Source: Atopobium fossor DSM 15642 (GTDB lineage Bacteria; Actinomycetota; Coriobacteriia; Coriobacteriales; Atopobiaceae). Taken from it: a stretch of DNA of 64,000 bases. The translations under genes and the position numbers were made by a program. Where the stretch lies: assembly GCF_000483125.1 (NCBI RefSeq), contig NZ_KI519553.1:841124-905123 (forward strand), written 5' to 3'. A model generated the notes under the pieces. The model was not told the DNA's origin. It saw nothing but the letters and a program-made list of their open reading frames with translations, and ran no database searches. Below are positions 1 to 64,000 of the stretch, piece after piece (position 1 is the stretch's first letter; every line of letters begins with the position of its first letter).

Positions 1-1
1 C

Positions 2-73
2 TCCCCCTGCTTGCGTCATATCGGGTATTCGGTTGAGAAGGTACGGGTAGTGCAGTCACGTGAGGAAACTTGA
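2..73 (+). CDS. Possible C-terminal end of a truncated gene
   Basis: An open frame enters from the left edge of the window and runs for 23 codons to a TGA at 71-73, ending in VQSREET. I do not recognise it. Its stop falls inside a perfect palindrome shared with the end of the convergent XRE gene, which is the arrangement expected where two genes meet tail to tail. The fragment is too short to prove coding; it may be chance. Confidence 0.22.
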   Translation, partial: SPCLRHIGYSVEKVRVVQSREET

Positions 74-87
74 ATTTAATTCAAGTT
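67..87. repeat. Perfect 10-bp inverted repeat between convergent gene ends
   Basis: AACTTGAATT and AATTCAAGTT flank a single T. The palindrome covers the stop codon of the XRE gene and the stop of the putative upstream fragment. It has no long U-tract on either side, so it could be a weak bidirectional terminator or a protein-binding site. Confidence 0.5.
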
Positions 88-276
88 ATTAGGCAAAAAA
101 ATATCGCCTATCGTGCAGTGCAAAAATTTACACACCTTTTCTAAGTCTCCAACACGCATTAAGCGTGGGTCAATCTCGTACCTCTGGTACGTTGGATATG
201 ATACGCCTATACAGCTTGCAACAGCACTTTTCTTAACACCACGCTGTTCTCTTATATCAGCTAACGTACTCTTCAT
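76..276 (-). CDS. Small XRE-family helix-turn-helix regulator
   Basis: A 66-residue DNA-binding protein consisting of little more than one Cro/C1-type helix-turn-helix. It begins MKSTLADIREQRGVKKS, and the recognition region includes the sequence SYPTYQRYEID. The ATG at 276 is preferred over upstream codons in the same frame because a GAGAGGAGGG ribosome-binding site lies just before it. It diverges from the CI-like repressor at 387, and the shared intergenic region holds TTACA/TGTAA half-sites. By analogy with phage and integrative-element switches, this pair probably forms the control circuit of the accessory block, with this protein acting as Cro or as an excision/transfer regulator. That role is inference; only the fold is clear. 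Confidence 0.8.
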   Translation of the reverse strand: MKSTLADIREQRGVKKSAVASCIGVSYPTYQRYEIDPRLMRVGDLEKVCKFLHCTIGDIFLPNNLN

Positions 277-294
277 TTTGCCCTCCTCTCTATA

Positions 295-320
295 TGTAAT
301 TATATTACAGTAAATTGTAA
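295..320. promoter_or_regulatory. Putative operator between divergent regulators
   Basis: TGTAAT and ATTACA flank TAT at 295-309, a perfect 15-bp palindrome. A second arrangement, TTACA-N6-TGTAA, overlaps it at 305-320. The sites lie 19 to 44 bases upstream of the small XRE gene and about 70 bases before the CI-like gene, so one or both regulators may bind here. Which protein binds is not shown by the sequence. Confidence 0.5.
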
Positions 321-386
321 TTAATTCAAGGCTAATTTGGAATAAAATTTTAGAAAACTTTAATTCATTTAAATTGAGGAGCAACC

Positions 387-1025
387 ATGAGCTTCCAAAA
401 CACCGTTCGTGTAAACCGTGAAAAGCTCGGCTTAACACAAGATGAATTAGGAGCAAAGGTTGGTTTGACCGGTTCATCTGTCAGCCAGTGGGAAGCTGGG
501 CGAGCAAAACCACGTATAGGCGTATTAAAACAACTTGCCGAATTATTCAATATGAGCACGTCTGAGCTGCTTGGAGAAGAATTACAGTACGCTAATAGAG
601 CTATCCCCTTCCGTGGCACCTCCGCAATGGTGCCCATGCGCGTACTTGGCAAAACTCATGCAGGTGAGACAACAGAGCAGATAGAAGATATAAAGCTCGT
701 AGAAGTCCCTGAAACCGTAGCGCGCAATCATCCAGACGCATTCATGTTGCAAGTTGAGGGCGATTGTATGAATCGTTCGTATCCAGATGGCTGTTTGGTC
801 ATGGTAGATCCTCTCTTGCAGCCCTGGAACGGCTGTGCGGTCGTAGCAGAGCCTAGTGTAGGTGAATCAGTACTTAGGCGTTATATGCGTGGACAATCAT
901 CCATGATGCTTGCAGCAGACAGCTTTAGCGCCTATGACGACATGGTGTTTAGCGGTGAGGATGAAGTGAAGCTTGTCGGTGTCGTTGTGTGGTATCAGGC
1001 GGCACAAGAAGAGTGCGAGAGGTAG
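387..1025 (+). CDS. CI-like XRE/S24-family repressor, catalytic dyad apparently lost
   Basis: A 212-residue regulator with an N-terminal XRE helix-turn-helix (about residues 4-62, including TGSSVSQWEAGRAKPR) and a C-terminal S24/LexA-like domain (about 80-205). A typical S24 protein cleaves itself at an Ala-Gly bond using a Ser-Lys dyad. The Ala92-Gly93 bond is present in HAGE, but the motif that normally reads GDSM is GDCM here (Cys127), and the position expected for the catalytic Lys reads SVLRR, with Leu163. Self-cleavage is therefore doubtful. The start has the ribosome-binding site TTGAGGAG. It sits head-to-head with the small XRE gene and directly upstream of the TcmP gene, so it probably represses the accessory genes and its own promoter. 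Confidence 0.85.
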   Translation: MSFQNTVRVNREKLGLTQDELGAKVGLTGSSVSQWEAGRAKPRIGVLKQLAELFNMSTSELLGEELQYANRAIPFRGTSAMVPMRVLGKTHAGETTEQIEDIKLVEVPETVARNHPDAFMLQVEGDCMNRSYPDGCLVMVDPLLQPWNGCAVVAEPSVGESVLRRYMRGQSSMMLAADSFSAYDDMVFSGEDEVKLVGVVVWYQAAQEECER

Positions 1026-1054
1026 GGTTGGAATAATGGATGGAGAGGATAGAG

Positions 1055-2293
1055 ATGGGCAGTACGAAAGACTGGGACAAAGAACATAAACCATGGTCTG
1101 AAATTAAAGATTTCCTACTCAGCAACTATCTAAGTATTTTCTTTCAAAAAGTCATGTCTGTTCGTGAACATAAAATTTTATATTTTGATGGCTTTGCTGG
1201 TCCGGGCATCTATAACGATGGTACCGAAGGCTCGCCAATAATAGCAATCAAAAAAGCGGGTCGAGCTTTTATGAAAGCAAAGAATAAAAAATCTGTTTCA
1301 TTTATTTTTGCTGAGACAGCAAAAGCACGTGCCAATACATTGTCAGACACCGTAAGCAATAATTCTTTTATTAAAAACTTAAGTTTTAAATATGTTGTAT
1401 ATGATAAAGGCTTTCAGGCCGCTATACGGGAAGTTTTAGCTAATAAAGATAAATACGGTACCTATTTCTTTTACATAGACCCCTTTGGTATTTCATGTTT
1501 AGACTTTCAAATGTTCAAAAATATATCTCAGCTTAACGGTCTGCGTAATTGCGGTGTAGAAGTGCTTCTTAACTTCTCGACAGTTGGATTTTTGCGCGAA
1601 GCTTGCTGTGTATTGTCCAAGGAATTTATCGTTCCAAAAGAGGATATTACTTTAGTTGACGAAGGCTTTGACACACAAGCAAGCTTAGAAGAACGTCATG
1701 CACGCCTAACCCAGATTTTTGGTAATGAAGACTGGGTCGATATAGTTAGAAAAGCAAAGAATGGTGAATTTTGGCGTGCAGAACTTGAGCTAGTTGACAA
1801 TTTCTGTCATAGGCTCAAACAAGACGATGCTTTTAAATTCACAACACACATTCCCATTGTTGACACATCAAAAAACATCAAACGTGGTGGACTTATTAAA
1901 TATAGGTTGGTCCATATGTCTAATCATTGGCAAGGTTGTATTGCTATGAATAATACGATGATAAAAGCATTAAATATGGAACGGCAACCATCGTTATTTC
2001 CTGTTGATGGCAATGGTGCATACATCAATCCAGCTGATATAGATGCTGCGTTTCGTAGGGTTTTACACGAAAACGTTCGCATTAGACAAAAGTGTGCGAT
2101 GGGCGAACTTGCAGCAATGGTTATTTCAGAAATGGGAATCACCGAAAAACAAAATAGTTTGTGTAAAACATATATTGGTAAGCTACTTGATGAAGGTTGT
2201 TTGGAAAGGGTAGAAAAGTACACCAAAACAGGTAAACCATCACACTCTTTCGGTGAAAAAGTCGAGGTCATTAAGTGTAAAGACACAATGTAG
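1055..2293 (+). CDS. tcmP: Three-Cys-motif partner protein (TcmP family)
   Basis: A 412-residue protein with the TcmP-family signatures DGFAGPG (residues 45-51), followed by TEGSPIIA, and FFYIDPFG (about 138-145). FAGPG and DPFG resemble the SAM-binding and catalytic motifs of class I methyltransferases, so a modified methyltransferase fold is plausible, though no reaction is established for the family. The last 100 residues or so look like a winged helix. I chose the ATG at 1055 because GGAGAGGAT lies just upstream of it; an in-frame ATG at 1040 is possible. The family is named for its genetic linkage to a protein with three clustered cysteines, and the next gene is exactly that. It follows the CI-like gene by 29 bases and probably shares its transcript. 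Confidence 0.8.
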   Translation: MGSTKDWDKEHKPWSEIKDFLLSNYLSIFFQKVMSVREHKILYFDGFAGPGIYNDGTEGSPIIAIKKAGRAFMKAKNKKSVSFIFAETAKARANTLSDTVSNNSFIKNLSFKYVVYDKGFQAAIREVLANKDKYGTYFFYIDPFGISCLDFQMFKNISQLNGLRNCGVEVLLNFSTVGFLREACCVLSKEFIVPKEDITLVDEGFDTQASLEERHARLTQIFGNEDWVDIVRKAKNGEFWRAELELVDNFCHRLKQDDAFKFTTHIPIVDTSKNIKRGGLIKYRLVHMSNHWQGCIAMNNTMIKALNMERQPSLFPVDGNGAYINPADIDAAFRRVLHENVRIRQKCAMGELAAMVISEMGITEKQNSLCKTYIGKLLDEGCLERVEKYTKTGKPSHSFGEKVEVIKCKDTM

Positions 2294-2334
2294 GACTATA
2301 ATATAAATAGAACATTTGTTTGGAGGTGTGCTAA

Positions 2335-3105
2335 ATGCATGAGCTACAACATATCACACGTAAGTCTATGCTCTATAAAACTGAGGTCGAATACGGAAAT
2401 TGGGCAATGAACCATGTACAAGGCTGTAGCCACGGATGTTTATATCCATGTTACGCATATCTCATGGCAAAGCGTTTTGGCCGTGTGTCTTCCTACGAAC
2501 AATGGTGTACCCCTGCAATTGTGGATAACACACTTGAATTGCTTGCTAAAGAACTTCCTAAGCTTGCTAAAAAGATTGATTCTGTCCAGCTATGCTTCAC
2601 TACCGATCCTTTTATGTATGGCTATGACGAGATTTGTCAAATGAGCGTTGATGCAATCAGGCTTATTAACTCTTTCGATGTACCTTGTACTGCATTAAGT
2701 AAAGGTGTTTTGCCGGAAGAGTTGAAATCTTTGTCACAAAAAAATGCTTATGGCATTACACTTATATCTCTTAATGAGCAATACCGCCAAAAAACAGAGC
2801 CTGGTGCTGCTCCTTACGTTGAACGCATAGCTTCACTCAAAAAGCTACATGATAATGGGCAGCAAACATGGGTTAGTATTGAGCCATATCCAACGCCAAA
2901 TCTTCTAGAGCAGGATTTAGGTGAAATTCTTAAAACCATTTCTTTTGTTGATAAAATCATCTTCGGTCGTACTCATTACAACAAAGTTGTAAGCGCATAT
3001 AAGCAGTGCCGAGAGTTCTATAACGAGCAATCACACAAAGTTATAGATTTCTGCCAAGAAAACGACATTGCATACCACATTAAAGACGGCACTCTTCAAG
3101 AATAA
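2335..3105 (+). CDS. CX3CX3C three-Cys-motif protein, radical-SAM-like partner of TcmP
   Basis: A 256-residue protein with an N-terminal motif GCSHGCLYPCYAY, placing cysteines at residues 31, 35 and 39. The context resembles the SAM-dependent Fe-S site of SplB-like radical SAM proteins, but the spacing is CX3CX3C rather than the usual CX3CX2C because a proline is inserted before the last cysteine. The remainder alternates predicted strands and helices as in a partial TIM barrel (for example TWVSIEPYPTP and KIIFGRTHY). A strong ribosome-binding site, GGAGGTG, precedes the ATG. It lies 41 bases after the TcmP gene on the same strand, so the two very likely work together. A role in nucleic-acid modification or phage defence is inferred from the mobile context only. 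Confidence 0.7.
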   Translation: MHELQHITRKSMLYKTEVEYGNWAMNHVQGCSHGCLYPCYAYLMAKRFGRVSSYEQWCTPAIVDNTLELLAKELPKLAKKIDSVQLCFTTDPFMYGYDEICQMSVDAIRLINSFDVPCTALSKGVLPEELKSLSQKNAYGITLISLNEQYRQKTEPGAAPYVERIASLKKLHDNGQQTWVSIEPYPTPNLLEQDLGEILKTISFVDKIIFGRTHYNKVVSAYKQCREFYNEQSHKVIDFCQENDIAYHIKDGTLQE

Positions 3106-3136
3106 ATTACACGTCACATCAGCTAGCTAGACAAAA

Positions 3137-3159
3137 AAGCTTCCTATATAGGAAAGCTT
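3137..3159. repeat. Inverted repeat downstream of the CX3CX3C gene
   Basis: AAGCTTCCTA and TAGGAAAGCTT form a near-perfect hairpin with one bulged base. On the minus strand it is followed by six T residues, so it would be a better terminator for minus-strand transcripts coming from the integrase side; on the plus strand it has no U-tract. Confidence 0.45.
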
Positions 3160-3182
3160 AAACCTCGGAATACCAACGTCAG

Positions 3183-3238
3183 AAGGTAGGTCTTTATAGC
3201 CTACCTTGATTAAGTGTGAGGAAATATGGCTATAAAGA
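3183..3238 (+). promoter_or_regulatory. Possible pseudoknot covering the integrase start
   Basis: AAGGTAGG (3183-3190) pairs with CCTACCTT (3200-3207). The loop of that hairpin, extended by two bases, is an 11-base perfect complement of 3228-3238, which is the G of the integrase start codon plus codons 2-5. The ribosome-binding site GTGAGGA lies between the pairing arms. The arrangement could fold as an H-type pseudoknot or as two competing hairpins that open or close the integrase start. An alternative is that the repeats are arm-type binding sites for recombination proteins on DNA. Confidence 0.4.
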
Positions 3239-4377
3239 CTAGATCTAAACTCGGCAGCAAACGACAGCTCAACGATGGACAATGGCTTGTTCGCGTTCGC
3301 AAGGGTTATCGTGCTGATGGTAAGCCAAGAGAACTCTCAAAAGTCTGTCCAACAGAGCGTGACGCAGATATGACCATCGCGCAATTTGCACTTGAGATGG
3401 GGCGCAATGAAGCCATAGGCTCAAAGGTCACGCTATCTTGGTACTTTTATGAGGTGTTTATCCCCTATCGCATGGCATATTTAACCAAGGCAACCATCAT
3501 CAGATACAAAAGCTGCTTTAAAAAAGATATTGAGCCACGATTTGGCGATTATGAGCTTGGAGACATTCCGCACGCCCAAATACAAGCGTGGATTAACCAT
3601 ATGACGTATGCAAAGGCTAAGCGCTGCATAACAACCCTTAGAGCAACTCTAAGAGCCGCATGGGATGACGGATATATACCAGACGAACCAATGCGCCACC
3701 GCTTAAGATACCCGCGCAATACAAATGACTCTCGCGTGGTCTGGTCAGCTCAACAGGTTTCACAGGCCATCAAAGCTTTAGAGAACAGCCCTCTTGAAGC
3801 TTTAGCGTTGTGCATGGTTGGCGGAGGACTACGGCGTGAAGAAGCTTATGCGCTGTTTTGGAATGACATTGAATTTATGCAGGTACAAGTAAACGGACAA
3901 ACATCAATGGTATGCCGTGTAACTGTCGATGATGCAGTTACACCAGAAGACGGACGAAAGGAAACTAAGACACGCTTTAGTGACCGTATCATTACTATTG
4001 CAGAGCCGTTTTCATCGCAGCTTAAAGCCATCCAAGGCAAGCCAAAAGACCCGATATGTGATATTTCTCTTACGCATGTAGGACGTGTTTGGAGAAACCA
4101 CTGGACACCGCTTAAGCGTGACTGTCCAAACAACAAGCCTGTATACCGCGGCAAAATGCTTGAGTCAGACGTGCCATATATCCCTATGAGCCGCCTTAGG
4201 GCAACCCATGAAACACTGCTACAGCGTGCAGGAGTAGTCGACACTGTAAACGCTGCAATACACGGACGCTCTGAGCTTTCAAGTGTAGGCTACAAGCATT
4301 ATTTAGTGCCAGGAGAAGACACCGTAACCCCTGCCGCGCAGGCTATGGGAGCACTCATATACAAAGAGCTTGCGTAA
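3226..4377 (+). CDS. int: Tyrosine recombinase (integrase)
   Basis: A 383-residue site-specific recombinase. The first 60 residues resemble the small N-terminal DNA-binding domain of Tn916/phage-type integrases (NDGQWLVRVRKGYRADGK), then a SAM-like core-binding domain (about 65-165) and the catalytic domain. Catalytic residues visible are the first Arg in GGGLRREEAYAL, the second Arg in PMSRLRATHETL, the late His in IHGRSELS and the nucleophile Tyr in VGYKHYL. The residue that is His in the HxxR motif of most relatives is Ser here, a substitution seen at that position in some family members. The gene ends 75 bases from the 3' end of tRNA-Cys, the usual position for an integrase that uses a tRNA as its target. 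Its initiation region can form the structure described at 3183-3238. Confidence 0.93.
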   Translation: MAIKTRSKLGSKRQLNDGQWLVRVRKGYRADGKPRELSKVCPTERDADMTIAQFALEMGRNEAIGSKVTLSWYFYEVFIPYRMAYLTKATIIRYKSCFKKDIEPRFGDYELGDIPHAQIQAWINHMTYAKAKRCITTLRATLRAAWDDGYIPDEPMRHRLRYPRNTNDSRVVWSAQQVSQAIKALENSPLEALALCMVGGGLRREEAYALFWNDIEFMQVQVNGQTSMVCRVTVDDAVTPEDGRKETKTRFSDRIITIAEPFSSQLKAIQGKPKDPICDISLTHVGRVWRNHWTPLKRDCPNNKPVYRGKMLESDVPYIPMSRLRATHETLLQRAGVVDTVNAAIHGRSELSSVGYKHYLVPGEDTVTPAAQAMGALIYKELA

Positions 4378-4406
4378 CTGTGCGTAATATCAGCGTTATT
4401 TTACAT

Positions 4407-4439
4407 AAAAAATGGGGTATCTTTTTCTAAAGAAACCCC
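4407..4439 (-). terminator. Intrinsic terminator of the tRNA-Gly/tRNA-Cys operon
   Basis: On the minus strand GGGGT and ACCCC close a hairpin with an inner TCTTT/AAAGA stem and one mismatch, followed by ATTTTTT. It lies 14 bases past the CCA end of tRNA-Cys. If the element joined at the tRNA 3' end, this terminator may have come with the element. Confidence 0.75.
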
Positions 4440-4452
4440 AGTTTAAATGCTA

Positions 4453-4526
4453 TGGAGGCGGCACCCCGATTCGAACGGGGGATCAGGGATTTGCAGTCCC
4501 ATGCCTTACCACTTGGCCATGCCGCC
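4453..4526 (-). tRNA. tRNA-Cys (GCA)
   Basis: A complete 74-base cloverleaf including an encoded CCA. The acceptor stem is GGCGGCA/TGCCGCC with discriminator T, the anticodon loop is CTGCAAA, and the T-arm contains GTTCGAATC. It lies 41 bases downstream of tRNA-Gly on the same transcript. Its 3' end faces the integrase, making it the probable attachment target of the accessory block. Confidence 0.97.
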
Positions 4527-4567
4527 ATATGAAAAAGGCCGAATTGATATCCGGCCCTGTGCTCACA

Positions 4568-4643
4568 TGGAGCGGGCTACGGGGTTCGAACCCGCGACCT
4601 CAACCTTGGCAAGGTTGCGCGCTACCAACTGCGCTAAGCCCGC
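4568..4643 (-). tRNA. tRNA-Gly (GCC)
   Basis: A 76-base cloverleaf with encoded CCA. The acceptor stem is GCGGGCT/AGCCCGC, the anticodon stem-loop is CAACC-TTGCCAA-GGTTG with anticodon GCC, and the T-loop is GTTCGAAC. It is first in a two-tRNA operon with tRNA-Cys. Confidence 0.97.
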
Positions 4644-4655
4644 GAACGAGTTATT

Positions 4656-4684
4656 AATATACGGTAATTACCCTTAGTATGCAA
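4656..4684 (-). promoter_or_regulatory. Promoter of the tRNA-Gly/tRNA-Cys operon
   Basis: On the minus strand TTGCAT (-35) and TATATT (-10) are separated by 17 bases. The expected start site is a few bases before the first base of tRNA-Gly at 4643. The tRNA-Val and tRNA-Leu promoters in this window have the same design. Confidence 0.75.
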
Positions 4685-4755
4685 GCGAAAAATGGAAGAA
4701 ATTTTAAAATCTTTTCTCGGCTTGCAACATTGCAAAAAGACTACAGGTAAATACC

Positions 4756-5964
4756 CTACTCCTCGCCCAAAGAGGTCACAATAGCCTCAGCCAAAACAGT
4801 AATCTGCTGCAAAGTTTCATCGTCCAGACGTGAGCGTATACAAATGGAAGGTTCCATAATGGTAATGTTCTTCATAGCCTCAAACTGTTCACGCATGAGT
4901 TTGCCAGACTGAGGAGCCCAAGAACCATTCTCGATAAGTGCCACATGGCGCTTTTGCATAGCGTGAGCACGTAGGTCCAGTACTAACGTACGCATGGCAT
5001 CAAATATTTCCATGTTCTGAGTGGAGGATGCAAATACCAGATGAGAAGCCCTAAACGCCTCAGAAACCATTGTAGCAAGGTCTGCGGTTGCTGTATTGTA
5101 TACACGCACATCACGCACGCCTTGCTGCGCTAACAGACCAGCCAAAATGTCTGCTGCCTGACCTGTGCCACCGTAAATAGTGCCATAGTAGATAACAACA
5201 CTCTTCTCTTCGGGCTCAAACGATGCCCACTGAGCATATTTGGAACGGATAACATCCAAATCTTTACGCCATATATGGCCATGCAAAGGACAAATTCGGT
5301 TGATAGGTAACGCTGCTGCCTTCTTAAGCAGATTATTTACTTGCATGCCATATTTACCAACAATATTGGCATAGTAGCTGCGTGACTGATCAAGCCAATC
5401 ACGCTCCCAATTAACCTCGTCTGCAAATAAATTGCCACCAAGCGCACCAAACTCACCAAAAGCATCTGCCGAGAAAAGCGTGCCTGTTGCCAAATCAAAG
5501 GTAACCATAACCTCTGGCCAATGAACCATAGGCGCCGTCACAAACTGCAAAATATGTTTTCCCAGCTCCAACGTGTCGCCTTCGGTTACTTTAAGAGCAT
5601 ACGGCTCGGGGTCAAAGTTGTGGAACTGACGTATAAAGTCGAAAGTTTTTGCAGTGCCTACTAACTTAATGTTAGGGAACTTCTTTACCAACCAAGGAAT
5701 CTCTGCACAGTGGTCTGGCTCCATATGATTAATAACCATATAGTCCAGCGTGCGGTCTCCAAGCATGTAATCCAAGTTCTCACTAAACTGACTCGCAACT
5801 ACATCATCTACACCATCAAGAAGACAAGTTTTCTCGTCAAGAATTACATAGCTGTTATAAGCCATACCCTGAGGTATGTGATAGGTATTCTCAAAGAGAG
5901 CAAGCCTGCGGTCAGACGCGCCAATCCAATACGTATCGTCGCAAATTGCGTGCACATTATGCAT
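4756..5964 (-). CDS. Flavodiiron protein (A-type flavoprotein), O2/NO reductase
   Basis: A 402-residue protein with an N-terminal metallo-beta-lactamase-like diiron domain and a C-terminal flavodoxin domain. The diiron ligands are visible: HMEPDH (His-x-Glu-x-Asp-His), the His in PMVHWPEV, the Asp in FSADAFGEFG and the His in CPLHGHIW. The FMN loop is YYGTIYGGTGQA near residue 260. Such enzymes reduce O2 to water or NO to N2O in the cytoplasm and protect anaerobes. The ATG at 5964 is chosen because GGTGAGG precedes it and family members begin close to this point; longer in-frame starts lack a good site. No rubredoxin domain is fused and no obvious electron donor is adjacent. Whether it prefers O2 or NO cannot be read from the sequence. 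Confidence 0.93.
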   Translation of the reverse strand: MHNVHAICDDTYWIGASDRRLALFENTYHIPQGMAYNSYVILDEKTCLLDGVDDVVASQFSENLDYMLGDRTLDYMVINHMEPDHCAEIPWLVKKFPNIKLVGTAKTFDFIRQFHNFDPEPYALKVTEGDTLELGKHILQFVTAPMVHWPEVMVTFDLATGTLFSADAFGEFGALGGNLFADEVNWERDWLDQSRSYYANIVGKYGMQVNNLLKKAAALPINRICPLHGHIWRKDLDVIRSKYAQWASFEPEEKSVVIYYGTIYGGTGQAADILAGLLAQQGVRDVRVYNTATADLATMVSEAFRASHLVFASSTQNMEIFDAMRTLVLDLRAHAMQKRHVALIENGSWAPQSGKLMREQFEAMKNITIMEPSICIRSRLDDETLQQITVLAEAIVTSLGEE

Positions 5965-6146
5965 AAATGCCTCACCTGTTTGAATGAAGTAATCTTTGTA
6001 AGCACAGATAACTTTACCAAAAAGCAGGAGCATAATTTGTGTATTTAGTTATGAAATATAAACAAGCATGAATAGTAAAGCGGTATGAAAACAGTCCGTG
6101 TAATTATATGCACAAACGACTGTAGGATCTTACTTTGGGGAACATT

Positions 6147-6169
6147 GAAGGTAGAAAATATCTGCCTTC
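6147..6169 (+). promoter_or_regulatory. Leader hairpin before the methyltransferase-OYE gene
   Basis: GAAGGTAGA and TCTGCCTTC form a 9-bp stem (one G-U pair) around AAATA, ending 34 bases before the ATG at 6204. It has no U-tract, so it is more likely a leader structure or binding site than a terminator. The rest of the 240-base gap after the flavodiiron start holds nothing else I can identify. Confidence 0.35.
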
Positions 6170-6203
6170 ATACATAAAACTATTACTTTGAACAGGAGTT
6201 CTT

Positions 6204-7877
6204 ATGTCCTCTCGAGACCACTATAAAAATGCGGGAAACCCTACTGGCGATGCGGGACGTACGCTTCTGGATGGCATGAACTCCGGTACACATGAGCGCC
6301 TAGCGGCTTGGAGTTTACCTTTACTTAAACAGACGGTAGAAGCTGCTTTTAGCAGCAAACCTCTTACATCAGCACTTGACGTAGGATGCGGTGGTGGAGC
6401 AAACCTTACACGTCTTATGAACTTATTTGAAGATGCCCAGGTATATGGTTTGGATCATTCTCCTATTTCTGTAGAGACATCTAAACTCACCAATACAGAT
6501 GCTATAGCTGCAGGACATTGTGAAATTACAGAGGGTGACGTAGCTGCACTTCCATACCACTCAAATAGCATCAACCTTGCAACAGCATTTGAGACCATCT
6601 ATTTTTGGCCCGATGTACAAGCTGGATTGTGCGAGATTTTTCGAACACTTACGCCTGGTGGTCTTCTTATGGTTTGTAACGAGACTGATGGTCGCAATTT
6701 TGATCAACTACGATGGCAAGACTTATCTCAAGCTACAGACCTTCTTACCATTTACTCTCAGCAACAACTCGTGGAATTTTTTACCACTGCCGGTTTTATG
6801 AACGTGCAGGTACAGCGTCATCCCCAAGAAGACTGGATTGTCGTTTTTGGTCAAAAACCTGATATAAATGGCACTATGAATAACAATGCCAGGCTTTTCT
6901 CAGCAGGAAACATTGCAGGCATCGCAATTAAAAACAAACTGTTTGCTCCACCCATGGCATCAAGAAGTGCCACGGAAGAAGGATTAGTTTCATCAAAGAC
7001 ACTGGCCTATTACGACAAGATCACACAATCTCAAGAGCTTGGTATGGTGATTGTAGAACATCATTTTGTAGACCCAATAGGACGAGCAGATCCACATCAA
7101 CTGAGTGCCGCTCGTGATGATACATTGGAGGGGCTCAGTAAGCTCGCTAAAACAATTCATAAACATGAAGCTGCTGCCATACTGCAAATCAATCACGCGG
7201 GACGTGTAGCGGATTGTGAAGGAACACCTGTTGGTCCCACTAACCACATGGTTGAACGTTGTCACAAGCAACCTCAGGCACTTACATCCAAGGATATTAC
7301 AAAGATTTGTAATGCCTTTGCATGTGCTGCAAAGCGTGCTCAGAAAGCTGGTTTTGACGGTGTAGAAATTCATGCAGCACATGGATACTTACTCAGCCAA
7401 TTTATCTCCCCTCTCTCTAATACACGCACGGATGCATATGGTGGCACTATCCAAAACCGTGGGCGCTTTGCAGTAGAAGTTATTCGTGCGGTCCGTACAG
7501 CCGTAAAAGATTTTCCGGTATTCATTCGTTTTGGTACTTACGATGGTGTGCCTGAAGGAACCACTACCGCTGATTGCGCTGTATTGGGACGCATGTTCCA
7601 AGATGCTGGTGTAGATGTAATTGACATCTCTGGTGGACTATACGGCTATGCCTTTGATGATCGCAAAGATTTGGATACCTACTTTGTCCAAGAAGCCCAT
7701 GCAGTACAAGAAACTACTACTATTCCCATCATATTAGCTGGTGGTATTACCAAACCAGAAGTTGCTCAGGCATTGGTGGCGCAAGATGGTTTTGCCATGG
7801 CTGGTGTAGCACGCCAATTATTACGTAACCCCTTATGGCCAACAGAAGCTAAAGTAGCGCTTACCAAGAAACACTAG
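6204..7877 (+). CDS. Fusion of class I SAM methyltransferase and Old Yellow Enzyme
   Basis: A 557-residue two-domain protein. Residues 1-220 form a class I SAM-dependent methyltransferase with motif I LDVGCGGGANL (58-68), an acidic strand end in VYGLDHS and the post-motif PGGLLMVCNETDG. From about residue 230, after a short linker, begins an NADH:flavin oxidoreductase/Old Yellow Enzyme barrel: KNKLFAPPMAS, the FMN-binding INHAGR, the HAAHGYLLSQFISP signature with the His390/His393 substrate pair, NTRTDAYGG, and the C-terminal GGITKPEVAQ and GVARQLLRNP. It lacks the Fe-S and NAD-binding extension of the long dienoyl-CoA reductase type. The reading frame is continuous through the junction. The ribosome-binding site is CAGGAG. 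The substrate is unknown; a paired reduction and methylation of one small molecule is an inference. Confidence 0.88.
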   Translation: MSSRDHYKNAGNPTGDAGRTLLDGMNSGTHERLAAWSLPLLKQTVEAAFSSKPLTSALDVGCGGGANLTRLMNLFEDAQVYGLDHSPISVETSKLTNTDAIAAGHCEITEGDVAALPYHSNSINLATAFETIYFWPDVQAGLCEIFRTLTPGGLLMVCNETDGRNFDQLRWQDLSQATDLLTIYSQQQLVEFFTTAGFMNVQVQRHPQEDWIVVFGQKPDINGTMNNNARLFSAGNIAGIAIKNKLFAPPMASRSATEEGLVSSKTLAYYDKITQSQELGMVIVEHHFVDPIGRADPHQLSAARDDTLEGLSKLAKTIHKHEAAAILQINHAGRVADCEGTPVGPTNHMVERCHKQPQALTSKDITKICNAFACAAKRAQKAGFDGVEIHAAHGYLLSQFISPLSNTRTDAYGGTIQNRGRFAVEVIRAVRTAVKDFPVFIRFGTYDGVPEGTTTADCAVLGRMFQDAGVDVIDISGGLYGYAFDDRKDLDTYFVQEAHAVQETTTIPIILAGGITKPEVAQALVAQDGFAMAGVARQLLRNPLWPTEAKVALTKKH

Positions 7878-7912
7878 GCATCCAAGGTTGCTCTGCTCCA
7901 GCAACCAGATGC
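7878..7912 (+). terminator. Probable terminator after the methyltransferase-OYE gene
   Basis: GCATC/GATGC and GGTTGCT/AGCAACC make a two-part stem immediately after the stop codon. The following ACTTCCTTAT is only moderately T-rich, so termination may be weak. The remaining 175 bases before the next gene hold no further clear element. Confidence 0.45.
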
Positions 7913-8088
7913 ACTTCCTTATAGCCCTTAGTACTCTTACTAAAGTTGCCCCACAAATCATGATCTTTTATATGATTTTTACATCCTTGTGCCGCTCAAA
8001 CAGCACTCGGCTCCGTGCTACGATATAACCGTTTTAACTATTGCCTTATTTGATAAAAGTATTCACGTATTAGCAGGAAACCATTGTT

Positions 8089-9222
8089 ATGGATAGCACG
8101 CTTTTTAAACTTTTAGCTACGCTGTTTAATATTAGAGAAGGTCGTGCAAGTCACACTACCATCCGCAAGCGTATCCTTTCGGGCGCGCGTATTAACGGCA
8201 TGCACATTTGCCTGCTTATTGTAGCCATGCTCATTGCGTCCGTAGGACTTAACATCAACTCTACTGAGGCTATTGTTGGTGCTATGCTCATTTGCCCCAT
8301 TATGGGCTCGGTTATGGGTATTGCCTACGGTATTGCATCCGCAGATGCAAAGTTACTTAAACGCGTAATTTTTGAGCTAAGCGTGCAGGTAATCATTTGC
8401 CTTATTACCTCTACGTTGTATTTTGTGATTTCTCCCATATCTACCGAGACAAGCGAGTTGCTTACCAACTCTACACCTTCTATTTGGGTGGTTTTAATTG
8501 CTTTAGCTGGTGGTTTTGCAGGTGGGTTGGGCTCCTCACGCAACCAAGAGCCTTATGTACTCATTTCTGGCGTAGCAGTTGCAACAGCCCTCATGCCACC
8601 ATTGTGTGCTGCAGGTTATGGTATTGCCACAAGCAATCTTTCTATATTTGGTGGTGCCTTTTACGTCTTTTTGCTTAATGTGGTCTTTATCGCCTTTGCC
8701 GCGGAGCTCTTATTTGTGCTTATTAAAACACCGCTCAAGGCAGACCTCAATGACGATGGCGTTGTGACCGAATGGGAAACAACAGAAGCACAACATCGCT
8801 CGCATGTCCTTCATCGTCGTCTCATTATAGGAAGTCTCGTGTTTTTAATTCCTGCAATTGTGCTGTCTTCTCACGTTGTTGCAGACACCATGCAACGCAA
8901 TGATGGTCAAGCATTTGAACTCAAGGATACCTTTGAGGCAAAAATTACTACAGAAGAACTCAAAACCCTCTATCCGAATTTTGTAAGCTACAGCATCGGC
9001 GAACAGACATCCTATAACACCAAAAACTCCAATTTGAGTAATAAAATCATTGCAACATTAACCACCTCAAGTGAGCTATCCACAGCAGATCAATCAAATA
9101 TCGAAAAACTCGTAAGGTTACACGTTCCCAAACTAGATTCCATCCACTTTGTTGTTAAACAACCAGATAAACCTGTCAGCCATCCGACCAAACAAACAAC
9201 AGAACACACAAGCACTACGTAG
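8089..9222 (+). CDS. DUF389-family membrane protein with an EF-hand-like loop
   Basis: A 377-residue integral membrane protein of the DUF389 (TIGR00341-like) family. Family hallmarks are IASVGLNINSTEAIVGAML and ICPIMGSVMGIAYG in the first hydrophobic hairpin and the later GVAVATALMPPLCAAGYG. About six hydrophobic segments precede a hydrophilic C-terminal domain starting near residue 270. Between membrane segments, residues 219-230 (DLNDDGVVTEWE) match the canonical 12-position EF-hand calcium loop, which is not a general family feature that I know of. Function is unknown; a transport role is often suggested. It is followed after 11 bases by the MATE gene, so the two may be cotranscribed. Confidence 0.85.
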   Translation: MDSTLFKLLATLFNIREGRASHTTIRKRILSGARINGMHICLLIVAMLIASVGLNINSTEAIVGAMLICPIMGSVMGIAYGIASADAKLLKRVIFELSVQVIICLITSTLYFVISPISTETSELLTNSTPSIWVVLIALAGGFAGGLGSSRNQEPYVLISGVAVATALMPPLCAAGYGIATSNLSIFGGAFYVFLLNVVFIAFAAELLFVLIKTPLKADLNDDGVVTEWETTEAQHRSHVLHRRLIIGSLVFLIPAIVLSSHVVADTMQRNDGQAFELKDTFEAKITTEELKTLYPNFVSYSIGEQTSYNTKNSNLSNKIIATLTTSSELSTADQSNIEKLVRLHVPKLDSIHFVVKQPDKPVSHPTKQTTEHTSTT

Positions 9223-9233
9223 GGTATGTCTTT

Positions 9234-10598
9234 ATGCAAAGTAATCATGAAAAATTGTTTACACAAACGCCTCTACTTAAGATGCTGCTCATCATTGTTG
9301 TTCCGGGTGCCATTAGCATGCTTACGTCGGCTCTCTACGATATTATCGACGGTATTTTAGTTGGTAATATCCTTGGAGAAACTGCTTTTGCAGCCATCAA
9401 CCTGGCAATGCCGTATGTGATTATTCTTTTCTCAATAGGCGACCTCATTGGTGTGGGCTCTGCGGTTCCCATCTCCATTAAACTTGGCGAGAAGGACCAC
9501 GAGGCAGCCAACAATATTTTTTCGTATTCCGTTGTTATGCTCTTTGTTGGTGGTATAGGCATGGGCCTACTCATGTTCTTTGCAGCACCTCTTCTTATTT
9601 CCCTACAGGGTGCAACGGGTGAACTTGCACGTATATCCATCATATACCTACGTATTTATGCATTGTTCATCCCTGTATCTGGCATGATGTTTGCCATAGA
9701 CAACTATCTAAAAGTATGTGGCAAGGTCAATCGCAGTATGGGCCTTAACATCCTTATGGCAGTATCCGGTGCCATCATAGAGGCTATTTTGCTTATCGTG
9801 TTTCATCTTGATGTCTGGGCCGCAGCATTGGCCTACAGTCTTGCCATGGTTATTGCATCAGTCATTGGTTTGTGGCCATTCATTCGCAACAAGATGGTAC
9901 TTAGCTTTGTGCGTCCTCGACCTACCGTAACCATCACTAAACAAATTGTTATGGCAGGATTCTCCGCATTTCTTAATAATATTGCAGGGCGTATAGTAAG
10001 TATTGTTCTTAATGCTCGCATACTTGCATTGGGTGGCACCCAAGCGATATCCATTTTTGGGATTATGATGTTTACAAATTCCTTTGTCGTAGCGCTCATT
10101 TATGGCACCACTGATTCCCTACAACCCGCTATTGGATACAACTGGGGCGCGCAAAACTATAAACACGCCTTTGACATTGGTAAAAGCAGCTTTATTGTTT
10201 CTGCAATATTTAGTCTAAGCTATGTGGTTTTGCTTCATTTCTTCCCCGAGTTTGCTGTCAGAATCTTTATTTTTAATGCCTCGGATGACTTTGTTGTAGC
10301 AGCTACCTCGGCGTTTGACTTGCTTTCCCTTCAATGGCTTACACGCTGGTTTGTGCTTGCCTGTGATGCTTTTTTGCTTGCTTGTGGACAATCCAACCGT
10401 GCCGTATGGCTTTCTGTTGCCTCCTCTATTGCTCTACCGTTAGCAACCATTGTTTTACTGTCTCCTTTGGGACTTACTGGAGTATGGTTAACTTCGGCCA
10501 TTTCTGATGGGATCTCTGCTTTGTTTGGTGCATGGCTCTTGATAGATTTTTTGCACAAGCATGGCTATAAAGCAAAAAAGAAGGCAATTCATGAGTGA
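9234..10598 (+). CDS. MATE-family multidrug/metabolite efflux transporter
   Basis: A 454-residue protein with the twelve hydrophobic segments and two-lobe layout of MATE exporters. The N-terminal signature VPGAISMLTSALYDIIDGIL matches the DinF/MepA-like branch, and the second lobe starts near residue 235 with the loop RPRPTVTITKQIVMAGFSAF. It would export cationic compounds or metabolites using a Na+ or H+ gradient. It overlaps the next gene by eight bases (ATGAGTGA arrangement), which indicates translational coupling with the uracil-DNA glycosylase-like gene. The substrate cannot be predicted. Confidence 0.93.
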   Translation: MQSNHEKLFTQTPLLKMLLIIVVPGAISMLTSALYDIIDGILVGNILGETAFAAINLAMPYVIILFSIGDLIGVGSAVPISIKLGEKDHEAANNIFSYSVVMLFVGGIGMGLLMFFAAPLLISLQGATGELARISIIYLRIYALFIPVSGMMFAIDNYLKVCGKVNRSMGLNILMAVSGAIIEAILLIVFHLDVWAAALAYSLAMVIASVIGLWPFIRNKMVLSFVRPRPTVTITKQIVMAGFSAFLNNIAGRIVSIVLNARILALGGTQAISIFGIMMFTNSFVVALIYGTTDSLQPAIGYNWGAQNYKHAFDIGKSSFIVSAIFSLSYVVLLHFFPEFAVRIFIFNASDDFVVAATSAFDLLSLQWLTRWFVLACDAFLLACGQSNRAVWLSVASSIALPLATIVLLSPLGLTGVWLTSAISDGISALFGAWLLIDFLHKHGYKAKKKAIHE

Positions 10599-11178
10599 TG
10601 CATTTACCAGCATCTTTAAGGCAATCGAACAAGATTCACAAAACCAAGCATATACAACGCAAGGCATACATCCCCTCTATACCGCAGCTCCTGGAGCTCG
10701 TATTTTGGTAGTAGGTCAAGCACCTGGACGTATTGCACAAGATACGCAAATTCCTTGGAATGATAAGAGTGGAGATAGATTACGTAGGTGGATGAATATT
10801 TCTCGTGAGGATTTTTACGATCCTCAAAAAATCTCTTTATTGCCAATGGACTTTTATTTTCCCGGCAAGGGTAAGAGCGGAGATCTTGCTCCGCGCAAAG
10901 GCTTTGCGCAAAAATGGCATCCTCAACTGTTGGAACTCATGCCTAACATTCAGCTCACTATTTTGATTGGTAAATATGCCCTCTCCCACTATCTAGACCT
11001 TCCAAAAACGGTCCATATTACAGAGGTAGTACGCAATTATAAGCACTATACGCCAGACTATTTTCCACTAGTGCATCCATCGCCTCGCAACCAAATATGG
11101 CTCAAACAAAACCCTTGGTTTGAAGAAGAAGTTATTCCGCAACTACAAAGTAGTATTTCCCAAGCACTTTTGACATAA
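10591..11178 (+). CDS. Uracil-DNA glycosylase-family protein
   Basis: A 195-residue cytoplasmic protein of the UDG superfamily. It has the motif GQAPGR near the N-terminus, then WNDKSGDRLRRWMNI, a central FPGKGKSGD, and the C-terminal motif LVHPSPRNQ that supplies the conserved His. It is shorter than classical Ung and resembles the single-domain uracil-DNA glycosylase family proteins of unknown lesion specificity. I start it at the ATG at 10591, which has AAGAAGG upstream and overlaps the MATE stop by eight bases; an earlier in-frame ATG at 10561 lies deep inside the MATE gene. The threonine aldolase gene follows after 12 bases. Confidence 0.88.
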   Translation: MSDAFTSIFKAIEQDSQNQAYTTQGIHPLYTAAPGARILVVGQAPGRIAQDTQIPWNDKSGDRLRRWMNISREDFYDPQKISLLPMDFYFPGKGKSGDLAPRKGFAQKWHPQLLELMPNIQLTILIGKYALSHYLDLPKTVHITEVVRNYKHYTPDYFPLVHPSPRNQIWLKQNPWFEEEVIPQLQSSISQALLT

Positions 11179-11190
11179 AGAGGATTCACC

Positions 11191-12270
11191 ATGCCCATGC
11201 CAGACATGCACACCAACAACTTATTGCACTTCTCGTCAGACTATATGGAAGGAGCGCACCCCACCATACTTGCAGCACTCGTACGTACAAACATGGAATC
11301 AACCTCAGGTTATGGAACAGATTCATACTGCACTTACGCCGCACAGGCCATCTTAGATACATGCAACTGTCCAGATGGAGAGGTTCGCTTCTTGTTAGGG
11401 GGCACACAAGCCAATACGCTTGTCATCGATGCCCTGCTGAGACCTTGGCAAGGTGTCGTTTGTGCGGCTACAGGACACGTGAATGTACACGAGGCAGGGT
11501 CAATCGAAGCAGGTGGACACAAAGTCATGCCAATTGAACATGTCAATGGCAAAATATCCGCCACAGCTATAGAGAAGTACGCTGATGCATGGGAGCAAGA
11601 CGATAACCGCGAGCATATGGTGCAGCCAGCTTTGGTATATCTATCTCAGCCAACCGAGTACGGCACGCTATACAGCAAGGCAGAACTTGAGGCTATTGCA
11701 CAGGTATGCAAGAGTCATAACATGCAGCTATTTGTTGATGGCGCACGCTTAGCCTACGCACTTGCAGCACCAGAAAATGACGTAAGTTTATCGGACCTTG
11801 CTCGTCTTACCGATGTCTTTTATATTGGCGGAACTAAGTGTGGTCTGCTCTTTGGTGAAGCCGTAGTATTTACTAAAAAGAATATGATAGCTGGCCTTAC
11901 ACCACTCATTAAGCAACATGGTGGACTGTTGGCAAAAGGTCGCTTATTGGGCGTGCAGTTTGGAGAACTCTTTTCTAACAACCTCTATGAACGCATTGGT
12001 CAATCTGCCATTGCTTGTGCTACGCGCATTAAAAATCATTTGGCCGAGAAGGGCTTTGATCTATATATAGACTCCCCTACCAACCAGGTATTTTTTGTAG
12101 TAACTAACGCACAAATGAACTGGCTTAGAAGCCGTGTGGAATACGGTTTTATGGAACGCTTAGATGCCAATCGATGTGTCATACGTTTTGCTACCTGCTG
12201 GTCCACCACCCAACAATCAACTGACCAGCTCCTTGAGCTTATCGACCAATTAGCCCAGTGCCACATCTAA
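11191..12270 (+). CDS. Threonine aldolase-family PLP enzyme
   Basis: A 359-residue fold-type I PLP-dependent enzyme of the low-specificity L-threonine aldolase/beta-eliminating lyase family. Recognisable features are FSSDYMEGAHP at the N-terminus, FLLGGTQANTL (phosphate-binding glycine loop), the Asp-containing LFVDGARLAYAL that contacts the PLP ring, and YIGGTKCGLLFGEA with the Schiff-base Lys. It would cleave L-threonine or allo-threonine to glycine and acetaldehyde in the cytoplasm. It is the last gene of the MATE-UDG operon (ribosome-binding site AGAGGA). Its 3' end overlaps the convergent ZIP gene by 21 bases, so there is no room for a separate terminator. Confidence 0.9.
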   Translation: MPMPDMHTNNLLHFSSDYMEGAHPTILAALVRTNMESTSGYGTDSYCTYAAQAILDTCNCPDGEVRFLLGGTQANTLVIDALLRPWQGVVCAATGHVNVHEAGSIEAGGHKVMPIEHVNGKISATAIEKYADAWEQDDNREHMVQPALVYLSQPTEYGTLYSKAELEAIAQVCKSHNMQLFVDGARLAYALAAPENDVSLSDLARLTDVFYIGGTKCGLLFGEAVVFTKKNMIAGLTPLIKQHGGLLAKGRLLGVQFGELFSNNLYERIGQSAIACATRIKNHLAEKGFDLYIDSPTNQVFFVVTNAQMNWLRSRVEYGFMERLDANRCVIRFATCWSTTQQSTDQLLELIDQLAQCHI

Positions 12271-13032
12271 GGTCATCATAAGGGCAAAGCCAAGCATAAA
12301 AATGACAGTAGCCAGATTTGAATGTTTGCCAGCACTCATTTCTGGAATGAGCTCCTCTACCACCACATACATCATTGCACCCGCTGCAAAACCAAGAAGA
12401 TATGGCAAGATAGGAACAATTACGTTTGCAGCCAAAATAGTAACCAGAGCAGCAAGGGGTTCTACAATGCCAGAAAGCAAACCCATAGTAAATGCTTTAG
12501 GCTTAGACTGACCTACGGCACGTAATGGCATAGATATGATGGCGCCTTCGGGAAAGTTTTGTATTGCAATCCCCAACGCCAAGGAAAACGCACCTGCCAA
12601 AGAAATAGTTGCGTTGCCACTTACCCAGCCAGCATATACAACACCAACCGCCATGCCTTCGGGAATGTTGTGTAGCGCTACCGCAAGAACCATAGTGGTA
12701 GTGCGCTTAAGATGAGTTTTTGGACCCTCGGGTTCGTCTTCACCAATATGCAAGTGAGGGATTACGGTATCGAGTAGCAATAAAAACGCAGCACCAAACA
12801 AAAAACCAAACGTTGCTGGAGCAAAAGCAAACAATCCCATGTCACTGCTCTGCTCAATTGCAGGTGCAATCAAACTAAAAAACGAAGCTGCTACCATAAC
12901 CCCAGCAGCAAAACCTTCTAGCGCATGAGTTACAGAATCACTCAGCTGATTACGCATAAAAAAGACCATTGCAGCACCAAATGTGGTACCAGCAAATGGA
13001 ATAAGCAAACCAGCCAGTACATCGGTATTCAT
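12250..13032 (-). CDS. ZIP-family divalent metal transporter
   Basis: A 260-residue membrane protein of the ZIP family, close to the ZupT/GufA branch. The two metal-site helices are clear: VALHNIPEGMAVG and GIAIQNFPEGAII, each with the His/Asn-x-x-Pro-Glu-Gly signature. A loop containing HLHIGEDEPEGPKTH lies between membrane segments 3 and 4. It would carry Zn2+, Fe2+ or Mn2+ into the cell. ATG codons at 13047 and 13032 are both possible; the second has more room for a ribosome-binding site (AGGATGGA). Its stop lies within the threonine aldolase gene. The neighbouring P-type ATPase also handles cations but is separated by 124 bases. Confidence 0.9.
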   Translation of the reverse strand: MNTDVLAGLLIPFAGTTFGAAMVFFMRNQLSDSVTHALEGFAAGVMVAASFFSLIAPAIEQSSDMGLFAFAPATFGFLFGAAFLLLLDTVIPHLHIGEDEPEGPKTHLKRTTTMVLAVALHNIPEGMAVGVVYAGWVSGNATISLAGAFSLALGIAIQNFPEGAIISMPLRAVGQSKPKAFTMGLLSGIVEPLAALVTILAANVIVPILPYLLGFAAGAMMYVVVEELIPEMSAGKHSNLATVIFMLGFALMMTLDVALG

Positions 13033-13063
13033 AAAACTATGTTCCATCCTATTTGAAATTTAA

Positions 13064-13093
13064 CAGCTTGCTCCCTCTCCAAAGAACAAGCTG
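13064..13093 (-). promoter_or_regulatory. Hairpin upstream of the ZIP gene
   Basis: CAGCTTG and CAAGCTG make a 7-bp stem with a 16-base loop, located in the presumed leader of the ZIP mRNA. No U-tract follows on the minus strand. I see no match to a known metal riboswitch. Confidence 0.3.
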
Positions 13094-13171
13094 CACTATT
13101 TTAGTCCTTTTTAAGCTTTTTATGTTGGTAATTTCCTAGCAGATACAAAACGACTGCTTCTAAGCCAAAAA

Positions 13172-15454
13172 TTACTGTTGTAAAAACGAAAGATGCTTGT
13201 GGGCAAATATGCCAAACAAATTCAGACACAGCATAAGTAGTATCTCAATTACAGCAATCGCACCTGTAAGAAGTGTCGCATCAAACGAAATGGGTGTAAT
13301 AGCAAACAGGTCTGACAGGAAAAATGCTGTACCAATAAAACCTGCTACACAGCCCACAAAAATACAAGCATGCCACAGGTTGAATGGTCTACTAAGCTCA
13401 AACAACACCATAAAGCCTGCTATAGAGAGCAAAAAGGTACTTCCTACTCCCACATCTGTCTCGGAAATTTTTAATACAGGTGCTAGGGCAACCAATGCCG
13501 CAATAGCACAAAATGAAGTAAGCGCAGCAGGGATTGCACGAATAAGAGCTTCATAAATAAACCTACCGTGCTGTTTTTTATTATTTTGTTCCATCGCCAG
13601 CAAAAACGCAGGAACACCGATATTAAACATGGAAACAAGCGATACCTGAGAAGGCTTAAGCGGATACACCCAAGCAAATAAAATTGCGCAGGTAGCCAGC
13701 AACATCGAGAAAATATTCTTATACAAAAATAAAGTTGCCGAACGTAGCAGGTTGTTAATATCGCGTCTGCCCTCGGAAATAATCTGCTTCATGTGACTAA
13801 AATCATCATCCAAAATAACAACCTGGGCTGCCTGACGAGCTGCATCACTACCAGTTCCCATAGCAATGGAACAGTCTGCTTCTTTCATGGCAAGAATATC
13901 GTTTACGCCATCACCTGTCATAGCCACACGTAAGTCTTGAGCTTTGAGCGCTTCTACAATCTGCTTCTTTTGCTCTGGCTTAACGCGACCAAATACTGTG
14001 TACTTGGTTACCGCAGTTGCAAAATCTTCATCCGACAACTCCGAAGCATTAACATACTGATCTGCATGTGGAATCTCTACCTGTGCTGCAATCTTGGAAA
14101 CAGTCTGGGGATTATCTCCAGAAATAACCATAACGCGCACTTCTTGCTGACCAAACCACGTAAAGGTTTCGGAAACATTGGGACGCAATCCGTTTACCAA
14201 ACTCACAAACAACAAAGGTTTGAATACACCTGTTGTATCTGCCTGCGCAAATACCAACACACGTTGGCCACGAGCCGTGCGCTGAGTAAGAGCATCTTTA
14301 CAAATCCCAAGAATAGATGCATCCAACACAAATTCAGGTGCACCAAAGCGTAGCGAACCGCCATCCATAAGGTCAACCTGTGAGTACTTATTTTTTGACG
14401 AGAAGGGCAAGACATTGTTTACGTTAAATGCTGATGTTGGCGTTGCTGATGAAATCTGCTCTAAACAAGCACGGATAGCTTCCATGGTTGCATTAGCATC
14501 GGGCACAGTAGCTGCATAGCGTGCAAGTAAATTACAGGAAGCACAATTGTCTTTCTTAACAGCCACTCCAGTTGGATCAAACAGCTCAACAACCTGCATA
14601 TTATTGTTGGTAATTGTGCCTGTTTTATCCACACATAACACGTCTATACGAGCCAAGGTTTCCGTACTACGCATGTCATGAAGCAAGACTTTGTTTTGAG
14701 CTAGTCGTAAGGCAGAAAGTGCCAGCGCCACAGTTACCAGTAAATATAGACCCTCAGGAATCATACCAATAATGGCACCAACCATGGATTCAACCGACGC
14801 CTTAAATACATATCCATTTACATAAAATGCCTGATAAAAGAGCATGCAACCAAGGGGAATGATCACAATACCAGCAATACGAACAATCAGATTAATATCG
14901 TGAATCATCTCGGAGGGCTTCTCGCGAACCTCCTTAGCCTTTGCTTGCAGACGTGCAGCATAGCAATCCTCTCCTACATGAGTGAGAAGTGCAGTGCAGC
15001 TGCCAGAGACAACAAAACTACCCGATAGAAGCTGTGCCTGAGCAAGTTTTTCAATCTCATCCGCCTCGCCCGTGAGTAAGGATTCATTAGCTGCAATGAG
15101 TCCATCCATCACAATGGCATCTGCGGGAATTTGTTGACCCGCTTCTAAGGTAATGATGTCCCCTGCCAAAAGTTCTTCACTCGCAAGAGAAAGCTGCTGT
15201 CCATCGCGCAAAACCACATAGCTGGAGCGCGACAATAATGAAAGTTTGTTAAGTACGCTGCGTGCACGTAGCTGTTGCACAATGCCAATAAGCGCATTAG
15301 CAATTACTACCGGAAGAAAGGTCAAACTACGATAACTACCTGCAAAAATAAGCAATACTGCAATAACTGCAAAGATAGCATTGAAGTAGGTAAAGACATT
15401 GTTGATAACAATGTCTTTTGGTGTAAGTTCTGACTTGTTAGTTTGTTTTTTCAT
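13172..15454 (-). CDS. HAD-family P-type cation ATPase (CtpE-like)
   Basis: A 760-residue P-type ATPase. In order it shows the actuator-domain loop LLTGEADE (TGE-type), a membrane motif GMIPEGLYLL, the phosphorylation site CVDKTGTITNN, and the hinge motif MTGDGVNDILAMKEADCSIA; six hydrophobic segments follow. The IPEGL motif and overall length match the group that includes mycobacterial CtpE, for which calcium transport is reported; Mg2+ or other cations are alternatives. No N-terminal heavy-metal-binding domain is present, so a copper/zinc exporter is unlikely. It starts at an ATG after poorly defined upstream sequence. The gldA terminator at 15507-15556 separates it from the catabolic locus upstream. 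Confidence 0.92.
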   Translation of the reverse strand: MKKQTNKSELTPKDIVINNVFTYFNAIFAVIAVLLIFAGSYRSLTFLPVVIANALIGIVQQLRARSVLNKLSLLSRSSYVVLRDGQQLSLASEELLAGDIITLEAGQQIPADAIVMDGLIAANESLLTGEADEIEKLAQAQLLSGSFVVSGSCTALLTHVGEDCYAARLQAKAKEVREKPSEMIHDINLIVRIAGIVIIPLGCMLFYQAFYVNGYVFKASVESMVGAIIGMIPEGLYLLVTVALALSALRLAQNKVLLHDMRSTETLARIDVLCVDKTGTITNNNMQVVELFDPTGVAVKKDNCASCNLLARYAATVPDANATMEAIRACLEQISSATPTSAFNVNNVLPFSSKNKYSQVDLMDGGSLRFGAPEFVLDASILGICKDALTQRTARGQRVLVFAQADTTGVFKPLLFVSLVNGLRPNVSETFTWFGQQEVRVMVISGDNPQTVSKIAAQVEIPHADQYVNASELSDEDFATAVTKYTVFGRVKPEQKKQIVEALKAQDLRVAMTGDGVNDILAMKEADCSIAMGTGSDAARQAAQVVILDDDFSHMKQIISEGRRDINNLLRSATLFLYKNIFSMLLATCAILFAWVYPLKPSQVSLVSMFNIGVPAFLLAMEQNNKKQHGRFIYEALIRAIPAALTSFCAIAALVALAPVLKISETDVGVGSTFLLSIAGFMVLFELSRPFNLWHACIFVGCVAGFIGTAFFLSDLFAITPISFDATLLTGAIAVIEILLMLCLNLFGIFAHKHLSFLQQ

Positions 15455-15506
15455 GCACTAAATTAAACGGTGGTCAGCAGTTTATCGCAAGAGTCATTAA
15501 GCAGAT

Positions 15507-15556
15507 ACAACAAAAGACCCTAGAAATGCTTTTTACACGAGCACTTCTAGGGTCTT
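15507..15556 (-). terminator. Intrinsic terminator after gldA
   Basis: A long stem pairs AAGACCCTAGAA with TTCTAGGGTCTT, with an inner AGCA/TGCT extension, and is followed on the minus strand by TTTTGTTGT. It ends the gldA transcript before the P-type ATPase gene. Confidence 0.9.
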
Positions 15557-15596
15557 ATTGCTGACATATGCAATAACTAAAACATAAATCCAAAGA

Positions 15597-16694
15597 TTAG
15601 TTAATACCCAAGGCCTTCTTACCCATTGCGTCAGTTGCCACAATAGCAGCGTACAGCTCATCAACCGTTACATCACCAGCAAGGTTATGGATAGTCTCTC
15701 CCTCAACACATGCAGCTTCTGCAATCTTTTGAATTTGCTCGGGAGTGGTTACACCCAACTCTTCAAGCGTTACGGGAAGACCTACCTCAAGACAATAACC
15801 CTGAACGTCAGAGAACTCGTCCTGGTCTACACCCTCAAGCACAAGCTGAACCAAGGTGCCAAAGGCCACACAGCAGCCATGAGGAGCACTGTGTCCACCT
15901 AGAGAAGTAAGACCGTTGTAGAAAGAGTGAGCAGCAGCACAGTTTACATTGTCTGCACCAACACCGGACAAATATACACAGGCCTCTACGATATTCTCAA
16001 GCGCAGGGGTAACTACATTGTTTTCGCAGGCAGTAATTGCCTGAGAGCTGTAGTCGCGTAGAGTCTCATAACACAGCTCGGCTAAAGCTAGACCAGCACG
16101 CGTAATACCAGTGCCTTCAAGGCTTGGAGATTCGGTACGAATAGAAGCGCGGCCCTCAAAGTATGTGCCCAAAGCATCACCCATACCGGCCACAAGAAAC
16201 CGAACAGGGGCGTTTGCAATAACTTGGGTGTCTACCATTACGGCAGCAGGATTTTCTGGGTAGAACAGGTACTTATCAAAACTACCATCATCGTTGTAGA
16301 TTACAGACAAACCAGTGCAGGGGGCATCAGTTGCAGCAACTGTTGGAATAATAACAACTTTCTTACCTGCATAATATGCAGTTGCCTTAGCAGTATCTAC
16401 CGCAGATCCACCGCCAATAGCCACTACTGCATCAATATTGTCTTCTTCCACGATTGCCTGCATCTTTGCAATCTCGCCCTTACTAGAAATACCGCCAAAA
16501 ATTTCATAGCGACGATAGCTATCCGAATCGCCAAAGCTCTGCTCAATCAAATCATGACATGCCTTGTAGCCACTGTTGGAACAAACAAACAAAAAGCGAG
16601 TTCCCATGTAGCCCATCTCTTCTTCAAAATGAAGAAGAGCATTTTTACCCTGAACATACTTGAGGGGCTCACGCATGGCACGCAACATTTTCAT
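15597..16694 (-). CDS. gldA: Glycerol dehydrogenase GldA
   Basis: A 365-residue iron/zinc-dependent alcohol dehydrogenase of the GldA type. It has the NAD-binding VVAIGGGSAVDTAKA, then PTVAATDAPCTGLSVIY, the metal-site Asp in VAGMGDALGTY and the metal-site His residues in AAHSFYNGL and GGHSAPHGC. It interconverts glycerol and dihydroxyacetone and also reduces hydroxyacetone to 1,2-propanediol. The ATG at 16694 is preferred to a TTG two codons earlier because AGAGG lies seven bases upstream. It sits in a run with a fructose-6-phosphate aldolase, a glycyl-radical enzyme and its activase, the same partners as in E. coli anhydroglycolysis, where GldA performs the last reduction. A terminator follows. 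Confidence 0.95.
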   Translation of the reverse strand: MKMLRAMREPLKYVQGKNALLHFEEEMGYMGTRFLFVCSNSGYKACHDLIEQSFGDSDSYRRYEIFGGISSKGEIAKMQAIVEEDNIDAVVAIGGGSAVDTAKATAYYAGKKVVIIPTVAATDAPCTGLSVIYNDDGSFDKYLFYPENPAAVMVDTQVIANAPVRFLVAGMGDALGTYFEGRASIRTESPSLEGTGITRAGLALAELCYETLRDYSSQAITACENNVVTPALENIVEACVYLSGVGADNVNCAAAHSFYNGLTSLGGHSAPHGCCVAFGTLVQLVLEGVDQDEFSDVQGYCLEVGLPVTLEELGVTTPEQIQKIAEAACVEGETIHNLAGDVTVDELYAAIVATDAMGKKALGIN

Positions 16695-16831
16695 ATACAA
16701 CCTCTATCCATCATTTGCTTGCTCTTTAGCGGCAAACAAAACCAATATGAATAGCTTAGTACTTTTATCGTATATAACATGCATATTTTTTATATTTTAA
16801 ACATAGATATTCGTCTTCAGAGTAATAGACA

Positions 16832-16863
16832 TAAAAACAGGCTGAGATACTTCTCAGCCTGTT
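16832..16863 (-). terminator. Intrinsic terminator after the aldolase gene
   Basis: AACAGGCTGAGA and TCTCAGCCTGTT form a perfect 12-bp stem with a 4-base loop, followed on the minus strand by TTTTTATG. It separates the aldolase transcript from gldA, so gldA (start 16694) must have a promoter in the 140 bases between. Confidence 0.93.
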
Positions 16864-16930
16864 AAAGACAAATCTATGTTTACTACATTTGTTTGTGCAA
16901 CGCCAACTTATAAGCAGCGATCTTAAGAGC

Positions 16931-17596
16931 TTACATGAAGGTATCGCGACCAAAAGCCTCATGCCAAGCAGTGGAGAACTCATCAACTGCAATCTGAGTG
17001 CCAGGATGATCAATCATGGACCATGCAACAGCAGGAGGAATAGTAACAGCTTGAATGCCCGCAGCAATCAACTCATGAACCTGATGAGGATTCTTAAAGG
17101 AGGCAGCAATAACCTTGGTATCCATATTGTTAATGGAGAGCATCTCCAACAAATCCATTACTTGACCAATGCCATCACCATAGCTCTCCATACGGTTAAC
17201 GTAAGGAGCAAGGTAATCTGCACCATTCATAGCAGCCATAAATGCAGCGTCAGCGTTATAAATAGCAGTAGCTAATACGCCTAGACCCTCTGCCTTAGCA
17301 GCTTTAATAGCACGCAGACCCGTATGAGTAACGGGAATTTTTACATACATATTCTTGGAGCGAAGGGAGCAAATCTTGCGAGCATCTGCCATCATACCAT
17401 CAAAATCAGTGGCAACTGTTTGCATAAAGAAGGTCTGGTCATCAGAAAGGACGTTAAGCATCTCATCTGCAACTTGCTCAGGAGTCTTGCCGCTCTTAGT
17501 AATAATAGTTGGATTAGTAGTCACGCCCGAGACGGTAAGAACTTCAGAAACTTCCTTAACGGCTTGTGCATCGGCTGTATCGAGTACCAGTTCCAT
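16931..17596 (-). CDS. fsa: Fructose-6-phosphate aldolase (FSA/TalC family)
   Basis: A 221-residue class I aldolase of the small transaldolase family. It begins MELVLDTADAQAVKEVSEVL and contains GVTTNPTIITKSGK, the Schiff-base Lys in MYVKIPVTHTG, then ATAIYNADAAF and APYVNRMESYGDG. Length and N-terminus match FsaA/FsaB rather than the longer classical transaldolase. It cleaves fructose 6-phosphate, or 1-deoxyfructose 6-phosphate, to glyceraldehyde 3-phosphate and a ketone (dihydroxyacetone or hydroxyacetone). I chose the ATG at 17596 because GGAGTGGGA precedes it; the ATG at 17611 would add five residues. Upstream are two tandem 17-bp repeats that may control it. Confidence 0.93.
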   Translation of the reverse strand: MELVLDTADAQAVKEVSEVLTVSGVTTNPTIITKSGKTPEQVADEMLNVLSDDQTFFMQTVATDFDGMMADARKICSLRSKNMYVKIPVTHTGLRAIKAAKAEGLGVLATAIYNADAAFMAAMNGADYLAPYVNRMESYGDGIGQVMDLLEMLSINNMDTKVIAASFKNPHQVHELIAAGIQAVTIPPAVAWSMIDHPGTQIAVDEFSTAWHEAFGRDTFM

Positions 17597-17640
17597 TCCC
17601 ACTCCATTCATGTAAAAAACTATGCAAACAAAAACTTATA

Positions 17641-17679
17641 TACGTAAGTATACTTGCTTTTCTACGTAAGTATACTCGC
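17641..17679. repeat. Two tandem 17-bp direct repeats before the aldolase gene
   Basis: TACGTAAGTATACTTGC (17641-17657) and TACGTAAGTATACTCGC (17663-17679) differ at one base and are 22 bp apart, about two helical turns. Each contains the palindromes TACGTA and GTATAC. They fill the 93-base gap between the activase and aldolase genes, so they are probably operators or part of the aldolase promoter. Confidence 0.6.
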
Positions 17680-17689
17680 ATAGGCCACG

Positions 17690-18553
17690 TTATTCTCCGT
17701 CAATCACAACAGATAAACCCGCGTCCTCTAAAATTGCTACAATTTCCGCAATTTGATTGTCTGTGGGAGGCTGCACATCATGTAAGGTATACGGACGTCC
17801 CACATAACTATACTTATTCTCCCCTAATTGGTGGAACGGAAGTACATCAGCACGCACAATACCCAACTCACACAGCTTGGCTGCATTAGCACGAACGTTA
17901 TCTAATCCATCGGTAAACCCAGGTACAATGGGCATACGCGCTATTACACTTGCTCCCTCCGATAAGATTGTTCGCAAATTAGCATCTCTTATCTCGGGAT
18001 CAAGACCGAGCAACTTTTTACTTGTAGCATGGTCTGCAATTTTGAAATCCACTAAGAAGCTATCTACCACAGCTACCAGCCTACGCGCATCGTACAAAGG
18101 CAGGGCCAAGGTGGTCTCTAAAGCCGTGTGAATACCCTGTTTTTTTGCCGCAGAAAAAAACGAACATACAAAAGGTTCACGTGCAAGCGCTTCTCCACCA
18201 GAAAGCGTTATACCCCCGCCGCTTTCTTCAAAAAAGATACGGTCACGTAGCATATCTTCGAGTAAATCCTCTACCTCACGCGGTGTACCCATAATCTCTT
18301 TTGCACGCGTAGGGCATAGCTCCACTGTCGTGCTACACAGCTCTCCATGAGGTCGAGGTGAGCAATGAATACATAGATTTTCTTTAAGCGATAATTCGGG
18401 CTCAAAGGATAGATTTTCTGGATTACAGCACCACGGACACCTAAAAGGACATCCCTTCAAGAATGCCACGGTACGAATACCGCCACCATCATGAAGGGAG
18501 TAGCGTTGTACATTTGTAACTATTGCCGATGTAGCAGAAAGTCTAGAGGACAT
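17690..18553 (-). CDS. Glycyl-radical enzyme activating enzyme (radical SAM)
   Basis: A 287-residue radical SAM protein with CPFRCPWC, placing the SAM-cluster cysteines at residues 35, 39 and 42, right after SLHDGGGIRTVAFLKG. A second cysteine group (CIHC, then two more Cys over about 20 residues, ending CPTRA) should bind one extra Fe-S cluster, as in activases of the PflC/dehydratase type. GGGITLSGGEALA is the usual SAM-binding strand. It puts the glycyl radical on the enzyme encoded just upstream. I start it at the ATG at 18553 (AGGA six bases before), which overlaps the end of the glycyl-radical gene by 11 bases and suggests coupled translation. Confidence 0.93.
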   Translation of the reverse strand: MSSRLSATSAIVTNVQRYSLHDGGGIRTVAFLKGCPFRCPWCCNPENLSFEPELSLKENLCIHCSPRPHGELCSTTVELCPTRAKEIMGTPREVEDLLEDMLRDRIFFEESGGGITLSGGEALAREPFVCSFFSAAKKQGIHTALETTLALPLYDARRLVAVVDSFLVDFKIADHATSKKLLGLDPEIRDANLRTILSEGASVIARMPIVPGFTDGLDNVRANAAKLCELGIVRADVLPFHQLGENKYSYVGRPYTLHDVQPPTDNQIAEIVAILEDAGLSVVIDGE

Positions 18554-20837
18554 GCTCGGTCCTACTAATGATGTCATCCTGGACAGCCTTTGAAAGCTCA
18601 ACAAACATAGCAGAATATCCTGCAACACGAACAATTAAATCTTTGTGTTTCTCTGGATGAGCCTGTGCATCCAGCAATGTTGCCTTATCTACTACATTAA
18701 ACTGCACATGCTGAATTCCCAAGCGAGAAAATGCCTTAAGGAATGCCTCAAGCTTGGTAAGCCCCCCTTCACCTGCTAAGGTAGCCGGTGAGAATTTCAC
18801 ATTAAGCAAGCTACCATTGGAATCCAAAATATTCTTTAGCTTGGATACACTCTTAAGACTTGCAGTAGGACCGTTGGTGTCGCGTCCCGCCATGGGGCTT
18901 AATCCGCCATCTGCCAGCTGCTCTTTTGCAAAACGTCCATCTGGAGTTGCGCCGCACTTCTCGCCAAGAGGAATATGAGCAGAGACGGTATAGCTGCCGG
19001 GCTGGAAGTAACCGCCACGAGGGTTCGTATACTTTTCTACCTCGTAGCCATAATGCTCTAAGAAATGGCGACCTAGCGTATCCACCTCGTCAATATCATT
19101 ACCATATTTGGGATAGGTATTTATCAAACGCTGGCGCCATACTTCATCGCCCTCGCCTGCCCAATTACGCTCAAGCATGCTCATAAGATCCTGCCAACTC
19201 AAGACTTTCTCTTCAAAGACAGCATGCTTAATGGCAATCAGCGAGTCAGCCAAATTTGCCGTACCTACCCCCTGAACACCAGAAGGATTATAACGTGCTC
19301 CACCTGCAGTAATGTCTGCACCATTAATCATGCAATCTGCTACCAACACACTTAATAGAGGTGTGGGGCTTGTTGTGCGATGCGCTAAATCACAGGTGTT
19401 GCAGCCTTCAACCATAAGACCAACGTAGGTATCAATAACACCATCTACTGCATCGAGAAGTTCTTGGAAATGGGCATAGCCCTCAGGACGTGCCTGCATG
19501 GCAATTTCTAGGCAGCGCACCATATTGAACATAGAGATGTCATGCAAGCCATACATACGGCCTGGAATAGACAGCTCAACGCAACCTACGATTGCATAAT
19601 CACGAGCGTCTTCTATGCTAATGCCACGATTTACAAACGCAGGAATGTTTACCTCATCGTTAAAGCACTGAGGAATACCATCGCCTAAGCGAATGACTTC
19701 ACCCGCCTTATGATACAAGGTCTCGGGCAAGCCAGAAAACACACGTAAAGACAGGTTAGGCTGAGGTAAACGAGTGTCCTTTTGGATGTCCAACAAAAGC
19801 TCAGATAGCTCATTGGAAGCATCATTACCCTGAGCATCTACGCCACCTACAACCAGGTTAAAACCTGAGGGAAAACCAGCAAAAGATTTAGCGCTATCCG
19901 TAGAGCGAACAAACACAATAGTATTAGTCTTAAGATAGAAGCACTGGATAAGTTCACGAATATCCTGAGCACTCACACCAGCATCAACTGTTGCACGATA
20001 ATACGGCCACAAATACTGATCCATACGCCCTAGAGAAATGGAACTCGCGTTGGATTCGTGCTCAAGCACCAGCTCTGTTAGCCAAACCAACTGTAGAGCA
20101 TCTCGCAAATCACGTGCAGGCTGAGTAGCCACATGCGCTAGAACTTCTGCCATAGCCAACAGCTCTCCTGCGCGCTTCTCGTCCGCCGTAGAAGCCATGA
20201 CACGACATACATGCTCATAACGCTTGATGTAAGCAATTGTTGCTTCTAAACACACAACCGCAGCAGCATAAAACTCATTGCTGGGATTTTCTTCTGCTCG
20301 CTGATGAGCATCTGCAGCCAAAGCGCCAAATCCACGCGAAAGCACAGCAGGAATGTCTGCAATGATATGTCCTTGACCCTTATCGGTCTGGGCTACCGAG
20401 AAAATCTTAGTCTTTTGAGCATCTGCTGCCTGCTGAGATATATGAGCGTTATACCAATCGTTGAGCGACTTACCGCTCCAATAGCTCAACAACTCATCTT
20501 TGAAGGTGCGCTTATCTGCCTCGCTCATCTCAAAGGTGTCTTGCGGACGCGTAGGAAATTTATCCAGCTCGTCTAAAATCCAATAGGGAGACATTTCTGG
20601 AGACAATACACCCGCACGAGGAGTACGCGTACGATTACCCACTAGCAGGTCATATTCATCAATTACAATCTCATGCTGTTCAAGAATATGACGCAACGCC
20701 AAAGCTCGACGCATAAGTACCGATTGACCCTCTGTCTGCTTCCAACTTTGGGTATATAACAGTGCACGCTCAAGATCAATCTGTCGGGGTTTTGCAAAAA
20801 GAGAATCCCTGATGGCTTGTGTTCGAGCGCTTAGCAT
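18543..20837 (-). CDS. PflD-like glycyl-radical enzyme
   Basis: A 764-residue glycyl-radical enzyme of the PFL2/glycerol-dehydratase branch, not true pyruvate formate-lyase. The active-site Cys419 lies in IVGCVELSIPGRM, with the general-base Glu421, whereas PFL has two adjacent cysteines. The radical Gly740 lies in RVAGYSAMFVELS, 25 residues from the end. The ribosome-binding site is GGGAGG. Neighbours are its activase, fructose-6-phosphate aldolase, GldA and a PTS. In E. coli the same set includes PflD, reported to open the ring of 1,5-anhydromannitol 6-phosphate, with YbiW acting on the glucitol epimer. That makes an anhydrohexitol-6-phosphate lyase the leading prediction; a glycerol or diol dehydratase is the alternative. 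Substrate-pocket residues would need comparison to decide. Confidence 0.9.
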   Translation of the reverse strand: MLSARTQAIRDSLFAKPRQIDLERALLYTQSWKQTEGQSVLMRRALALRHILEQHEIVIDEYDLLVGNRTRTPRAGVLSPEMSPYWILDELDKFPTRPQDTFEMSEADKRTFKDELLSYWSGKSLNDWYNAHISQQAADAQKTKIFSVAQTDKGQGHIIADIPAVLSRGFGALAADAHQRAEENPSNEFYAAAVVCLEATIAYIKRYEHVCRVMASTADEKRAGELLAMAEVLAHVATQPARDLRDALQLVWLTELVLEHESNASSISLGRMDQYLWPYYRATVDAGVSAQDIRELIQCFYLKTNTIVFVRSTDSAKSFAGFPSGFNLVVGGVDAQGNDASNELSELLLDIQKDTRLPQPNLSLRVFSGLPETLYHKAGEVIRLGDGIPQCFNDEVNIPAFVNRGISIEDARDYAIVGCVELSIPGRMYGLHDISMFNMVRCLEIAMQARPEGYAHFQELLDAVDGVIDTYVGLMVEGCNTCDLAHRTTSPTPLLSVLVADCMINGADITAGGARYNPSGVQGVGTANLADSLIAIKHAVFEEKVLSWQDLMSMLERNWAGEGDEVWRQRLINTYPKYGNDIDEVDTLGRHFLEHYGYEVEKYTNPRGGYFQPGSYTVSAHIPLGEKCGATPDGRFAKEQLADGGLSPMAGRDTNGPTASLKSVSKLKNILDSNGSLLNVKFSPATLAGEGGLTKLEAFLKAFSRLGIQHVQFNVVDKATLLDAQAHPEKHKDLIVRVAGYSAMFVELSKAVQDDIISRTEHVL

Positions 20838-20855
20838 ACATGCCTCCCAGCACAG

Positions 20856-21026
20856 TATTGAGCATGGATTATTGAGTACTTTCAGTCTATATTGTTATGT
20901 ATTGATTTGCAATTCTTTTTTATTGTTAATTATTGTTTTGTCCCAATCAATCGAGAAATTTTTGCACTATTAATCGATATTTTGCAGTCAAGCATATATC
21001 TATAAAAAGTATTGTTTAGTATTGTT
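20856..21026. promoter_or_regulatory. Array of TATTGTT-type repeats, likely DeoR operators
   Basis: In the divergent gap between the glycyl-radical gene and the DeoR gene, TATTGTT (or TATTGAT) occurs in pairs starting exactly 10 bases apart: 20890 and 20900, 20921 and 20931, 21010 and 21020. Two TATTGAG copies at 20856 and 20870 extend the series. One-turn spacing of direct repeats fits cooperative binding by a DeoR-family regulator, whose gene is adjacent. The group at 21010-21026 is 35-50 bases before the DeoR start and would allow autoregulation. Confidence 0.65.
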
Positions 21027-21060
21027 GTACCACAAACAATCCAATTTTAGAGGAGAACCT

Positions 21061-21816
21061 ATGTTCCTCAAGGAGCGTCAAAACGCGATTGCCAATATGG
21101 TTAAATCCAACGGTCGTGTAGCTGTAGCAGACCTTGCTGAACAATTTGCTGTTACCGTTGATTGCATACGTAAAGATCTTCGCCAACTGGAATCGCAAGG
21201 TGCGCTCAAACGCGTATACGGCGGTGCTATTAGCATTACCGAAACCCCAGAGCGTACCGTCTATAAACGTTTCAGCACTAATACTGCCGAGAAACAAGCA
21301 GTAGCTGCAAAAGCCTATGATCTTATTGCGCCTGGAGATATTATCTTTTTGGACATTTCTACCACTAACTTAGAACTTGCTCGCCTATTAGCCACAGGAC
21401 ATAAGCGCTGCATTGTGGTTTCCAACATGATGGACAGCTTGCAAGTCATGGCAGAAAATCCCGCCCTTACCGTCATGTGTCCTGGTGGAAATGTAAGCCT
21501 GGATCTCAATGGATTTGTGGGTACTCTTACAATTGCTAATCTCAAACCTATTACCTTTGATAAATCCTTTATTGGTGCTATTGGTATTGATCTTCTCACT
21601 GGCGAGGTAAGCACATTTGAGATGGATGACGGCATGGTCAAACATACCGTTTTGGAAAACACAGACCAAGTCTACTTAATGGCTGATTCCCATAAATTTG
21701 ACTCACGCGGCAATTATAATTTTGCCTCGCTCAGTGAGTTTGAAGGTCTTATTACCGAAGCTGTAACAACCAAGCAGAAGAAGGCGCTGGCCAAGTTTGA
21801 TATCGAGCTTATCTAA
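21061..21816 (+). CDS. DeoR/GlpR-family transcriptional regulator
   Basis: A 251-residue regulator with an N-terminal DeoR helix-turn-helix (residues 1-56: MFLKERQNAIANMV, then VADLAEQFAVTVDCIRKDLRQL) and a C-terminal sugar-phosphate-sensing domain of the DeoRC/isomerase-like fold (DIIFLDISTTNLELAR, then SFIGAIGIDLLTGEVS). The ATG at 21061 has AGAGGAG just upstream; the longer frame to 21022 lacks support. It is transcribed away from the glycyl-radical gene, across the TATTGTT array, so it most likely controls the whole gldA-to-PTS locus in response to a phosphorylated sugar or anhydrohexitol. It converges on the PTS EIIB gene across a bidirectional terminator. Confidence 0.93.
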   Translation: MFLKERQNAIANMVKSNGRVAVADLAEQFAVTVDCIRKDLRQLESQGALKRVYGGAISITETPERTVYKRFSTNTAEKQAVAAKAYDLIAPGDIIFLDISTTNLELARLLATGHKRCIVVSNMMDSLQVMAENPALTVMCPGGNVSLDLNGFVGTLTIANLKPITFDKSFIGAIGIDLLTGEVSTFEMDDGMVKHTVLENTDQVYLMADSHKFDSRGNYNFASLSEFEGLITEAVTTKQKKALAKFDIELI

Positions 21817-21839
21817 ATCTAAGCAAATACGCAACAAAT

Positions 21840-21875
21840 AAGCGGCGCCCCACAATGTTAGGGACGCCGCTTTTC
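21840..21875. terminator. Bidirectional terminator between DeoR gene and EIIB gene
   Basis: AAGCGGCG and CGCCGCTT with an inner CCC/GGG extension form a strong stem, followed by TTTTCTTA on the plus strand and TTATTTG on the minus strand. It serves both convergent genes. Confidence 0.88.
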
Positions 21876-21912
21876 TTACCGTTAAACGGTGGATATAGAA
21901 AGCTGCAAAGAA

Positions 21913-22221
21913 TTAGCCAAGCTCTTTTTGAACCTTAGCAACAATGGCCTCGGCAGACTTAATTACCTGACCAGCAGTCAAGCGAATCTTAGGAAGTTTC
22001 TCAAAACGCTCGGCACCCTTGATGGGCATATCGGTAGTAAGGACAACTGCGGTTGCTTCTGCAATATCCGCATCAGTCAAAGCATCCTCAATACCAATGG
22101 AGCCCTGGGTTTCCACGCTGCAGTCTACACCAGCCTTTGCACAGGCCTTCTTCAGAGCTTCGGCTGCCATATAGGTGTGTGCAACACCTGAAGGGCAAGC
22201 GGTAACAGCAATAATCTTCAT
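21913..22221 (-). CDS. PTS fructose-family EIIB component
   Basis: A 102-residue cytoplasmic phosphocarrier of the fructose/mannitol PTS family. The phosphorylated Cys is in TACPSGVAHTYMAAE near residue 9, the standard EIIB-Fru signature. It accepts phosphate from EIIA and passes it to the sugar bound by EIIC. It lies 67 bases after the EIIC gene with a small hairpin between them. In E. coli the related frw genes lie beside pflD, and here the pair sits in the glycyl-radical locus, so uptake of 1,5-anhydrohexitol as the 6-phosphate is a reasonable proposal. No EIIA gene is present in the window. Confidence 0.93.
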   Translation of the reverse strand: MKIIAVTACPSGVAHTYMAAEALKKACAKAGVDCSVETQGSIGIEDALTDADIAEATAVVLTTDMPIKGAERFEKLPKIRLTAGQVIKSAEAIVAKVQKELG

Positions 22222-22251
22222 TGAGTAAACCTTCTTTGTTGCGAATGGTTA

Positions 22252-22266
22252 TCACACTATGTGTGA
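22252..22266 (-). repeat. Small hairpin between EIIC and EIIB genes
   Basis: TCACAC and GTGTGA flank TAT. It has no U-tract, so it is more likely to affect mRNA processing or relative EIIB/EIIC levels than to terminate transcription. Confidence 0.4.
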
Positions 22267-22288
22267 CGCTTACTTGGTTACGAGCTTA

Positions 22289-23386
22289 TTAGAACTCAAT
22301 CTGGATGTCCAGATCATCTGCATCTGCTGCAGAGTTAATCTCTTCTGCTACATAATCCTTCTTGAAGAGGAAGATAAGTGCCAAATACAGTGCAATACCT
22401 GCACATAAAGAGATCAGGTATGTAGCAATGGAAGTTACAGGAAGAACAACCAAGCCACCCCATGCAGCGTTGCAGTAAGTACCCAATGCACCAGCTACGC
22501 CACCTGCAAATGCACAGGAAATCACATTAATAGGAATCATACGACCAGGATCGGTAGTGGTGTAAGAAATTGCACCCTCAGTGATGCCACAAGCACCCAT
22601 GACAATAGCGCCAATACCAGCATCGCGCTCCTCCTGGGAGAACTTGTTCTTAAAAATGAAGGTAGCAAGACCAACTGCAATGGGAGGTACGCAAATTGCC
22701 AAAGCAATGGGACCAAAGAATGCACAGTTGTTGCCAGCCATAACCTCGGTACCTACAACTGCCACACCAGTGGAATAAGCAACCTTGTTTACAGGGCCGC
22801 CCAGGTCAAAGCCAATCATGGCACCACAGATAATACCTACAATAATTGCACTTGCGCCACTCATGGAAGTAAGCCACTGAGTAAGAGTCTCCAGCAACCA
22901 AGCACAAGGAGCGCCAACTACGCAAATAATGATGGTGCCAACTACCAGCGAAGTGATAAGAGGAATAATCATGATGGACTTAAGAGACTGCATAGACTTA
23001 GGCAGTTGAACCTTCTTAAGTTGCTCTGCAAGCAAACCACAGAGAATACCGGCGATAATACCGCCGATAAAACCAGAGCCAACGGTTACGGCAAGCTGAC
23101 CACAAATAAGTCCAGGAGCAATGCCGGGACGATCTGCAAAAGAAGCTGCAATGTAAGCAGACAGGACAGGAACCATAAGGCCTAGACCAGTGCCACCAAT
23201 CTTGCTCAGTACATCAATAACAATGTTGCTTGCCTGTACAGAACCCTCAGTAGTTACCGAATTAAGCGACAACATTGTTGCAATTGCATACAAGATTCCG
23301 CCAGTTACAACGACAGGAATCATATGCGAAACACCATTCATAAGGTGTTGCTGAAGCTTCTGAGCTCCAGAAGTTGACTTGCCCAT
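22289..23386 (-). CDS. PTS fructose-family EIIC permease
   Basis: A 365-residue membrane permease of the fructose PTS family (FrwC-like), with eight to ten hydrophobic segments. Family features are HLMNGVSHMIPVVVTGGILYA at residues 14-33 or so, FADRPGIAPGLICG, the conserved GAMIGFDLGGPVNKVAYS and GACGITEGAISYTT, the glutamate region that contacts the sugar. The ATG at 23386 is preferred because the GGGGG ribosome-binding site is seven bases upstream; the ATG at 23392 is too close to it. It is the first gene of an EIIC-EIIB operon driven by the consensus promoter at 23448-23476. EIIA and EIIB domains are not fused to it. Confidence 0.93.
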   Translation of the reverse strand: MGKSTSGAQKLQQHLMNGVSHMIPVVVTGGILYAIATMLSLNSVTTEGSVQASNIVIDVLSKIGGTGLGLMVPVLSAYIAASFADRPGIAPGLICGQLAVTVGSGFIGGIIAGILCGLLAEQLKKVQLPKSMQSLKSIMIIPLITSLVVGTIIICVVGAPCAWLLETLTQWLTSMSGASAIIVGIICGAMIGFDLGGPVNKVAYSTGVAVVGTEVMAGNNCAFFGPIALAICVPPIAVGLATFIFKNKFSQEERDAGIGAIVMGACGITEGAISYTTTDPGRMIPINVISCAFAGGVAGALGTYCNAAWGGLVVLPVTSIATYLISLCAGIALYLALIFLFKKDYVAEEINSAADADDLDIQIEF

Positions 23387-23447
23387 TAACATCCCCCTTT
23401 AAACACATTTACTATTTATTGCTCTTGTTTTTTCTTACTGTGTCCCC

Positions 23448-23476
23448 AATATATGTAGAAAATTTGTTTATGTCAA
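23448..23476 (-). promoter_or_regulatory. Consensus promoter of the PTS EIIC-EIIB operon
   Basis: On the minus strand TTGACA and TATATT are separated by exactly 17 bases, a near-perfect sigma-70-type promoter. The expected start is near 23441, giving a 5' leader of about 55 bases. Such a strong core promoter would need repression, which fits the operator that overlaps its -35 box. Confidence 0.82.
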
Positions 23477-23485
23477 CACAAATTT
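23460..23485. promoter_or_regulatory. Operator overlapping the PTS promoter
   Basis: AAATTTGT (23460-23467) and ACAAATTT (23478-23485) form a perfect inverted repeat around the TTGACA box. A protein bound here would block RNA polymerase. It differs from the TATTGTT repeats next to the DeoR gene, so a second regulator may be involved. Confidence 0.6.
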
Positions 23486-23571
23486 GGGTAAAAGGAAGAA
23501 ATATTTTGCTCCTATGTATAAAAAATATTTAAAATACAAGCTTAACAATCTAAGCAATATAAACAATGTAT

Positions 23572-23611
23572 AAAAATGAGCTGCTGGATACCTTTCCAAC
23601 AGCTCATTTTT
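23572..23611. terminator. Terminator after the transglutaminase-like surface protein
   Basis: AAAAATGAGCTG and CAGCTCATTTTT with an inner TGGA/TCCA extension form a long symmetric stem, 35 bases past the stop codon of the minus-strand surface-protein gene. A and T runs on both arms make it potentially bidirectional. Confidence 0.88.
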
Positions 23612-23645
23612 GCACTACAAACCTATTTTCGTGCTGTCTTTTGCA

Positions 23646-26600
23646 CTATAAGTCTACTATTGACTTATATCTTTCTAGAGCTAATTGCACACGCCTCTGG
23701 TCATGCTTATCTTTCAAAACCCATGCAATGATTACAAGCACCGCGGATACAAACAAGATTGATGCACTGCCAACGGTACCATCTCCCATCTTGGGCAAAA
23801 TCTTTGAGAGAACATCCGCCTGAGCATTGTTGCTAGTACCAGGCGTTTTATTGGTATGAGTTCCAGGAGCTGTAGAGTTATTGTTGGAATTGTTAGGAGT
23901 ATCAGGAACACGAGGAGTGTTGGGATCCTGAGAAGTTGCTGCTACAACAAATGAGACTGTTGCAGCACCATCAGCAGATACAATTGATAGCGTATGGCTA
24001 CCGGCTCCAAGAGTCTTAAGGTATGCACCCTTAATAGTTACCTCAGTACTACCGCTCTTGGACGTATAGTTAGCTGGATCTACAACCTCATTATCCATCC
24101 GAACTTCCTTAAACTTATCGTAAGGTGCTTCGGAAATAAACAAGACATCAGTGCCATCTATCGTTATGGATGTAGGCGCCTTAATCATCTTATAGTCAAT
24201 AGGCTTTATCGCTGTATACACAACCTGTGTATCTTTTGCAGGGTCTTGTGGTGTAACCTGTGAAAACTCTGGCTTGTATCCAGGGACTTCAGGCACCGAC
24301 ATATCTGCCAAAACCTTTGTTGGATCATTTTGATCGTTTTCATAGGGCTTTGGCTCCACCCCCAACAAAGGCTTACCCTCTGTATCCACAGGGACAATAC
24401 GTCCAACCTTTTTGTAGCTAACCTCAGCAGTTGCAGTTGGTTTATCAGGCGTTACCTGAGCACCTGGAACGTAGGCTTTATCGGCAATATATCCCTCAAC
24501 AACAGGAGTGGGGACATCATTATAGGTATAGCTCTGTTCGTTCCAAATAGTCTTTCCTGTTCCTTCATGTCTCTTGCCGGTAAAGCTAAATGTCTCTTGG
24601 ATATTTGCAGCGGGAGTCTTGCTATCAGCACCTGTATAGGTCACCGTCTGGCTTGTCTTCAGGCTTACTGGCTTAGCTTCGGCATCCCATTTATTTTGTT
24701 CAGATTCTTCTTTTGTAAGAACCTTTACCGTGAATTTGCGTTTTACTAGCACACCATCTTCGCCATTGCGCACTTCAAAGCTAAAGACATAGGTACCTGG
24801 CGTGACAAACATCTTATTAAGTGTATTTGGAGCTTCAGACTCAGGTACTGGAACAGTCCATGCACCCTTTGCATCCTTCTTAAGTAACTTTCCTTCATAA
24901 AGTTTTGTTGTCTTATATTTTGGGTTGTCCTCATCGTCGAGCAAATAAATATTTGCCTCATCAAAGCGAGTATTAGTAATACCAAGGGAGTTCTTCCATT
25001 CCCTTGTTATGGGGTGACCCCTATATTGGAAGAACTTTTCAAAGTTACCTCCGTCTGGTATTTCATTATTGGTGTCTTCCATTTGTTTTGTTAGTCTGTT
25101 GTACTTTCTAGCCATCAGACCAACTTTGTCATCAGCGTCTTTCTCAATGTAGTACGTATCACATTCGAGTTTTGTCGTTGTTGTCTTTTCAACTTCAGTA
25201 AAGTTAATTTTGAATTCAAGGCTTGACCATTTACCATCATCGCCTTTAGCCAATACTGTTCTTACAAGATAATTGTTATCCTTTGTTGGCTTATCGATAG
25301 GTGCATTGTCATCGTTATACTTTGAATCTTGCCAGATAATTTTTTTCTCGCCCTTAAATTCCGTAAGTGGAACACCCTTGCCATCTTGCATGACTTCGGT
25401 ACGTGCCATGATTTCTTTGTCTATCTCGGCAATCTTGGCTGTCCTCAGAAGCTTATTCTCAGACGGTACGTTATTAACTACCTGCTGAGGAAGGGTAATT
25501 AGACTATCGGAGCCATCTTTGAGCTGCATTGCTAAGGTAGATTGAAATTCACTATTAGGTGCAATTTCCAGCGCTACGTCTTTTGCGTATCTTTTACCAT
25601 CTACCTCAAAGAATGCCGTAAGAGTGATTTTTGCTCCCTCAGTGTCTTTGATTTTCTCAAATTCTGCTGCTTGCTTTTTATCATCATGACTTACAGCTAT
25701 TGATTTGACCGTAGCAAAGTTGACGAAACCTTTTGCATTGCGGCTTCCATCTTGAAGCATAACTCCACATACACCCGCAGACCTTAGTGCTTCTTCGGGT
25801 GTCTTGATGCCCTTTCTAACCTTAATAGGGTCTGCACCTTCTTGGTAAGCTGGCGTAACAACCTCATATCTAGTTTGAGGAACATATTTCAAATCTTTTT
25901 TCTCAAAATTGAGCTTTCCCTTATCATCATAAATACGACCCAAGGGATAGTTATTTTCAAAAGAGCGCTGCAAATAGGGATCTGAGTTGACGCCACCATT
26001 GAAGTCAAACGCATACATAACATCGTAGGTCCACTTAAACGGCTCGGTTGCAGTGTCGTAATTTTCGTTTTGATCCCAAACTAAAAACTGTTTACCTACG
26101 AGGAAGTTTCCCTCGTCATCGGAAGCCGGTACGGTAACGGGCTTCTTCATTTCTTCGTCTGTTCTTAGGAAATACTTATAGCAAAAATGCTGTGGTGTAG
26201 GCCATGAATTTTCGTAGTGAATATGAGTTTCACTCGAATCGCCCGAAATATCGGCGTTATACCATTTATCGCCTATCTTTATTTGATTCCAGCCATGGTT
26301 TGCACCATATTCGCTGGTATCCATACCCCACCTACCACCTTTTTTGGCGGTAGCAACAGCGGCATTCATGTTGTCAATATATTCCTGCTTAGAAGCATCG
26401 TTGTTATACACATACGAAAGCCCCTTGTAGCCACGTACCATTCTGGTATCAAGACCTACTCGATTTGCAATGCGTGAATAGAAGAGGAAGAAACCCTGGC
26501 AGACGCTTTCCCCTTCAAACACGGCTGTACTCATAGCATGACGCTCGTATTTGTCTTCTCCAAGGTAAGCCTTGTTTCCATAGTATGGTTTAACATTCTT

Positions 26601-27275
26601 GATTACATAATCATGAATGAGCATGGCTTTTTTGAGATCTTCGACACCCTTTGCATCCAAATGATTTTGCTTAATCATCTCATCTGGAATCTGCACATTC
26701 TTAGTCTGCTCAGTTACCCATGCAGCAATTTGATCTACCCGGTCTTCCATCTCTTCAGTGTGATTTTTAGGAACCGCATACTCAAACGATACAAGATGAC
26801 GATATATATCATGAGCTGGGTCGATAAGCTCAGACTCTATTTTCCAATTACTTAAATGCTTGAGATATATGCCATACGACGCATTGTAGATAATGTCTTC
26901 TATTGCGTTTTTTGCAAAGTCTTTACTGCCAAAGAGTACTATACCAGGCTGCCCTTCAGAAGCAGCTTTTATAAAATATTCTTTTGCCTCTTGATCAGAT
27001 GGAAGATGGTTTGAGGTTGTACTGCTATAATCCAAAATTTTTGTAGGATTGTTAACATCAATTTTATTCTGTGCATATTGCATGAGATCGGCACTTGGCT
27101 CAAAGCGCTTACCAGTACTGGCAATCTTTCCGATTGTCTGTTCCGTCTCGGCAACTTTTGAATCTATACTTTGCGGTTGAGCAAAAATTGATACTGGACA
27201 TACATTAAGGACAAGTACACAGACGAGCACAAATCCTACGATTTGGCGCCAGTGAACCCTCTCCTCACTTCTCAT
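23646..27275 (-). CDS. Large surface protein with transglutaminase-like domain
   Basis: A 1,209-residue secreted protein. A signal peptide (IVGFVLVCVLVLNVCPVSIF) precedes the cut near AQPQ. A transglutaminase-like domain shows the triad Cys259 in GESVCQGF, His327 in GANHGWNQI and Asp342 in YNADISGD, so protease or crosslinking activity is possible. After beta-rich repeats come two MucBP-like stretches (about 900-1,020), then a roughly 85-residue X2-like domain shared with the sialidase and the C1 protease of this window. A proline/asparagine spacer leads to LPKMG, a hydrophobic segment and a basic tail. The sorting motif has Met in place of the usual Thr, and the tail is long, so it may stay membrane-anchored. 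The ATG at 27275 has GAGGT upstream; the frame extends 21 residues further without support. Confidence 0.88.
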   Translation of the reverse strand: MRSEERVHWRQIVGFVLVCVLVLNVCPVSIFAQPQSIDSKVAETEQTIGKIASTGKRFEPSADLMQYAQNKIDVNNPTKILDYSSTTSNHLPSDQEAKEYFIKAASEGQPGIVLFGSKDFAKNAIEDIIYNASYGIYLKHLSNWKIESELIDPAHDIYRHLVSFEYAVPKNHTEEMEDRVDQIAAWVTEQTKNVQIPDEMIKQNHLDAKGVEDLKKAMLIHDYVIKNVKPYYGNKAYLGEDKYERHAMSTAVFEGESVCQGFFLFYSRIANRVGLDTRMVRGYKGLSYVYNNDASKQEYIDNMNAAVATAKKGGRWGMDTSEYGANHGWNQIKIGDKWYNADISGDSSETHIHYENSWPTPQHFCYKYFLRTDEEMKKPVTVPASDDEGNFLVGKQFLVWDQNENYDTATEPFKWTYDVMYAFDFNGGVNSDPYLQRSFENNYPLGRIYDDKGKLNFEKKDLKYVPQTRYEVVTPAYQEGADPIKVRKGIKTPEEALRSAGVCGVMLQDGSRNAKGFVNFATVKSIAVSHDDKKQAAEFEKIKDTEGAKITLTAFFEVDGKRYAKDVALEIAPNSEFQSTLAMQLKDGSDSLITLPQQVVNNVPSENKLLRTAKIAEIDKEIMARTEVMQDGKGVPLTEFKGEKKIIWQDSKYNDDNAPIDKPTKDNNYLVRTVLAKGDDGKWSSLEFKINFTEVEKTTTTKLECDTYYIEKDADDKVGLMARKYNRLTKQMEDTNNEIPDGGNFEKFFQYRGHPITREWKNSLGITNTRFDEANIYLLDDEDNPKYKTTKLYEGKLLKKDAKGAWTVPVPESEAPNTLNKMFVTPGTYVFSFEVRNGEDGVLVKRKFTVKVLTKEESEQNKWDAEAKPVSLKTSQTVTYTGADSKTPAANIQETFSFTGKRHEGTGKTIWNEQSYTYNDVPTPVVEGYIADKAYVPGAQVTPDKPTATAEVSYKKVGRIVPVDTEGKPLLGVEPKPYENDQNDPTKVLADMSVPEVPGYKPEFSQVTPQDPAKDTQVVYTAIKPIDYKMIKAPTSITIDGTDVLFISEAPYDKFKEVRMDNEVVDPANYTSKSGSTEVTIKGAYLKTLGAGSHTLSIVSADGAATVSFVVAATSQDPNTPRVPDTPNNSNNNSTAPGTHTNKTPGTSNNAQADVLSKILPKMGDGTVGSASILFVSAVLVIIAWVLKDKHDQRRVQLALERYKSIVDL

Positions 27276-27332
27276 TGCACATACCTCTTTTCGCAATAAA
27301 CTTGTTAGCAAGATACAAAAACTTCGATGAAG

Positions 27333-27367
27333 GGGCACCCTTGGGACAGAGAAGTCTCAAGGGTGCC
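27333..27367 (-). terminator. Terminator-like hairpin after the coiled-coil surface protein
   Basis: GGGCACCCTTG and CAAGGGTGCCC form an 11-bp stem, extended by GAC/GTC. It lies 39 bases past the stop of the minus-strand gene. The T-run (GTTTTTG) starts about ten bases after the stem, so termination may be imperfect. Confidence 0.6.
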
Positions 27368-27405
27368 CGCATAAAGACAACCTTACTATGTAACTCTAAA
27401 GTCTT

Positions 27406-28371
27406 TTAACTCAGGCTATTTTCTTTACGCCCTGTAAATCCAAAGACAAGACCAATGCAACCAAGGGTGCCTAAGAGATAAACTACCTGAGACGTAGCAT
27501 CGCCTGTTGCTGGAAGTACTTCTTTATTAGTAGATTTCTTCTGTTTTACAACAGGATCTTTGGCATTTGCGTGAGCTGCAGAAATCTTCTTGAGATTTGC
27601 CTTTGCTACCGATAAATCTTTTTTAGCATTATCAGCATTCTGCTTTGCGACCTGCAATGCTGCATTAGCTTGAGCTGCAGCATCGTTAGCTTTATCGCGT
27701 TCCACTTGTGCCTTATCGAAATCTTTCTGAGCCTGCTCTTCAGCTGCAGTAGTTTGGGCAACTGCATTACGTGCATCAGCAAGTTTGGCTGCTCGAGCAT
27801 CTGTTTCTTTATCAGCAGCATCTAATTTTTCATATGCTTCTTGTACTGCTTTATTATTTTCTGGCGTCGGGTTAGCGTTCGCCTTTTTTACAGCCTCATT
27901 AACCGCATTTTGTGCATCATGCCATTTTTTGATGGCGTCATCAAGAGCAGCTTTTGCGGCCGTCTGAGCTTGCACAGCAGCGTTTTTAGCATTTACAGCT
28001 TGATCATACGCAGTCTGTGCCTGATTAAACTCAGCACTCTTAGCTGCAGCCTGCTGGGCAGCAGCGTCTGCATCCTTTTGAGCTTTTTGTAAATCGCCTT
28101 CGGCTTTCTTTACAGCAGCAGCACACTTGTCTACTACCGACTGCGCCTCGGTCTTCATTGCACCGAGTTCCTTTTTGGTTTTCTTTGCAAGGTCAGATTC
28201 ATTAACAGGCTGCACGCCACTATCGCCTGTTTTAGCTCCAGCAACTGCAACTGCTGGAACTCCTAAACTCACATCCCATGCAAAGGCCAAACGAGCCGGA
28301 GTTACTGATGCAACAATAATGCCGGCTAATAGTACAGCACTTCCCCGCTTTAAAGTAGACTTCATTTTCAT
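27406..28371 (-). CDS. LPATG-anchored alanine-rich coiled-coil surface protein
   Basis: A 321-residue secreted protein with a signal peptide (GSAVLLAGIIVASVTPARLAF), then an almost continuous Ala/Lys/Asp/Gln-rich heptad region from about residue 60 to 270 that should form a long coiled coil. It ends in EVLPATGDAT, a hydrophobic stretch and GRKENSLS, a standard sortase signal. The rod could hold a display domain away from the wall or act as an adhesin; no separate binding domain is visible. AAAGAGGTGA precedes the ATG by seven bases. Repetitive Ala codons make frame errors possible in assembly, but the frame here is intact. Confidence 0.9.
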   Translation of the reverse strand: MKMKSTLKRGSAVLLAGIIVASVTPARLAFAWDVSLGVPAVAVAGAKTGDSGVQPVNESDLAKKTKKELGAMKTEAQSVVDKCAAAVKKAEGDLQKAQKDADAAAQQAAAKSAEFNQAQTAYDQAVNAKNAAVQAQTAAKAALDDAIKKWHDAQNAVNEAVKKANANPTPENNKAVQEAYEKLDAADKETDARAAKLADARNAVAQTTAAEEQAQKDFDKAQVERDKANDAAAQANAALQVAKQNADNAKKDLSVAKANLKKISAAHANAKDPVVKQKKSTNKEVLPATGDATSQVVYLLGTLGCIGLVFGFTGRKENSLS

Positions 28372-28505
28372 AACAAATCACCTCTTTATCACTACTCTAC
28401 ACCATTATCTATATAATTTTTCAAATAATATAACATTGTAATTACGTTTAACGAGCGCTGAATATACGCTGATATGAAGTTTTTTGATGGCAGATTAGCG
28501 ACCAA

Positions 28506-28548
28506 GAAAAATAAGAAAAAGGTCAGGCGGAAAATATACCGTCTGACC
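28506..28548 (-). terminator. Terminator of tRNA-Val
   Basis: GGTCAG-CGG pairs with CCG-CTGACC around an AT-rich loop and is followed on the minus strand by TTTTTCTTATTTTTC. It begins ten bases past the tRNA CCA end. Confidence 0.88.
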
Positions 28549-28557
28549 TGCTGTTTT

Positions 28558-28632
28558 TGGTGGGCGATACAAGATTTGAACTTGTGGCCTCTTCCGTGTC
28601 AGGGAAGCGCTCTCCCCCTGAGCTAATCGCCC
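28558..28632 (-). tRNA. tRNA-Val (GAC)
   Basis: A 75-base cloverleaf with encoded CCA. The acceptor stem is GGGCGAT/ATCGCCC with discriminator A; the anticodon stem-loop CTTCC-CTGACAC-GGAAG gives anticodon GAC; the T-loop is GTTCAAAT. It is transcribed alone. Confidence 0.96.
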
Positions 28633-28660
28633 GAATACGCTACAAACCGCAGCGGAGGTA

Positions 28661-28689
28661 ACTATACGACAACAACGCTTATTGTGCAA
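28661..28689 (-). promoter_or_regulatory. Promoter of tRNA-Val
   Basis: On the minus strand TTGCAC and TATAGT are 17 bases apart, with the expected start about 20 bases before the tRNA. The -35 box resembles the other two tRNA promoters. Confidence 0.7.
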
Positions 28690-28736
28690 GACAAATTATG
28701 CGATTCATCTGCCAATCGCACTTATCCCACAAGCAG

Positions 28737-30392
28737 TTATTTGACAATGCCATGATGTGCAGCAAATTGCTTAATAGCTCTGCTGTATGCCTTTTTCTGC
28801 TCTTCTGTCCATGTACCAATATTGCCCGCAACTATAAGCGCCTGGGTATTTCTTGTAAAAGCATCAACCACCTGATTGTAGCGAGTTTCTTTAAGTACAG
28901 AAGCATCGTTAAACACCAATACACCAGGGTCTACACCAAACGCATGCTTATTAAGACTGTTTCGTGCTGTAATAGTACGAACAGCATGCTTGGTACTTTT
29001 GCGTTCGTGTGTATTCAGACGGCCAAACATACGACCATCCCAATCGTTGCTCGCACCACAAGATATTTCACAAAAATTAGCGCGACCAATGGCACACGAC
29101 AATGGCGTAGCTCCCAATGAGATAAAACACTTCTCGCCAGCCGCCTTACGAATGGTATCGAGAGCCGTGCAGGTAAGCTGAGCTCGATTGTGACCTCCAT
29201 GGTCAATAAGAGCTGCTGCATAGGTGTAATCAATCTTGAGATACTCAAAACCCCAGCTGTGAACCGCCGTATGAACTACCATATTGATATAAGCCTGAAC
29301 TTCTTTATTGCACACATCCAACGCATATAGACCACCATTGTTGGCGCTCACCTTTTGAGGCTTGCCCTCAATATTGGTAAGAACCCAATCGGGATGGTCA
29401 CGCAAAACTAGAGAATCTTTTTGAGCCACAAAGGGTGCCAACCACAAAGCTGGACGTAACCCTTTAGCTCGAATTGTCTGCGCAATATTCTCTATACCGC
29501 TGGGAAATTGCTCTAGATTGGGTGTCAACCAGTCTCCCACTGTGCAGTAACCCTCTCCCAGCTGGAAGATTTTATCGATACCACGCAAATGTAGGGGCAA
29601 GCCTGACAAGAGCTCTGTAAAACTGTTAAGGCTTTTTTTCACACCAGTTTCACTCACATCCGCCAAACGTGTTTGCTCAGAGGCTTTAGTAGGATGTGTT
29701 ACACCATCATAACTGGTGGAATAGCCAATAGTAGGACGTGCCTTGAGCGGACGAGTTACATAGCGACCAAGCCAGCGGCGCGTTACATTTTCTAGTGTGC
29801 CACTCAAAACACACAGGCTTAAAATATCGTAATCTACGCCAGGCTCCAAGGCTGCGGCAGACGGCTCTTTTTCAAAGGTAAGGAGCTCTTTTGAAGCGTT
29901 TTGACGGATTAACGTAAGACCATCATTTTCATCCAAAGATCCAAAAAGCGTAACCTGAGAACCACGGCGCACATAACCATAGGTAAAACCATGTTGATGA
30001 CCAGCAAGTGAGTCTTGTTTTACAAAGCGATAGTCACCAATCACATCCGCAGCAGTAGCGTTAATAAGAGAACGTGGATAAAACGGTAATGCTTGGGTCT
30101 TCCCAAGAAGAGGTTGCTCATAGCAATCTGTATCTGACTGATACCCATTCATAAAGATGGCTTTGGCACCTTTTTGAGGCATCTTAAGAACCATGGTGAG
30201 CTTATCAATAACTATCCATTTTGTTGGCACAACATGAATATGCCATTCGTCCTTTTCTGCTTGGACATAAAAACCAATCTCACGTGCAAATGACACAGGC
30301 CTAGCCACGCGATCGCTGCCCAAAAAAAGCTCGTAACGAGCGCGTTCTCCTGGAATATGATAGGTAAGCGTCACCGATTGCAATGGATTCAT
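28737..30392 (-). CDS. Alpha-galactosidase-like glycoside hydrolase (GH36 type)
   Basis: A 551-residue protein with an N-terminal beta-sandwich (1-215) and a TIM barrel of the GH36/GH-D clan. Features are FQLGEGYCTVGDWLTPN, KGLRPALWLAPFVA, the nucleophile Asp in YLKIDYTYAA and the probable acid/base Asp in SCGASNDWDGRM. It lacks a signal peptide, so it should act in the cytoplasm on imported alpha-galactosides. The barrel is followed by only a short tail; the C-terminal beta-domain of longer family members is missing or reduced. GGAG lies eight bases before the ATG at 30392. It diverges from the M18 aminopeptidase gene. An alternative activity within the clan, such as alpha-N-acetylgalactosaminidase, cannot be excluded. 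Confidence 0.85.
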   Translation of the reverse strand: MNPLQSVTLTYHIPGERARYELFLGSDRVARPVSFAREIGFYVQAEKDEWHIHVVPTKWIVIDKLTMVLKMPQKGAKAIFMNGYQSDTDCYEQPLLGKTQALPFYPRSLINATAADVIGDYRFVKQDSLAGHQHGFTYGYVRRGSQVTLFGSLDENDGLTLIRQNASKELLTFEKEPSAAALEPGVDYDILSLCVLSGTLENVTRRWLGRYVTRPLKARPTIGYSTSYDGVTHPTKASEQTRLADVSETGVKKSLNSFTELLSGLPLHLRGIDKIFQLGEGYCTVGDWLTPNLEQFPSGIENIAQTIRAKGLRPALWLAPFVAQKDSLVLRDHPDWVLTNIEGKPQKVSANNGGLYALDVCNKEVQAYINMVVHTAVHSWGFEYLKIDYTYAAALIDHGGHNRAQLTCTALDTIRKAAGEKCFISLGATPLSCAIGRANFCEISCGASNDWDGRMFGRLNTHERKSTKHAVRTITARNSLNKHAFGVDPGVLVFNDASVLKETRYNQVVDAFTRNTQALIVAGNIGTWTEEQKKAYSRAIKQFAAHHGIVK

Positions 30393-30505
30393 GTATAAAC
30401 TCCTTAGTTTGCCGCACATATTTTACGTGTTGCAGCTTTGAAGGCGCAAGGTGCACCCTATTGGTGATAGGCTTTTTACAAAACCACTCGCTTTTGGAGG
30501 TAGTT

Positions 30506-31888
30506 GTGGACAGCGTTACCACTTCCCAAAAACTTATTGCTTTTATTCAAGATTCACCAAGCATGTTCCATTCGGTAGCAACTATTTGTAAAATCCTTGA
30601 TCAACACGGCTTTGTTTATTTACCTGAAAGCGCTGATTGGTCCAATCTCGTTAAAGTCGGTGGAAGCTACTACACAACGCGTAATGGATCGAGTGTTATT
30701 GCCTGTAAGATAGGCGCTTGTGCACTAAAAAATCTTTCTCGTAAAACTACCTTACATACTGCAGAGAAATCCCAGGATACAGCACCCTTTCACTTTCAGA
30801 TTGTCGCCTCACATAGCGATTCTCCCACTTTTAAACTCAAAGCCCAGCCTACGCTAGAGGGACCCGGTTCTTACATACGCCTGAGCGTGGAAGGCTACGG
30901 CGGCATGATTAATTCCACCTGGCTGGATCGTCCCCTAGGTCTTGCCGGTCGTGTGCTTATACGCACACAAAGCGGTATTCAAAGCCGCTTATACAGCTCC
31001 CATGCAGATGTTGCGCTTATTCCTAATGTTGCTATTCACCTTAATCGCGATGCCAACAAGGGCTTTGAATACAATCACGCCGTGGATCTCTGCCCGCTTT
31101 TCTCGGCAGGAAAGCTGGAAGAGGCCGATGTTATGCGCATGGTTGCTAAGGGTTTAGGCGTAGATGTATCAGACATTGTGGCGCATGACTTGTACTTAGT
31201 AAATCGCCAACGCGCTTGTGTATGGGGTGCAGCAAGTGAATTTGTGTCCTCTCCTAAACTAGATGACTTGCAGTGTGCTTTTTCTTCTGTTGAAGCTCTA
31301 ATAAGCGCAGGTAACGAGAATACCATTAGTGTGATGAGCTGCTTTGATAATGAAGAGGTTGGCTCAGGCACTAAACAAGGCGCACTTTCTACCTTATTGC
31401 ACGACAGTCTGCTCCGTCTAGTTTTGAGCTTAGGGGCTAACGAGCAGGACTATTTACGAGCGCTCTCTGCCAGCTTTATGGTGAGTTTTGATAACGCTCA
31501 TGCTGTACATCCTAATCATCCAGAATTGCATGATGCCACCAACCAGTGTTTCCTTAACAAAGGTATCGCCATTAAGGAATGCGCTAGCCAGAGCTATACA
31601 ACAGATGCTTTTAGTCGCGCGGTCTTTGTTACACTATGCGAAAAAGCTGGTGTACCTGTGCAGCTCTTTGCGAATCGTTCTGATAGAAGCGGTGGATCTA
31701 CCTTAGGAAACCTATCCAATATACAAGTAAGCATGCATGCCGTAGATGTAGGCCTACCTCAGCTAGCCATGCACTCTAGCTATGAGACTGCTGGTAGCAC
31801 GGACACAAACTATGCCATTGTGGCATTGAAGAAGTTCTACAACACTAATGTGATAATCGATGGTGCCAGCAGTGTTAAGCTGTGCTAA
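30506..31888 (+). CDS. M18-family aspartyl/general aminopeptidase
   Basis: A 460-residue cytoplasmic metallopeptidase of family M18. Metal ligands and catalytic residues are visible in VASHSDSPTFKLKA, CFDNEEVGSGTKQGA (Glu pair) and SFDNAHAVHPNHPE, with DTNYAIVAL near the end. It removes N-terminal residues from peptides and fits with the peptide importer at 53895-59829. Translation probably begins at the GTG at 30506, five bases after GGAGG; the frame extends upstream to 30383 but would overlap the divergent galactosidase gene and has no ribosome-binding site. The 113-base gap to that gene must hold both promoters; I could not assign their boxes. Confidence 0.92.
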   Translation: MDSVTTSQKLIAFIQDSPSMFHSVATICKILDQHGFVYLPESADWSNLVKVGGSYYTTRNGSSVIACKIGACALKNLSRKTTLHTAEKSQDTAPFHFQIVASHSDSPTFKLKAQPTLEGPGSYIRLSVEGYGGMINSTWLDRPLGLAGRVLIRTQSGIQSRLYSSHADVALIPNVAIHLNRDANKGFEYNHAVDLCPLFSAGKLEEADVMRMVAKGLGVDVSDIVAHDLYLVNRQRACVWGAASEFVSSPKLDDLQCAFSSVEALISAGNENTISVMSCFDNEEVGSGTKQGALSTLLHDSLLRLVLSLGANEQDYLRALSASFMVSFDNAHAVHPNHPELHDATNQCFLNKGIAIKECASQSYTTDAFSRAVFVTLCEKAGVPVQLFANRSDRSGGSTLGNLSNIQVSMHAVDVGLPQLAMHSSYETAGSTDTNYAIVALKKFYNTNVIIDGASSVKLC

Positions 31889-31931
31889 GACTTACTAAGA
31901 CTTAATGCGCTGAAGATAAACCTGTTGCATT

Positions 31932-31976
31932 AAAAGAGCGTCGGCATACAATCTTAGATGCTAACGCTCTTTTTTA
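31932..31976. terminator. Bidirectional terminator between M18 and sialidase genes
   Basis: AAAGAGCGT and ACGCTCTTT with an inner GCAT/ATGC stem, followed on the plus strand by six T residues and on the minus strand by TTTTAATG. It lies between two convergent genes. Confidence 0.88.
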
Positions 31977-32003
31977 ATACATGCGAATAACTAGTTTATG
32001 TAC

Positions 32004-35000
32004 CTACCACGTAAACTTACTACTGTTTTTTCTTACTGCATAGCCAACCACACCAACAAGAACACCAAGGGCCATTACAGAAACTACCGCTATAGCGGAG
32101 CTGTCACCTGTTTTGGGCAGTACCTTTGCACTAGCACCAGGCTTTTTGTTAGGCTTAGCGCCAGGAGCTATAGAATCGGTATTGATCTTATCAGACTGTT
32201 GGAAAGTATCAGATTGGCCAGGTTGATTTGGATTGGCAGGAGCTGACAGTAAGGCAAATGCTACCGTTGCAGCACCGTCATTGGATACGATAGCCAATGT
32301 GTGGTTACCAGGCGCAAGAGTCTTAAGATAAGCACCTTTAAGAGTTATTTCTGTACTACCACTCTTGGAGCTGTAGTTGGATGAATCAACTACCTTACCA
32401 TCTATGCAAACTTCTTTAAACTTATCATAGGATGCCTCAGAAACAAACAGGATATCAGTACCATCTGCCACTATGGACGCAGGAGCTTTAATCATCCTGT
32501 AATCGATGGGCTGAGGTGCAAGCTTTGCAAGAGCAAGTTTTGCCGCATAGAGCTTACGAGCGGTCTCATCAATTGTAGCCTGGGCGGCTTTTGCCACTCC
32601 CTCATCCTCATACGTAGAGCTACCTTGGGCCACTACGGTCTGGGCATCCTTAAGCATTGTCTGGAAAGCTGACCATGTCTGCTTAGTAAACTCACTTTGC
32701 TCGATAAGAGAAAACTCTGTCACCATCTTTTCCAAGCCGATTACCGAGGTGGTATACAGGTCGCAATCCTTCTTGTCTCGCTTATGGAAAAGTAAGAAGT
32801 TAGTTGCTTCGGTGCTTACATAATGCTGACTAGTAGCAGCATGAGCAAGATAAAGCTTAGAACCATTTACCTCGCGACTAATGGTATACAAGCCTTTATC
32901 TGCATCAACAGCGGTCAAGGTTAGTTTTTGAGCATCAGAAGTTACCGGAGCCTTAGAACCAGGCTGAGTGACGTTATTGAGGTTAAGATACTTACCTACA
33001 GCGTCATTACCAGCCAAGGTATAGCCTTCAAAATCAGAACCAGTAATAGTCCAAAGCTGTGTAGTAGCGGCAAAACCAGAGTTCAAAAACAATTGATTAT
33101 TGAATACGCGCCCGCCAACCTGATCGGTTGTATTCTTACCATATGCGTAATACAAAATACGTGCGCTATCTTCATGGAAAATCGCATAACTGTCACCAGA
33201 CGTAATACCGTTAGTTACCAAATCATAGGTAGTACCCGCATTCTGATGTTCCTTAGAAAGAGTGTCAGCAAAGCGCTTGGGTATAACAGTGGTCTTACCG
33301 TCTTGTACGGTTACCTCTACAACAGCAAAGCGTTTAATGTTACCAACCTTGACGGTTGCATATACATCTGCCGTACCTGCAGTTTTAGCCGCAAGAATGC
33401 CATTTTCTACAGATACAACCTTGGGGTCTGTAGACTCCCAATCCAGTAGAGCATCTGAAGGGCTATACGTAGGCTTAAGTTCTAATTTATCGCCTGTCGT
33501 GAGATCTGCATATTTGGTATTTAAGCTGATGGAAGGTAATTTATCTGCATGTTCCACCAACAGCCAACCCTCACCCAGCATGTCAGCAACACTTATCTGA
33601 GCGTATTCAATGGTATTGGTAGTGGGGCCATACTCGTAAAGCAAACCAAACTGGTCCAGCTCGGGCAGCTGTGTTACGCAAGAGTATGCAAATGTGCCGT
33701 TGCCCCTAAATTGCTTTTGGTCAGACAGCCAAGTTACACTGCCCTTCTCATCCATATATCCAAGACGAATAACACCAAGGTTACGTTGAACTCTAGGATA
33801 TGAAGCAAGAATCACATGGTCGTAAATCTTATTGTCAGGGCTTACAAGGACACCTTTAATATTGATAAAAGAAACCATGCAGCCGTTACCAGGGTTAGTG
33901 CTCTCCAGCGCATTGTCACGATGGTTAGGACCCCATGTTATGCCACCATCAGAAGAATCCGCATAGCTGATATAGTTAACCTTATTACGAGAGTACATGC
34001 GCAACTTACCGTCGGGTAATGCAACGATTTGCGATTCACTGGTCTTGCCTACACCATTTACCTGCGAGTTAAGATCACCACGCTGCCACGTTTGACCGTT
34101 GTCATCGGAGTAAATGGTGCTTGCGTATTCCTCCCCGCGAGAATTGTCATACAACGGAAAAATAAGACGTTCTTTACCCTTGTACTCAAAAGACAGACCA
34201 CGACCAGGACAAACACCCGTGAATCTCTCACTCACGCTCTTCTTGATGTTTAAGAATTGGGGGTCACCCCATACTAAACCATCATTAGTAACAGTTGCCG
34301 TACGATGCATGATATAAAAAACAGGAAATGCCTTCCATTCGCTATTAAGGAAGAAAAGGTTCTTCTGAACAGACTTAGAACTGGAAAGCTGTTGACACAT
34401 ATCGGGAACAATATTATTGCCCTCACTGATATATATGTTCAGCCAAGCATCAACCCACACTCCGGTATTCTCGTTAGTGTTCTTATCACAGATGGGATGC
34501 AGCGTAACGGTCTTCTCACCCACTATCTTAGGTTCACCAGCTGTGTTGAGATCAACATAGTAGCCATATTGGTCTACCGTTTTAGGAGCGCTCTTGCCCA
34601 CAGCAGCCTTAGCAACAATCATACGGCCTTGATTATCAAAACCAGTAGAACCAGAACCCATTTGATTGCCATGCATAAGACCAACATAAGCAGGGCATGC
34701 ATCTACAACCATATGCACCTTGCCATCGGCAGCTTGCATAATGGATGGATCAATAAAAGAAGCACTGCTTTGACTAGTTGCAGTATGTGCCATATCACCA
34801 TAATAGTTGGTTACTTCCCAGTTCCAGGTTTTACCACCATCTTTGGATAGGCTCACAATGGTATCTAGATTTTGAGGAGAGTCAGCAGAGGTACGCCAGC
34901 GAATATCAGAAGCTGCCAAAATCCAACCATTAGAAAGTGTAGTTAAAGAAGGAATACGGAAGTACTGACTGCCAGTCTCGTGTGTAGAAAACGGCTGATG

Positions 35001-35588
35001 AGCACTTGTACCCGCAAAATGAGTCTGCGCCGGAGCGGAAACTACCGCAGTCTTCTTATATAATCGCATGCCATGCGCACGAGAAGACGAGAAGAAATTG
35101 GTTGGTCCAGCCTCATCAAAGCTCAGAGCCATACCGTTCGCACTAAAAGCATACGTTTTTACGGAACTGTCAAATACAACGGTAAGTACAACTGGCTCAA
35201 CAGAGGTATGGATATTCTTGCTGGTTGCAGTACGTAGATCAAGATAGTAACGAGAATCAACAGACTGGAGGGTAAAGCCGTCACCCACTTTTTTGGCAAT
35301 CCACTCCTGACGAGACGCAGAAAAACTCCCATTGAGTGTCAGGGTCTTACCTTGAACACTACCTGTAACCTTATCTGTATCTCCAGATCCTGTATGATAT
35401 AAAATTCTATTACTTCCTGCAGAAGAAGCGTTGGTGTACAGTGCATATGTTGCACCATCATCAAGGCCATCTTCATCCAAAACATACTCGTAGCTCGTAA
35501 CAGCAAGAGCAACGGTAGGAATAGTACCTAACACCACTCCCATAGCTACCAAAAGAATTAGAGCCCAAGGATTAAAAATCTTTTTCAC
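32004..35588 (-). CDS. nanH: Cell-wall-anchored exo-alpha-sialidase
   Basis: A 1,194-residue secreted enzyme. After a signal peptide (NPWALILLVAMGVVLG) comes a beta-trefoil-like module (about 30-185). The GH33 catalytic domain follows, starting with YFRIPSL near 209 (the Arg that binds the sialate carboxylate) and containing Asp boxes SKDGGKTW, SDDNGQTW and SSDGGITW. Next are a Big-2-like domain (LELKPTYSPSDALLDWES), a second copy of the trefoil-like module, a helical FIVAR-like stretch, the X2-like domain and LPKTGDSS with a hydrophobic tail. It releases sialic acid from host glycans at the cell surface. The GTG at 35588 follows GGGAGG by six bases. No sialate import or nan catabolic genes are nearby, so released sialic acid may not be its own food. 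Confidence 0.93.
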   Translation of the reverse strand: MKKIFNPWALILLVAMGVVLGTIPTVALAVTSYEYVLDEDGLDDGATYALYTNASSAGSNRILYHTGSGDTDKVTGSVQGKTLTLNGSFSASRQEWIAKKVGDGFTLQSVDSRYYLDLRTATSKNIHTSVEPVVLTVVFDSSVKTYAFSANGMALSFDEAGPTNFFSSSRAHGMRLYKKTAVVSAPAQTHFAGTSAHQPFSTHETGSQYFRIPSLTTLSNGWILAASDIRWRTSADSPQNLDTIVSLSKDGGKTWNWEVTNYYGDMAHTATSQSSASFIDPSIMQAADGKVHMVVDACPAYVGLMHGNQMGSGSTGFDNQGRMIVAKAAVGKSAPKTVDQYGYYVDLNTAGEPKIVGEKTVTLHPICDKNTNENTGVWVDAWLNIYISEGNNIVPDMCQQLSSSKSVQKNLFFLNSEWKAFPVFYIMHRTATVTNDGLVWGDPQFLNIKKSVSERFTGVCPGRGLSFEYKGKERLIFPLYDNSRGEEYASTIYSDDNGQTWQRGDLNSQVNGVGKTSESQIVALPDGKLRMYSRNKVNYISYADSSDGGITWGPNHRDNALESTNPGNGCMVSFINIKGVLVSPDNKIYDHVILASYPRVQRNLGVIRLGYMDEKGSVTWLSDQKQFRGNGTFAYSCVTQLPELDQFGLLYEYGPTTNTIEYAQISVADMLGEGWLLVEHADKLPSISLNTKYADLTTGDKLELKPTYSPSDALLDWESTDPKVVSVENGILAAKTAGTADVYATVKVGNIKRFAVVEVTVQDGKTTVIPKRFADTLSKEHQNAGTTYDLVTNGITSGDSYAIFHEDSARILYYAYGKNTTDQVGGRVFNNQLFLNSGFAATTQLWTITGSDFEGYTLAGNDAVGKYLNLNNVTQPGSKAPVTSDAQKLTLTAVDADKGLYTISREVNGSKLYLAHAATSQHYVSTEATNFLLFHKRDKKDCDLYTTSVIGLEKMVTEFSLIEQSEFTKQTWSAFQTMLKDAQTVVAQGSSTYEDEGVAKAAQATIDETARKLYAAKLALAKLAPQPIDYRMIKAPASIVADGTDILFVSEASYDKFKEVCIDGKVVDSSNYSSKSGSTEITLKGAYLKTLAPGNHTLAIVSNDGAATVAFALLSAPANPNQPGQSDTFQQSDKINTDSIAPGAKPNKKPGASAKVLPKTGDSSAIAVVSVMALGVLVGVVGYAVRKNSSKFTW

Positions 35589-35620
35589 CAGCCAGCCTCC
35601 CTTGTATATCGAATACAAAA

Positions 35621-35654
35621 GCATGACATGAGCATGACATGACTTACTCAGTCA
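35621..35654. repeat. Tandem 11-bp repeats and inverted repeat before the sialidase gene
   Basis: GCATGACATGA occurs twice back to back (35621-35631 and 35632-35642), directly followed by TGACT-TACTC-AGTCA, an inverted repeat at 35640-35654. They lie 33 to 66 bases upstream of the GTG start, inside the presumed promoter or leader, so they are candidate operators. Confidence 0.5.
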
Positions 35655-35755
35655 TTACTTATACGATACTGAGGCTTTACATACTTTTGACTAGAGTTTA
35701 ATTGGATTTAGGCGAGCGGTATTCAGTTGTTTAAGAGTTTTATGAAGGCAAAATA

Positions 35756-36727
35756 CTAATGCTTATTATTCTTTTGCCAATCCTGCTTACTGGTCTCTTT
35801 TATCAAATAGACAGGTCGGCCTTTTACCTCTAGGTAAATTTTGGATAAATAGAATCCGATAATACCCAAACCAAAGGTAATGACACCTGTCGCCAACAAG
35901 ATAATAGCCATTAGGGAAGGCCAGCCCGAAACGGGATCACCATACAATCCAGCGCGAATAACAACAAATAAAAGAGCAAGCAGCGCAAAAGACGATGCCA
36001 TAGCGCCAATACCCATGAGCATTTCGAGTGGCTTTACGGTGTAAGCAACAATGCCGTCAAAGGCGTAGTGTACCAAAGACCAAAAGGACCAGTTAGTCTC
36101 TCCTGCCGCACGTCCTACATTGGTGTACTCAACCCATGTAGTAGGATAGCCCACCCAACCAAACAAACCTTTAGTAAAGCGGTTGTACTCTCCACACGAT
36201 AAAACTGCCTCAACAAAGCGCTTGGTCATAATGGAAAAATCACGCGCTCCATCACGTAAATCCAAATCTGTCAAACGAGACATAAGCCCATAAAAACGCC
36301 GAGCAAACCATGAACGAATGGGTGGCTCACCCTTACGAGACGTACGACGTACTGCAATGCGATCATACTCACCCGTGAGGGCTAAATCACACATATGTGG
36401 CAACAAGTTAGGTGGGTCCTGCAAATCTACATCCATAACTGCAATTAGATCACCAGATTGTACTGCAGCTTGTAAACCAGCTAAAAGTGCTGCTTCTTTA
36501 CCAAAATTACGAGAAAAAGAAAGATAGGAAACCTCAGTATGTGCCGCTGCTAATGCTCGTAGCTTAGCCAAGGTACGGTCTCTCGAGCCGTCATCTATAA
36601 ACACGTAGCGCAGCTCTACTCCACGTTTTGCAAGCTCGTCAGTAGCAATGGCTTGCGTAGCTGTGTAAAACAGCTCTACCGTTTGCTCCTCGTTATGACA
36701 AGGAACAACAATAGATAAACGAATCAT
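35756..36727 (-). CDS. Polyprenyl-phosphate glycosyltransferase (GT2, GtrB/DPM-like)
   Basis: A 323-residue membrane protein. The N-terminal GT-A domain has LSIVVPCHNEE, YVFIDDGSRDRT and VMDVDLQDPP (the metal-binding DxD-type motif), and two hydrophobic segments follow near residues 240 and 275, then a basic tail. Relatives load a sugar onto undecaprenyl phosphate for later transfer outside the membrane. The GT39-like protein encoded seven bases upstream is the type of enzyme that uses such a donor. This is the last gene of a four-gene operon starting at 39867. Confidence 0.9.
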   Translation of the reverse strand: MIRLSIVVPCHNEEQTVELFYTATQAIATDELAKRGVELRYVFIDDGSRDRTLAKLRALAAAHTEVSYLSFSRNFGKEAALLAGLQAAVQSGDLIAVMDVDLQDPPNLLPHMCDLALTGEYDRIAVRRTSRKGEPPIRSWFARRFYGLMSRLTDLDLRDGARDFSIMTKRFVEAVLSCGEYNRFTKGLFGWVGYPTTWVEYTNVGRAAGETNWSFWSLVHYAFDGIVAYTVKPLEMLMGIGAMASSFALLALLFVVIRAGLYGDPVSGWPSLMAIILLATGVITFGLGIIGFYLSKIYLEVKGRPVYLIKETSKQDWQKNNKH

Positions 36728-36733
36728 ATTAGG

Positions 36734-38443
36734 CTACGACCTCTCCAAAATAGAAATGGTCCACATGTTTGACTTGTAAGGACGCCAAAACGTTTTTGAT
36801 TCAATAATAGTCGCATCCGTTTGACGAGCAAACTCTTGCGCATAGTGGTCATCATTACCATTAGCAACATAAATCATACGACCATGTTTGGTTTTAGCAT
36901 CTGCAATTACGTTGTCTACCAGCTTAATCGAAGGCGTATATGCTTCATACGCAAGCTTTTCGGTAGGAATGGTAATGGTAGCCTCGGGTACATATATAGA
37001 TAGCGGAGCTGCAGCAACAATGTTGTCTCCTATGTTACCAGCTGCATACACCGGTACTGGTGTTCCATCCTTGGTATACACCACATCACGATAGTAATCA
37101 ACAACTGCCCAGTTATACCAGTCATAACTGCTATTGCAAATCTGTACCTGATTAACAATGCCCAAAAGGGTATAACTAACCACGGCTACACCAAGCAAGA
37201 CCTTTTTGCCGAGAAGCCCTGTGTGAGTGGGCAAAGCATTTGATGAAGCACTTGCGATGTTATCCGTATCATATTCTATCAGCTTGGCAAAAAGCACTGC
37301 GAGTGCCAAACACGCTGCACCTGCCACGCAAGACAGATAACGCGCCTGCATAATGGATTGATGAATAGCAACAGATAAACCCGCGGATAACAAAATAGTG
37401 CTATATAACATTATTAAAGGCATGCACAACTTACCAGAAAGGCAGGCCACAAACCAATTACCTTGTGAAACAACACTACAAGCGCGCTGTTGCTTAAAAC
37501 CCTTTACTGAACTAACGCCATACACAACTGCCGCCAGAACAATGGAAAATAACAGCGCATAAAACGCTATCCGAGGAATAGGTCCTAGAGCTGTGGGATC
37601 ATTGTGATTAACGATGCCGTTAATGGCCACCGTTCGAACCGGAAACTCTAAGAATTCATAGATGGTTTGCGGAAAGTAAAACTCAATCCAGTAGTCATGA
37701 GAAACACCTTTGACCTGTGACATCATGGCATGAATCCAAGGTAGATAAGCTAGCACACACACAAAGGCTCCCACAACAAAGTTACGCAAAGCCTTATAAG
37801 CTCCTTCTACCTTTCTTGACAGCACATAACCAATAGTAATCAGCAATACAAACATGCACGCAAAGGCAGCTATAGCTGCATAGTAATGTGTGTACGCAGA
37901 AGCTAAGGCAAAACCAAAGTTAATAAACCACCAGGAGTGAGGAATACGTATTGTAGCCTTGTTGTCCAGCAATGCTTTACAAATACGCGCAGTATAAATG
38001 AGCACAACCATAGTAAATACAGCCGCCCAAGAATACATACGTATATCAACTGACTCTTGCATGCCCCAAGGGCTCATAAGTGAAAAGAAACAAAATAAGA
38101 CAGCAGTGACAGCGCCATAATCTTTGCGAATATGCGTCCATCCCATCAGTGCTAAAACAGCGGTTCCTACAAGCGAGAAAAGACGCATAGCAAGAATGCT
38201 TTTACCAAACACCATATATACAAGATGCAACATCCAGTAATACAAAACCGGATGCACATCTGCAGCACCAATACGCCAAATATCAAAGAATGATTTGGTA
38301 GCAAGACCTACAGAGTAGCTCTCATCAAACCAAATCTGACCATTAAAAGCATCAACTACATTTACCGCTATGCCCACTACATATACAAATAAAAAGAGCG
38401 TTAACGCTCCTTGTTGCTTTATCCAAGAGATAAGCTTTGCCAT
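36734..38443 (-). CDS. Membrane glycosyltransferase, GT39/ArnT-like
   Basis: A 569-residue multi-spanning protein with about ten hydrophobic segments and a soluble C-terminal domain from about 450. The first external loop holds GQIWFDESYSVGLATKS and DVHPVLYYWMLHLVY, the Asp/Glu and DxHP signatures of GT-C enzymes that transfer sugars from polyprenyl-phosphate donors on the outer membrane face. The target could be a wall polymer or a protein. Its ATG overlaps the stop of the YccF gene by one base (TAATG), and the GT2 gene follows after six bases, so the three are translationally linked. Confidence 0.87.
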   Translation of the reverse strand: MAKLISWIKQQGALTLFLFVYVVGIAVNVVDAFNGQIWFDESYSVGLATKSFFDIWRIGAADVHPVLYYWMLHLVYMVFGKSILAMRLFSLVGTAVLALMGWTHIRKDYGAVTAVLFCFFSLMSPWGMQESVDIRMYSWAAVFTMVVLIYTARICKALLDNKATIRIPHSWWFINFGFALASAYTHYYAAIAAFACMFVLLITIGYVLSRKVEGAYKALRNFVVGAFVCVLAYLPWIHAMMSQVKGVSHDYWIEFYFPQTIYEFLEFPVRTVAINGIVNHNDPTALGPIPRIAFYALLFSIVLAAVVYGVSSVKGFKQQRACSVVSQGNWFVACLSGKLCMPLIMLYSTILLSAGLSVAIHQSIMQARYLSCVAGAACLALAVLFAKLIEYDTDNIASASSNALPTHTGLLGKKVLLGVAVVSYTLLGIVNQVQICNSSYDWYNWAVVDYYRDVVYTKDGTPVPVYAAGNIGDNIVAAAPLSIYVPEATITIPTEKLAYEAYTPSIKLVDNVIADAKTKHGRMIYVANGNDDHYAQEFARQTDATIIESKTFWRPYKSNMWTISILERS

Positions 38444-38811
38444 TACAAAACCTCAGCACCAAAGGGAGCAAGAGAAAGCTGAGCCATCTTAAAAAGCTGT
38501 ATACCAAAAGGAATGCCCACAATGGTCAGGCAATATAGTAATCCTACTATAAAGTAGTACAGCGCCATTATAAAGCCACCGCAGATAAACCAAATAACAT
38601 TGGCTAGCATACTTACACTCGATCCATTCCAAACAATCTGGGATCCAAAGGGCATAAGGGTCAACCGCGCCATCTTAAAGGCTTGTATTCCCAAAGGAAT
38701 ACCTATTATTGTGCAGCAAAATATCACACCAATAAGTAACCAGCCAATAGCAGTGGTAATACCGCCCAAAATAAGCCATACAATATTGCCTACTAATTGT
38801 CCAAAGCTCAC
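38443..38811 (-). CDS. YccF-family small membrane protein
   Basis: A 122-residue membrane protein made of two similar YccF (DUF307) halves. Each half contains a GxxxxxGWLL-type or ALYYFIVGLL helix followed by IIGIPLGIQAFKMARLTLMP or VGIPFGIQLFKMAQLSLAP. The function of the family is unknown. It starts at a GTG eight bases after AAGG and ends overlapping the GT39-like gene. Its place in a glycosyltransferase operon hints at a role in envelope sugar assembly, but that is inference. Confidence 0.92.
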   Translation of the reverse strand: MSFGQLVGNIVWLILGGITTAIGWLLIGVIFCCTIIGIPLGIQAFKMARLTLMPFGSQIVWNGSSVSMLANVIWFICGGFIMALYYFIVGLLYCLTIVGIPFGIQLFKMAQLSLAPFGAEVL

Positions 38812-38826
38812 AGCAAAACCTTATCT

Positions 38827-39867
38827 TTAGTTAAACTTTACAACTTTACCAGCAATACGATATCCACCCATCGTAAGCTTTGTGCCCAGCTTAGTAGGAA
38901 GATTTGTAGCTACACCAACAATGCCCCACCGGCAACGACGATATAGACGATAGTCATATTCACGCAAATCATTCCACAGCTTTGCCAACTCATCCATAGC
39001 ATCCTCATGGTCGGACAGTTTGGAAAAGACCGAACAAATCGCCATCATAATAATGAAATAATTGACCATATAGCTGCGCAACTTCACAGACTTAATATCC
39101 TTATACAAATGATAAGACTTCATCATAATGCGTGTCACGCGCACCTGCTGATCAATACGTCCGGCCATGACCGTCTCGTTAACTGACTGATCTTCTCGGC
39201 CAATAAAATATCGATACAAATCGACATCTAGATAATACAAACGCTCACAGCGAGGTAGAGGCACAAAAGCATAAATGTTATCTACATAAAACGTATGCGC
39301 AGGCAGTGGTGTGCCACCATTAGCACGCAAAACATCCGTACGATAACATAGCGAATGCATAAGAAGGTTTTGCCACATATGAAAGTGTCCAACCTCGTTC
39401 CATGCAAAAATCTTATCTACCGGCAAAATGCTACGGTATGACACAAAGTTACGCGTACTATCCGCAGTGTGCTCATAGACATAGTTAGAAATAACGAGGT
39501 CAAGATGTTCGTTATCTGTCTCGGACTGACGCAGCTTGTCCAACAAAGCTGCCAGCGCATCTTTATCCAGCCAGTCATCTGAATCTACAACTTTATAAAA
39601 CGTGCCATCTGCTGCTTGCAAACCAGCCAATACGGCCATACCATGACCGCCATTAGGTTGATGAACAGCACGAATAAGCTCGGGGTACCGCTGCTCCCAC
39701 TCATCTGCCTTCTGAGCTGTGTTATCACGCACAGAGCCATCGTCCACAATAATAATCTGAATATCTTCGGCGTACTTTGCACCCTCCAAAATAGATGTAA
39801 TGCATCGATCCATATACTCAGCCGAATTAAAGCATGGAATGCCAAAACTCAAAATTTTTTGTGTCAT
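38827..39867 (-). CDS. Family 2 glycosyltransferase
   Basis: A 346-residue cytoplasmic GT-A glycosyltransferase. Motifs are LSFGIPCFNSAEYM, IIIVDDGSVRDNT, HQPNGGHGMAVLAGLQ and the DxD motif KVVDSDDW. No membrane segments are evident; the C-terminal third is basic and helical and may sit on the membrane. It is the first gene of the operon with YccF, the GT39-like and the GtrB-like proteins, which together probably decorate a wall polymer. The sugar is not predictable. Confidence 0.9.
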   Translation of the reverse strand: MTQKILSFGIPCFNSAEYMDRCITSILEGAKYAEDIQIIIVDDGSVRDNTAQKADEWEQRYPELIRAVHQPNGGHGMAVLAGLQAADGTFYKVVDSDDWLDKDALAALLDKLRQSETDNEHLDLVISNYVYEHTADSTRNFVSYRSILPVDKIFAWNEVGHFHMWQNLLMHSLCYRTDVLRANGGTPLPAHTFYVDNIYAFVPLPRCERLYYLDVDLYRYFIGREDQSVNETVMAGRIDQQVRVTRIMMKSYHLYKDIKSVKLRSYMVNYFIIMMAICSVFSKLSDHEDAMDELAKLWNDLREYDYRLYRRCRWGIVGVATNLPTKLGTKLTMGGYRIAGKVVKFN

Positions 39868-39926
39868 TATGTCTCTTTATCGTCGGTTATAGGACTCGAT
39901 TTTCCTATCTGAAAAATCGTCTGTGG

Positions 39927-39980
39927 TTTATTGTACCCGAAGTGATTTATTGTGCCTGAAGTGTTTTACTGCGAAATATG
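39927..39980. repeat. Tandem 19-bp repeats upstream of the PfkB gene
   Basis: TTTATTGTACCCGAAGTG (39927-39944) and TTTATTGTGCCTGAAGTG (39946-39963) differ at two bases, with a third, degraded unit (TTTACTG) starting at 39965, all in 19-base steps. They lie in the divergent gap between the glycosyltransferase operon and pfkB, so they may be regulator sites for one or both. Confidence 0.55.
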
Positions 39981-40057
39981 TTCATCTGGTTACACCAAGA
40001 AAGTGTATGGCGGATAATAGACACGATAAGGACAGCTTCTACATAAGGCTGGTAAGT

Positions 40058-40963
40058 ATGATTTACACCGTCACTTTTAATCCTGCACTGGACTACGTTG
40101 TTCGCCTAGACAAGCTTATTCCTGGCGAAATTAACCGTGTACACTACGAAAATGTTATGCCTGGTGGTAAGGGTATTAACGTATCTATTGTGCTGGGTAA
40201 CCTGGGGCATACTTCCTGTGCTCTTGGATTTACCGCTGGCTTTACCGGAGAAGCTTTGGAAAAATTGGTTGCTGCACATGGCTGCAAGACCCAATTCATC
40301 CACACGCAAACAGGTATGACACGCATTAATGTTAAGGTTAAGGCTAGCGAAGAAACCGAGATTAACGGCATAGGCCCTCATATTACTGCCGCAGAGCTGC
40401 AGCAATTATTTAGTCAACTCGATCAGCTAACTGCCAAAGACATACTTATTATTTCTGGTAGTGTTCCTCGCGTATTGCCCTCTGATATGTATGAGCAAAT
40501 TATGGCTCGTCTAGCAAATCGTGGCATAGAAATCATCGTAGATGCAGAGCTTGATTTGTTGCTTAACGTACTGCAATACCACCCCTTCCTTATTAAGCCC
40601 AACAATCATGAGCTGGGAGCCATCTTTAATGTGGAACTCACAACTCGTGATGAGGTCATCCCATATGCTAAAAAATTACAAGAAAAAGGTGCACGTAACG
40701 TACTCATTTCTATGGCCGGAGAAGGTGCTGTATTTGTTTCCGAGAAGGGCGAGCAATTTCAATCTCCCGCACCTAAGGGAACCTTAGTTAATTCCGTTGG
40801 CGCAGGTGACTCTATGGTTGCGGGATTTGTTGCTGGCTGGCTTGAGAGCAATGGAAATCCCACGGTTGCTTTTCGTACTGGTGTATGTACTGGTTCTGCA
40901 AGTGCATTTTCTGCAGATTTTGCCACACGAGAAGAAGTCAACGCACTACTTGCAACGCTGTAG
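40058..40963 (+). CDS. PfkB-family sugar kinase, 1-phosphofructokinase type
   Basis: A 301-residue ribokinase-fold kinase. It begins MIYTVTFNPALDYVVRLD, the start typical of FruK/LacC enzymes, then MPGGKGINVSIVLGNLGHTS, KPNNHELGA and the catalytic anion-hole motif SVGAGDSMVAGF. FruK converts fructose 1-phosphate to fructose 1,6-bisphosphate; tagatose-6-phosphate kinase (LacC) is the main alternative. The start is placed at the ATG at 40058 by homology, since the frame is open back to 39923 without a ribosome-binding site. It stands alone; the fructose-type PTS in this window is 17 kb away and probably serves a different substrate. Confidence 0.9.
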   Translation: MIYTVTFNPALDYVVRLDKLIPGEINRVHYENVMPGGKGINVSIVLGNLGHTSCALGFTAGFTGEALEKLVAAHGCKTQFIHTQTGMTRINVKVKASEETEINGIGPHITAAELQQLFSQLDQLTAKDILIISGSVPRVLPSDMYEQIMARLANRGIEIIVDAELDLLLNVLQYHPFLIKPNNHELGAIFNVELTTRDEVIPYAKKLQEKGARNVLISMAGEGAVFVSEKGEQFQSPAPKGTLVNSVGAGDSMVAGFVAGWLESNGNPTVAFRTGVCTGSASAFSADFATREEVNALLATL

Positions 40964-41090
40964 CATCACCGTTTGTTTTATATAACAACCGTTTAACAAT
41001 TTTATATAGCTGAAAATTTATACACTAAAGTTCATTTTTATTCATATAATAAGATGAATTATGTTTGTTTATTCATTTTGAGGAATAACA

Positions 41091-41129
41091 ATGTTAGATT
41101 TAATTATCATCGTTCACCAAAATACATAG
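41091..41129 (+). CDS. Possible 12-residue leader peptide
   Basis: TTGAGGAATAACA is followed by an ATG and the peptide MLDLIIIVHQNT, then TAG, ending 71 bases before the C1 protease start. The site spacing is ideal, and an ATTCAT/ATGAAT inverted repeat (41040-41059) lies just upstream. No run of one regulatory codon is present apart from three Ile. It may be chance. Confidence 0.25.
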   Translation: MLDLIIIVHQNT

Positions 41130-41200
41130 TTTTTGCTATTTCATCCGTGTTACATATCGGTAGTACGAGTTTTTATCAATCCTTGTTTTGAGGAGGCCCG

Positions 41201-44044
41201 ATGAACGATCGTTACCGTCTTAAGGTTCTTAATGCAAAAGCGAGTATTCGCGCTTGGTCTAAGCGTCGCACTCTACATGCTATTGCTGCTGCAGCTTTGG
41301 CCATTCTGCTTTCTTCACCTATGGCAGCTCACGCAGTAGAAGCAATTTCTACCGAGTCTGTAGCCATCAACGCTGACTCCGTAGTAACCGAGACCACTAT
41401 CCTTGCTAATGATGAAGACGAGAAAACAGACGAAATACTGGCCGAGGCGGTAACTACCGCAGCAGATCCTGTTGCTACTACAACCACAGCCGATCCGGCT
41501 TCTACAACACCATCATCCGATGCAGACACAAATCCCACTTCTGCTCAGCCTGCACCAAGTACAACACCTGCTCAACCTGTAACAAATACCACCCCTGTAG
41601 CCGCTCCCGCAACTCCCAAATCTGATTCTGTAGTAGATAACACTAACTCCTACGGCACCAAGATTATTTTTGACTTTAATGGTGACGGTAAAACCGATGC
41701 AGAGGACTGGAAGGCATACCTTAAGTGGATGCACGACTTTAAGCCTTTTGACTTTGATCTCCAAACCGGCGACTTAGGTGATTCTCATAACGGTGGCGTT
41801 CAAATTACTGGTGCTACCCAGCTGCTTGTTAATGGTCAAACCCGCAGGCTTGATTCCATTGATACCAACCTGGATATCACAAACATTACGCGTTATTACC
41901 TCAACAACATCAAGCAAACAACCCCTGTTAAAAACCAAAGTCCTTTTGGTACCTGCTGGGCATTTGCTTCGATTTCCGCCCTTGAATCCGCCATTCTTAA
42001 AACGCAGGGTGGTGCAGCTGCACAGGCATACAATCCACAAGATCATCTTCATCCTCTTCTTTCCAATCTCGAAGATAATGGCGTAGATCTCTCCGAGTTG
42101 TATCTTGCGTGGATGGCCTATGACCTGCAGTCTTCCGGTAGCCAGAAGGGCGAAGGCGAAGTAGACGTTCTTCCTATTGACGAAACACCCGATCGCATGG
42201 ACTGTGGTGGTTGGGCAACAATGGCTCAGACACTCTTTACTGGATGGCAAGGAATTGCTACCGAGAAGGCCCAGCCCTACTGGCCTAAGGGCATTGATAT
42301 GACCTTTGAGAACTTCCTCAAGATGCGTAAATGGCATGATAACTGGAGCTTGTACACCGATCAAAACAACAAGCCTACCGAAGGCCAACCAGGCGTACAT
42401 GTAGACGGCGTATATTACTTGCCTAACCCCAACAACCTAGTTCCCGATAAGAACGATCACCTGGTATGGAAGGGCTACAACACAGAGGCCGATACTACAA
42501 AGCTTATTAAGCAAGCACTTGTGAAGCATGGTGCTGTTCAGATTGGCTACGGTGCTGATACCTATAGACCTGGACAGCCCGCTAAGTCCGATTACTTTAA
42601 CGGCGATCACTGGGCACAGTACTGCGATGCAACCAATGTGGAGATAACCCACGCAGTCACCATTGTTGGTTGGGATGATGACTTCGATCCTGCGAAATTC
42701 CAGGCTGGTAAGAACAACGTTGCTGGTCTTAAGAAAGGCGCTTGGCTGGTAAAGAACAGCTGGAACTCTGCCGACTGGTTTAAGAAGAACTTCAATTTAG
42801 ATGATGCAGCTGCAGCTCAAGCAGCTAAATGGGGCATTGTTAACGAGAAGGGCGAGCACACTGGTTATTTCTGGCTGTCCTACTACGATCACTCCATCAA
42901 CACTCCTTCGTTCTTCTCGGTAGATTTGGAGAAGGATGGCTTTGACTACGATAACAACTACTCCTATGACTTCCTCATCAACCAGTCTCAGTCTCCTTTT
43001 GTGCTGCGCACTGCCGATCAGGGCACTGAAGTCTCTAACGTATTTACCGCCAATGAAGACGAAACCTTGCGTGCAGTTTCTGTTCACACGGGCGAGCCTA
43101 ACTCCAAGGCCACAGTAAAGGTATACGTATACGAAAATATGGATGCCTTTAAGGACAATGACCCCACCAATGATGGTAAGGCTGTCATGGAATTTACCTA
43201 TGACGCCGCTATTGCTGGCATGCATACCGTTAAGCTTCCTCGTGCATTGCAGCTCAAGAAGGGTCAGATTTTTGCTATTGTCCAAAACATTACTGGTGTA
43301 AACGATGATGGCACCATTAACTCCTACCTCAACCTCGAGACCGGCATGTCGCAAAAGGCTCAGTTCCCCGACAAGAACGATGCTGCAACCAAGGGTCGTG
43401 CTATGGGTTACATCTGGTCTACAGTTGTTGCAAATGATGGCGAGACCTATGTAAAGATTTATACCGAGAACGGCTACAAGTGGGTAACCCCCAAGGAGAT
43501 TGGCACGCTCATTGGTAATGACGAGTACTTTGAGTTTGGCAATGCCTTGATTAAGGCCTTTACCACCAATGGTCATGACGATGCTGATCTCATGAACTAT
43601 AAGATGGAGAAGGAAACCCCCAAGGTCATTAAGGGCGAGAAAGCCGTATTTGTATCCGAGGCTCCTTTTGTACTGTTTAAAGAAGTGCGCGTAGACGGCA
43701 AGGTTATTGATCCTTCTAACTACACCGCTGTTGAAGGCTCCACCGATGTAACACTTTCTGCTGCCTTTATTAAGACATTGGCTCTAGGTGAGCACACCAT
43801 CGACATTATCTCCAACGATGGTATGGCAAGCGCTAAATTTACCGTTGCCAATCCTGAAGTTACTCAGCCCGATACTACCAAGCCTGAGGCCACTAAGCCT
43901 GCAGTAACACAGGCAAAGGCTACTAAGGCTTCTGCTGCTCTGCCTGCAACCGGTGATGCCACTACTACCATTCCTCTGATGGTAATGGCCATGGGTGTAG
44001 CAATTGCTGGCTCTGGCGTTCTTGTTCGTCGCAAGAATCAGTAA
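41201..44044 (+). CDS. LPATG-anchored papain-family (C1) cysteine protease
   Basis: A 947-residue secreted protease. A long N-terminal signal peptide (HAIAAAALAILLSSPMAAHA) is followed by a Thr/Pro-rich spacer and a dockerin-like calcium loop (DFNGDGKTDAED, residues 158-169). The C1 domain has the oxyanion Gln in PVKNQSPFG, Cys252 in GTCWAFASISALE, His484 in ITHAVTIVGW and Asn519 in LVKNSWN. A lectin-like domain (about 590-770) follows, as in clostridial surface C1 proteases, then the X2-like domain (about 790-880), a Thr/Lys/Pro spacer and ALPATGDAT with a hydrophobic tail. It should degrade host or matrix proteins at the surface. GAGGAGG precedes the ATG, and a terminator follows. There is no separate inhibitor-type propeptide that I can see. 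Confidence 0.92.
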   Translation: MNDRYRLKVLNAKASIRAWSKRRTLHAIAAAALAILLSSPMAAHAVEAISTESVAINADSVVTETTILANDEDEKTDEILAEAVTTAADPVATTTTADPASTTPSSDADTNPTSAQPAPSTTPAQPVTNTTPVAAPATPKSDSVVDNTNSYGTKIIFDFNGDGKTDAEDWKAYLKWMHDFKPFDFDLQTGDLGDSHNGGVQITGATQLLVNGQTRRLDSIDTNLDITNITRYYLNNIKQTTPVKNQSPFGTCWAFASISALESAILKTQGGAAAQAYNPQDHLHPLLSNLEDNGVDLSELYLAWMAYDLQSSGSQKGEGEVDVLPIDETPDRMDCGGWATMAQTLFTGWQGIATEKAQPYWPKGIDMTFENFLKMRKWHDNWSLYTDQNNKPTEGQPGVHVDGVYYLPNPNNLVPDKNDHLVWKGYNTEADTTKLIKQALVKHGAVQIGYGADTYRPGQPAKSDYFNGDHWAQYCDATNVEITHAVTIVGWDDDFDPAKFQAGKNNVAGLKKGAWLVKNSWNSADWFKKNFNLDDAAAAQAAKWGIVNEKGEHTGYFWLSYYDHSINTPSFFSVDLEKDGFDYDNNYSYDFLINQSQSPFVLRTADQGTEVSNVFTANEDETLRAVSVHTGEPNSKATVKVYVYENMDAFKDNDPTNDGKAVMEFTYDAAIAGMHTVKLPRALQLKKGQIFAIVQNITGVNDDGTINSYLNLETGMSQKAQFPDKNDAATKGRAMGYIWSTVVANDGETYVKIYTENGYKWVTPKEIGTLIGNDEYFEFGNALIKAFTTNGHDDADLMNYKMEKETPKVIKGEKAVFVSEAPFVLFKEVRVDGKVIDPSNYTAVEGSTDVTLSAAFIKTLALGEHTIDIISNDGMASAKFTVANPEVTQPDTTKPEATKPAVTQAKATKASAALPATGDATTTIPLMVMAMGVAIAGSGVLVRRKNQ

Positions 44045-44095
44045 GGCAGAGTTCTAAAGAGCAACAAAGCTGGCACCGCAACTCAGTACTAACAC

Positions 44096-44137
44096 AAAAT
44101 CGAGGTACGCCCTGTAAAGGAAACGGCCTCGATTTTT
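44096..44137 (+). terminator. Terminator after the C1 protease gene
   Basis: AAAATCGAGG and CCTCGATTTTT form a stem with a 21-base loop, 51 bases past the stop codon, with a T5 tail. Confidence 0.8.
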
Positions 44138-44230
44138 ATATAACCTGCCATTTTTGATAAGCTTTCATAAGCCAGTACTATAAAACATCAACACTTTTAT
44201 TCACTTGATAGCATGCACAAAGGAGCTTAG

Positions 44231-44524
44231 ATGAAGTCCATTAGTATGGCAGCATTTGCTCAGTTACCCCAAGATATCATCAATGTCATAGATGTGCGTG
44301 AAGTTCTTGAATACAAGTTGGGACATATTCCTGGTGCTGTAAACATGCCCTTATCAGGTTTACAAACAAGCTATACCAAACTCGATCCTGCAATCTCCTA
44401 TTACTTAGTCTGTCGCTCAGGCAGTCGCTCTGGCAAAGCTGCACAGTTTTTGGCTATACGGGGCTATGATGTCACTAATGTAGAGGGTGGAATGCTTGCA
44501 TGGAAGGGTGCTGTTCAGCGATAA
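44231..44524 (+). CDS. Single-domain rhodanese-like protein
   Basis: A 97-residue cytoplasmic rhodanese. It has VIDVREVLEYKLGHIPGAVN, the CDC25-like entry motif, and the active-site loop VCRSGSRSG with Cys near residue 57, then a closing GGMLAWKG. Such proteins carry a persulfide sulfur or serve as thiol-handling partners. AAAGGAGC precedes the ATG and a terminator follows, so it is monocistronic. The partner is not indicated by the neighbours. Confidence 0.92.
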   Translation: MKSISMAAFAQLPQDIINVIDVREVLEYKLGHIPGAVNMPLSGLQTSYTKLDPAISYYLVCRSGSRSGKAAQFLAIRGYDVTNVEGGMLAWKGAVQR

Positions 44525-44602
44525 ACTCAACATATCTGCAGGACTTCTTGGTGGACTCTGCACAAAAACCAAAGCAGTTCAAAATTTCTTTTACATCAAA
44601 TG

Positions 44603-44632
44603 ACGGCTCAATGCAACTATTGAGCCGTTTTT
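44603..44632 (+). terminator. Terminator after the rhodanese gene
   Basis: ACGGCTCAAT and ATTGAGCCGT form a 10-bp stem around GCAACT, followed by TTTTT. The next 150 bases, before the YfcC gene, hold no element I could assign. Confidence 0.9.
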
Positions 44633-44784
44633 GTTATTCACGGAATTTTAGGGGCCGTTCACAAATAAAAAAATATGTTAATAAGCAACACGAGTATTAT
44701 TTCCAAATTGTTACGAAAGGTTTTTATTAGTGGCTGACACGCACAAAAAACGTGCCGGCTTCGTTTTGGAGAAAGGAATAAAAA

Positions 44785-46338
44785 ATGGCCGACGAAGCCA
44801 CTCTTACCGAACAAAGTTCTCCGGAAGAGCCTAAGCACAAAAAGTTTAAGCTCCACTTCCCAACTGCAATTACCGTGCTGTTTATTGTAATGATTTTTGC
44901 ACAGGTTCTTACTTTTGTGGTGCCAGCTGGTAATTATTCCAAGCTGCAATACAACGAAGATGCCAATGTTTTTGTCATTACACACCCTGACGAGACAACC
45001 GAGGATATGGCTGCTACGCAAGATACCCTTACTCAACTGGGCATCTCGGGCAAAATTGAGGACTATACCAGTGGAGCAATCTCAAAGCCTGTAGCTATTC
45101 CTAATACCTACGAAAGACTTGATGCACGTCCACAGGGTGTAGTTGAATTTTTACTTGCCCCTATCTCGGGCGTTTACGACACCATTGACATTATTTTGTT
45201 TGTCTTTATCTTGGGCGGTTGCATTGGTGTTCTTAACAAGATTGGTGCTTTGAATGCCGCCGTATTTGCCCTCTCCCGTCTTACCAAAGGCAAGGAATTT
45301 ATTCTGATTATTGTCTTGTCTCTTCTTATGATTGTGGGTGGCACTACCTTTGGCTTAGGCGAAGAAACTATTGCGTTGTATCCCATTTTGATGCCAGTCT
45401 TTTTGGTAGCAGGCTATGATGCAATGACTTGTATTGCCGTAATTTTTGTTGGCGCATCTGTTGGCACCATGTATTCCACCCTTAATCCCTTTGCTATTGG
45501 CGTTGCCACCAAGGCTGCTGGTATTAACATGGCCGAGCAGATGAACTGGCGTTTTATTGCCTTAGTTATTGGTTCTGTCATGGCTATTGCCTATGTATTG
45601 TGGTATGCCCACAAAGTACGTAAAGATCCTTCTCAGTCTGTTTGCTATGACATGAAGGACAAGATTGAAGAACGCTGGGGTGGCCAGGGTGAAGTCCTTG
45701 AGTTTACTGGCAGGATGAAGCTTTCTTTATTGGTATTCCTTGGTGCCTTTATTGTTTTGGTTTGGGGCATTGTTGCTCAGCAATGGTGGTTTGATAACAT
45801 GACTGCTGTTTTCTTGGCAGCAGCTGCAATTCTTGCGTTTACCTGTGGCCTTTCCGAGGAAAACTTCATGGACACCTTTATTGAAGGCGCAGCAGATCTT
45901 ATGAGTGTTGCATTGGTTTGCGGTGTTGCACGTGCTGTTAACATTCTTTTGGAAAACGGTCTGATTTCCGACACTATTCTTAACTACTTCTCTGGTGTAG
46001 TAAATGGTATGAGTCCCATGATCTTTATTGTGGTCATGCTGCTTGTATACATTGTTTTGGGCTTCTTTATTAACTCTTCTTCTGGCCTAGCAGTGCTGTC
46101 CATCCCCATCATGGCTCCTTTGGGTGACGCTGTTGGTGTATCGCGCGCTGCCATTATCGCCGCATACAATTATGGTCAAGGTCTTATTTCTTACATAACC
46201 CCAACGGGTCTGATTTTGGCCTCGCTTGCCATGGTTGATGTTCCCTTTAGTCGTTGGCTTAAATTTATTACCCCGCTGTTGATTGCAACTGTTGCACTCA
46301 ATGCCTTACTGCTCATTGCGCAAGTTGTTTTTGGCTAA
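44785..46338 (+). CDS. YfcC-family membrane carrier
   Basis: A 517-residue secondary carrier of the YfcC/ArcD-like (C4-dicarboxylate anaerobic carrier-related) family. The N-terminus contains FPTAITVLFIVMIFAQVLTF, then PQGVVEFLLAPISG, the conserved GGTTFGLGEETIALYPILMP, GVARAVNILLENGLISDT and a late SSGLAVLSIPIMAPLGD. About twelve hydrophobic segments are present. Relatives move amino acids or dicarboxylates; no enzyme gene is adjacent to suggest which. GGAGAAAGG precedes the ATG and a terminator follows, so the gene appears to be transcribed alone. Confidence 0.9.
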   Translation: MADEATLTEQSSPEEPKHKKFKLHFPTAITVLFIVMIFAQVLTFVVPAGNYSKLQYNEDANVFVITHPDETTEDMAATQDTLTQLGISGKIEDYTSGAISKPVAIPNTYERLDARPQGVVEFLLAPISGVYDTIDIILFVFILGGCIGVLNKIGALNAAVFALSRLTKGKEFILIIVLSLLMIVGGTTFGLGEETIALYPILMPVFLVAGYDAMTCIAVIFVGASVGTMYSTLNPFAIGVATKAAGINMAEQMNWRFIALVIGSVMAIAYVLWYAHKVRKDPSQSVCYDMKDKIEERWGGQGEVLEFTGRMKLSLLVFLGAFIVLVWGIVAQQWWFDNMTAVFLAAAAILAFTCGLSEENFMDTFIEGAADLMSVALVCGVARAVNILLENGLISDTILNYFSGVVNGMSPMIFIVVMLLVYIVLGFFINSSSGLAVLSIPIMAPLGDAVGVSRAAIIAAYNYGQGLISYITPTGLILASLAMVDVPFSRWLKFITPLLIATVALNALLLIAQVVFG

Positions 46339-46397
46339 GCACATGGTTAACTAAAGGAACACGTCTCCTAACGCAGCTACTAAGCCTTTTATCTACA

Positions 46398-46432
46398 AAA
46401 CAGCGACAGAGAACTCTCTGTCGCTGTTTTTT
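46398..46432 (+). terminator. Terminator after the YfcC gene
   Basis: ACAGCGACAGAGA and TCTCTGTCGCTGT make a 13-bp perfect stem with a minimal loop and a T6 tail. The 100 bases that follow, up to the convergent ABC gene, contain nothing further of note. Confidence 0.93.
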
Positions 46433-46532
46433 ACCGCACTACTTCTTTAGGATGAACGTGTCCTTTGTATCGCAACGGATAGCATCTGCACCAACAAAGA
46501 CAAGCTTCTTGAAAGCCTTATATTGCTACAGT

Positions 46533-48155
46533 TCAAGCACCCGCCATAAACGCATGGATACGCTGTTCATTGCCAGATACAGCTACCATGTGTGTATCAT
46601 GCTCGCTACACAGCAAGCAATGCGTGCATGCTTTCATAATGAGTTCGGTATCATGGGTAATTACCATAACAGCACTGGTTTGTGCACATACAGCAATAAG
46701 CTCTGCCAAACAACTCATGCGTTTATAATCCAAGCCTGCTGTAGGCTCATCAAATACAATCAGCTTATGAGGCTCCATCAGCGCTGCTCCCACTACCAAG
46801 CGCTGCTGCTCTCCTCCAGAAAGCATTTGAGGGTGTTCAAGACGTTGCTCCCATAAATCTATCTTTTTGAGTAAGTACGCAGCACGCTCACAGCTACGTT
46901 TGTCACGCCTGCCTTGGAGCAGCTCTTCCTCCACCGATTCAAAAAATATTTGGTTTGCTGCTTCTTGCATAACATAAAAACTTGCAGCATTACGCGTTCT
47001 CCCATTATTTCCCCAACTCGTAACTAGTGATGTATTAGCCGGAATTAAGCCGCATAACTGTTTTGCCAGCGTAGACTTACCCACACCATTAGAACCAACC
47101 ACCGCAAGAACCTGACTTTGCAACAAATCAAAACCAACATCCTGCATGAGCTGCGTGCGCTTCCAAAAATGATGCTGCACAAACACATCAAGCCTCCGCA
47201 CAAACTCTCGAGAAACCCCTATAGCTGGTACAGCATCTACAGATTGTGTGGTTTGAGCTACGATCTGCATTTGTGCATGAGTAGCCAGCATTGGTGTCGC
47301 TGGCGCAGCAACCTGCGCTATGAGGCTTTTCTCGTCAAACGCGCGAAGATGAAGACGCTGTGCAAGATCTTGATGTAACTGCTCTGGCCCATACACACCC
47401 TCAACGGTTCCCTCTTGCATAACAACTAACTGGTCAAGGATGTGTGTAAGATAAAACAACCTATGCTCTGCCACGATAATGGTTTTACCAGCTTGTTTAA
47501 GTTTGACCAACATCTGTGCCAACTGCAGCGTAGATGCATAATCTAATGACGCAGAAGGTTCATCCATGACAATAACGTCTGGTTGAGACACTAAAACCGA
47601 TGCAATAGCTACCTTTTGACGCTCTCCGCCAGACAGCTCCAACACACTTCGATTTTTAAGATGAGTAATACCCAAAAATGCAAGTATCTGTTCTACACGC
47701 TTTTGTAGTTCTTCACGCTCAATACCCAGATTCTCCCCAGTAAGAGCAATCTCATCTTCTACGGTAGTAGACAAAAACTGACTCCGCGGATCTTGGAACA
47801 CCAGACCTAAACAGGCTGCCATTTCGCCTGGTGCATAATCATGAGTATCACGACCTAATACGCGCACATTACCCTGTAATCTGCCTTCAAAAAAATCTGG
47901 ATATAAACGACAAATGAGCCTAAGCAGCGTAGTCTTACCACAACCAGAAAGACCTGTTAAAACCGTCAAACTTCCGCGCTTAATACATAAATGCACATCA
48001 TGTAAGGCTAAATCTGCTGTATTGAGAATAGGCGCTTGAACAGCATCGCTTTTCTCGGTAGATGTGTACTTAAACGAGTCAATATGAGCTTCAATAGCAA
48101 ACTGAGGTTCAGAAGCACCCTGAGCAGAAAAAGCCTCAGTTAATACCCCAGCCAT
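46533..48155 (-). CDS. ECF transporter ATPase with two fused nucleotide-binding domains
   Basis: A 539-residue protein with two complete ABC ATPase domains. The first has Walker A GLSGCGKTT, signature LSGGERQK and Walker B VIVMDEPSA; the second has GSNGVGKST, LSGGEQQR and LIVFDEPTAGLD. It is therefore EcfA1 and EcfA2 in one chain, driving uptake with EcfT encoded just upstream (15-base overlap) and the S component before that. The ATG at 48155 has GGGGGTG upstream. The substrate depends on the S protein. Confidence 0.92.
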   Translation of the reverse strand: MAGVLTEAFSAQGASEPQFAIEAHIDSFKYTSTEKSDAVQAPILNTADLALHDVHLCIKRGSLTVLTGLSGCGKTTLLRLICRLYPDFFEGRLQGNVRVLGRDTHDYAPGEMAACLGLVFQDPRSQFLSTTVEDEIALTGENLGIEREELQKRVEQILAFLGITHLKNRSVLELSGGERQKVAIASVLVSQPDVIVMDEPSASLDYASTLQLAQMLVKLKQAGKTIIVAEHRLFYLTHILDQLVVMQEGTVEGVYGPEQLHQDLAQRLHLRAFDEKSLIAQVAAPATPMLATHAQMQIVAQTTQSVDAVPAIGVSREFVRRLDVFVQHHFWKRTQLMQDVGFDLLQSQVLAVVGSNGVGKSTLAKQLCGLIPANTSLVTSWGNNGRTRNAASFYVMQEAANQIFFESVEEELLQGRRDKRSCERAAYLLKKIDLWEQRLEHPQMLSGGEQQRLVVGAALMEPHKLIVFDEPTAGLDYKRMSCLAELIAVCAQTSAVMVITHDTELIMKACTHCLLCSEHDTHMVAVSGNEQRIHAFMAGA

Positions 48156-48835
48156 AGCAACACCCCCATAGATGCGTATGCAAACGCTATGCACGCAAAA
48201 TCGCGCATCCTAAAACGAACGTTTCGATAGTTGGTTTTAGCACAGGGATACTCAATGCCTTTAGTAATAATTGAGCAGGTCATTGTGTTGGAAACGTCAA
48301 TAGACTGAAAAAGTAGCGGTACCATATGGTGCTCAAAATAGCGCAAAGGATGTGTAAACAAACGTGCTAGACCACGAATCTTAAGCGCCATCCGCAATGC
48401 AGCCATCCGCGCATGCATCTGCGACAAATAGCACCAAAACACCGTTAACCCCACACAAAGCCACTGGGGCAAGCGCATGCTACGACAGGCACTCAACAGT
48501 TCAGATGCGCTGTATGTTGTTAGTATTTGCGCTATTACTAACATAGGCAACATGCGAAACATAATAACCAGCATGCCCATAATGGAGTGAAACATCATAC
48601 TTGCGTGTGACAACCCCATAAGTACCACAAACAGCAGTGTGCAAAGGCCTACCACCACAAGCAAGTGAGGTACGCGCGCAGGCGCTTGCCATAGCAAAAG
48701 TACTACCGATAAGAGCAAACATCCTGCAAATCCCCAGCTACCCAGCAGCGGAATCATAAACGACTGCACCACAACAATGGCTGCAAGCGTAAACGGATTC
48801 AAGCGAACTGATATCGTCCTCATATTATGTATCAT
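48140..48835 (-). CDS. ECF transporter transmembrane component EcfT
   Basis: A 231-residue membrane protein of the EcfT/CbiQ family, with about five hydrophobic segments. The coupling-helix signatures are RMALKIRGLARLF (Ala-Arg-Gly type) and the cytoplasmic helices following it. It links the S component to the fused ATPase. The start is uncertain because no strong ribosome-binding site is seen; an ATG at 48835, a GTG just before it and an ATG at 48823 are all possible. It overlaps the ATPase gene at its 3' end. Confidence 0.87.
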   Translation of the reverse strand: MIHNMRTISVRLNPFTLAAIVVVQSFMIPLLGSWGFAGCLLLSVVLLLWQAPARVPHLLVVVGLCTLLFVVLMGLSHASMMFHSIMGMLVIMFRMLPMLVIAQILTTYSASELLSACRSMRLPQWLCVGLTVFWCYLSQMHARMAALRMALKIRGLARLFTHPLRYFEHHMVPLLFQSIDVSNTMTCSIITKGIEYPCAKTNYRNVRFRMRDFACIAFAYASMGVLLWLGY

Positions 48836-48851
48836 CACGAGCTACGTTGTA

Positions 48852-49466
48852 CTACTCACTCGGTACTTGCTCGTCTAGAGCACTTTGTAGGCGCTTACCC
48901 GAGAAATACTTTGTATCGATAAAGAACGCCAAAGCCACACCAAGCAAAGAAGCAACAATCTGAATGGCAATTACGATAAGCACGTTAAGCGGATTGAAGT
49001 AGAAGTTAGCAGTAATCTGAGCCAACTCTGCTGTAAACATAGCTGGGAACTGATTGACTAAGCCAGCAGCACCATAATACAAAACAAAAAACATGCCGTG
49101 CAAAGACTCAAACAGTGTTGACACAATAAAAGATATGCCTATACGTTTATTGTCATGTATGCCCTCACCAAGCAAGATAAGCTCGGATAGGATGGCAGCA
49201 CCTATATACACCACCGTCATAGGAGCTAGACCCATCAATAAATAAACAATTCCTGGCACAAGATAAAAGATACCTGCAACGCCATGAGCGGGAACTTTCT
49301 TAAGAAGCACTACATAAATGGGAGCGCCCAAGATGGTTGCAAAAGATACATTGAGGTAAAACGCACCAATAGTGCCAAACACAGTCACAGCCATGCCAGC
49401 ACCCAGCATTACAATAAAACCAATAACTGCAAATACTGCTGCAGTAATTATATTTTTAAGAGACAT
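48852..49466 (-). CDS. ECF transporter S component, MptD/Trep-Strep family
   Basis: A 204-residue membrane protein with five or six hydrophobic segments, matching the MptD-family putative S components (TIGR02185-like): MSLKNIITAAVFAVIGFIVM at the start and YLVPGIVYLLMGLAPMT inside. It would bind the micronutrient substrate, which is unknown for this family. It is the first gene of an S-T-A operon with AAGGAGT before its ATG, and the upstream promoter region carries a TAGTTA-TAGC-TAACTA repeat. Confidence 0.88.
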   Translation of the reverse strand: MSLKNIITAAVFAVIGFIVMLGAGMAVTVFGTIGAFYLNVSFATILGAPIYVVLLKKVPAHGVAGIFYLVPGIVYLLMGLAPMTVVYIGAAILSELILLGEGIHDNKRIGISFIVSTLFESLHGMFFVLYYGAAGLVNQFPAMFTAELAQITANFYFNPLNVLIVIAIQIVASLLGVALAFFIDTKYFSGKRLQSALDEQVPSE

Positions 49467-49488
49467 ATCTACTCCTTATAGTATTAGT

Positions 49489-49504
49489 TAGTTATAGCTA
49501 ACTA
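49489..49504. promoter_or_regulatory. Operator-like repeat before the ECF operon
   Basis: TAGTTA and TAACTA flank TAGC, a perfect 6-bp inverted repeat starting 23 bases upstream of the S-component ATG. Repeats of this shape are common for MarR- or TetR-type regulators; no such regulator gene is in the window. Confidence 0.5.
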
Positions 49505-49550
49505 TAAAAAGTAGACAAAAACTTTGTCAATATACAATCAAAACAAATTA

Positions 49551-50309
49551 TTAAACGCGTGGAAGCTCGCAGTACTTAAGTAATTTTTCCATGTGCACAA
49601 CCGTACCGCTACCACTTTGCTTTTTTTGAATGGATACAGAGTCTACAAGCATACGCATAAGCTTAATGCCACGACCACGTTCTTCACTACCAGTCTCTGA
49701 TACCGCATCTTCGCTATCTGCCAGAGCATATCCACAACCACAGTCGCTTACTTCAACCACTACACGATCTGGATATGTAGCCAGCGTAAGATAAATACAA
49801 TCATCATTACAGTGAGAATGATCAATAGCATTACCCAACGCCTCACCAGCTGCCAATGTCATGTCAAAGATGTCATCACCGGAAAGACTTACACGCTCTA
49901 ACATGCTTGCAGCCCACTTACGAGCTTCAGAAAGCTTGTTAGGGTATACAATCATGGAACTTTGCCATACGGGGTGCACAGAAGCATCTAGAACGGGCAC
50001 CGTAACCTTTTTGCCAGCTAAAGACACTGGAATAACATCTACAACACAGGCAATACACAACGCGCGGTAGACACTATCCGAAACAGATTCGAGCGAAATC
50101 AAGCCACCTGCTCTTCTCATCCGGCGCATCTCATAAAACAGCATGGCCATACCTGCAGAATCCACGTATGCCACATCCGACATGTTAATGATGATGCGTT
50201 TACAGCCACCCTCAATCAGGTTGTCGATGGTTGTGCGTGCCCGAGGCGTAGATACTACGTCTAAATCTCCAGAAAGAGGCAGGACTACGATGTCAGCTTT
50301 GTGTGTCAT
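49551..50309 (-). CDS. Fusion of STAS anti-sigma antagonist and HATPase anti-sigma kinase
   Basis: A 252-residue protein. Residues 1-100 are a STAS domain with VVLPLSGDLDVVSTPRARTT and the phosphorylatable Ser in VAYVDSAGMAMLF, as in RsbV. From about 120, an RsbW-like kinase domain follows: the N-box AAGEALGNAIDHSH, the G1 box VSDCGCGYA and the G2 box GRGIKLMRMLV. In RsbV/RsbW systems these are separate proteins that bind each other, so fusion puts antagonist and kinase in one chain. The ATG at 50309 is preferred to a TTG at 50330. It lies 37 bases downstream of the RsbU-like phosphatase gene in one operon. No sigma factor gene is nearby, so its target is unknown. Confidence 0.88.
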   Translation of the reverse strand: MTHKADIVVLPLSGDLDVVSTPRARTTIDNLIEGGCKRIIINMSDVAYVDSAGMAMLFYEMRRMRRAGGLISLESVSDSVYRALCIACVVDVIPVSLAGKKVTVPVLDASVHPVWQSSMIVYPNKLSEARKWAASMLERVSLSGDDIFDMTLAAGEALGNAIDHSHCNDDCIYLTLATYPDRVVVEVSDCGCGYALADSEDAVSETGSEERGRGIKLMRMLVDSVSIQKKQSGSGTVVHMEKLLKYCELPRV

Positions 50310-50346
50310 ATACGCCTTGTTCCCAAACAAAGCCAGCTACAAACAG

Positions 50347-52596
50347 TTATTGCTCGCCAATTTGCGTAAACGTAAGCTCCACCATAGCAACGTCATCTTC
50401 TAATCTACGTGCTGTGTAACGATCCAATGTTTCAAGCAAGCGGTTAAGCATTCCCTCACTGCCACGCATAGCTTCACGCAGGGTTGCTTCCTGTAAGTTG
50501 CGCTCGCCAAAGAAAACGCCTTCGGGATTACGTGCTTCGGTCACACCATCGGTATACAACAACAAGGTATCACCTTGCCCTATGTTTACCTGGCCATCTC
50601 GGTAACTCATCTCTTCAAACGCACCTACTACACCGGACTGCACATCTAACACATCAAGTGTTTGCGTACCTGTTCGAACTAACAATGCAGGAGGATGTCC
50701 TGCCGAACAATAGGTAAGCTTGCCCCGAGCTAAATCGATGACACCTACAAATAAGGTAGCAAACGTCTCTAGCCTAGAAAACCCCAACAAAAATCGATTA
50801 AGAGTGCGTACCATACGTGCAGGATTAAGACCTTGCCACGCATAGGCGCCTAATGCCGTTTTAACCGCAGCAGAAACCGATGCCGCTTCCACACCATGTC
50901 CTGATACATCACCTAAAATGACGCAAGCACGATGTCCCGGCAAACGAATTAAATCGTAAAAATCTCCACCAACAAAGGCATCAGCTGTTGCAGAAGAATA
51001 AATACCATCTGCAAAAATACCTTCGACCTTTTGTAATTCATTGCGCATACCCAGCTGAAGAGCCTGCGCAATACGTTTATCATTGGTACGTGCCTTTGCA
51101 CTTGCCAAGCCATCCTTGAGCGTTGTACTCACATTACGCAAAAACGCAATCTCTATGTCCTCAAGCGGTTCATACTCATCGGAACGCAATGCCAAATATG
51201 CCCAGTTCTTCTTAGCTAACGTACCCACATACACAAAGGCACCACGGTTTTCTACACCCTGGTCTTCCAACCATGCAGACAACTTATTACCTGCCACTGT
51301 ACTCATAAGTGATGTTGCAGCTACTTCATCTATAGAACTCAATTCACAAAGCTCTGAAAGCTGTACAGGTAAGCTACCTATAAGCCTATGAGCGTCATTA
51401 GTGGGATAGACGCTTAGCATTCCATCCTCTGAAACTTCCAACGGAATAAAGCGCGTTTCTATTTGCTCGCAGGCACTACGGAACATCTCTCCCACATCTG
51501 CACCCGTAAAACTATCTTTATCTGACATACGATCATGTAAGCTCGATACAAAGCCGTCCAAACGAGCTCTGTGCTGCGTACGGAGGTCAGTAAGTGCACC
51601 CATTAGCTGTACGGATAAATACTGTGCCACCGAGTCCAACAGGCGTGCATCATCACGTCTGAGCGATCTAGAGCGTTCCCAGCCCACTACAATCAGAGCA
51701 ATTACACGCTCTGCAAACCATACGGGCACTAAAATACTACTCGCAAAGGGAAACAGTGCTCGTACGGAAATACTAAAGGTCTCGTTTGTCTCCTCATTAA
51801 GCACCCTGCGCATATGAAAGTTCTGGGCGCGTAAATCCTCTTTTTCTGGCGATAAAAGCTGCACACGAATTGCCTTACCAGCAGCAATAGCGTGTAGCTC
51901 CATTCCCTCACCTAACGATAAATACTTGGGGACACGTAAGGTTTCCATGGAGGCTGTAGTGCCGCGCAACACTAAGCCATCGGATTCTGCCAGATACAAA
52001 AGCGTGCCCGTTGCCTCCATAGTGTCACGTAGCTGTTCCAATACGTTGGTAAACAACGTAGCAACATCGCTCCAGTCCAAAGTCTCCAACACAATGTTAA
52101 GCACACCAGAAAGTCTACGATTAGCTCCGCGCAGTTCACTTACAAGCTCGTTAGTTTGTTCATTGCCTGAACCGGCTAACAACGAAGAAGGCTCCATAAT
52201 GAGTAAATAATTATTACCTGGAGCGCTAATTTCATCGCAACGTATAGTAAGAAAGACATCACCTCCGTTGCTGTGGCGTGCAACGACTGAGCACGTAGAG
52301 CCATCAGTAGCAAAAGGCGGAACAAACGTTGCGACAGTAGCTTGAGATCCCAATGACTGGGCAGGATACATAAATTCATCCACACGACGTCCGATAAGAG
52401 AGCGTACACCCAGCATATGAGCTGCGCGCTCATTAGAAAAAAGCACAACGCCCGTGCTTGCAAAAACAATGACTCCATTAGAGGTAATGTCAAGCATGCG
52501 TGCCAAAGTAGCAGGTGCTGTTATGCCCGAACCAACAGAATAGGCACGCTCAATACTTGTAGAGGGATAAGAATCAGTCTGGAAATCTTCTGACAT
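50347..52596 (-). CDS. RsbU-like PP2C phosphatase with PAS and GAF domains
   Basis: A 749-residue signalling protein. A PAS domain lies at about 25-125 (MLDITSNGVIVFASTGVVLF), a GAF-type domain at about 175-310, probably a second degenerate GAF at 360-490, and a C-terminal SpoIIE/PP2C phosphatase at 515-745 with the metal motifs FVGGDFYDL, LGDVSGHGVEA, SAGHPPALL and LLLYTDGVTEARN. It should remove phosphate from the STAS domain encoded next to it when its sensor domains are triggered. The ATG at 52596 has GGGGTG six bases upstream; the frame extends into tRNA-Leu and cannot be coding there. It begins only 36 bases after a tRNA terminator. Confidence 0.92.
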   Translation of the reverse strand: MSEDFQTDSYPSTSIERAYSVGSGITAPATLARMLDITSNGVIVFASTGVVLFSNERAAHMLGVRSLIGRRVDEFMYPAQSLGSQATVATFVPPFATDGSTCSVVARHSNGGDVFLTIRCDEISAPGNNYLLIMEPSSLLAGSGNEQTNELVSELRGANRRLSGVLNIVLETLDWSDVATLFTNVLEQLRDTMEATGTLLYLAESDGLVLRGTTASMETLRVPKYLSLGEGMELHAIAAGKAIRVQLLSPEKEDLRAQNFHMRRVLNEETNETFSISVRALFPFASSILVPVWFAERVIALIVVGWERSRSLRRDDARLLDSVAQYLSVQLMGALTDLRTQHRARLDGFVSSLHDRMSDKDSFTGADVGEMFRSACEQIETRFIPLEVSEDGMLSVYPTNDAHRLIGSLPVQLSELCELSSIDEVAATSLMSTVAGNKLSAWLEDQGVENRGAFVYVGTLAKKNWAYLALRSDEYEPLEDIEIAFLRNVSTTLKDGLASAKARTNDKRIAQALQLGMRNELQKVEGIFADGIYSSATADAFVGGDFYDLIRLPGHRACVILGDVSGHGVEAASVSAAVKTALGAYAWQGLNPARMVRTLNRFLLGFSRLETFATLFVGVIDLARGKLTYCSAGHPPALLVRTGTQTLDVLDVQSGVVGAFEEMSYRDGQVNIGQGDTLLLYTDGVTEARNPEGVFFGERNLQEATLREAMRGSEGMLNRLLETLDRYTARRLEDDVAMVELTFTQIGEQ

Positions 52597-52631
52597 GCGA
52601 CACACCCCGTATCCCATCGCACAAAGCGATA

Positions 52632-52653
52632 TAAAAAAAGCCCCTGCGGGGCT
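52632..52653 (-). terminator. Terminator of tRNA-Leu
   Basis: AGCCCC and GGGGCT around TGC form a compact stem with seven T residues after it on the minus strand. It ends 36 bases before the phosphatase gene start. Confidence 0.9.
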
Positions 52654-52671
52654 CTTATCTACTTTTAACGC

Positions 52672-52761
52672 TGGTGTCGGAGGCGGGACTTGAACCCGCA
52701 CGACCGTTGAGTAGTCACTAGCACCTCAAGCTAGCGCGTCTGCCAATTCCGCCACTCCGAC
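52672..52761 (-). tRNA. tRNA-Leu (GAG)
   Basis: A 90-base class II tRNA with encoded CCA and a long variable arm. The acceptor stem is GTCGGAG/CTCCGAC with discriminator A; the anticodon stem-loop CTAGC-TTGAGGT-GCTAG gives anticodon GAG; the T-loop is GTTCAAGT. Confidence 0.96.
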
Positions 52762-52780
52762 GTGCGTTACAGCAAGAAGT

Positions 52781-52809
52781 AATATAACACATGCTCTTGC
52801 TTATGCAAA
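52781..52809 (-). promoter_or_regulatory. Promoter of tRNA-Leu
   Basis: On the minus strand TTTGCA (or TTGCAT one base on, spacing 16) and TATATT are 17 bases apart, with the expected start about 10 bases before the tRNA. It may also supply read-through transcription of the downstream phosphatase operon. Confidence 0.7.
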
Positions 52810-52874
52810 CAATAATTTTGATAATTTCTGTGATTAACGCTTTGAACATTCTAAGAAAGGATTGTCCCTACACA

Positions 52875-53300
52875 CTAAGCTAAAGTGCGTATCTCTGCAT
52901 CAAGCCTAGCAACAATCTCAACAACTGACATTCTAAAATCTTTGAGTTCCCTAAGGGATTGTTTAATTTCACTCTGAACGCGCACATCAGTAAAAATGTT
53001 ATCAAACCAAATATCAAACATACCGTCAGTCACAGTATCGCTTATCTCGTTAGGTAGATACATGTTTACATCTTCAAGCTCTTTATTAAGCGTGTGCAAT
53101 GAAGCAGATAACCCTCTAATATCACTATTAGCATCCTTGATTTTCTCGCGCTTAATAAAGCTAGAAAATGTTCCTCCACCCAATATGTCAAATAATCCCC
53201 AAGAAGAAGCGCTATCCAAAGAAGAAATAGCATTATCTATTCTGGCAATTACATTAAGCGCCGCAGTACGCGCCTCTTTAAGCTCTTTGAGCCTGTCCAT
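52875..53300 (-). CDS. Small coiled-coil protein of unknown function
   Basis: A 141-residue soluble protein, mostly predicted helix with heptad-like patterns at both ends (LKELKEARTAALNVIARIDN and LRELKDFRMSVVEIVARLD), which resemble each other and may be an internal duplication. The middle contains SSWGLFDILGGGTFSSFIKR. I do not recognise a characterised family. AAGGGAT precedes the ATG. It follows the small membrane-protein gene by 45 bases on the same strand, so they may form an operon. Confidence 0.7.
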   Translation of the reverse strand: MDRLKELKEARTAALNVIARIDNAISSLDSASSWGLFDILGGGTFSSFIKREKIKDANSDIRGLSASLHTLNKELEDVNMYLPNEISDTVTDGMFDIWFDNIFTDVRVQSEIKQSLRELKDFRMSVVEIVARLDAEIRTLA

Positions 53301-53345
53301 TTATATCCCTTGCCTCGCAAAATAAATTCATTCAGATAGTTTTCC

Positions 53346-53606
53346 CTAAGTAAAGTATAGAAAAATCGTAAACATCAAAGAAAGAAATGCAACAACATAC
53401 ACCCACTTTTTATGAAGAAGATGCGCGGCAATAAAAAAGTAAACTGTAGTTAACGCAGGATACAAAACCATAACAATAGTGCTACTCCCTTGAAATCCAA
53501 AGAAATTAACCAAAATAAGGGAAATAGCTCCAGCGATTAAACAATCGGCATATAGTAAATACGTCAATACCTTTTTAACATCGTTCTGCTTAACATCAGC
53601 AAACAT
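53346..53606 (-). CDS. Small membrane protein of unknown function
   Basis: An 86-residue protein with three hydrophobic segments (around 14-35, 40-60 and 65-85) and a short cytoplasmic N-terminus, MFADVKQNDVKKV. The ATG at 53606 has GGGGGAG upstream; a longer frame to 53645 is less likely. No family is recognised. It precedes the coiled-coil gene and may be cotranscribed with it. The gap from here to the opp operon (about 290 bases) holds only the opp terminator. Confidence 0.6.
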   Translation of the reverse strand: MFADVKQNDVKKVLTYLLYADCLIAGAISLILVNFFGFQGSSTIVMVLYPALTTVYFFIAAHLLHKKWVYVVAFLSLMFTIFLYFT

Positions 53607-53811
53607 ATAATCATCTCCCCCAGTACATACCACACCAGAAACCAAATGATTAAAGTAGACTCTTTCCTATCTTTGTTATATTACTAACAACTTATTTTAC
53701 AAGAACTTTTTCCACAAATGGTAGCAATTTTTGTTTGAGCGCCTTCACATTACTTCTTTTACTGCAAGAAATACTACTGCATATCAAATAAAAATATCTC
53801 TCATTGGATAC

Positions 53812-53838
53812 AAAAAACGAGGTAGTAAATCTACCTCG
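53812..53838 (-). terminator. Terminator of the opp operon
   Basis: CGAGGTAG and CTACCTCG form an 8-bp stem around TAAAT, followed on the minus strand by TTTTTTG. It lies 57 bases past the oppF stop. Confidence 0.9.
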
Positions 53839-53894
53839 CTTCTTGATTACAAAACTTTTTTATAGCTAAACTTTTACTCTCTTAGCATATCCTT

Positions 53895-54935
53895 TTAAAG
53901 CTCAATCGATGCATCCTTAATAGGATTGACTGATGCAAAGTGACACGCACAGAAATGTTTCTTGCCTACCTCACGGAACTCAGGCATGGGCTCTTGTCCA
54001 CAAATATCCTGAGCAATGGGGCAACGTGTATGGAAACGACAACCCGCAGGAGGATCAATAGGTGAAGGTACATCGCCGCGCAAAATAATGCGCTCACGCG
54101 TACGCTGAATGTCAGGATCAGGAATGGGTACTGCCGATAAAAGCGACTGCGTGTAAGGATGCTGAGGAGCATCGTAAAGTGTTTTCCAGTCTGCAGTCTC
54201 CATCATGTTGCCCAGATACATTACGGCTACACGGTCAGAAATGTGCTGAACGACTGAAAGATCATGAGCAATAAACAAGTAGGCTGTACCATACTCTTTT
54301 TGGAGATCCGTAAGCAGGTTGAGCACCTGTGCCTGGATAGAAACATCCAAAGCAGATACAGGCTCATCACAAATAATAAGTTTAGGCTTAAGGGCAAATG
54401 CACGTGCAATGCCAACACGCTGACGCTGACCACCAGAAAACTCATGGGGATAGCGGTTGATGTGCTCGGGATTAAGGCCTACAACATCGAGTAAATTACG
54501 TACGTAGTCAATACGCTCTTCCCTACTGGGCATGACACCGTGAATGAGCAGAGGTTCGGAGACAATCTCACCAATGGTCATACGTGGGTTAAGAGAGGCA
54601 TAGGGATCTTGGAAGATGAACTGCATGTTGCGACGCATTTCCTTAAGGCCAGCCTTGTTAAGCTTGCCAACATCCTTGCCATCAAACACAACCTTACCAC
54701 TGGTAGGCTGAGTTAAATGCATGATGCAGCGACCTGTAGTTGACTTACCGCAACCAGACTCACCAACCAGACCAAAGGTTTCGCCAGGCCAAATGTCAAA
54801 AGAAACATCATTTACTGCGTGAACACGCTTCTTGTTCATACGACTAGCAAGAACGCCAGACTCTACAGGAAACTCTTTAGTAAGGTGCTCCACATGAAGG
54901 AGAGGCTCGCCGACATGCTTATCTACCATGGCCAT
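53895..54935 (-). CDS. oppF: Oligopeptide ABC transporter ATPase OppF
   Basis: A 346-residue ABC ATPase. It has Walker [13 protein letters not shown], the signature [14 protein letters not shown] and Walker [15 protein letters not shown], and the family-specific C-terminal extension with three spaced Cys ([18 protein letters not shown]), a likely Fe-S or metal site seen in OppD/DppF subfamily proteins. It powers import together with OppD. The ATG at 54935 overlaps the oppD stop (TAATG); an ATG two codons later has better spacing from GGAGGAG and may be the true start. It is the last gene of the five-gene opp operon. Confidence 0.95.
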
Positions 54936-56023
54936 TACTCCTCCTCTCCCTTGTTAGCACTACGAGAAGTCTCGGGTGCATTCTTTGCAACAAAATCTGC
55001 GTCACCAGCAAAGTGACAACGAGAATAGTGACCAGTTTCGGTCACATGCAACTCAGGCTTTTGCGTACGACACAAATCCGTTGCATAAGGACAACGGGGT
55101 GAGAAGGCACAGCCCTCGGGCACATGAACCAATGAGGGAGGATTACCGTGAATGGGCGTAAGTTCGCTCTTCTCGTCAACCGCAGGTTTAGGAATAGAAC
55201 GAACAAGACCCCAAGTATAAGGGTGTAGTGCATTATAAAAAATCTCGTCTGCGGTACCAAACTCAACAGGTGAACCCGCATACATAACCATGATCTTGTC
55301 GGCCACATCTGCCACAACACCCAAATCATGCGTAATCATGATAATGGCGTTGCCATTCTCTTCCTGCATACGCTTCATGAGCTCAACAATCTGAGCTTGA
55401 ATGGTTACGTCCAAAGCTGTGGTAGGCTCGTCCGCAATCAAAATGTCAGGATCGCAAGCCAAAGCCATTGCAATCATAACGCGCTGACGCATACCACCAG
55501 AAAACTCATGAGGGTAACTCTTGAGACGCTCACGAGCATTAGGAATACCAACAAGCTCCAAAAGCTCAATAGCACGCTCATTTGCCTGCTGCTTGGTGTA
55601 GCCACGATGCAAACGAAGTCCTTCGCCCAGCTGACGACCAATGGTGTAAACAGGGTTAAGCGAGGTCATGGGGTCTTGGAAGATCATAGCAATATCGTTG
55701 CCACGAATGTGCTCCATCTCATGCTCAGACATCTTCAACAAAGACTTGCCACGATAGCGCACATCACCGCCCTCAATCTTTCCTGGAGGCATATCGATAA
55801 GACCCATGATGGTGAGGCTTGTTACTGATTTACCAGAACCAGACTCTCCTACTACACCTAAGGTCTCGCCACGGTCAAGCGTATAACTTACACCGTTAAC
55901 AGCCTTTACCACACCATCTTGGGTGTGAAAATACATCTTTAGATCGTCTACCTCAAGCAGGTGATGACCTTCTGGTACGGGCTGAGTCTTAAGATCAACC
56001 CAGTTATCGTTCTTTTTAGCCAT
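54935..56023 (-). CDS. oppD: Oligopeptide ABC transporter ATPase OppD
   Basis: A 362-residue ABC ATPase with Walker [13 protein letters not shown], signature [14 protein letters not shown], Walker [15 protein letters not shown] and the C-terminal extension [18 protein letters not shown]. It partners OppF. The ATG at 56023 is preferred to one at 56032 because GAAGGA needs that distance. It lies directly after the oppC stop and overlaps oppF by one base. Confidence 0.95.
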
Positions 56024-56024
56024 C

Positions 56025-56963
56025 TTATGCATCCTTCATCTTTACATCGAGTGCATCGCGCAAGCCATCACCCAACAAGGTGAAGGACAAAACGGTGGTG
56101 AGAATTGCAATACCAGGCATAACCATGAGCCAAGGTTGAGTTGCCAGATACACCTGGCCATCTTGAATCATAATGCCCCAAGAAGGATCTGGTGGAACAA
56201 CACCCATGCCCAAGAAGGACAGAGCGGCCTCGGTAAGGATTGCACCACCAATATTCATAGTTGCATATACAACAATAGTTGCTACGGAGTTAGGAAAAAT
56301 GTGACGAGCAACAATACGGAAATCAGATGCTCCCATAGCGCGTGCTGCATCTACATAGTCATTTTCCTTAACCGTAAGAATTGCCGAACGGAATACGCGA
56401 GCAATAGATGGCCAACCCAAAACACCAATAGCAACAAAGACGTTTTGAATACCAGGCCCAATAACAGCCAACAAGGCAATTACAAATAAGATGTACGGAA
56501 ACGCGAGAAAGACATCTGCAAGACGCATGATAATCGTATCCCAGATACCACCATAGTAAGCAGCCATTGCTCCCATAAACAAACCAATGATGGTAGAAAT
56601 AGCAGTTGCTAATAAACCAACAGAAAGCGAAATACGAGCACCATAAATTACACGGCTCAAAACATCGCGACCTAAGGTATCTGTACCAAAAGGATGCTCC
56701 AATGAAGGTGCAAGCCTGGAAACTGCAGCCATGTTGGAGGAGTCAGAAAATGTTGGACTACCCAAAACCTGAGGCACCCACAAGTCTGCACTAATGGCAA
56801 TAACAACCATCAGAGCAATCCAAATCAGACCACCCATTGCAAGTTTGTTCCTACGCAAACGACCCCATGCATCGCCCCAAAGTGTACGAGCAGGAGCGGC
56901 TGCAGTGGACTCTTTTTGAGATTCAGATGCAACTTCAGTTGCTTGATTCTTCTCATCTGCCAT
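56025..56963 (-). CDS. oppC: Oligopeptide ABC transporter permease OppC
   Basis: A 312-residue membrane permease with an acidic/polar N-terminal tail, then RLAPSLEHPFGTDTLGRDVL, the OppC signature, and the EAA loop DAARAMGASDFRIVARHIFP that contacts the ATPases. Six hydrophobic segments are present. It forms the channel with OppB, whose gene lies 12 bases upstream. Confidence 0.95.
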   Translation of the reverse strand: MADEKNQATEVASESQKESTAAAPARTLWGDAWGRLRRNKLAMGGLIWIALMVVIAISADLWVPQVLGSPTFSDSSNMAAVSRLAPSLEHPFGTDTLGRDVLSRVIYGARISLSVGLLATAISTIIGLFMGAMAAYYGGIWDTIIMRLADVFLAFPYILFVIALLAVIGPGIQNVFVAIGVLGWPSIARVFRSAILTVKENDYVDAARAMGASDFRIVARHIFPNSVATIVVYATMNIGGAILTEAALSFLGMGVVPPDPSWGIMIQDGQVYLATQPWLMVMPGIAILTTVLSFTLLGDGLRDALDVKMKDA

Positions 56964-56975
56964 GCTAAGTCCCTC

Positions 56976-58016
56976 CTAACCCTGGTCCTTAGGTGCGCCA
57001 TACCTAATACGAGGATCAAGGAAGGCGTAGCTAACATCTACAAGCAAATTAATAACCATAACCAAAACTACGATGACGGTTACCGAACCCAAAACAATAG
57101 GCCAGTCACGCTGGGTAATTGCACGGTAGGTTTCAAAACCAACACCGGGCCAGTTAAATACTGTCTCGGTAAGGATGGCGCCTGCCATCATGCCACCAAA
57201 GTCCATACCAATATAGGTAACAACAGGGATGAGGGCATTTTTTAAAGCGTGGTGCAAAATTACACTACGACGAGAAAGACCTTTAGCACGAGCAGTACGA
57301 ATATAGTCTTGGTTCATAACCTCAAGTAGCTGGGAACGCATGATACGAGCCGTATATGCAGTAGATACAGCAGCTAAGGTAAGAGCCGGAAGAATATAAT
57401 AAACCCAACCTTGGAAGTCCGCATTTGGACCACCTGCACCAGAAATGGGCAAATAGACCGCTCCGCCGGTTACATTCTTAAGCGCAACACCAAAGATGAG
57501 CTGCAGTAACATACCAAACCAAAATGCAGGCATTGCAACCAGGATAGAAGTGACCAAAGTTACCAGTATGTCCCAGAATGAATACCGTTTAATTGCGGAA
57601 ATCATACCAGCACCAATACCAATTGCTGCCTCAAGCAAAATAGCCACAATAGACAAGCGAATGGTGTAGGGGTACTTGGAAAGCAAAATACTTGTTACTG
57701 TCTGACCACTACGCTGATAGGAAGTACCCAAATCTCCATGGAGTAGATTGTTCAAATAGGTCACATACCGCTTCCACATAGGTGTAGGAATTGCGTTACC
57801 AGACTCATCTTTTAGAGCCTGACCATTTGCGTCAGTTTCAACCAAGCCATATGAAATGCGCAAGTTTAACTCAGTGACAGGATCAAGCTTTTTCTCTCCA
57901 GCCATAAGCTTGATAGGGTCACCAGGAACGATATTCTCCATCGCAAACAAGATAAGCGTCACACCAAGAAAGACTGGTATGAATTGGAGAATTCGCTTAA
58001 GAATGTACTTCCCCAT
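56976..58016 (-). CDS. oppB: Oligopeptide ABC transporter permease OppB
   Basis: A 346-residue permease starting MGKYILKRILQFIPVFLGVT, typical of OppB/DppB. A hydrophilic insert of about 45 residues sits after the first segment (EKKLDPVTELNLRISYG on to TPMWKRYVTYL), and the EAA loop is RTARAKGLSRRSVILHHALK. It pairs with OppC. It is separated from oppA by 180 bases with strong stem-loops, so its expression is probably lower than that of oppA. Confidence 0.94.
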   Translation of the reverse strand: MGKYILKRILQFIPVFLGVTLILFAMENIVPGDPIKLMAGEKKLDPVTELNLRISYGLVETDANGQALKDESGNAIPTPMWKRYVTYLNNLLHGDLGTSYQRSGQTVTSILLSKYPYTIRLSIVAILLEAAIGIGAGMISAIKRYSFWDILVTLVTSILVAMPAFWFGMLLQLIFGVALKNVTGGAVYLPISGAGGPNADFQGWVYYILPALTLAAVSTAYTARIMRSQLLEVMNQDYIRTARAKGLSRRSVILHHALKNALIPVVTYIGMDFGGMMAGAILTETVFNWPGVGFETYRAITQRDWPIVLGSVTVIVVLVMVINLLVDVSYAFLDPRIRYGAPKDQG

Positions 58017-58099
58017 ACCTGGAATCCTTTTTTCCGCTATTAGGACACATACAAAAACAAACTACACAAGTATAGACACTAATCTATGCAAGAATTATG

Positions 58100-58167
58100 T
58101 GACATCTATGAGAAAATGTCATAGATGCGAAAGAAGGCAGGATACCGGCCATATGGTACCCTGCCTT
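58100..58167 (-). promoter_or_regulatory. Intergenic stem-loops between oppA and oppB
   Basis: AAGGCAGG-TACC pairs with GGTA-CCTGCCTT (58134-58167), and a second pair, CATCTATG with CATAGATG (58103-58127), lies toward oppB. No T-run follows on the minus strand. Such structures commonly stabilise the upstream message or partly stop transcription, giving more binding protein than permease. Confidence 0.6.
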
Positions 58168-58194
58168 ACACAATAAAAGCAGTCTAAACAGCTG

Positions 58195-59829
58195 TTATGC
58201 CTGCATCTCTGCAGTAGCAAAATCACCCTTGTTAAGAGGATTGAAGTAGAAGTTGGCAACCTTTGAAGAACCAACATGGTTGTGAGAGTAATACACGATA
58301 GGAACAATAATTGCAAGATCACCAAGCTTCTTATTAATCTCGCGGTATGCCTGGCGACGCTTCTCCTCATCATTTTCCTGACGTGCTGCAAGAATGGCAG
58401 CATCAATCTCAGGGTCATTAAACTTGGAGTAATTATTCTCTGCCGTAGAGAAGAAGTTAGGATAAATGAAGTTATCCATTGTTGGGTAGTCTGCAGTCCA
58501 GCCTAAACGACCAAACTGAATGTCGCCATTACCCATCTTGGAGAGATAGGATGCCCACTCCATACCATCTTGAGTTACCTTAAATCCAACCTTCTCGAGG
58601 TCACCCTGAACGATGGTCATAAGATCCTCGTGGCCACCACCTGTATTGTAAGAAAGGGTAATCTCGGTGCCAGCAAGATTGTTGTCATCCATAATCTTCT
58701 TAGCAGCATCAAAATCATACTTGGAATATGCCCACTTATTAGCAGGATTATCGTCAATAAGGCTGGGGAACAAGCCATCTGCAGGGATACGAGCGCCCTC
58801 ATACAGCGTATCAGCAATGTTTTGGCGATTAATAGCCAGAGAAATAGCACGGCGTACGTTTACGTCTGCCATAGTCTTATCATTAAGATTCATAACCAAG
58901 TAATACAGAGCTGCATTTGCACCAGTCAAAACCTGCTTACCAGCACTTACGGTATAGCCGTCATCAGACTTGCCATACTGACCCTCGGTCTCCTTAATGC
59001 GACCAGAAGGAATAGCGCAGAAGTCCATATTTCCAGCGGTGAACTCAGTAAAACCAGTGTTAGGATCCTTCTGGATGGAGAAGTTAATGCCATCAAGCTT
59101 GGCCTTCTCGCCATAGTAATCATCAAAACGTTTAACGTTGATGTACTGACCAGACTCCCACTTGCCATCCATCATGAAGGGACCATTACCAATAGGTGCA
59201 AGCAAAAATGCATCGGGATCATCCAAAGCTGCCTGAGGAACAGGAGCAAGACCTGGGTGGCAGGTAATATAAGGGAAGTCAGCAGTAGGCGCCGTAAGCT
59301 TAACTACAAGGGTGTTCTCGTCTGGACAAGTTACACCAGTAAGCTCGGTAGCAGTACCAGCCTTCATCTCTGTTGCACCAACAACAGGATCAAGGTGATA
59401 GGCAATCTCGGAAGGAGTCTTCATATTGGGATTGCAAATACGCTCCCAGCCACGCTTAAAGGAAGCAGCATCTACCTTATCGCCATTGTGGAACTTAGCA
59501 CCCTTTACCAAGTGGAAGGTAAATTCAGTAGCGTCATCATTGACGTCCCAAGACTCTGCTGCCTTGCCCACAAGCTCTTTTTTCTTCCAATCAAACGCGG
59601 TAAGGGAGTCAAACAGAATGTGCTCAACCTGAGTACCTTCGGACTCTTGAGCGTTGTAAGGATCGATTGCTACAGGCTCGGAGAGATAGAACTTCATGGT
59701 TCCGCCAGACTTGCCAGAACCGCCACCTGCGTTAGAGTTATTCTTGCAAGCTGCCAGTGCGGTAAGAGCACTTGCTGCAAGGCCACCCTTAACAAAGGTA
59801 CGACGACCAATCATGAGGTTGTCAGCCAT
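58195..59829 (-). CDS. oppA: Oligopeptide-binding Tat lipoprotein OppA
   Basis: A 544-residue extracellular solute-binding protein (family 5). The N-terminus [18 protein letters not shown] is a twin-arginine signal, running into the lipobox LAAC with the acylated Cys at residue 28, then a Gly/Ser linker. The body has [19 protein letters not shown], the family 5 motif [20 protein letters not shown] and [11 protein letters not shown]. It delivers peptides to OppBC. AAGGAGG precedes the ATG. A 9-bp inverted repeat in its leader may affect mRNA stability. Confidence 0.94.
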
Positions 59830-59844
59830 GTGTCCTCCTTATAG

Positions 59845-59892
59845 CCCAATATAAGCGGAGCAACCAGTTTGCCCACAGGAACATATATTGGG
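59845..59892 (-). repeat. Inverted repeat in the oppA leader
   Basis: CCCAATATA (59845-59853) and TATATTGGG (59884-59892) could close a 30-base loop just upstream of the oppA ribosome-binding site AAGGAGG. It may be a stability hairpin or a regulator site. Confidence 0.5.
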
Positions 59893-59975
59893 TGCATTTA
59901 ATACTTATTACACAATATAGGGAATTATTAGCTTTTTATAAAGTAATTTTGTTGGTATTGTTTCCAATTATTAAC

Positions 59976-60002
59976 AAAACGCCTCCAAAAGGAGGCGTTT
60001 TT
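59976..60002. terminator. Terminator after secG
   Basis: AACGCCTCC and GGAGGCGTT flank AAAA, giving a perfect 9-bp stem with T-runs on both strands (TTTTT on plus, TTTTG on minus). It lies 63 bases past the secG stop and closes the glycolytic operon. Confidence 0.88.
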
Positions 60003-60064
60003 CTCATATATATGGAGTTTTTTGCATAAAACATGTGGTACGAGAAATGCAAAAAGACACTTTT

Positions 60065-60313
60065 TTAGAACGTACCCTGAGGGAAGGTGATAACAAAAAT
60101 AAGGATGGTAACTACAAACACCACTGATGCAATAACTGTCAGACGATCCAGATTCTTCTCCCACACTCCTGAAGCAGCAGAAGAATTATACAGGGAGCTG
60201 GCAATCATGTCAGAAACACCGGTACCCTTACCGGAGTGCATGAGCACCAAAATAACTACTGCAAGAGCGGAAATTGCCCAAACAACCAGCAAAACAATGT
60301 TTAATGGACTCAC
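60065..60313 (-). CDS. secG: Preprotein translocase subunit SecG
   Basis: An 82-residue membrane protein with two hydrophobic segments (LNIVLLVVWAISALAVVILVL and IASVVFVVTILIFVI) separated by HSGKGTGVSDMIASS, the conserved SecG loop. It assists SecYE in protein export. Placement after pgk-tpiA-gpm is a common arrangement. A terminator separates it from gpmI, so it is either read through or has its own promoter. Confidence 0.95.
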   Translation of the reverse strand: MSPLNIVLLVVWAISALAVVILVLMHSGKGTGVSDMIASSLYNSSAASGVWEKNLDRLTVIASVVFVVTILIFVITFPQGTF

Positions 60314-60342
60314 GACTAAATCTCCTCAAATAACAATTTCAT

Positions 60343-60377
60343 AAAAAAGCCGGCACTGCATGAGCGGTACCGGCTTT
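60343..60377 (-). terminator. Terminator between gpmI and secG
   Basis: AAAGCCGG and CCGGCTTT, with a short inner AC/GT pair, form a stem followed on the minus strand by TTTTTTATG. It should reduce read-through into secG. Confidence 0.85.
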
Positions 60378-60427
60378 AAAAGCTTCACTCAACAATTGAG
60401 TAGCATAGCACATGAGCTGTGGAAAGA

Positions 60428-61987
60428 CTACTCCTCCACAAGCACTCTACCTGTCATTTCTACAGGACGCTCTACACCCATCATTGCCAAAATAGTTGGA
60501 GCAAGGTCACACAGGCGGCCATCCTCAATATTGGCAAGTTTAGGCTGCTGGTCATCAACCACAATAAGAGGCACTCGATTGGTGGTATGAGAAGTAAACG
60601 GTAATTTGTTGCCATCTACTACGTCATACATGTGATCTGCATTACCGTGGTCTGCCGTAACAAGAGCAAAGCCACCCTTAGCCAAAATAGCAGGAATGAT
60701 GTTGGATAGGCCATGATCTACCGCCTCGGTAGCCTTGGTAGCTGCTTCAACTACACCGGTATGACCAACCATATCGCAGTTTGCGTAATTAACTACATAA
60801 AAATCTGCCACATCGTTGTTGATTGCCTCAGTAAGTTTAGCAGTAACCTCAGGCTCGCTCATTTCAGGCTGTAAGTCATAGGTTGCAACTTTAGGAGACG
60901 GAATAAGAACACGAGTCTCCCCTTCCTTAGGCTCCTCTACCCCACCATTAAAGAAAAACGTTACATGAGCGTACTTCTCAGTCTCTGCAGTATGAAGCTG
61001 CTTGAGACCCTTACTTGCAAGCACATCTGCAAGAACGTTAGCAGGAACAGTCTTAGCGTAAGCCACTTGTACATCCAAGGTTGGATCATACTCGGTCATG
61101 GTAACAAAAGCAGCCAACTGAGGAATGCTTTTACGCTCAAAGCCTGTAAACTGCGGATCGGTAATGGCGCGCGTAATCTCGCGTGCGCGGTCGGGACGGA
61201 AGTTGAAAAAGACAACTGTGTCACCATCTACCAAGCCAGAAGTATCCAACACAAAAGGCTTTACAAACTCATCACCACGAGGATCCTGCTCGTAGTAAGC
61301 TTTTAAGCCATCTTCCGCAGAAGTAGCTGAAACGCCCTGCCCCATAACAATGGCGTTATACGCAAGCTCCTCGCGCTCCCAGCGATTGTCTCGATCCATG
61401 CCATAGTAACGACCAGAAACCGTAGCAATAGCAATATCATTACCATACTGAGCAGCGGTTTTATCGATAAATGCCTGGAAATCAACCATGAAGCCCGCGC
61501 CAGATTGAGGTGGAACGTCACGTCCATCCGTAAAGGCATCAATGCGAATGCGCTTTACGCCGCGCTCGGAAGCCATAGCAATAAGCGCTTCTGCATGCGC
61601 CATATCAGAATGAACGCCACCATTGGAGATAAGACCCATAATATGCAACGTAGAGCTATTAGCAATAACAGCATCCATTGCATCAACTAAAGCAGGATTC
61701 TCCTTGATAGAACCATCCTTAATGGCATTGTTAATCAAAGATAAAGACTGGTACACAATGCGGCCTGCACCAATATTAAGGTGACCAACCTCAGAGTTTC
61801 CCATTTGTCCATCGGGCAGACCAACGTCCTCACCCGAAGCGCCCAAGGTGGTACTGGGATACGTAGCCATCAGGCTATCCCAGTAAGGACGCTTTGCCAG
61901 AGAGACAGAGTTATCTGGGCCTGCTGGAGCAAGTCCACAGCCGTCCATGATAACAAGCATTGCTGGCCTACGTACTTTAGAACTCAT
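60428..61987 (-). CDS. gpmI: 2,3-bisphosphoglycerate-independent phosphoglycerate mutase
   Basis: A 519-residue alkaline-phosphatase-superfamily mutase. The N-terminal metal motif is VIMDGCGLAP, the phosphorylated Ser is in GQMGNSEVGHLNIGAG, followed by TDGRDVPP, and the late metal ligands are in TADHGNADHM. It converts 3- to 2-phosphoglycerate without 2,3-BPG and needs Mn2+. The ATG overlaps the tpiA stop by one base. Confidence 0.96.
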   Translation of the reverse strand: MSSKVRRPAMLVIMDGCGLAPAGPDNSVSLAKRPYWDSLMATYPSTTLGASGEDVGLPDGQMGNSEVGHLNIGAGRIVYQSLSLINNAIKDGSIKENPALVDAMDAVIANSSTLHIMGLISNGGVHSDMAHAEALIAMASERGVKRIRIDAFTDGRDVPPQSGAGFMVDFQAFIDKTAAQYGNDIAIATVSGRYYGMDRDNRWEREELAYNAIVMGQGVSATSAEDGLKAYYEQDPRGDEFVKPFVLDTSGLVDGDTVVFFNFRPDRAREITRAITDPQFTGFERKSIPQLAAFVTMTEYDPTLDVQVAYAKTVPANVLADVLASKGLKQLHTAETEKYAHVTFFFNGGVEEPKEGETRVLIPSPKVATYDLQPEMSEPEVTAKLTEAINNDVADFYVVNYANCDMVGHTGVVEAATKATEAVDHGLSNIIPAILAKGGFALVTADHGNADHMYDVVDGNKLPFTSHTTNRVPLIVVDDQQPKLANIEDGRLCDLAPTILAMMGVERPVEMTGRVLVEE

Positions 61988-62751
61988 TACATAACCGCCT
62001 TAACCATTGCGGCGAAGGAGTCTGCCTTCAAAGAAGCACCACCAACCAAAGCACCGTCTACGTCGTCCTTCTCGAGGAAGCCAGCTACGTTGTCGGGCTT
62101 AGCAGAGCCGCCATACAAAATGCGAATACCATCTGCAATCTGCTGGCCAAAAATCTCAACCAAGGTCGCACGAATTGCACCGCATACTTCTTGGGCGTCA
62201 TCGGCAGTGGCTGTCTTGCCGGTGCCAATGGCCCAGATGGGCTCGTAAGCAATAACGTACTTGGAAGGATCGGTAATAGCCAAATCCTTGGTGTCCTTCT
62301 TAATTTGATCAACTACAAACTCTACGTGTTTGCCAGCCTCGCGAACCTCAAGAGACTCACCACAACAACTGATGGGCACAATGTTGTGCTCCATCAAAGC
62401 CTTGGCCTTCTTGTTAATGTCCTTATCGGTCTCGCCAAAATAACTACGACGCTCAGAGTGACCAATGATGCAGTAACCTACGCCAATATTAGTAAGCATG
62501 TCAGGAGCAGTCTCGCCGGTATAGGCGCCAGACTCTTCCCAGTACACATTTTGTGCACCCAGACCAAAATGAGCATTTTGCTGGTCAATGACCGTAGCAA
62601 CGCCCTTAAGGTCTACCGTTGGAGGACACACTACAACATCTACATTGCCTGTGCCATCCTTTAATTCTTCAGCAAGCTCGCAAGCAAGCACCACACTTTC
62701 GGTGTAGGTCTTGTTCATCTTCCAGTTGCCAGCAATCATACGATTACGCAT
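61987..62751 (-). CDS. tpiA: Triosephosphate isomerase
   Basis: A 254-residue TIM-barrel enzyme with AGNWKMNKT at the start (catalytic Lys), IIGHSERRSYFGE (catalytic His), the catalytic Glu in IAYEPIWAIGTGKTA and LYGGSAKPDN at the phosphate site. It interconverts dihydroxyacetone phosphate and glyceraldehyde 3-phosphate, including G3P made by the aldolase at 16931. It overlaps pgk by eight bases. Confidence 0.97.
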   Translation of the reverse strand: MRNRMIAGNWKMNKTYTESVVLACELAEELKDGTGNVDVVVCPPTVDLKGVATVIDQQNAHFGLGAQNVYWEESGAYTGETAPDMLTNIGVGYCIIGHSERRSYFGETDKDINKKAKALMEHNIVPISCCGESLEVREAGKHVEFVVDQIKKDTKDLAITDPSKYVIAYEPIWAIGTGKTATADDAQEVCGAIRATLVEIFGQQIADGIRILYGGSAKPDNVAGFLEKDDVDGALVGGASLKADSFAAMVKAVM

Positions 62752-63937
62752 TAAGAAGCGCCTCCACTCCAGGAAGGGCCTTGCCCTCTACGAGCTCCAT
62801 AGATGCACCGCCACCAGTGGAAATCCAGCTCATCTTATCTGCAAGGTTAAATTTATTAATAGCAGCTACAGAGTCGCCACCACCAATGATGGAGGTGCAG
62901 TCAGAGTCTGCAATTGCACGAGCAACAGCCTCGGTGCCGCCTGCAAATTGATCAAACTCAAATACACCCATAGGACCATTCCAGAAAACAGTCTTGGCAG
63001 CCTTAACAGCCTCGGTATACAGAGCAATGGTCTTGGGACCAATATCCATACCCATGCGATCCTCAGGAATTGCGTCAGAAGACACTACCTCACCAACAGC
63101 GTCCTCACCAAAGTGATCGGTTACCACGTTGTCAATAGGAAGCAAAATCTTGCAGCCCTTCTCCTGGGCCTTAGCAAGCATCTTGGCAGCAGGCTCAATC
63201 CAATCAGGCTCCTTCAAAGAAGTACCAACGGTCTTGTAACCCTTAGCCAAGAAGAAGGTATACGCCATGCCACCACCAATAATCAGAGTGTCAGCGGAAT
63301 CAATCAGGTGGTCAAGAACACCAATCTTGCTGGAAACCTTAGAACCACCAACAATGGCCACAAAGGGACGCTCGGGTTCTGCAAAGATAGAAGTAAGCGT
63401 ATCTACTTCCTTCTCTAACAAAAGGCCTGCCACTGCTGGAATGAACTCAGCTGGTCCTACTACAGAACCCTGAGCACGGTGAGCCGTACCAAAAGCATCC
63501 AAAACAAAGATGTCACCATAGGAGGCAAGCTTCTTGGCTACTTCAGGATCGTTCTTTTTCTCTGCCTTGAGGAAACGAACGTTTTCCAAAACCAAAATGT
63601 CACCAGGCTTAACCTCGGCTACTGCTGCTGCGGCCTTATCACCATATGTGTCATCGCAAAACGTTACATTAAAGCCGGTGAGCTCGGCGAGCTTATCGGC
63701 AGCAGGCTTTAGAGAAAGCTCGGGCTCAAAGCCAGTACCTGCAGGACGACCAAGATGGCTCATCAAAACAATACCAGCACCATGTTCCTTAAGGTAGCTA
63801 ATGGTGGGAATAGCTGCACGAACACGAGTGTCGTCGGTTACTACGCCATCCTTCAGAGGCACGTTAAAATCTACGCGCATCAAAACGCGCTTGCCGTCTA
63901 CATCAATATCACGGACGGTCTTTTTAGTAAAGGCCAT
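62744..63937 (-). CDS. pgk: Phosphoglycerate kinase
   Basis: A 397-residue glycolytic kinase. It has VLMRVDFNVPLKDGVV, MSHLGRPAGTG, EPERPFVAIVGGSKVSSK, FWNGPMGVFEF and the C-terminal GGGDSVAAINKF motif. It forms ATP from 1,3-bisphosphoglycerate. The ribosome-binding site AAGGAGGG precedes the ATG. It is the first gene seen of the pgk-tpiA-gpmI(-secG) operon; an upstream gap gene may lie beyond the window. Confidence 0.97.
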   Translation of the reverse strand: MAFTKKTVRDIDVDGKRVLMRVDFNVPLKDGVVTDDTRVRAAIPTISYLKEHGAGIVLMSHLGRPAGTGFEPELSLKPAADKLAELTGFNVTFCDDTYGDKAAAAVAEVKPGDILVLENVRFLKAEKKNDPEVAKKLASYGDIFVLDAFGTAHRAQGSVVGPAEFIPAVAGLLLEKEVDTLTSIFAEPERPFVAIVGGSKVSSKIGVLDHLIDSADTLIIGGGMAYTFFLAKGYKTVGTSLKEPDWIEPAAKMLAKAQEKGCKILLPIDNVVTDHFGEDAVGEVVSSDAIPEDRMGMDIGPKTIALYTEAVKAAKTVFWNGPMGVFEFDQFAGGTEAVARAIADSDCTSIIGGGDSVAAINKFNLADKMSWISTGGGASMELVEGKALPGVEALLNA

Positions 63938-63965
63938 ATGCCCTCCTTAACGGGGATGTAAGCGA

Positions 63966-64000
63966 GACGCGGTCGCGGCTAAGAAAGCTGCAACCGCGTC
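63966..64000 (-). promoter_or_regulatory. GC-rich hairpin at the window edge
   Basis: GACGCGGT and ACCGCGTC, with inner GC/GC pairs, form a strong stem ending exactly at the window edge, about 30 bases upstream of pgk. It may be the end of the preceding transcript or a processing signal; no T-run follows on the minus strand. Confidence 0.45.

Follow-up and report, generated by a model that had tools for sequence, protein, structure and literature searches.

We wondered what a pair of genes flanked by those of a CI-like repressor and an integrase, beside a tRNA-Cys gene, might do for the DNA that carries it. The pair belongs to Atopobium fossor DSM 15642 (genome 1.65 Mb) and lies near the start of the 64,000-nucleotide stretch analyzed here, which we call the window (G000:C1:841124-905123). 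A sequence-only reading had described the first gene as encoding a TcmP-family protein with FAGPG and IDPFG motifs, the second as encoding a protein with cysteines spaced CX3CX3C, and their position as above. Matches to TIGR04474, Pfam, PHROGs and ARAGORN, together with the motifs themselves, bear out this description (Table 1). The best-supported reading of the pair, to which we give a probability slightly below one half (about 0.48), is that of a modification module of two enzymes which is expressed in lysogens and acts in defence.

Table 1. Features at the prophage end of the window (window coordinates).
Feature	Position	Strand	Evidence or remark
CI-like prophage repressor	387..1025	+	Pfam HTH_3 5e-14, Peptidase_S24 1e-13; phrog_4 repressor 1e-29
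TcmP, class A	1055..2293	+	ORF opening at 1040; TIGR04474 124 bits, cut-off 53
FAGPG motif, methyltransferase motif I region	1193..1207	+	TcmP residues 47-51
IDPFG motif, methyltransferase motif IV position	1475..1489	+	TcmP residues 141-145
SPL-like radical-SAM protein (rSAM), 256 aa	2335..3105	+	PF04055 above gathering score
CX3CX3C motif C31-SHG-C35-LYP-C39	2425..2451	+	P38 = inserted residue
Prophage integrase, tyrosine-recombinase-type	3226..4377	+	phrog_1 integrase 1e-28; PF14659; end ~50 bp from attR
attR	4430..4496	+	overlaps 3' end of tRNA-Cys; 67-bp repeat with attL
tRNA-Cys(gca), integration target	4453..4526	-	ARAGORN

The genes for the repressor, TcmP, the radical-SAM protein (rSAM) and the integrase follow each other on the same strand, separated by 29, 41 and 120 bp. 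Given this arrangement, expression of the CI-TcmP-rSAM genes in the lysogen is likely, and we infer that they are co-transcribed. Scans for promoters and terminators returned fewer sites than in shuffles. TcmP likely starts at the ATG from which we number its residues; an RBS-like GGAGAGG lies 5' of this codon, and the choice agrees with the starts of homologues. The genes had been assigned to a tRNA-targeted element. The tRNA-Cys target stands, but the element has to be redrawn as a whole prophage of ~33.9 kb in the 3' end of the tRNA gene, which begins outside the window and is bounded by attR and attL (G000:C1:811675-811741), two repeats identical at 64 of 67 bp. PHROGs matches within it include terminase, head maturation protease, major head protein, tape measure, endolysin, dUTPase, SSB and an anti-repressor, and the same stretch is present with 100% identity in a viral contig of IMG/VR (L106). 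The TcmP-rSAM pair is thus prophage cargo, lying between the att sites of an element that also encodes phage structural proteins. A second integrase is encoded inside the same prophage (L015:11055-12269, on G000:C1 outside the window; PF00589, 99.6 bits), while the integrase on the attR side matches PF00589 weakly; two elements may have fused to form this prophage. Elsewhere in the window, the N-terminal part of the product of a single ORF (6204-7877) is a SAM methyltransferase (Methyltransf_11, residues 58-156), and fused to it is an old-yellow-enzyme family FMN oxidoreductase (PF00724, residues 235-553).

The methyltransferase-like character proposed for TcmP from its motifs agrees with the AlphaFold2 model, which predicts a class I SAM-methyltransferase fold (pLDDT 83.9, pTM 0.87). 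Foldseek matches in the PDB were SAM methyltransferases (E 1.5e-5), and the best target-normalised TM-scores were reached with the 23S rRNA methyltransferase RlmJ (TMt 0.53). With the glycines of motif I and the acid of motif IV in place, the model points to a SAM-dependent enzyme of predicted methyltransferase activity; IDPFG may resemble motif IV of the tRNA methyltransferase Trm1. TcmP proteins fall into about eight classes, all of which pass TIGR04474 (97-193 bits for classes B-H). Across 20 representatives of the eight classes only K18, Y25, D45, G51, D142 and P143 are invariant besides the start methionine. TcmP diverges so fast that a scan of the genome contigs with the single sequence gave no match. 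Class A, which includes the window protein, has a C-terminal winged-helix-like region that class B (~287 aa) lacks; this region is therefore not a universal target reader. TcmP is immediately preceded by a small HTH gene of the Cro/C1 type, possibly a dedicated regulator, at 18 of 106 loci (12 with class C, 6 with class A), for example at L024:2761-3066 and L025:3486-3707.

The second protein of the pair scored 37.8 bits against Pfam Radical_SAM (cut-off 29.5). Its AlphaFold2 model (pLDDT 94.6, pTM 0.91) found its best PDB matches in spore photoproduct lyase (SPL; E 2e-7, TMq 0.66-0.70), and it retains the full SPL-like barrel, the aromatic residues flanking the third cysteine and the family's TDP/EP motifs. 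A search of the PDB by sequence gave no relative of TcmP or rSAM. The cysteine motif reads GC-SHG-C-LYP-C-YA (window sequence GCSHGCLYPCYA). When rSAM was aligned by hhalign to SPL and to DUF5131, both alignments placed a gap at exactly Pro38, and the spacing is therefore explained by one inserted proline, which follows a conserved aromatic residue of the SPL-like fold and precedes its third cysteine. The pattern CxH(G/A)Cx(Y/F)PC is present in 109/109 homologous ORFs (the genome matches among them being the best 80 of 261), which is far beyond chance, and the canonical cluster motif CX3CX2C is absent from the window protein and from all 109. Nine further Actinomycetota copies, reached via TcmP rather than via rSAM, also have CX3CX3C. 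The non-canonical spacing with its proline, noticed beforehand in one protein, is hence a fixed trait of these homologues. Other cysteine spacings exist in the radical SAM superfamily, and a non-canonical spacing alone does not exclude membership. Judged by the motif, the cluster site may be altered. The nearest outsider, a phage protein (L126), has the canonical CX3CX2C, and its locus showed no ORF resembling TcmP. Three further cysteines of rSAM, Cys87, Cys118 and Cys240, are each at least 90% conserved. Cys87 adjoins the site that the alignment pairs with the hydrogen-donor cysteine in SPL, which provides a lead towards a role like that of the SPL catalytic cysteine. The motif of NifB is called 'CX3CX3C' in a review (PMC9692996). 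Searches by tblastn with rSAM gave no match among plasmids and two unannotated gut scaffolds among phages.

How firmly are the two proteins tied to each other? A search with the rSAM alignment recovered 261 genome relatives, of which the best 80 were retained; these are 57-67% identical to the window protein across at least seven phyla, a high value in part because the best 80 of 261 were selected. TcmP is encoded directly upstream of rSAM at 97 of 102 non-duplicate loci (genome matches again the best 80 of 261). Two of the other five end at contig edges (L034, L041) and one has a TcmP remnant (L063), leaving as real exceptions L037 and L076, the latter with genes of the sce7726/sce7725 families instead. 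Approached from the other side, in an independent sample of 246 Actinomycetota genomes, TcmP scored above cut-off in 33 genomes, and a three-Cys protein stood beside it at 29 of the 30 loci inspected, the thirtieth being broken by an IS30-like element. The partners were DUF5131 proteins with CX6CX2C (18 loci), CX3CX3C proteins (10) and one CX3CX2C protein. Class B TcmPs found beside DUF5131 and beside CX3CX3C proteins are 38% identical over their full length, so that the two partner types look interchangeable. These data support the conserved pairing on mobile DNA that had been suggested; the sequence-only reading had named independent occurrence of the two proteins as grounds for giving up its view, and we saw this largely not, apart from the two exceptions. 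The distribution is patchy: neither of the other two genomes in the genus has the pair, and TcmP was found in 5 of 140 genomes of the family. At L187:1354-3181 the single CX3CX2C protein follows a divergent TcmP; this protein is 24% identical to the window rSAM and represents a third partner type. At two actinobacterial loci large Schlafen-type genes lie beside rSAM (L043:2106-5045 and L037:11111-14326; SLFN-g3 helicase, SLFN AlbA_2), neither of which matches a PADLOC model.

Although the pairing is conserved, the TcmP in it is not. On the rSAM tree, no fewer than 28 changes of TcmP class are needed, against a minimum possible of 7. Single exchanges can be followed in closely related loci. L031 and L029 have upstream DNA of 90% and rSAM genes of 93% identity, but the TcmP is of class B in one locus and of class D in the other. 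L081 and L070 agree in their flanks and in rSAM, and the TcmP that these enclose is of class A or C. In L075 and L082 the main common stretch coincides exactly with the rSAM gene (91%), preceded by class B or A. L084 and L076 are 96% identical through rSAM and 4 kb beyond, and in L076 the TcmP is replaced by sce7726 and sce7725 family genes directly upstream of rSAM (L076:8137-9942), families that may represent a related or interchangeable module. Six loci even carry two TcmPs before one rSAM, of classes A and B in L069 and of classes C and B in L088, L110, L116, L117 and L118. Because TcmPs are swapped in place and two of them can share one rSAM, we tentatively assign the role of common catalyst to rSAM and that of selector to TcmP.

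A likeness to defence systems had also been noted, and the genes around the pair strengthen this notion. Of the 121 genes nearest the pair at other loci, eight match type III methyltransferases, up to seven match type II models and three type I, with Pfam matches to GmrSD, MmeI, FokI and EcoRI methylase. No restriction-modification (R-M) methyltransferase was among the matches listed for 121 control genes, which were drawn from randomly chosen regions of Actinomycetota genomes, and the control genes matched 32 PADLOC families, the nearest genes 409; the enrichment of R-M genes is strong but not exact, as the controls are Actinomycetota and many of the test loci Bacillota. Individual neighbours include BrxL, a type XI retron-like reverse transcriptase, a type III methyltransferase and a DrmD-like helicase. 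Defence islands also carry anti-restriction and unrelated cargo. A TcmP of S. meliloti, SMa2243, has been listed together with the defence gene hna (PMC12445080).

Our preferred reading would combine these observations as follows. The pair may be a mobile two-enzyme module that the prophage carries as lysogeny cargo. TcmP, with its predicted class I methyltransferase fold, would be the exchangeable component that faces the target, and the SPL-like rSAM the constant catalyst, whose [4Fe-4S]-SAM site would be held by a cysteine loop longer by one residue, the proline. Together they would modify a nucleic acid, the most likely substrate in view of the fold similarities to RlmJ and SPL and of the neighbours. 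Judged by the neighbourhood, the most likely role would be defence against other phages, exerted by lysogens that express the CI-TcmP-rSAM operon. We also speculated about a more specific version, a radical-chemistry immune system in which a single conserved CX3CX3C enzyme would carry out the same unusual nucleic-acid modification in numerous bacteria and prophages and the exchangeable TcmPs would choose its target, by analogy to the specificity subunits of restriction enzymes; we regard this version as possible, if rather unlikely.

The same two enzymes could instead serve the element itself. As an anti-restriction or hypermodification cassette, the pair would modify the DNA or RNA of its own phage and so escape host restriction, in keeping with the methyltransferase fold of TcmP and with the many prophages and viral contigs that carry the pair, often near phage DNA polymerase and R-M genes. 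However, the window pair is located beside lysogeny genes rather than lytic ones, many copies reside on cellular contigs among R-M genes, and TcmP classes are swapped in place, for which a self-modifier has no obvious need; we think this explanation unlikely. About equally unlikely is an abortive toxin-antidote system, in which TcmP would harm an RNA or DNA target of the host, rSAM would remove the mark, and infection would upset the balance. SPL reverses a DNA lesion, and the rSAM fold is closest to this repair lyase; the two genes have overlapping or nearly overlapping ends, and one eraser could serve several writers that differ in target, matching the loci with two TcmPs. An antidote would, however, not need to occur without TcmP or together with sce7726/sce7725, as rSAM does (L076).

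Doubts may also be raised about the chemistry. Instead of acting by radical chemistry on the final substrate, the three-Cys protein could assist TcmP, as its maturase or as an accessory to its metal site, with the longer loop holding another cluster or metal, since every homologue shows a cysteine spacing other than CX3CX2C and the CX6CX2C of DUF5131 partners indicates tolerance of spacing. The complete SPL-like barrel, the retained aromatic residues and TDP/EP motifs and the match above the Radical_SAM cut-off argue against this idea, which we consider improbable. A metabolic or housekeeping pair without any immune or parasitic role appears very improbable: enzymatic folds fit many roles, but such a function is at odds with the patchy distribution, the location on prophages and the proximity to R-M, BREX and retron-type genes.

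The defence module that we favor over these alternatives would matter beyond this prophage, as mobile DNA commonly carries the pair across phyla of bacteria. The cluster loop differs by one fixed residue, a change that is tied to one partner and permits tests of how cluster geometry affects enzymes of the radical-SAM superfamily, and the exchange of TcmP beside an unchanged rSAM provides a testable hypothesis as to which subunit sets specificity. To viperins, the known radical-SAM example in bacterial immunity, the pair would add radical chemistry directed at a new substrate, should it prove to be a defence system.

Which of this was known already? The initial statement that no function is established for such pairs does not mean that nothing is known of them: the pairing is recorded in the NCBI name of TIGR04474, 'three-Cys-motif partner protein', and PADLOC lists TcmP with DUF5131. 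TIGR04474 covers all eight TcmP classes tested and its name is silent on the identity of the partner, class exchange and function. In PADLOC-DB 2.0, TcmP and DUF5131 constitute PDC-M30 and PDC-M41, unvalidated defence candidates obtained by 'guilt-by-embedding'. Their A components share the TcmP superfamily with the window pair. PDC-M41A is a class B TcmP, matched in full by class B proteins with 298 bits (CX3CX3C loci) and 308 bits (DUF5131 loci); the match of class A to PDC-M30A is partial (E 2.9e-18 for the window protein). The B components differ, both M30B and M41B being DUF5131 instead of an SPL-like CX3CX3C radical-SAM protein: proteins of the latter kind match them weakly (E 1e-4 to 5e-3), the window rSAM at E 4e-4 to 7e-4 over ~50 residues, and the DUF5131 profile scored below cut-off against the window rSAM. 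Most PDC systems are unvalidated predictions (PMC12988326). Among 100 P. aeruginosa strains, 32 were predicted to carry PDC-M30, and 69% of these were classed as phage-resistant (PMC10855318).

With respect to rSAM, SplB is the closest solved fold (hhalign E 4e-4, 182 columns), and the tyrosines on either side of the third cysteine are kept. SplB has CX3CX2C where rSAM has CX3CX3C, and identity is ~13%. What we take to be the catalytic cysteine position of SPL, Cys140/141, corresponds to F88 by hhalign, with a cysteine at the neighbouring residue 87. We rejected the assignment of rSAM as an SPL, as this cysteine is unaligned and no SPL model was among its NCBIfam matches. Its best profile matches were PA0069, Rv2578c and radical SAM mobile pair B, which are COG1533-like (E 7e-11 to 9e-7), yet rSAM reached 29-42 bits, far below the curated cut-offs of 360-430, and relatives of this type (L126, L014) have the canonical CX3CX2C. 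Radical SAM mobile pair B is by its name borne on mobile elements, as is the window pair. The published papers searched, preprints aside, gave no description of a CX3CX3C partner, of TcmP classes or of their exchange, and only passing mentions of DUF5131, Gp37/Gp68, TIGR04474 and TcmP. Known systems thus include the pairing of TcmP and the unvalidated PADLOC candidates; the CX3CX3C partner and the modularity of the pair appear, by the papers searched, to be new.
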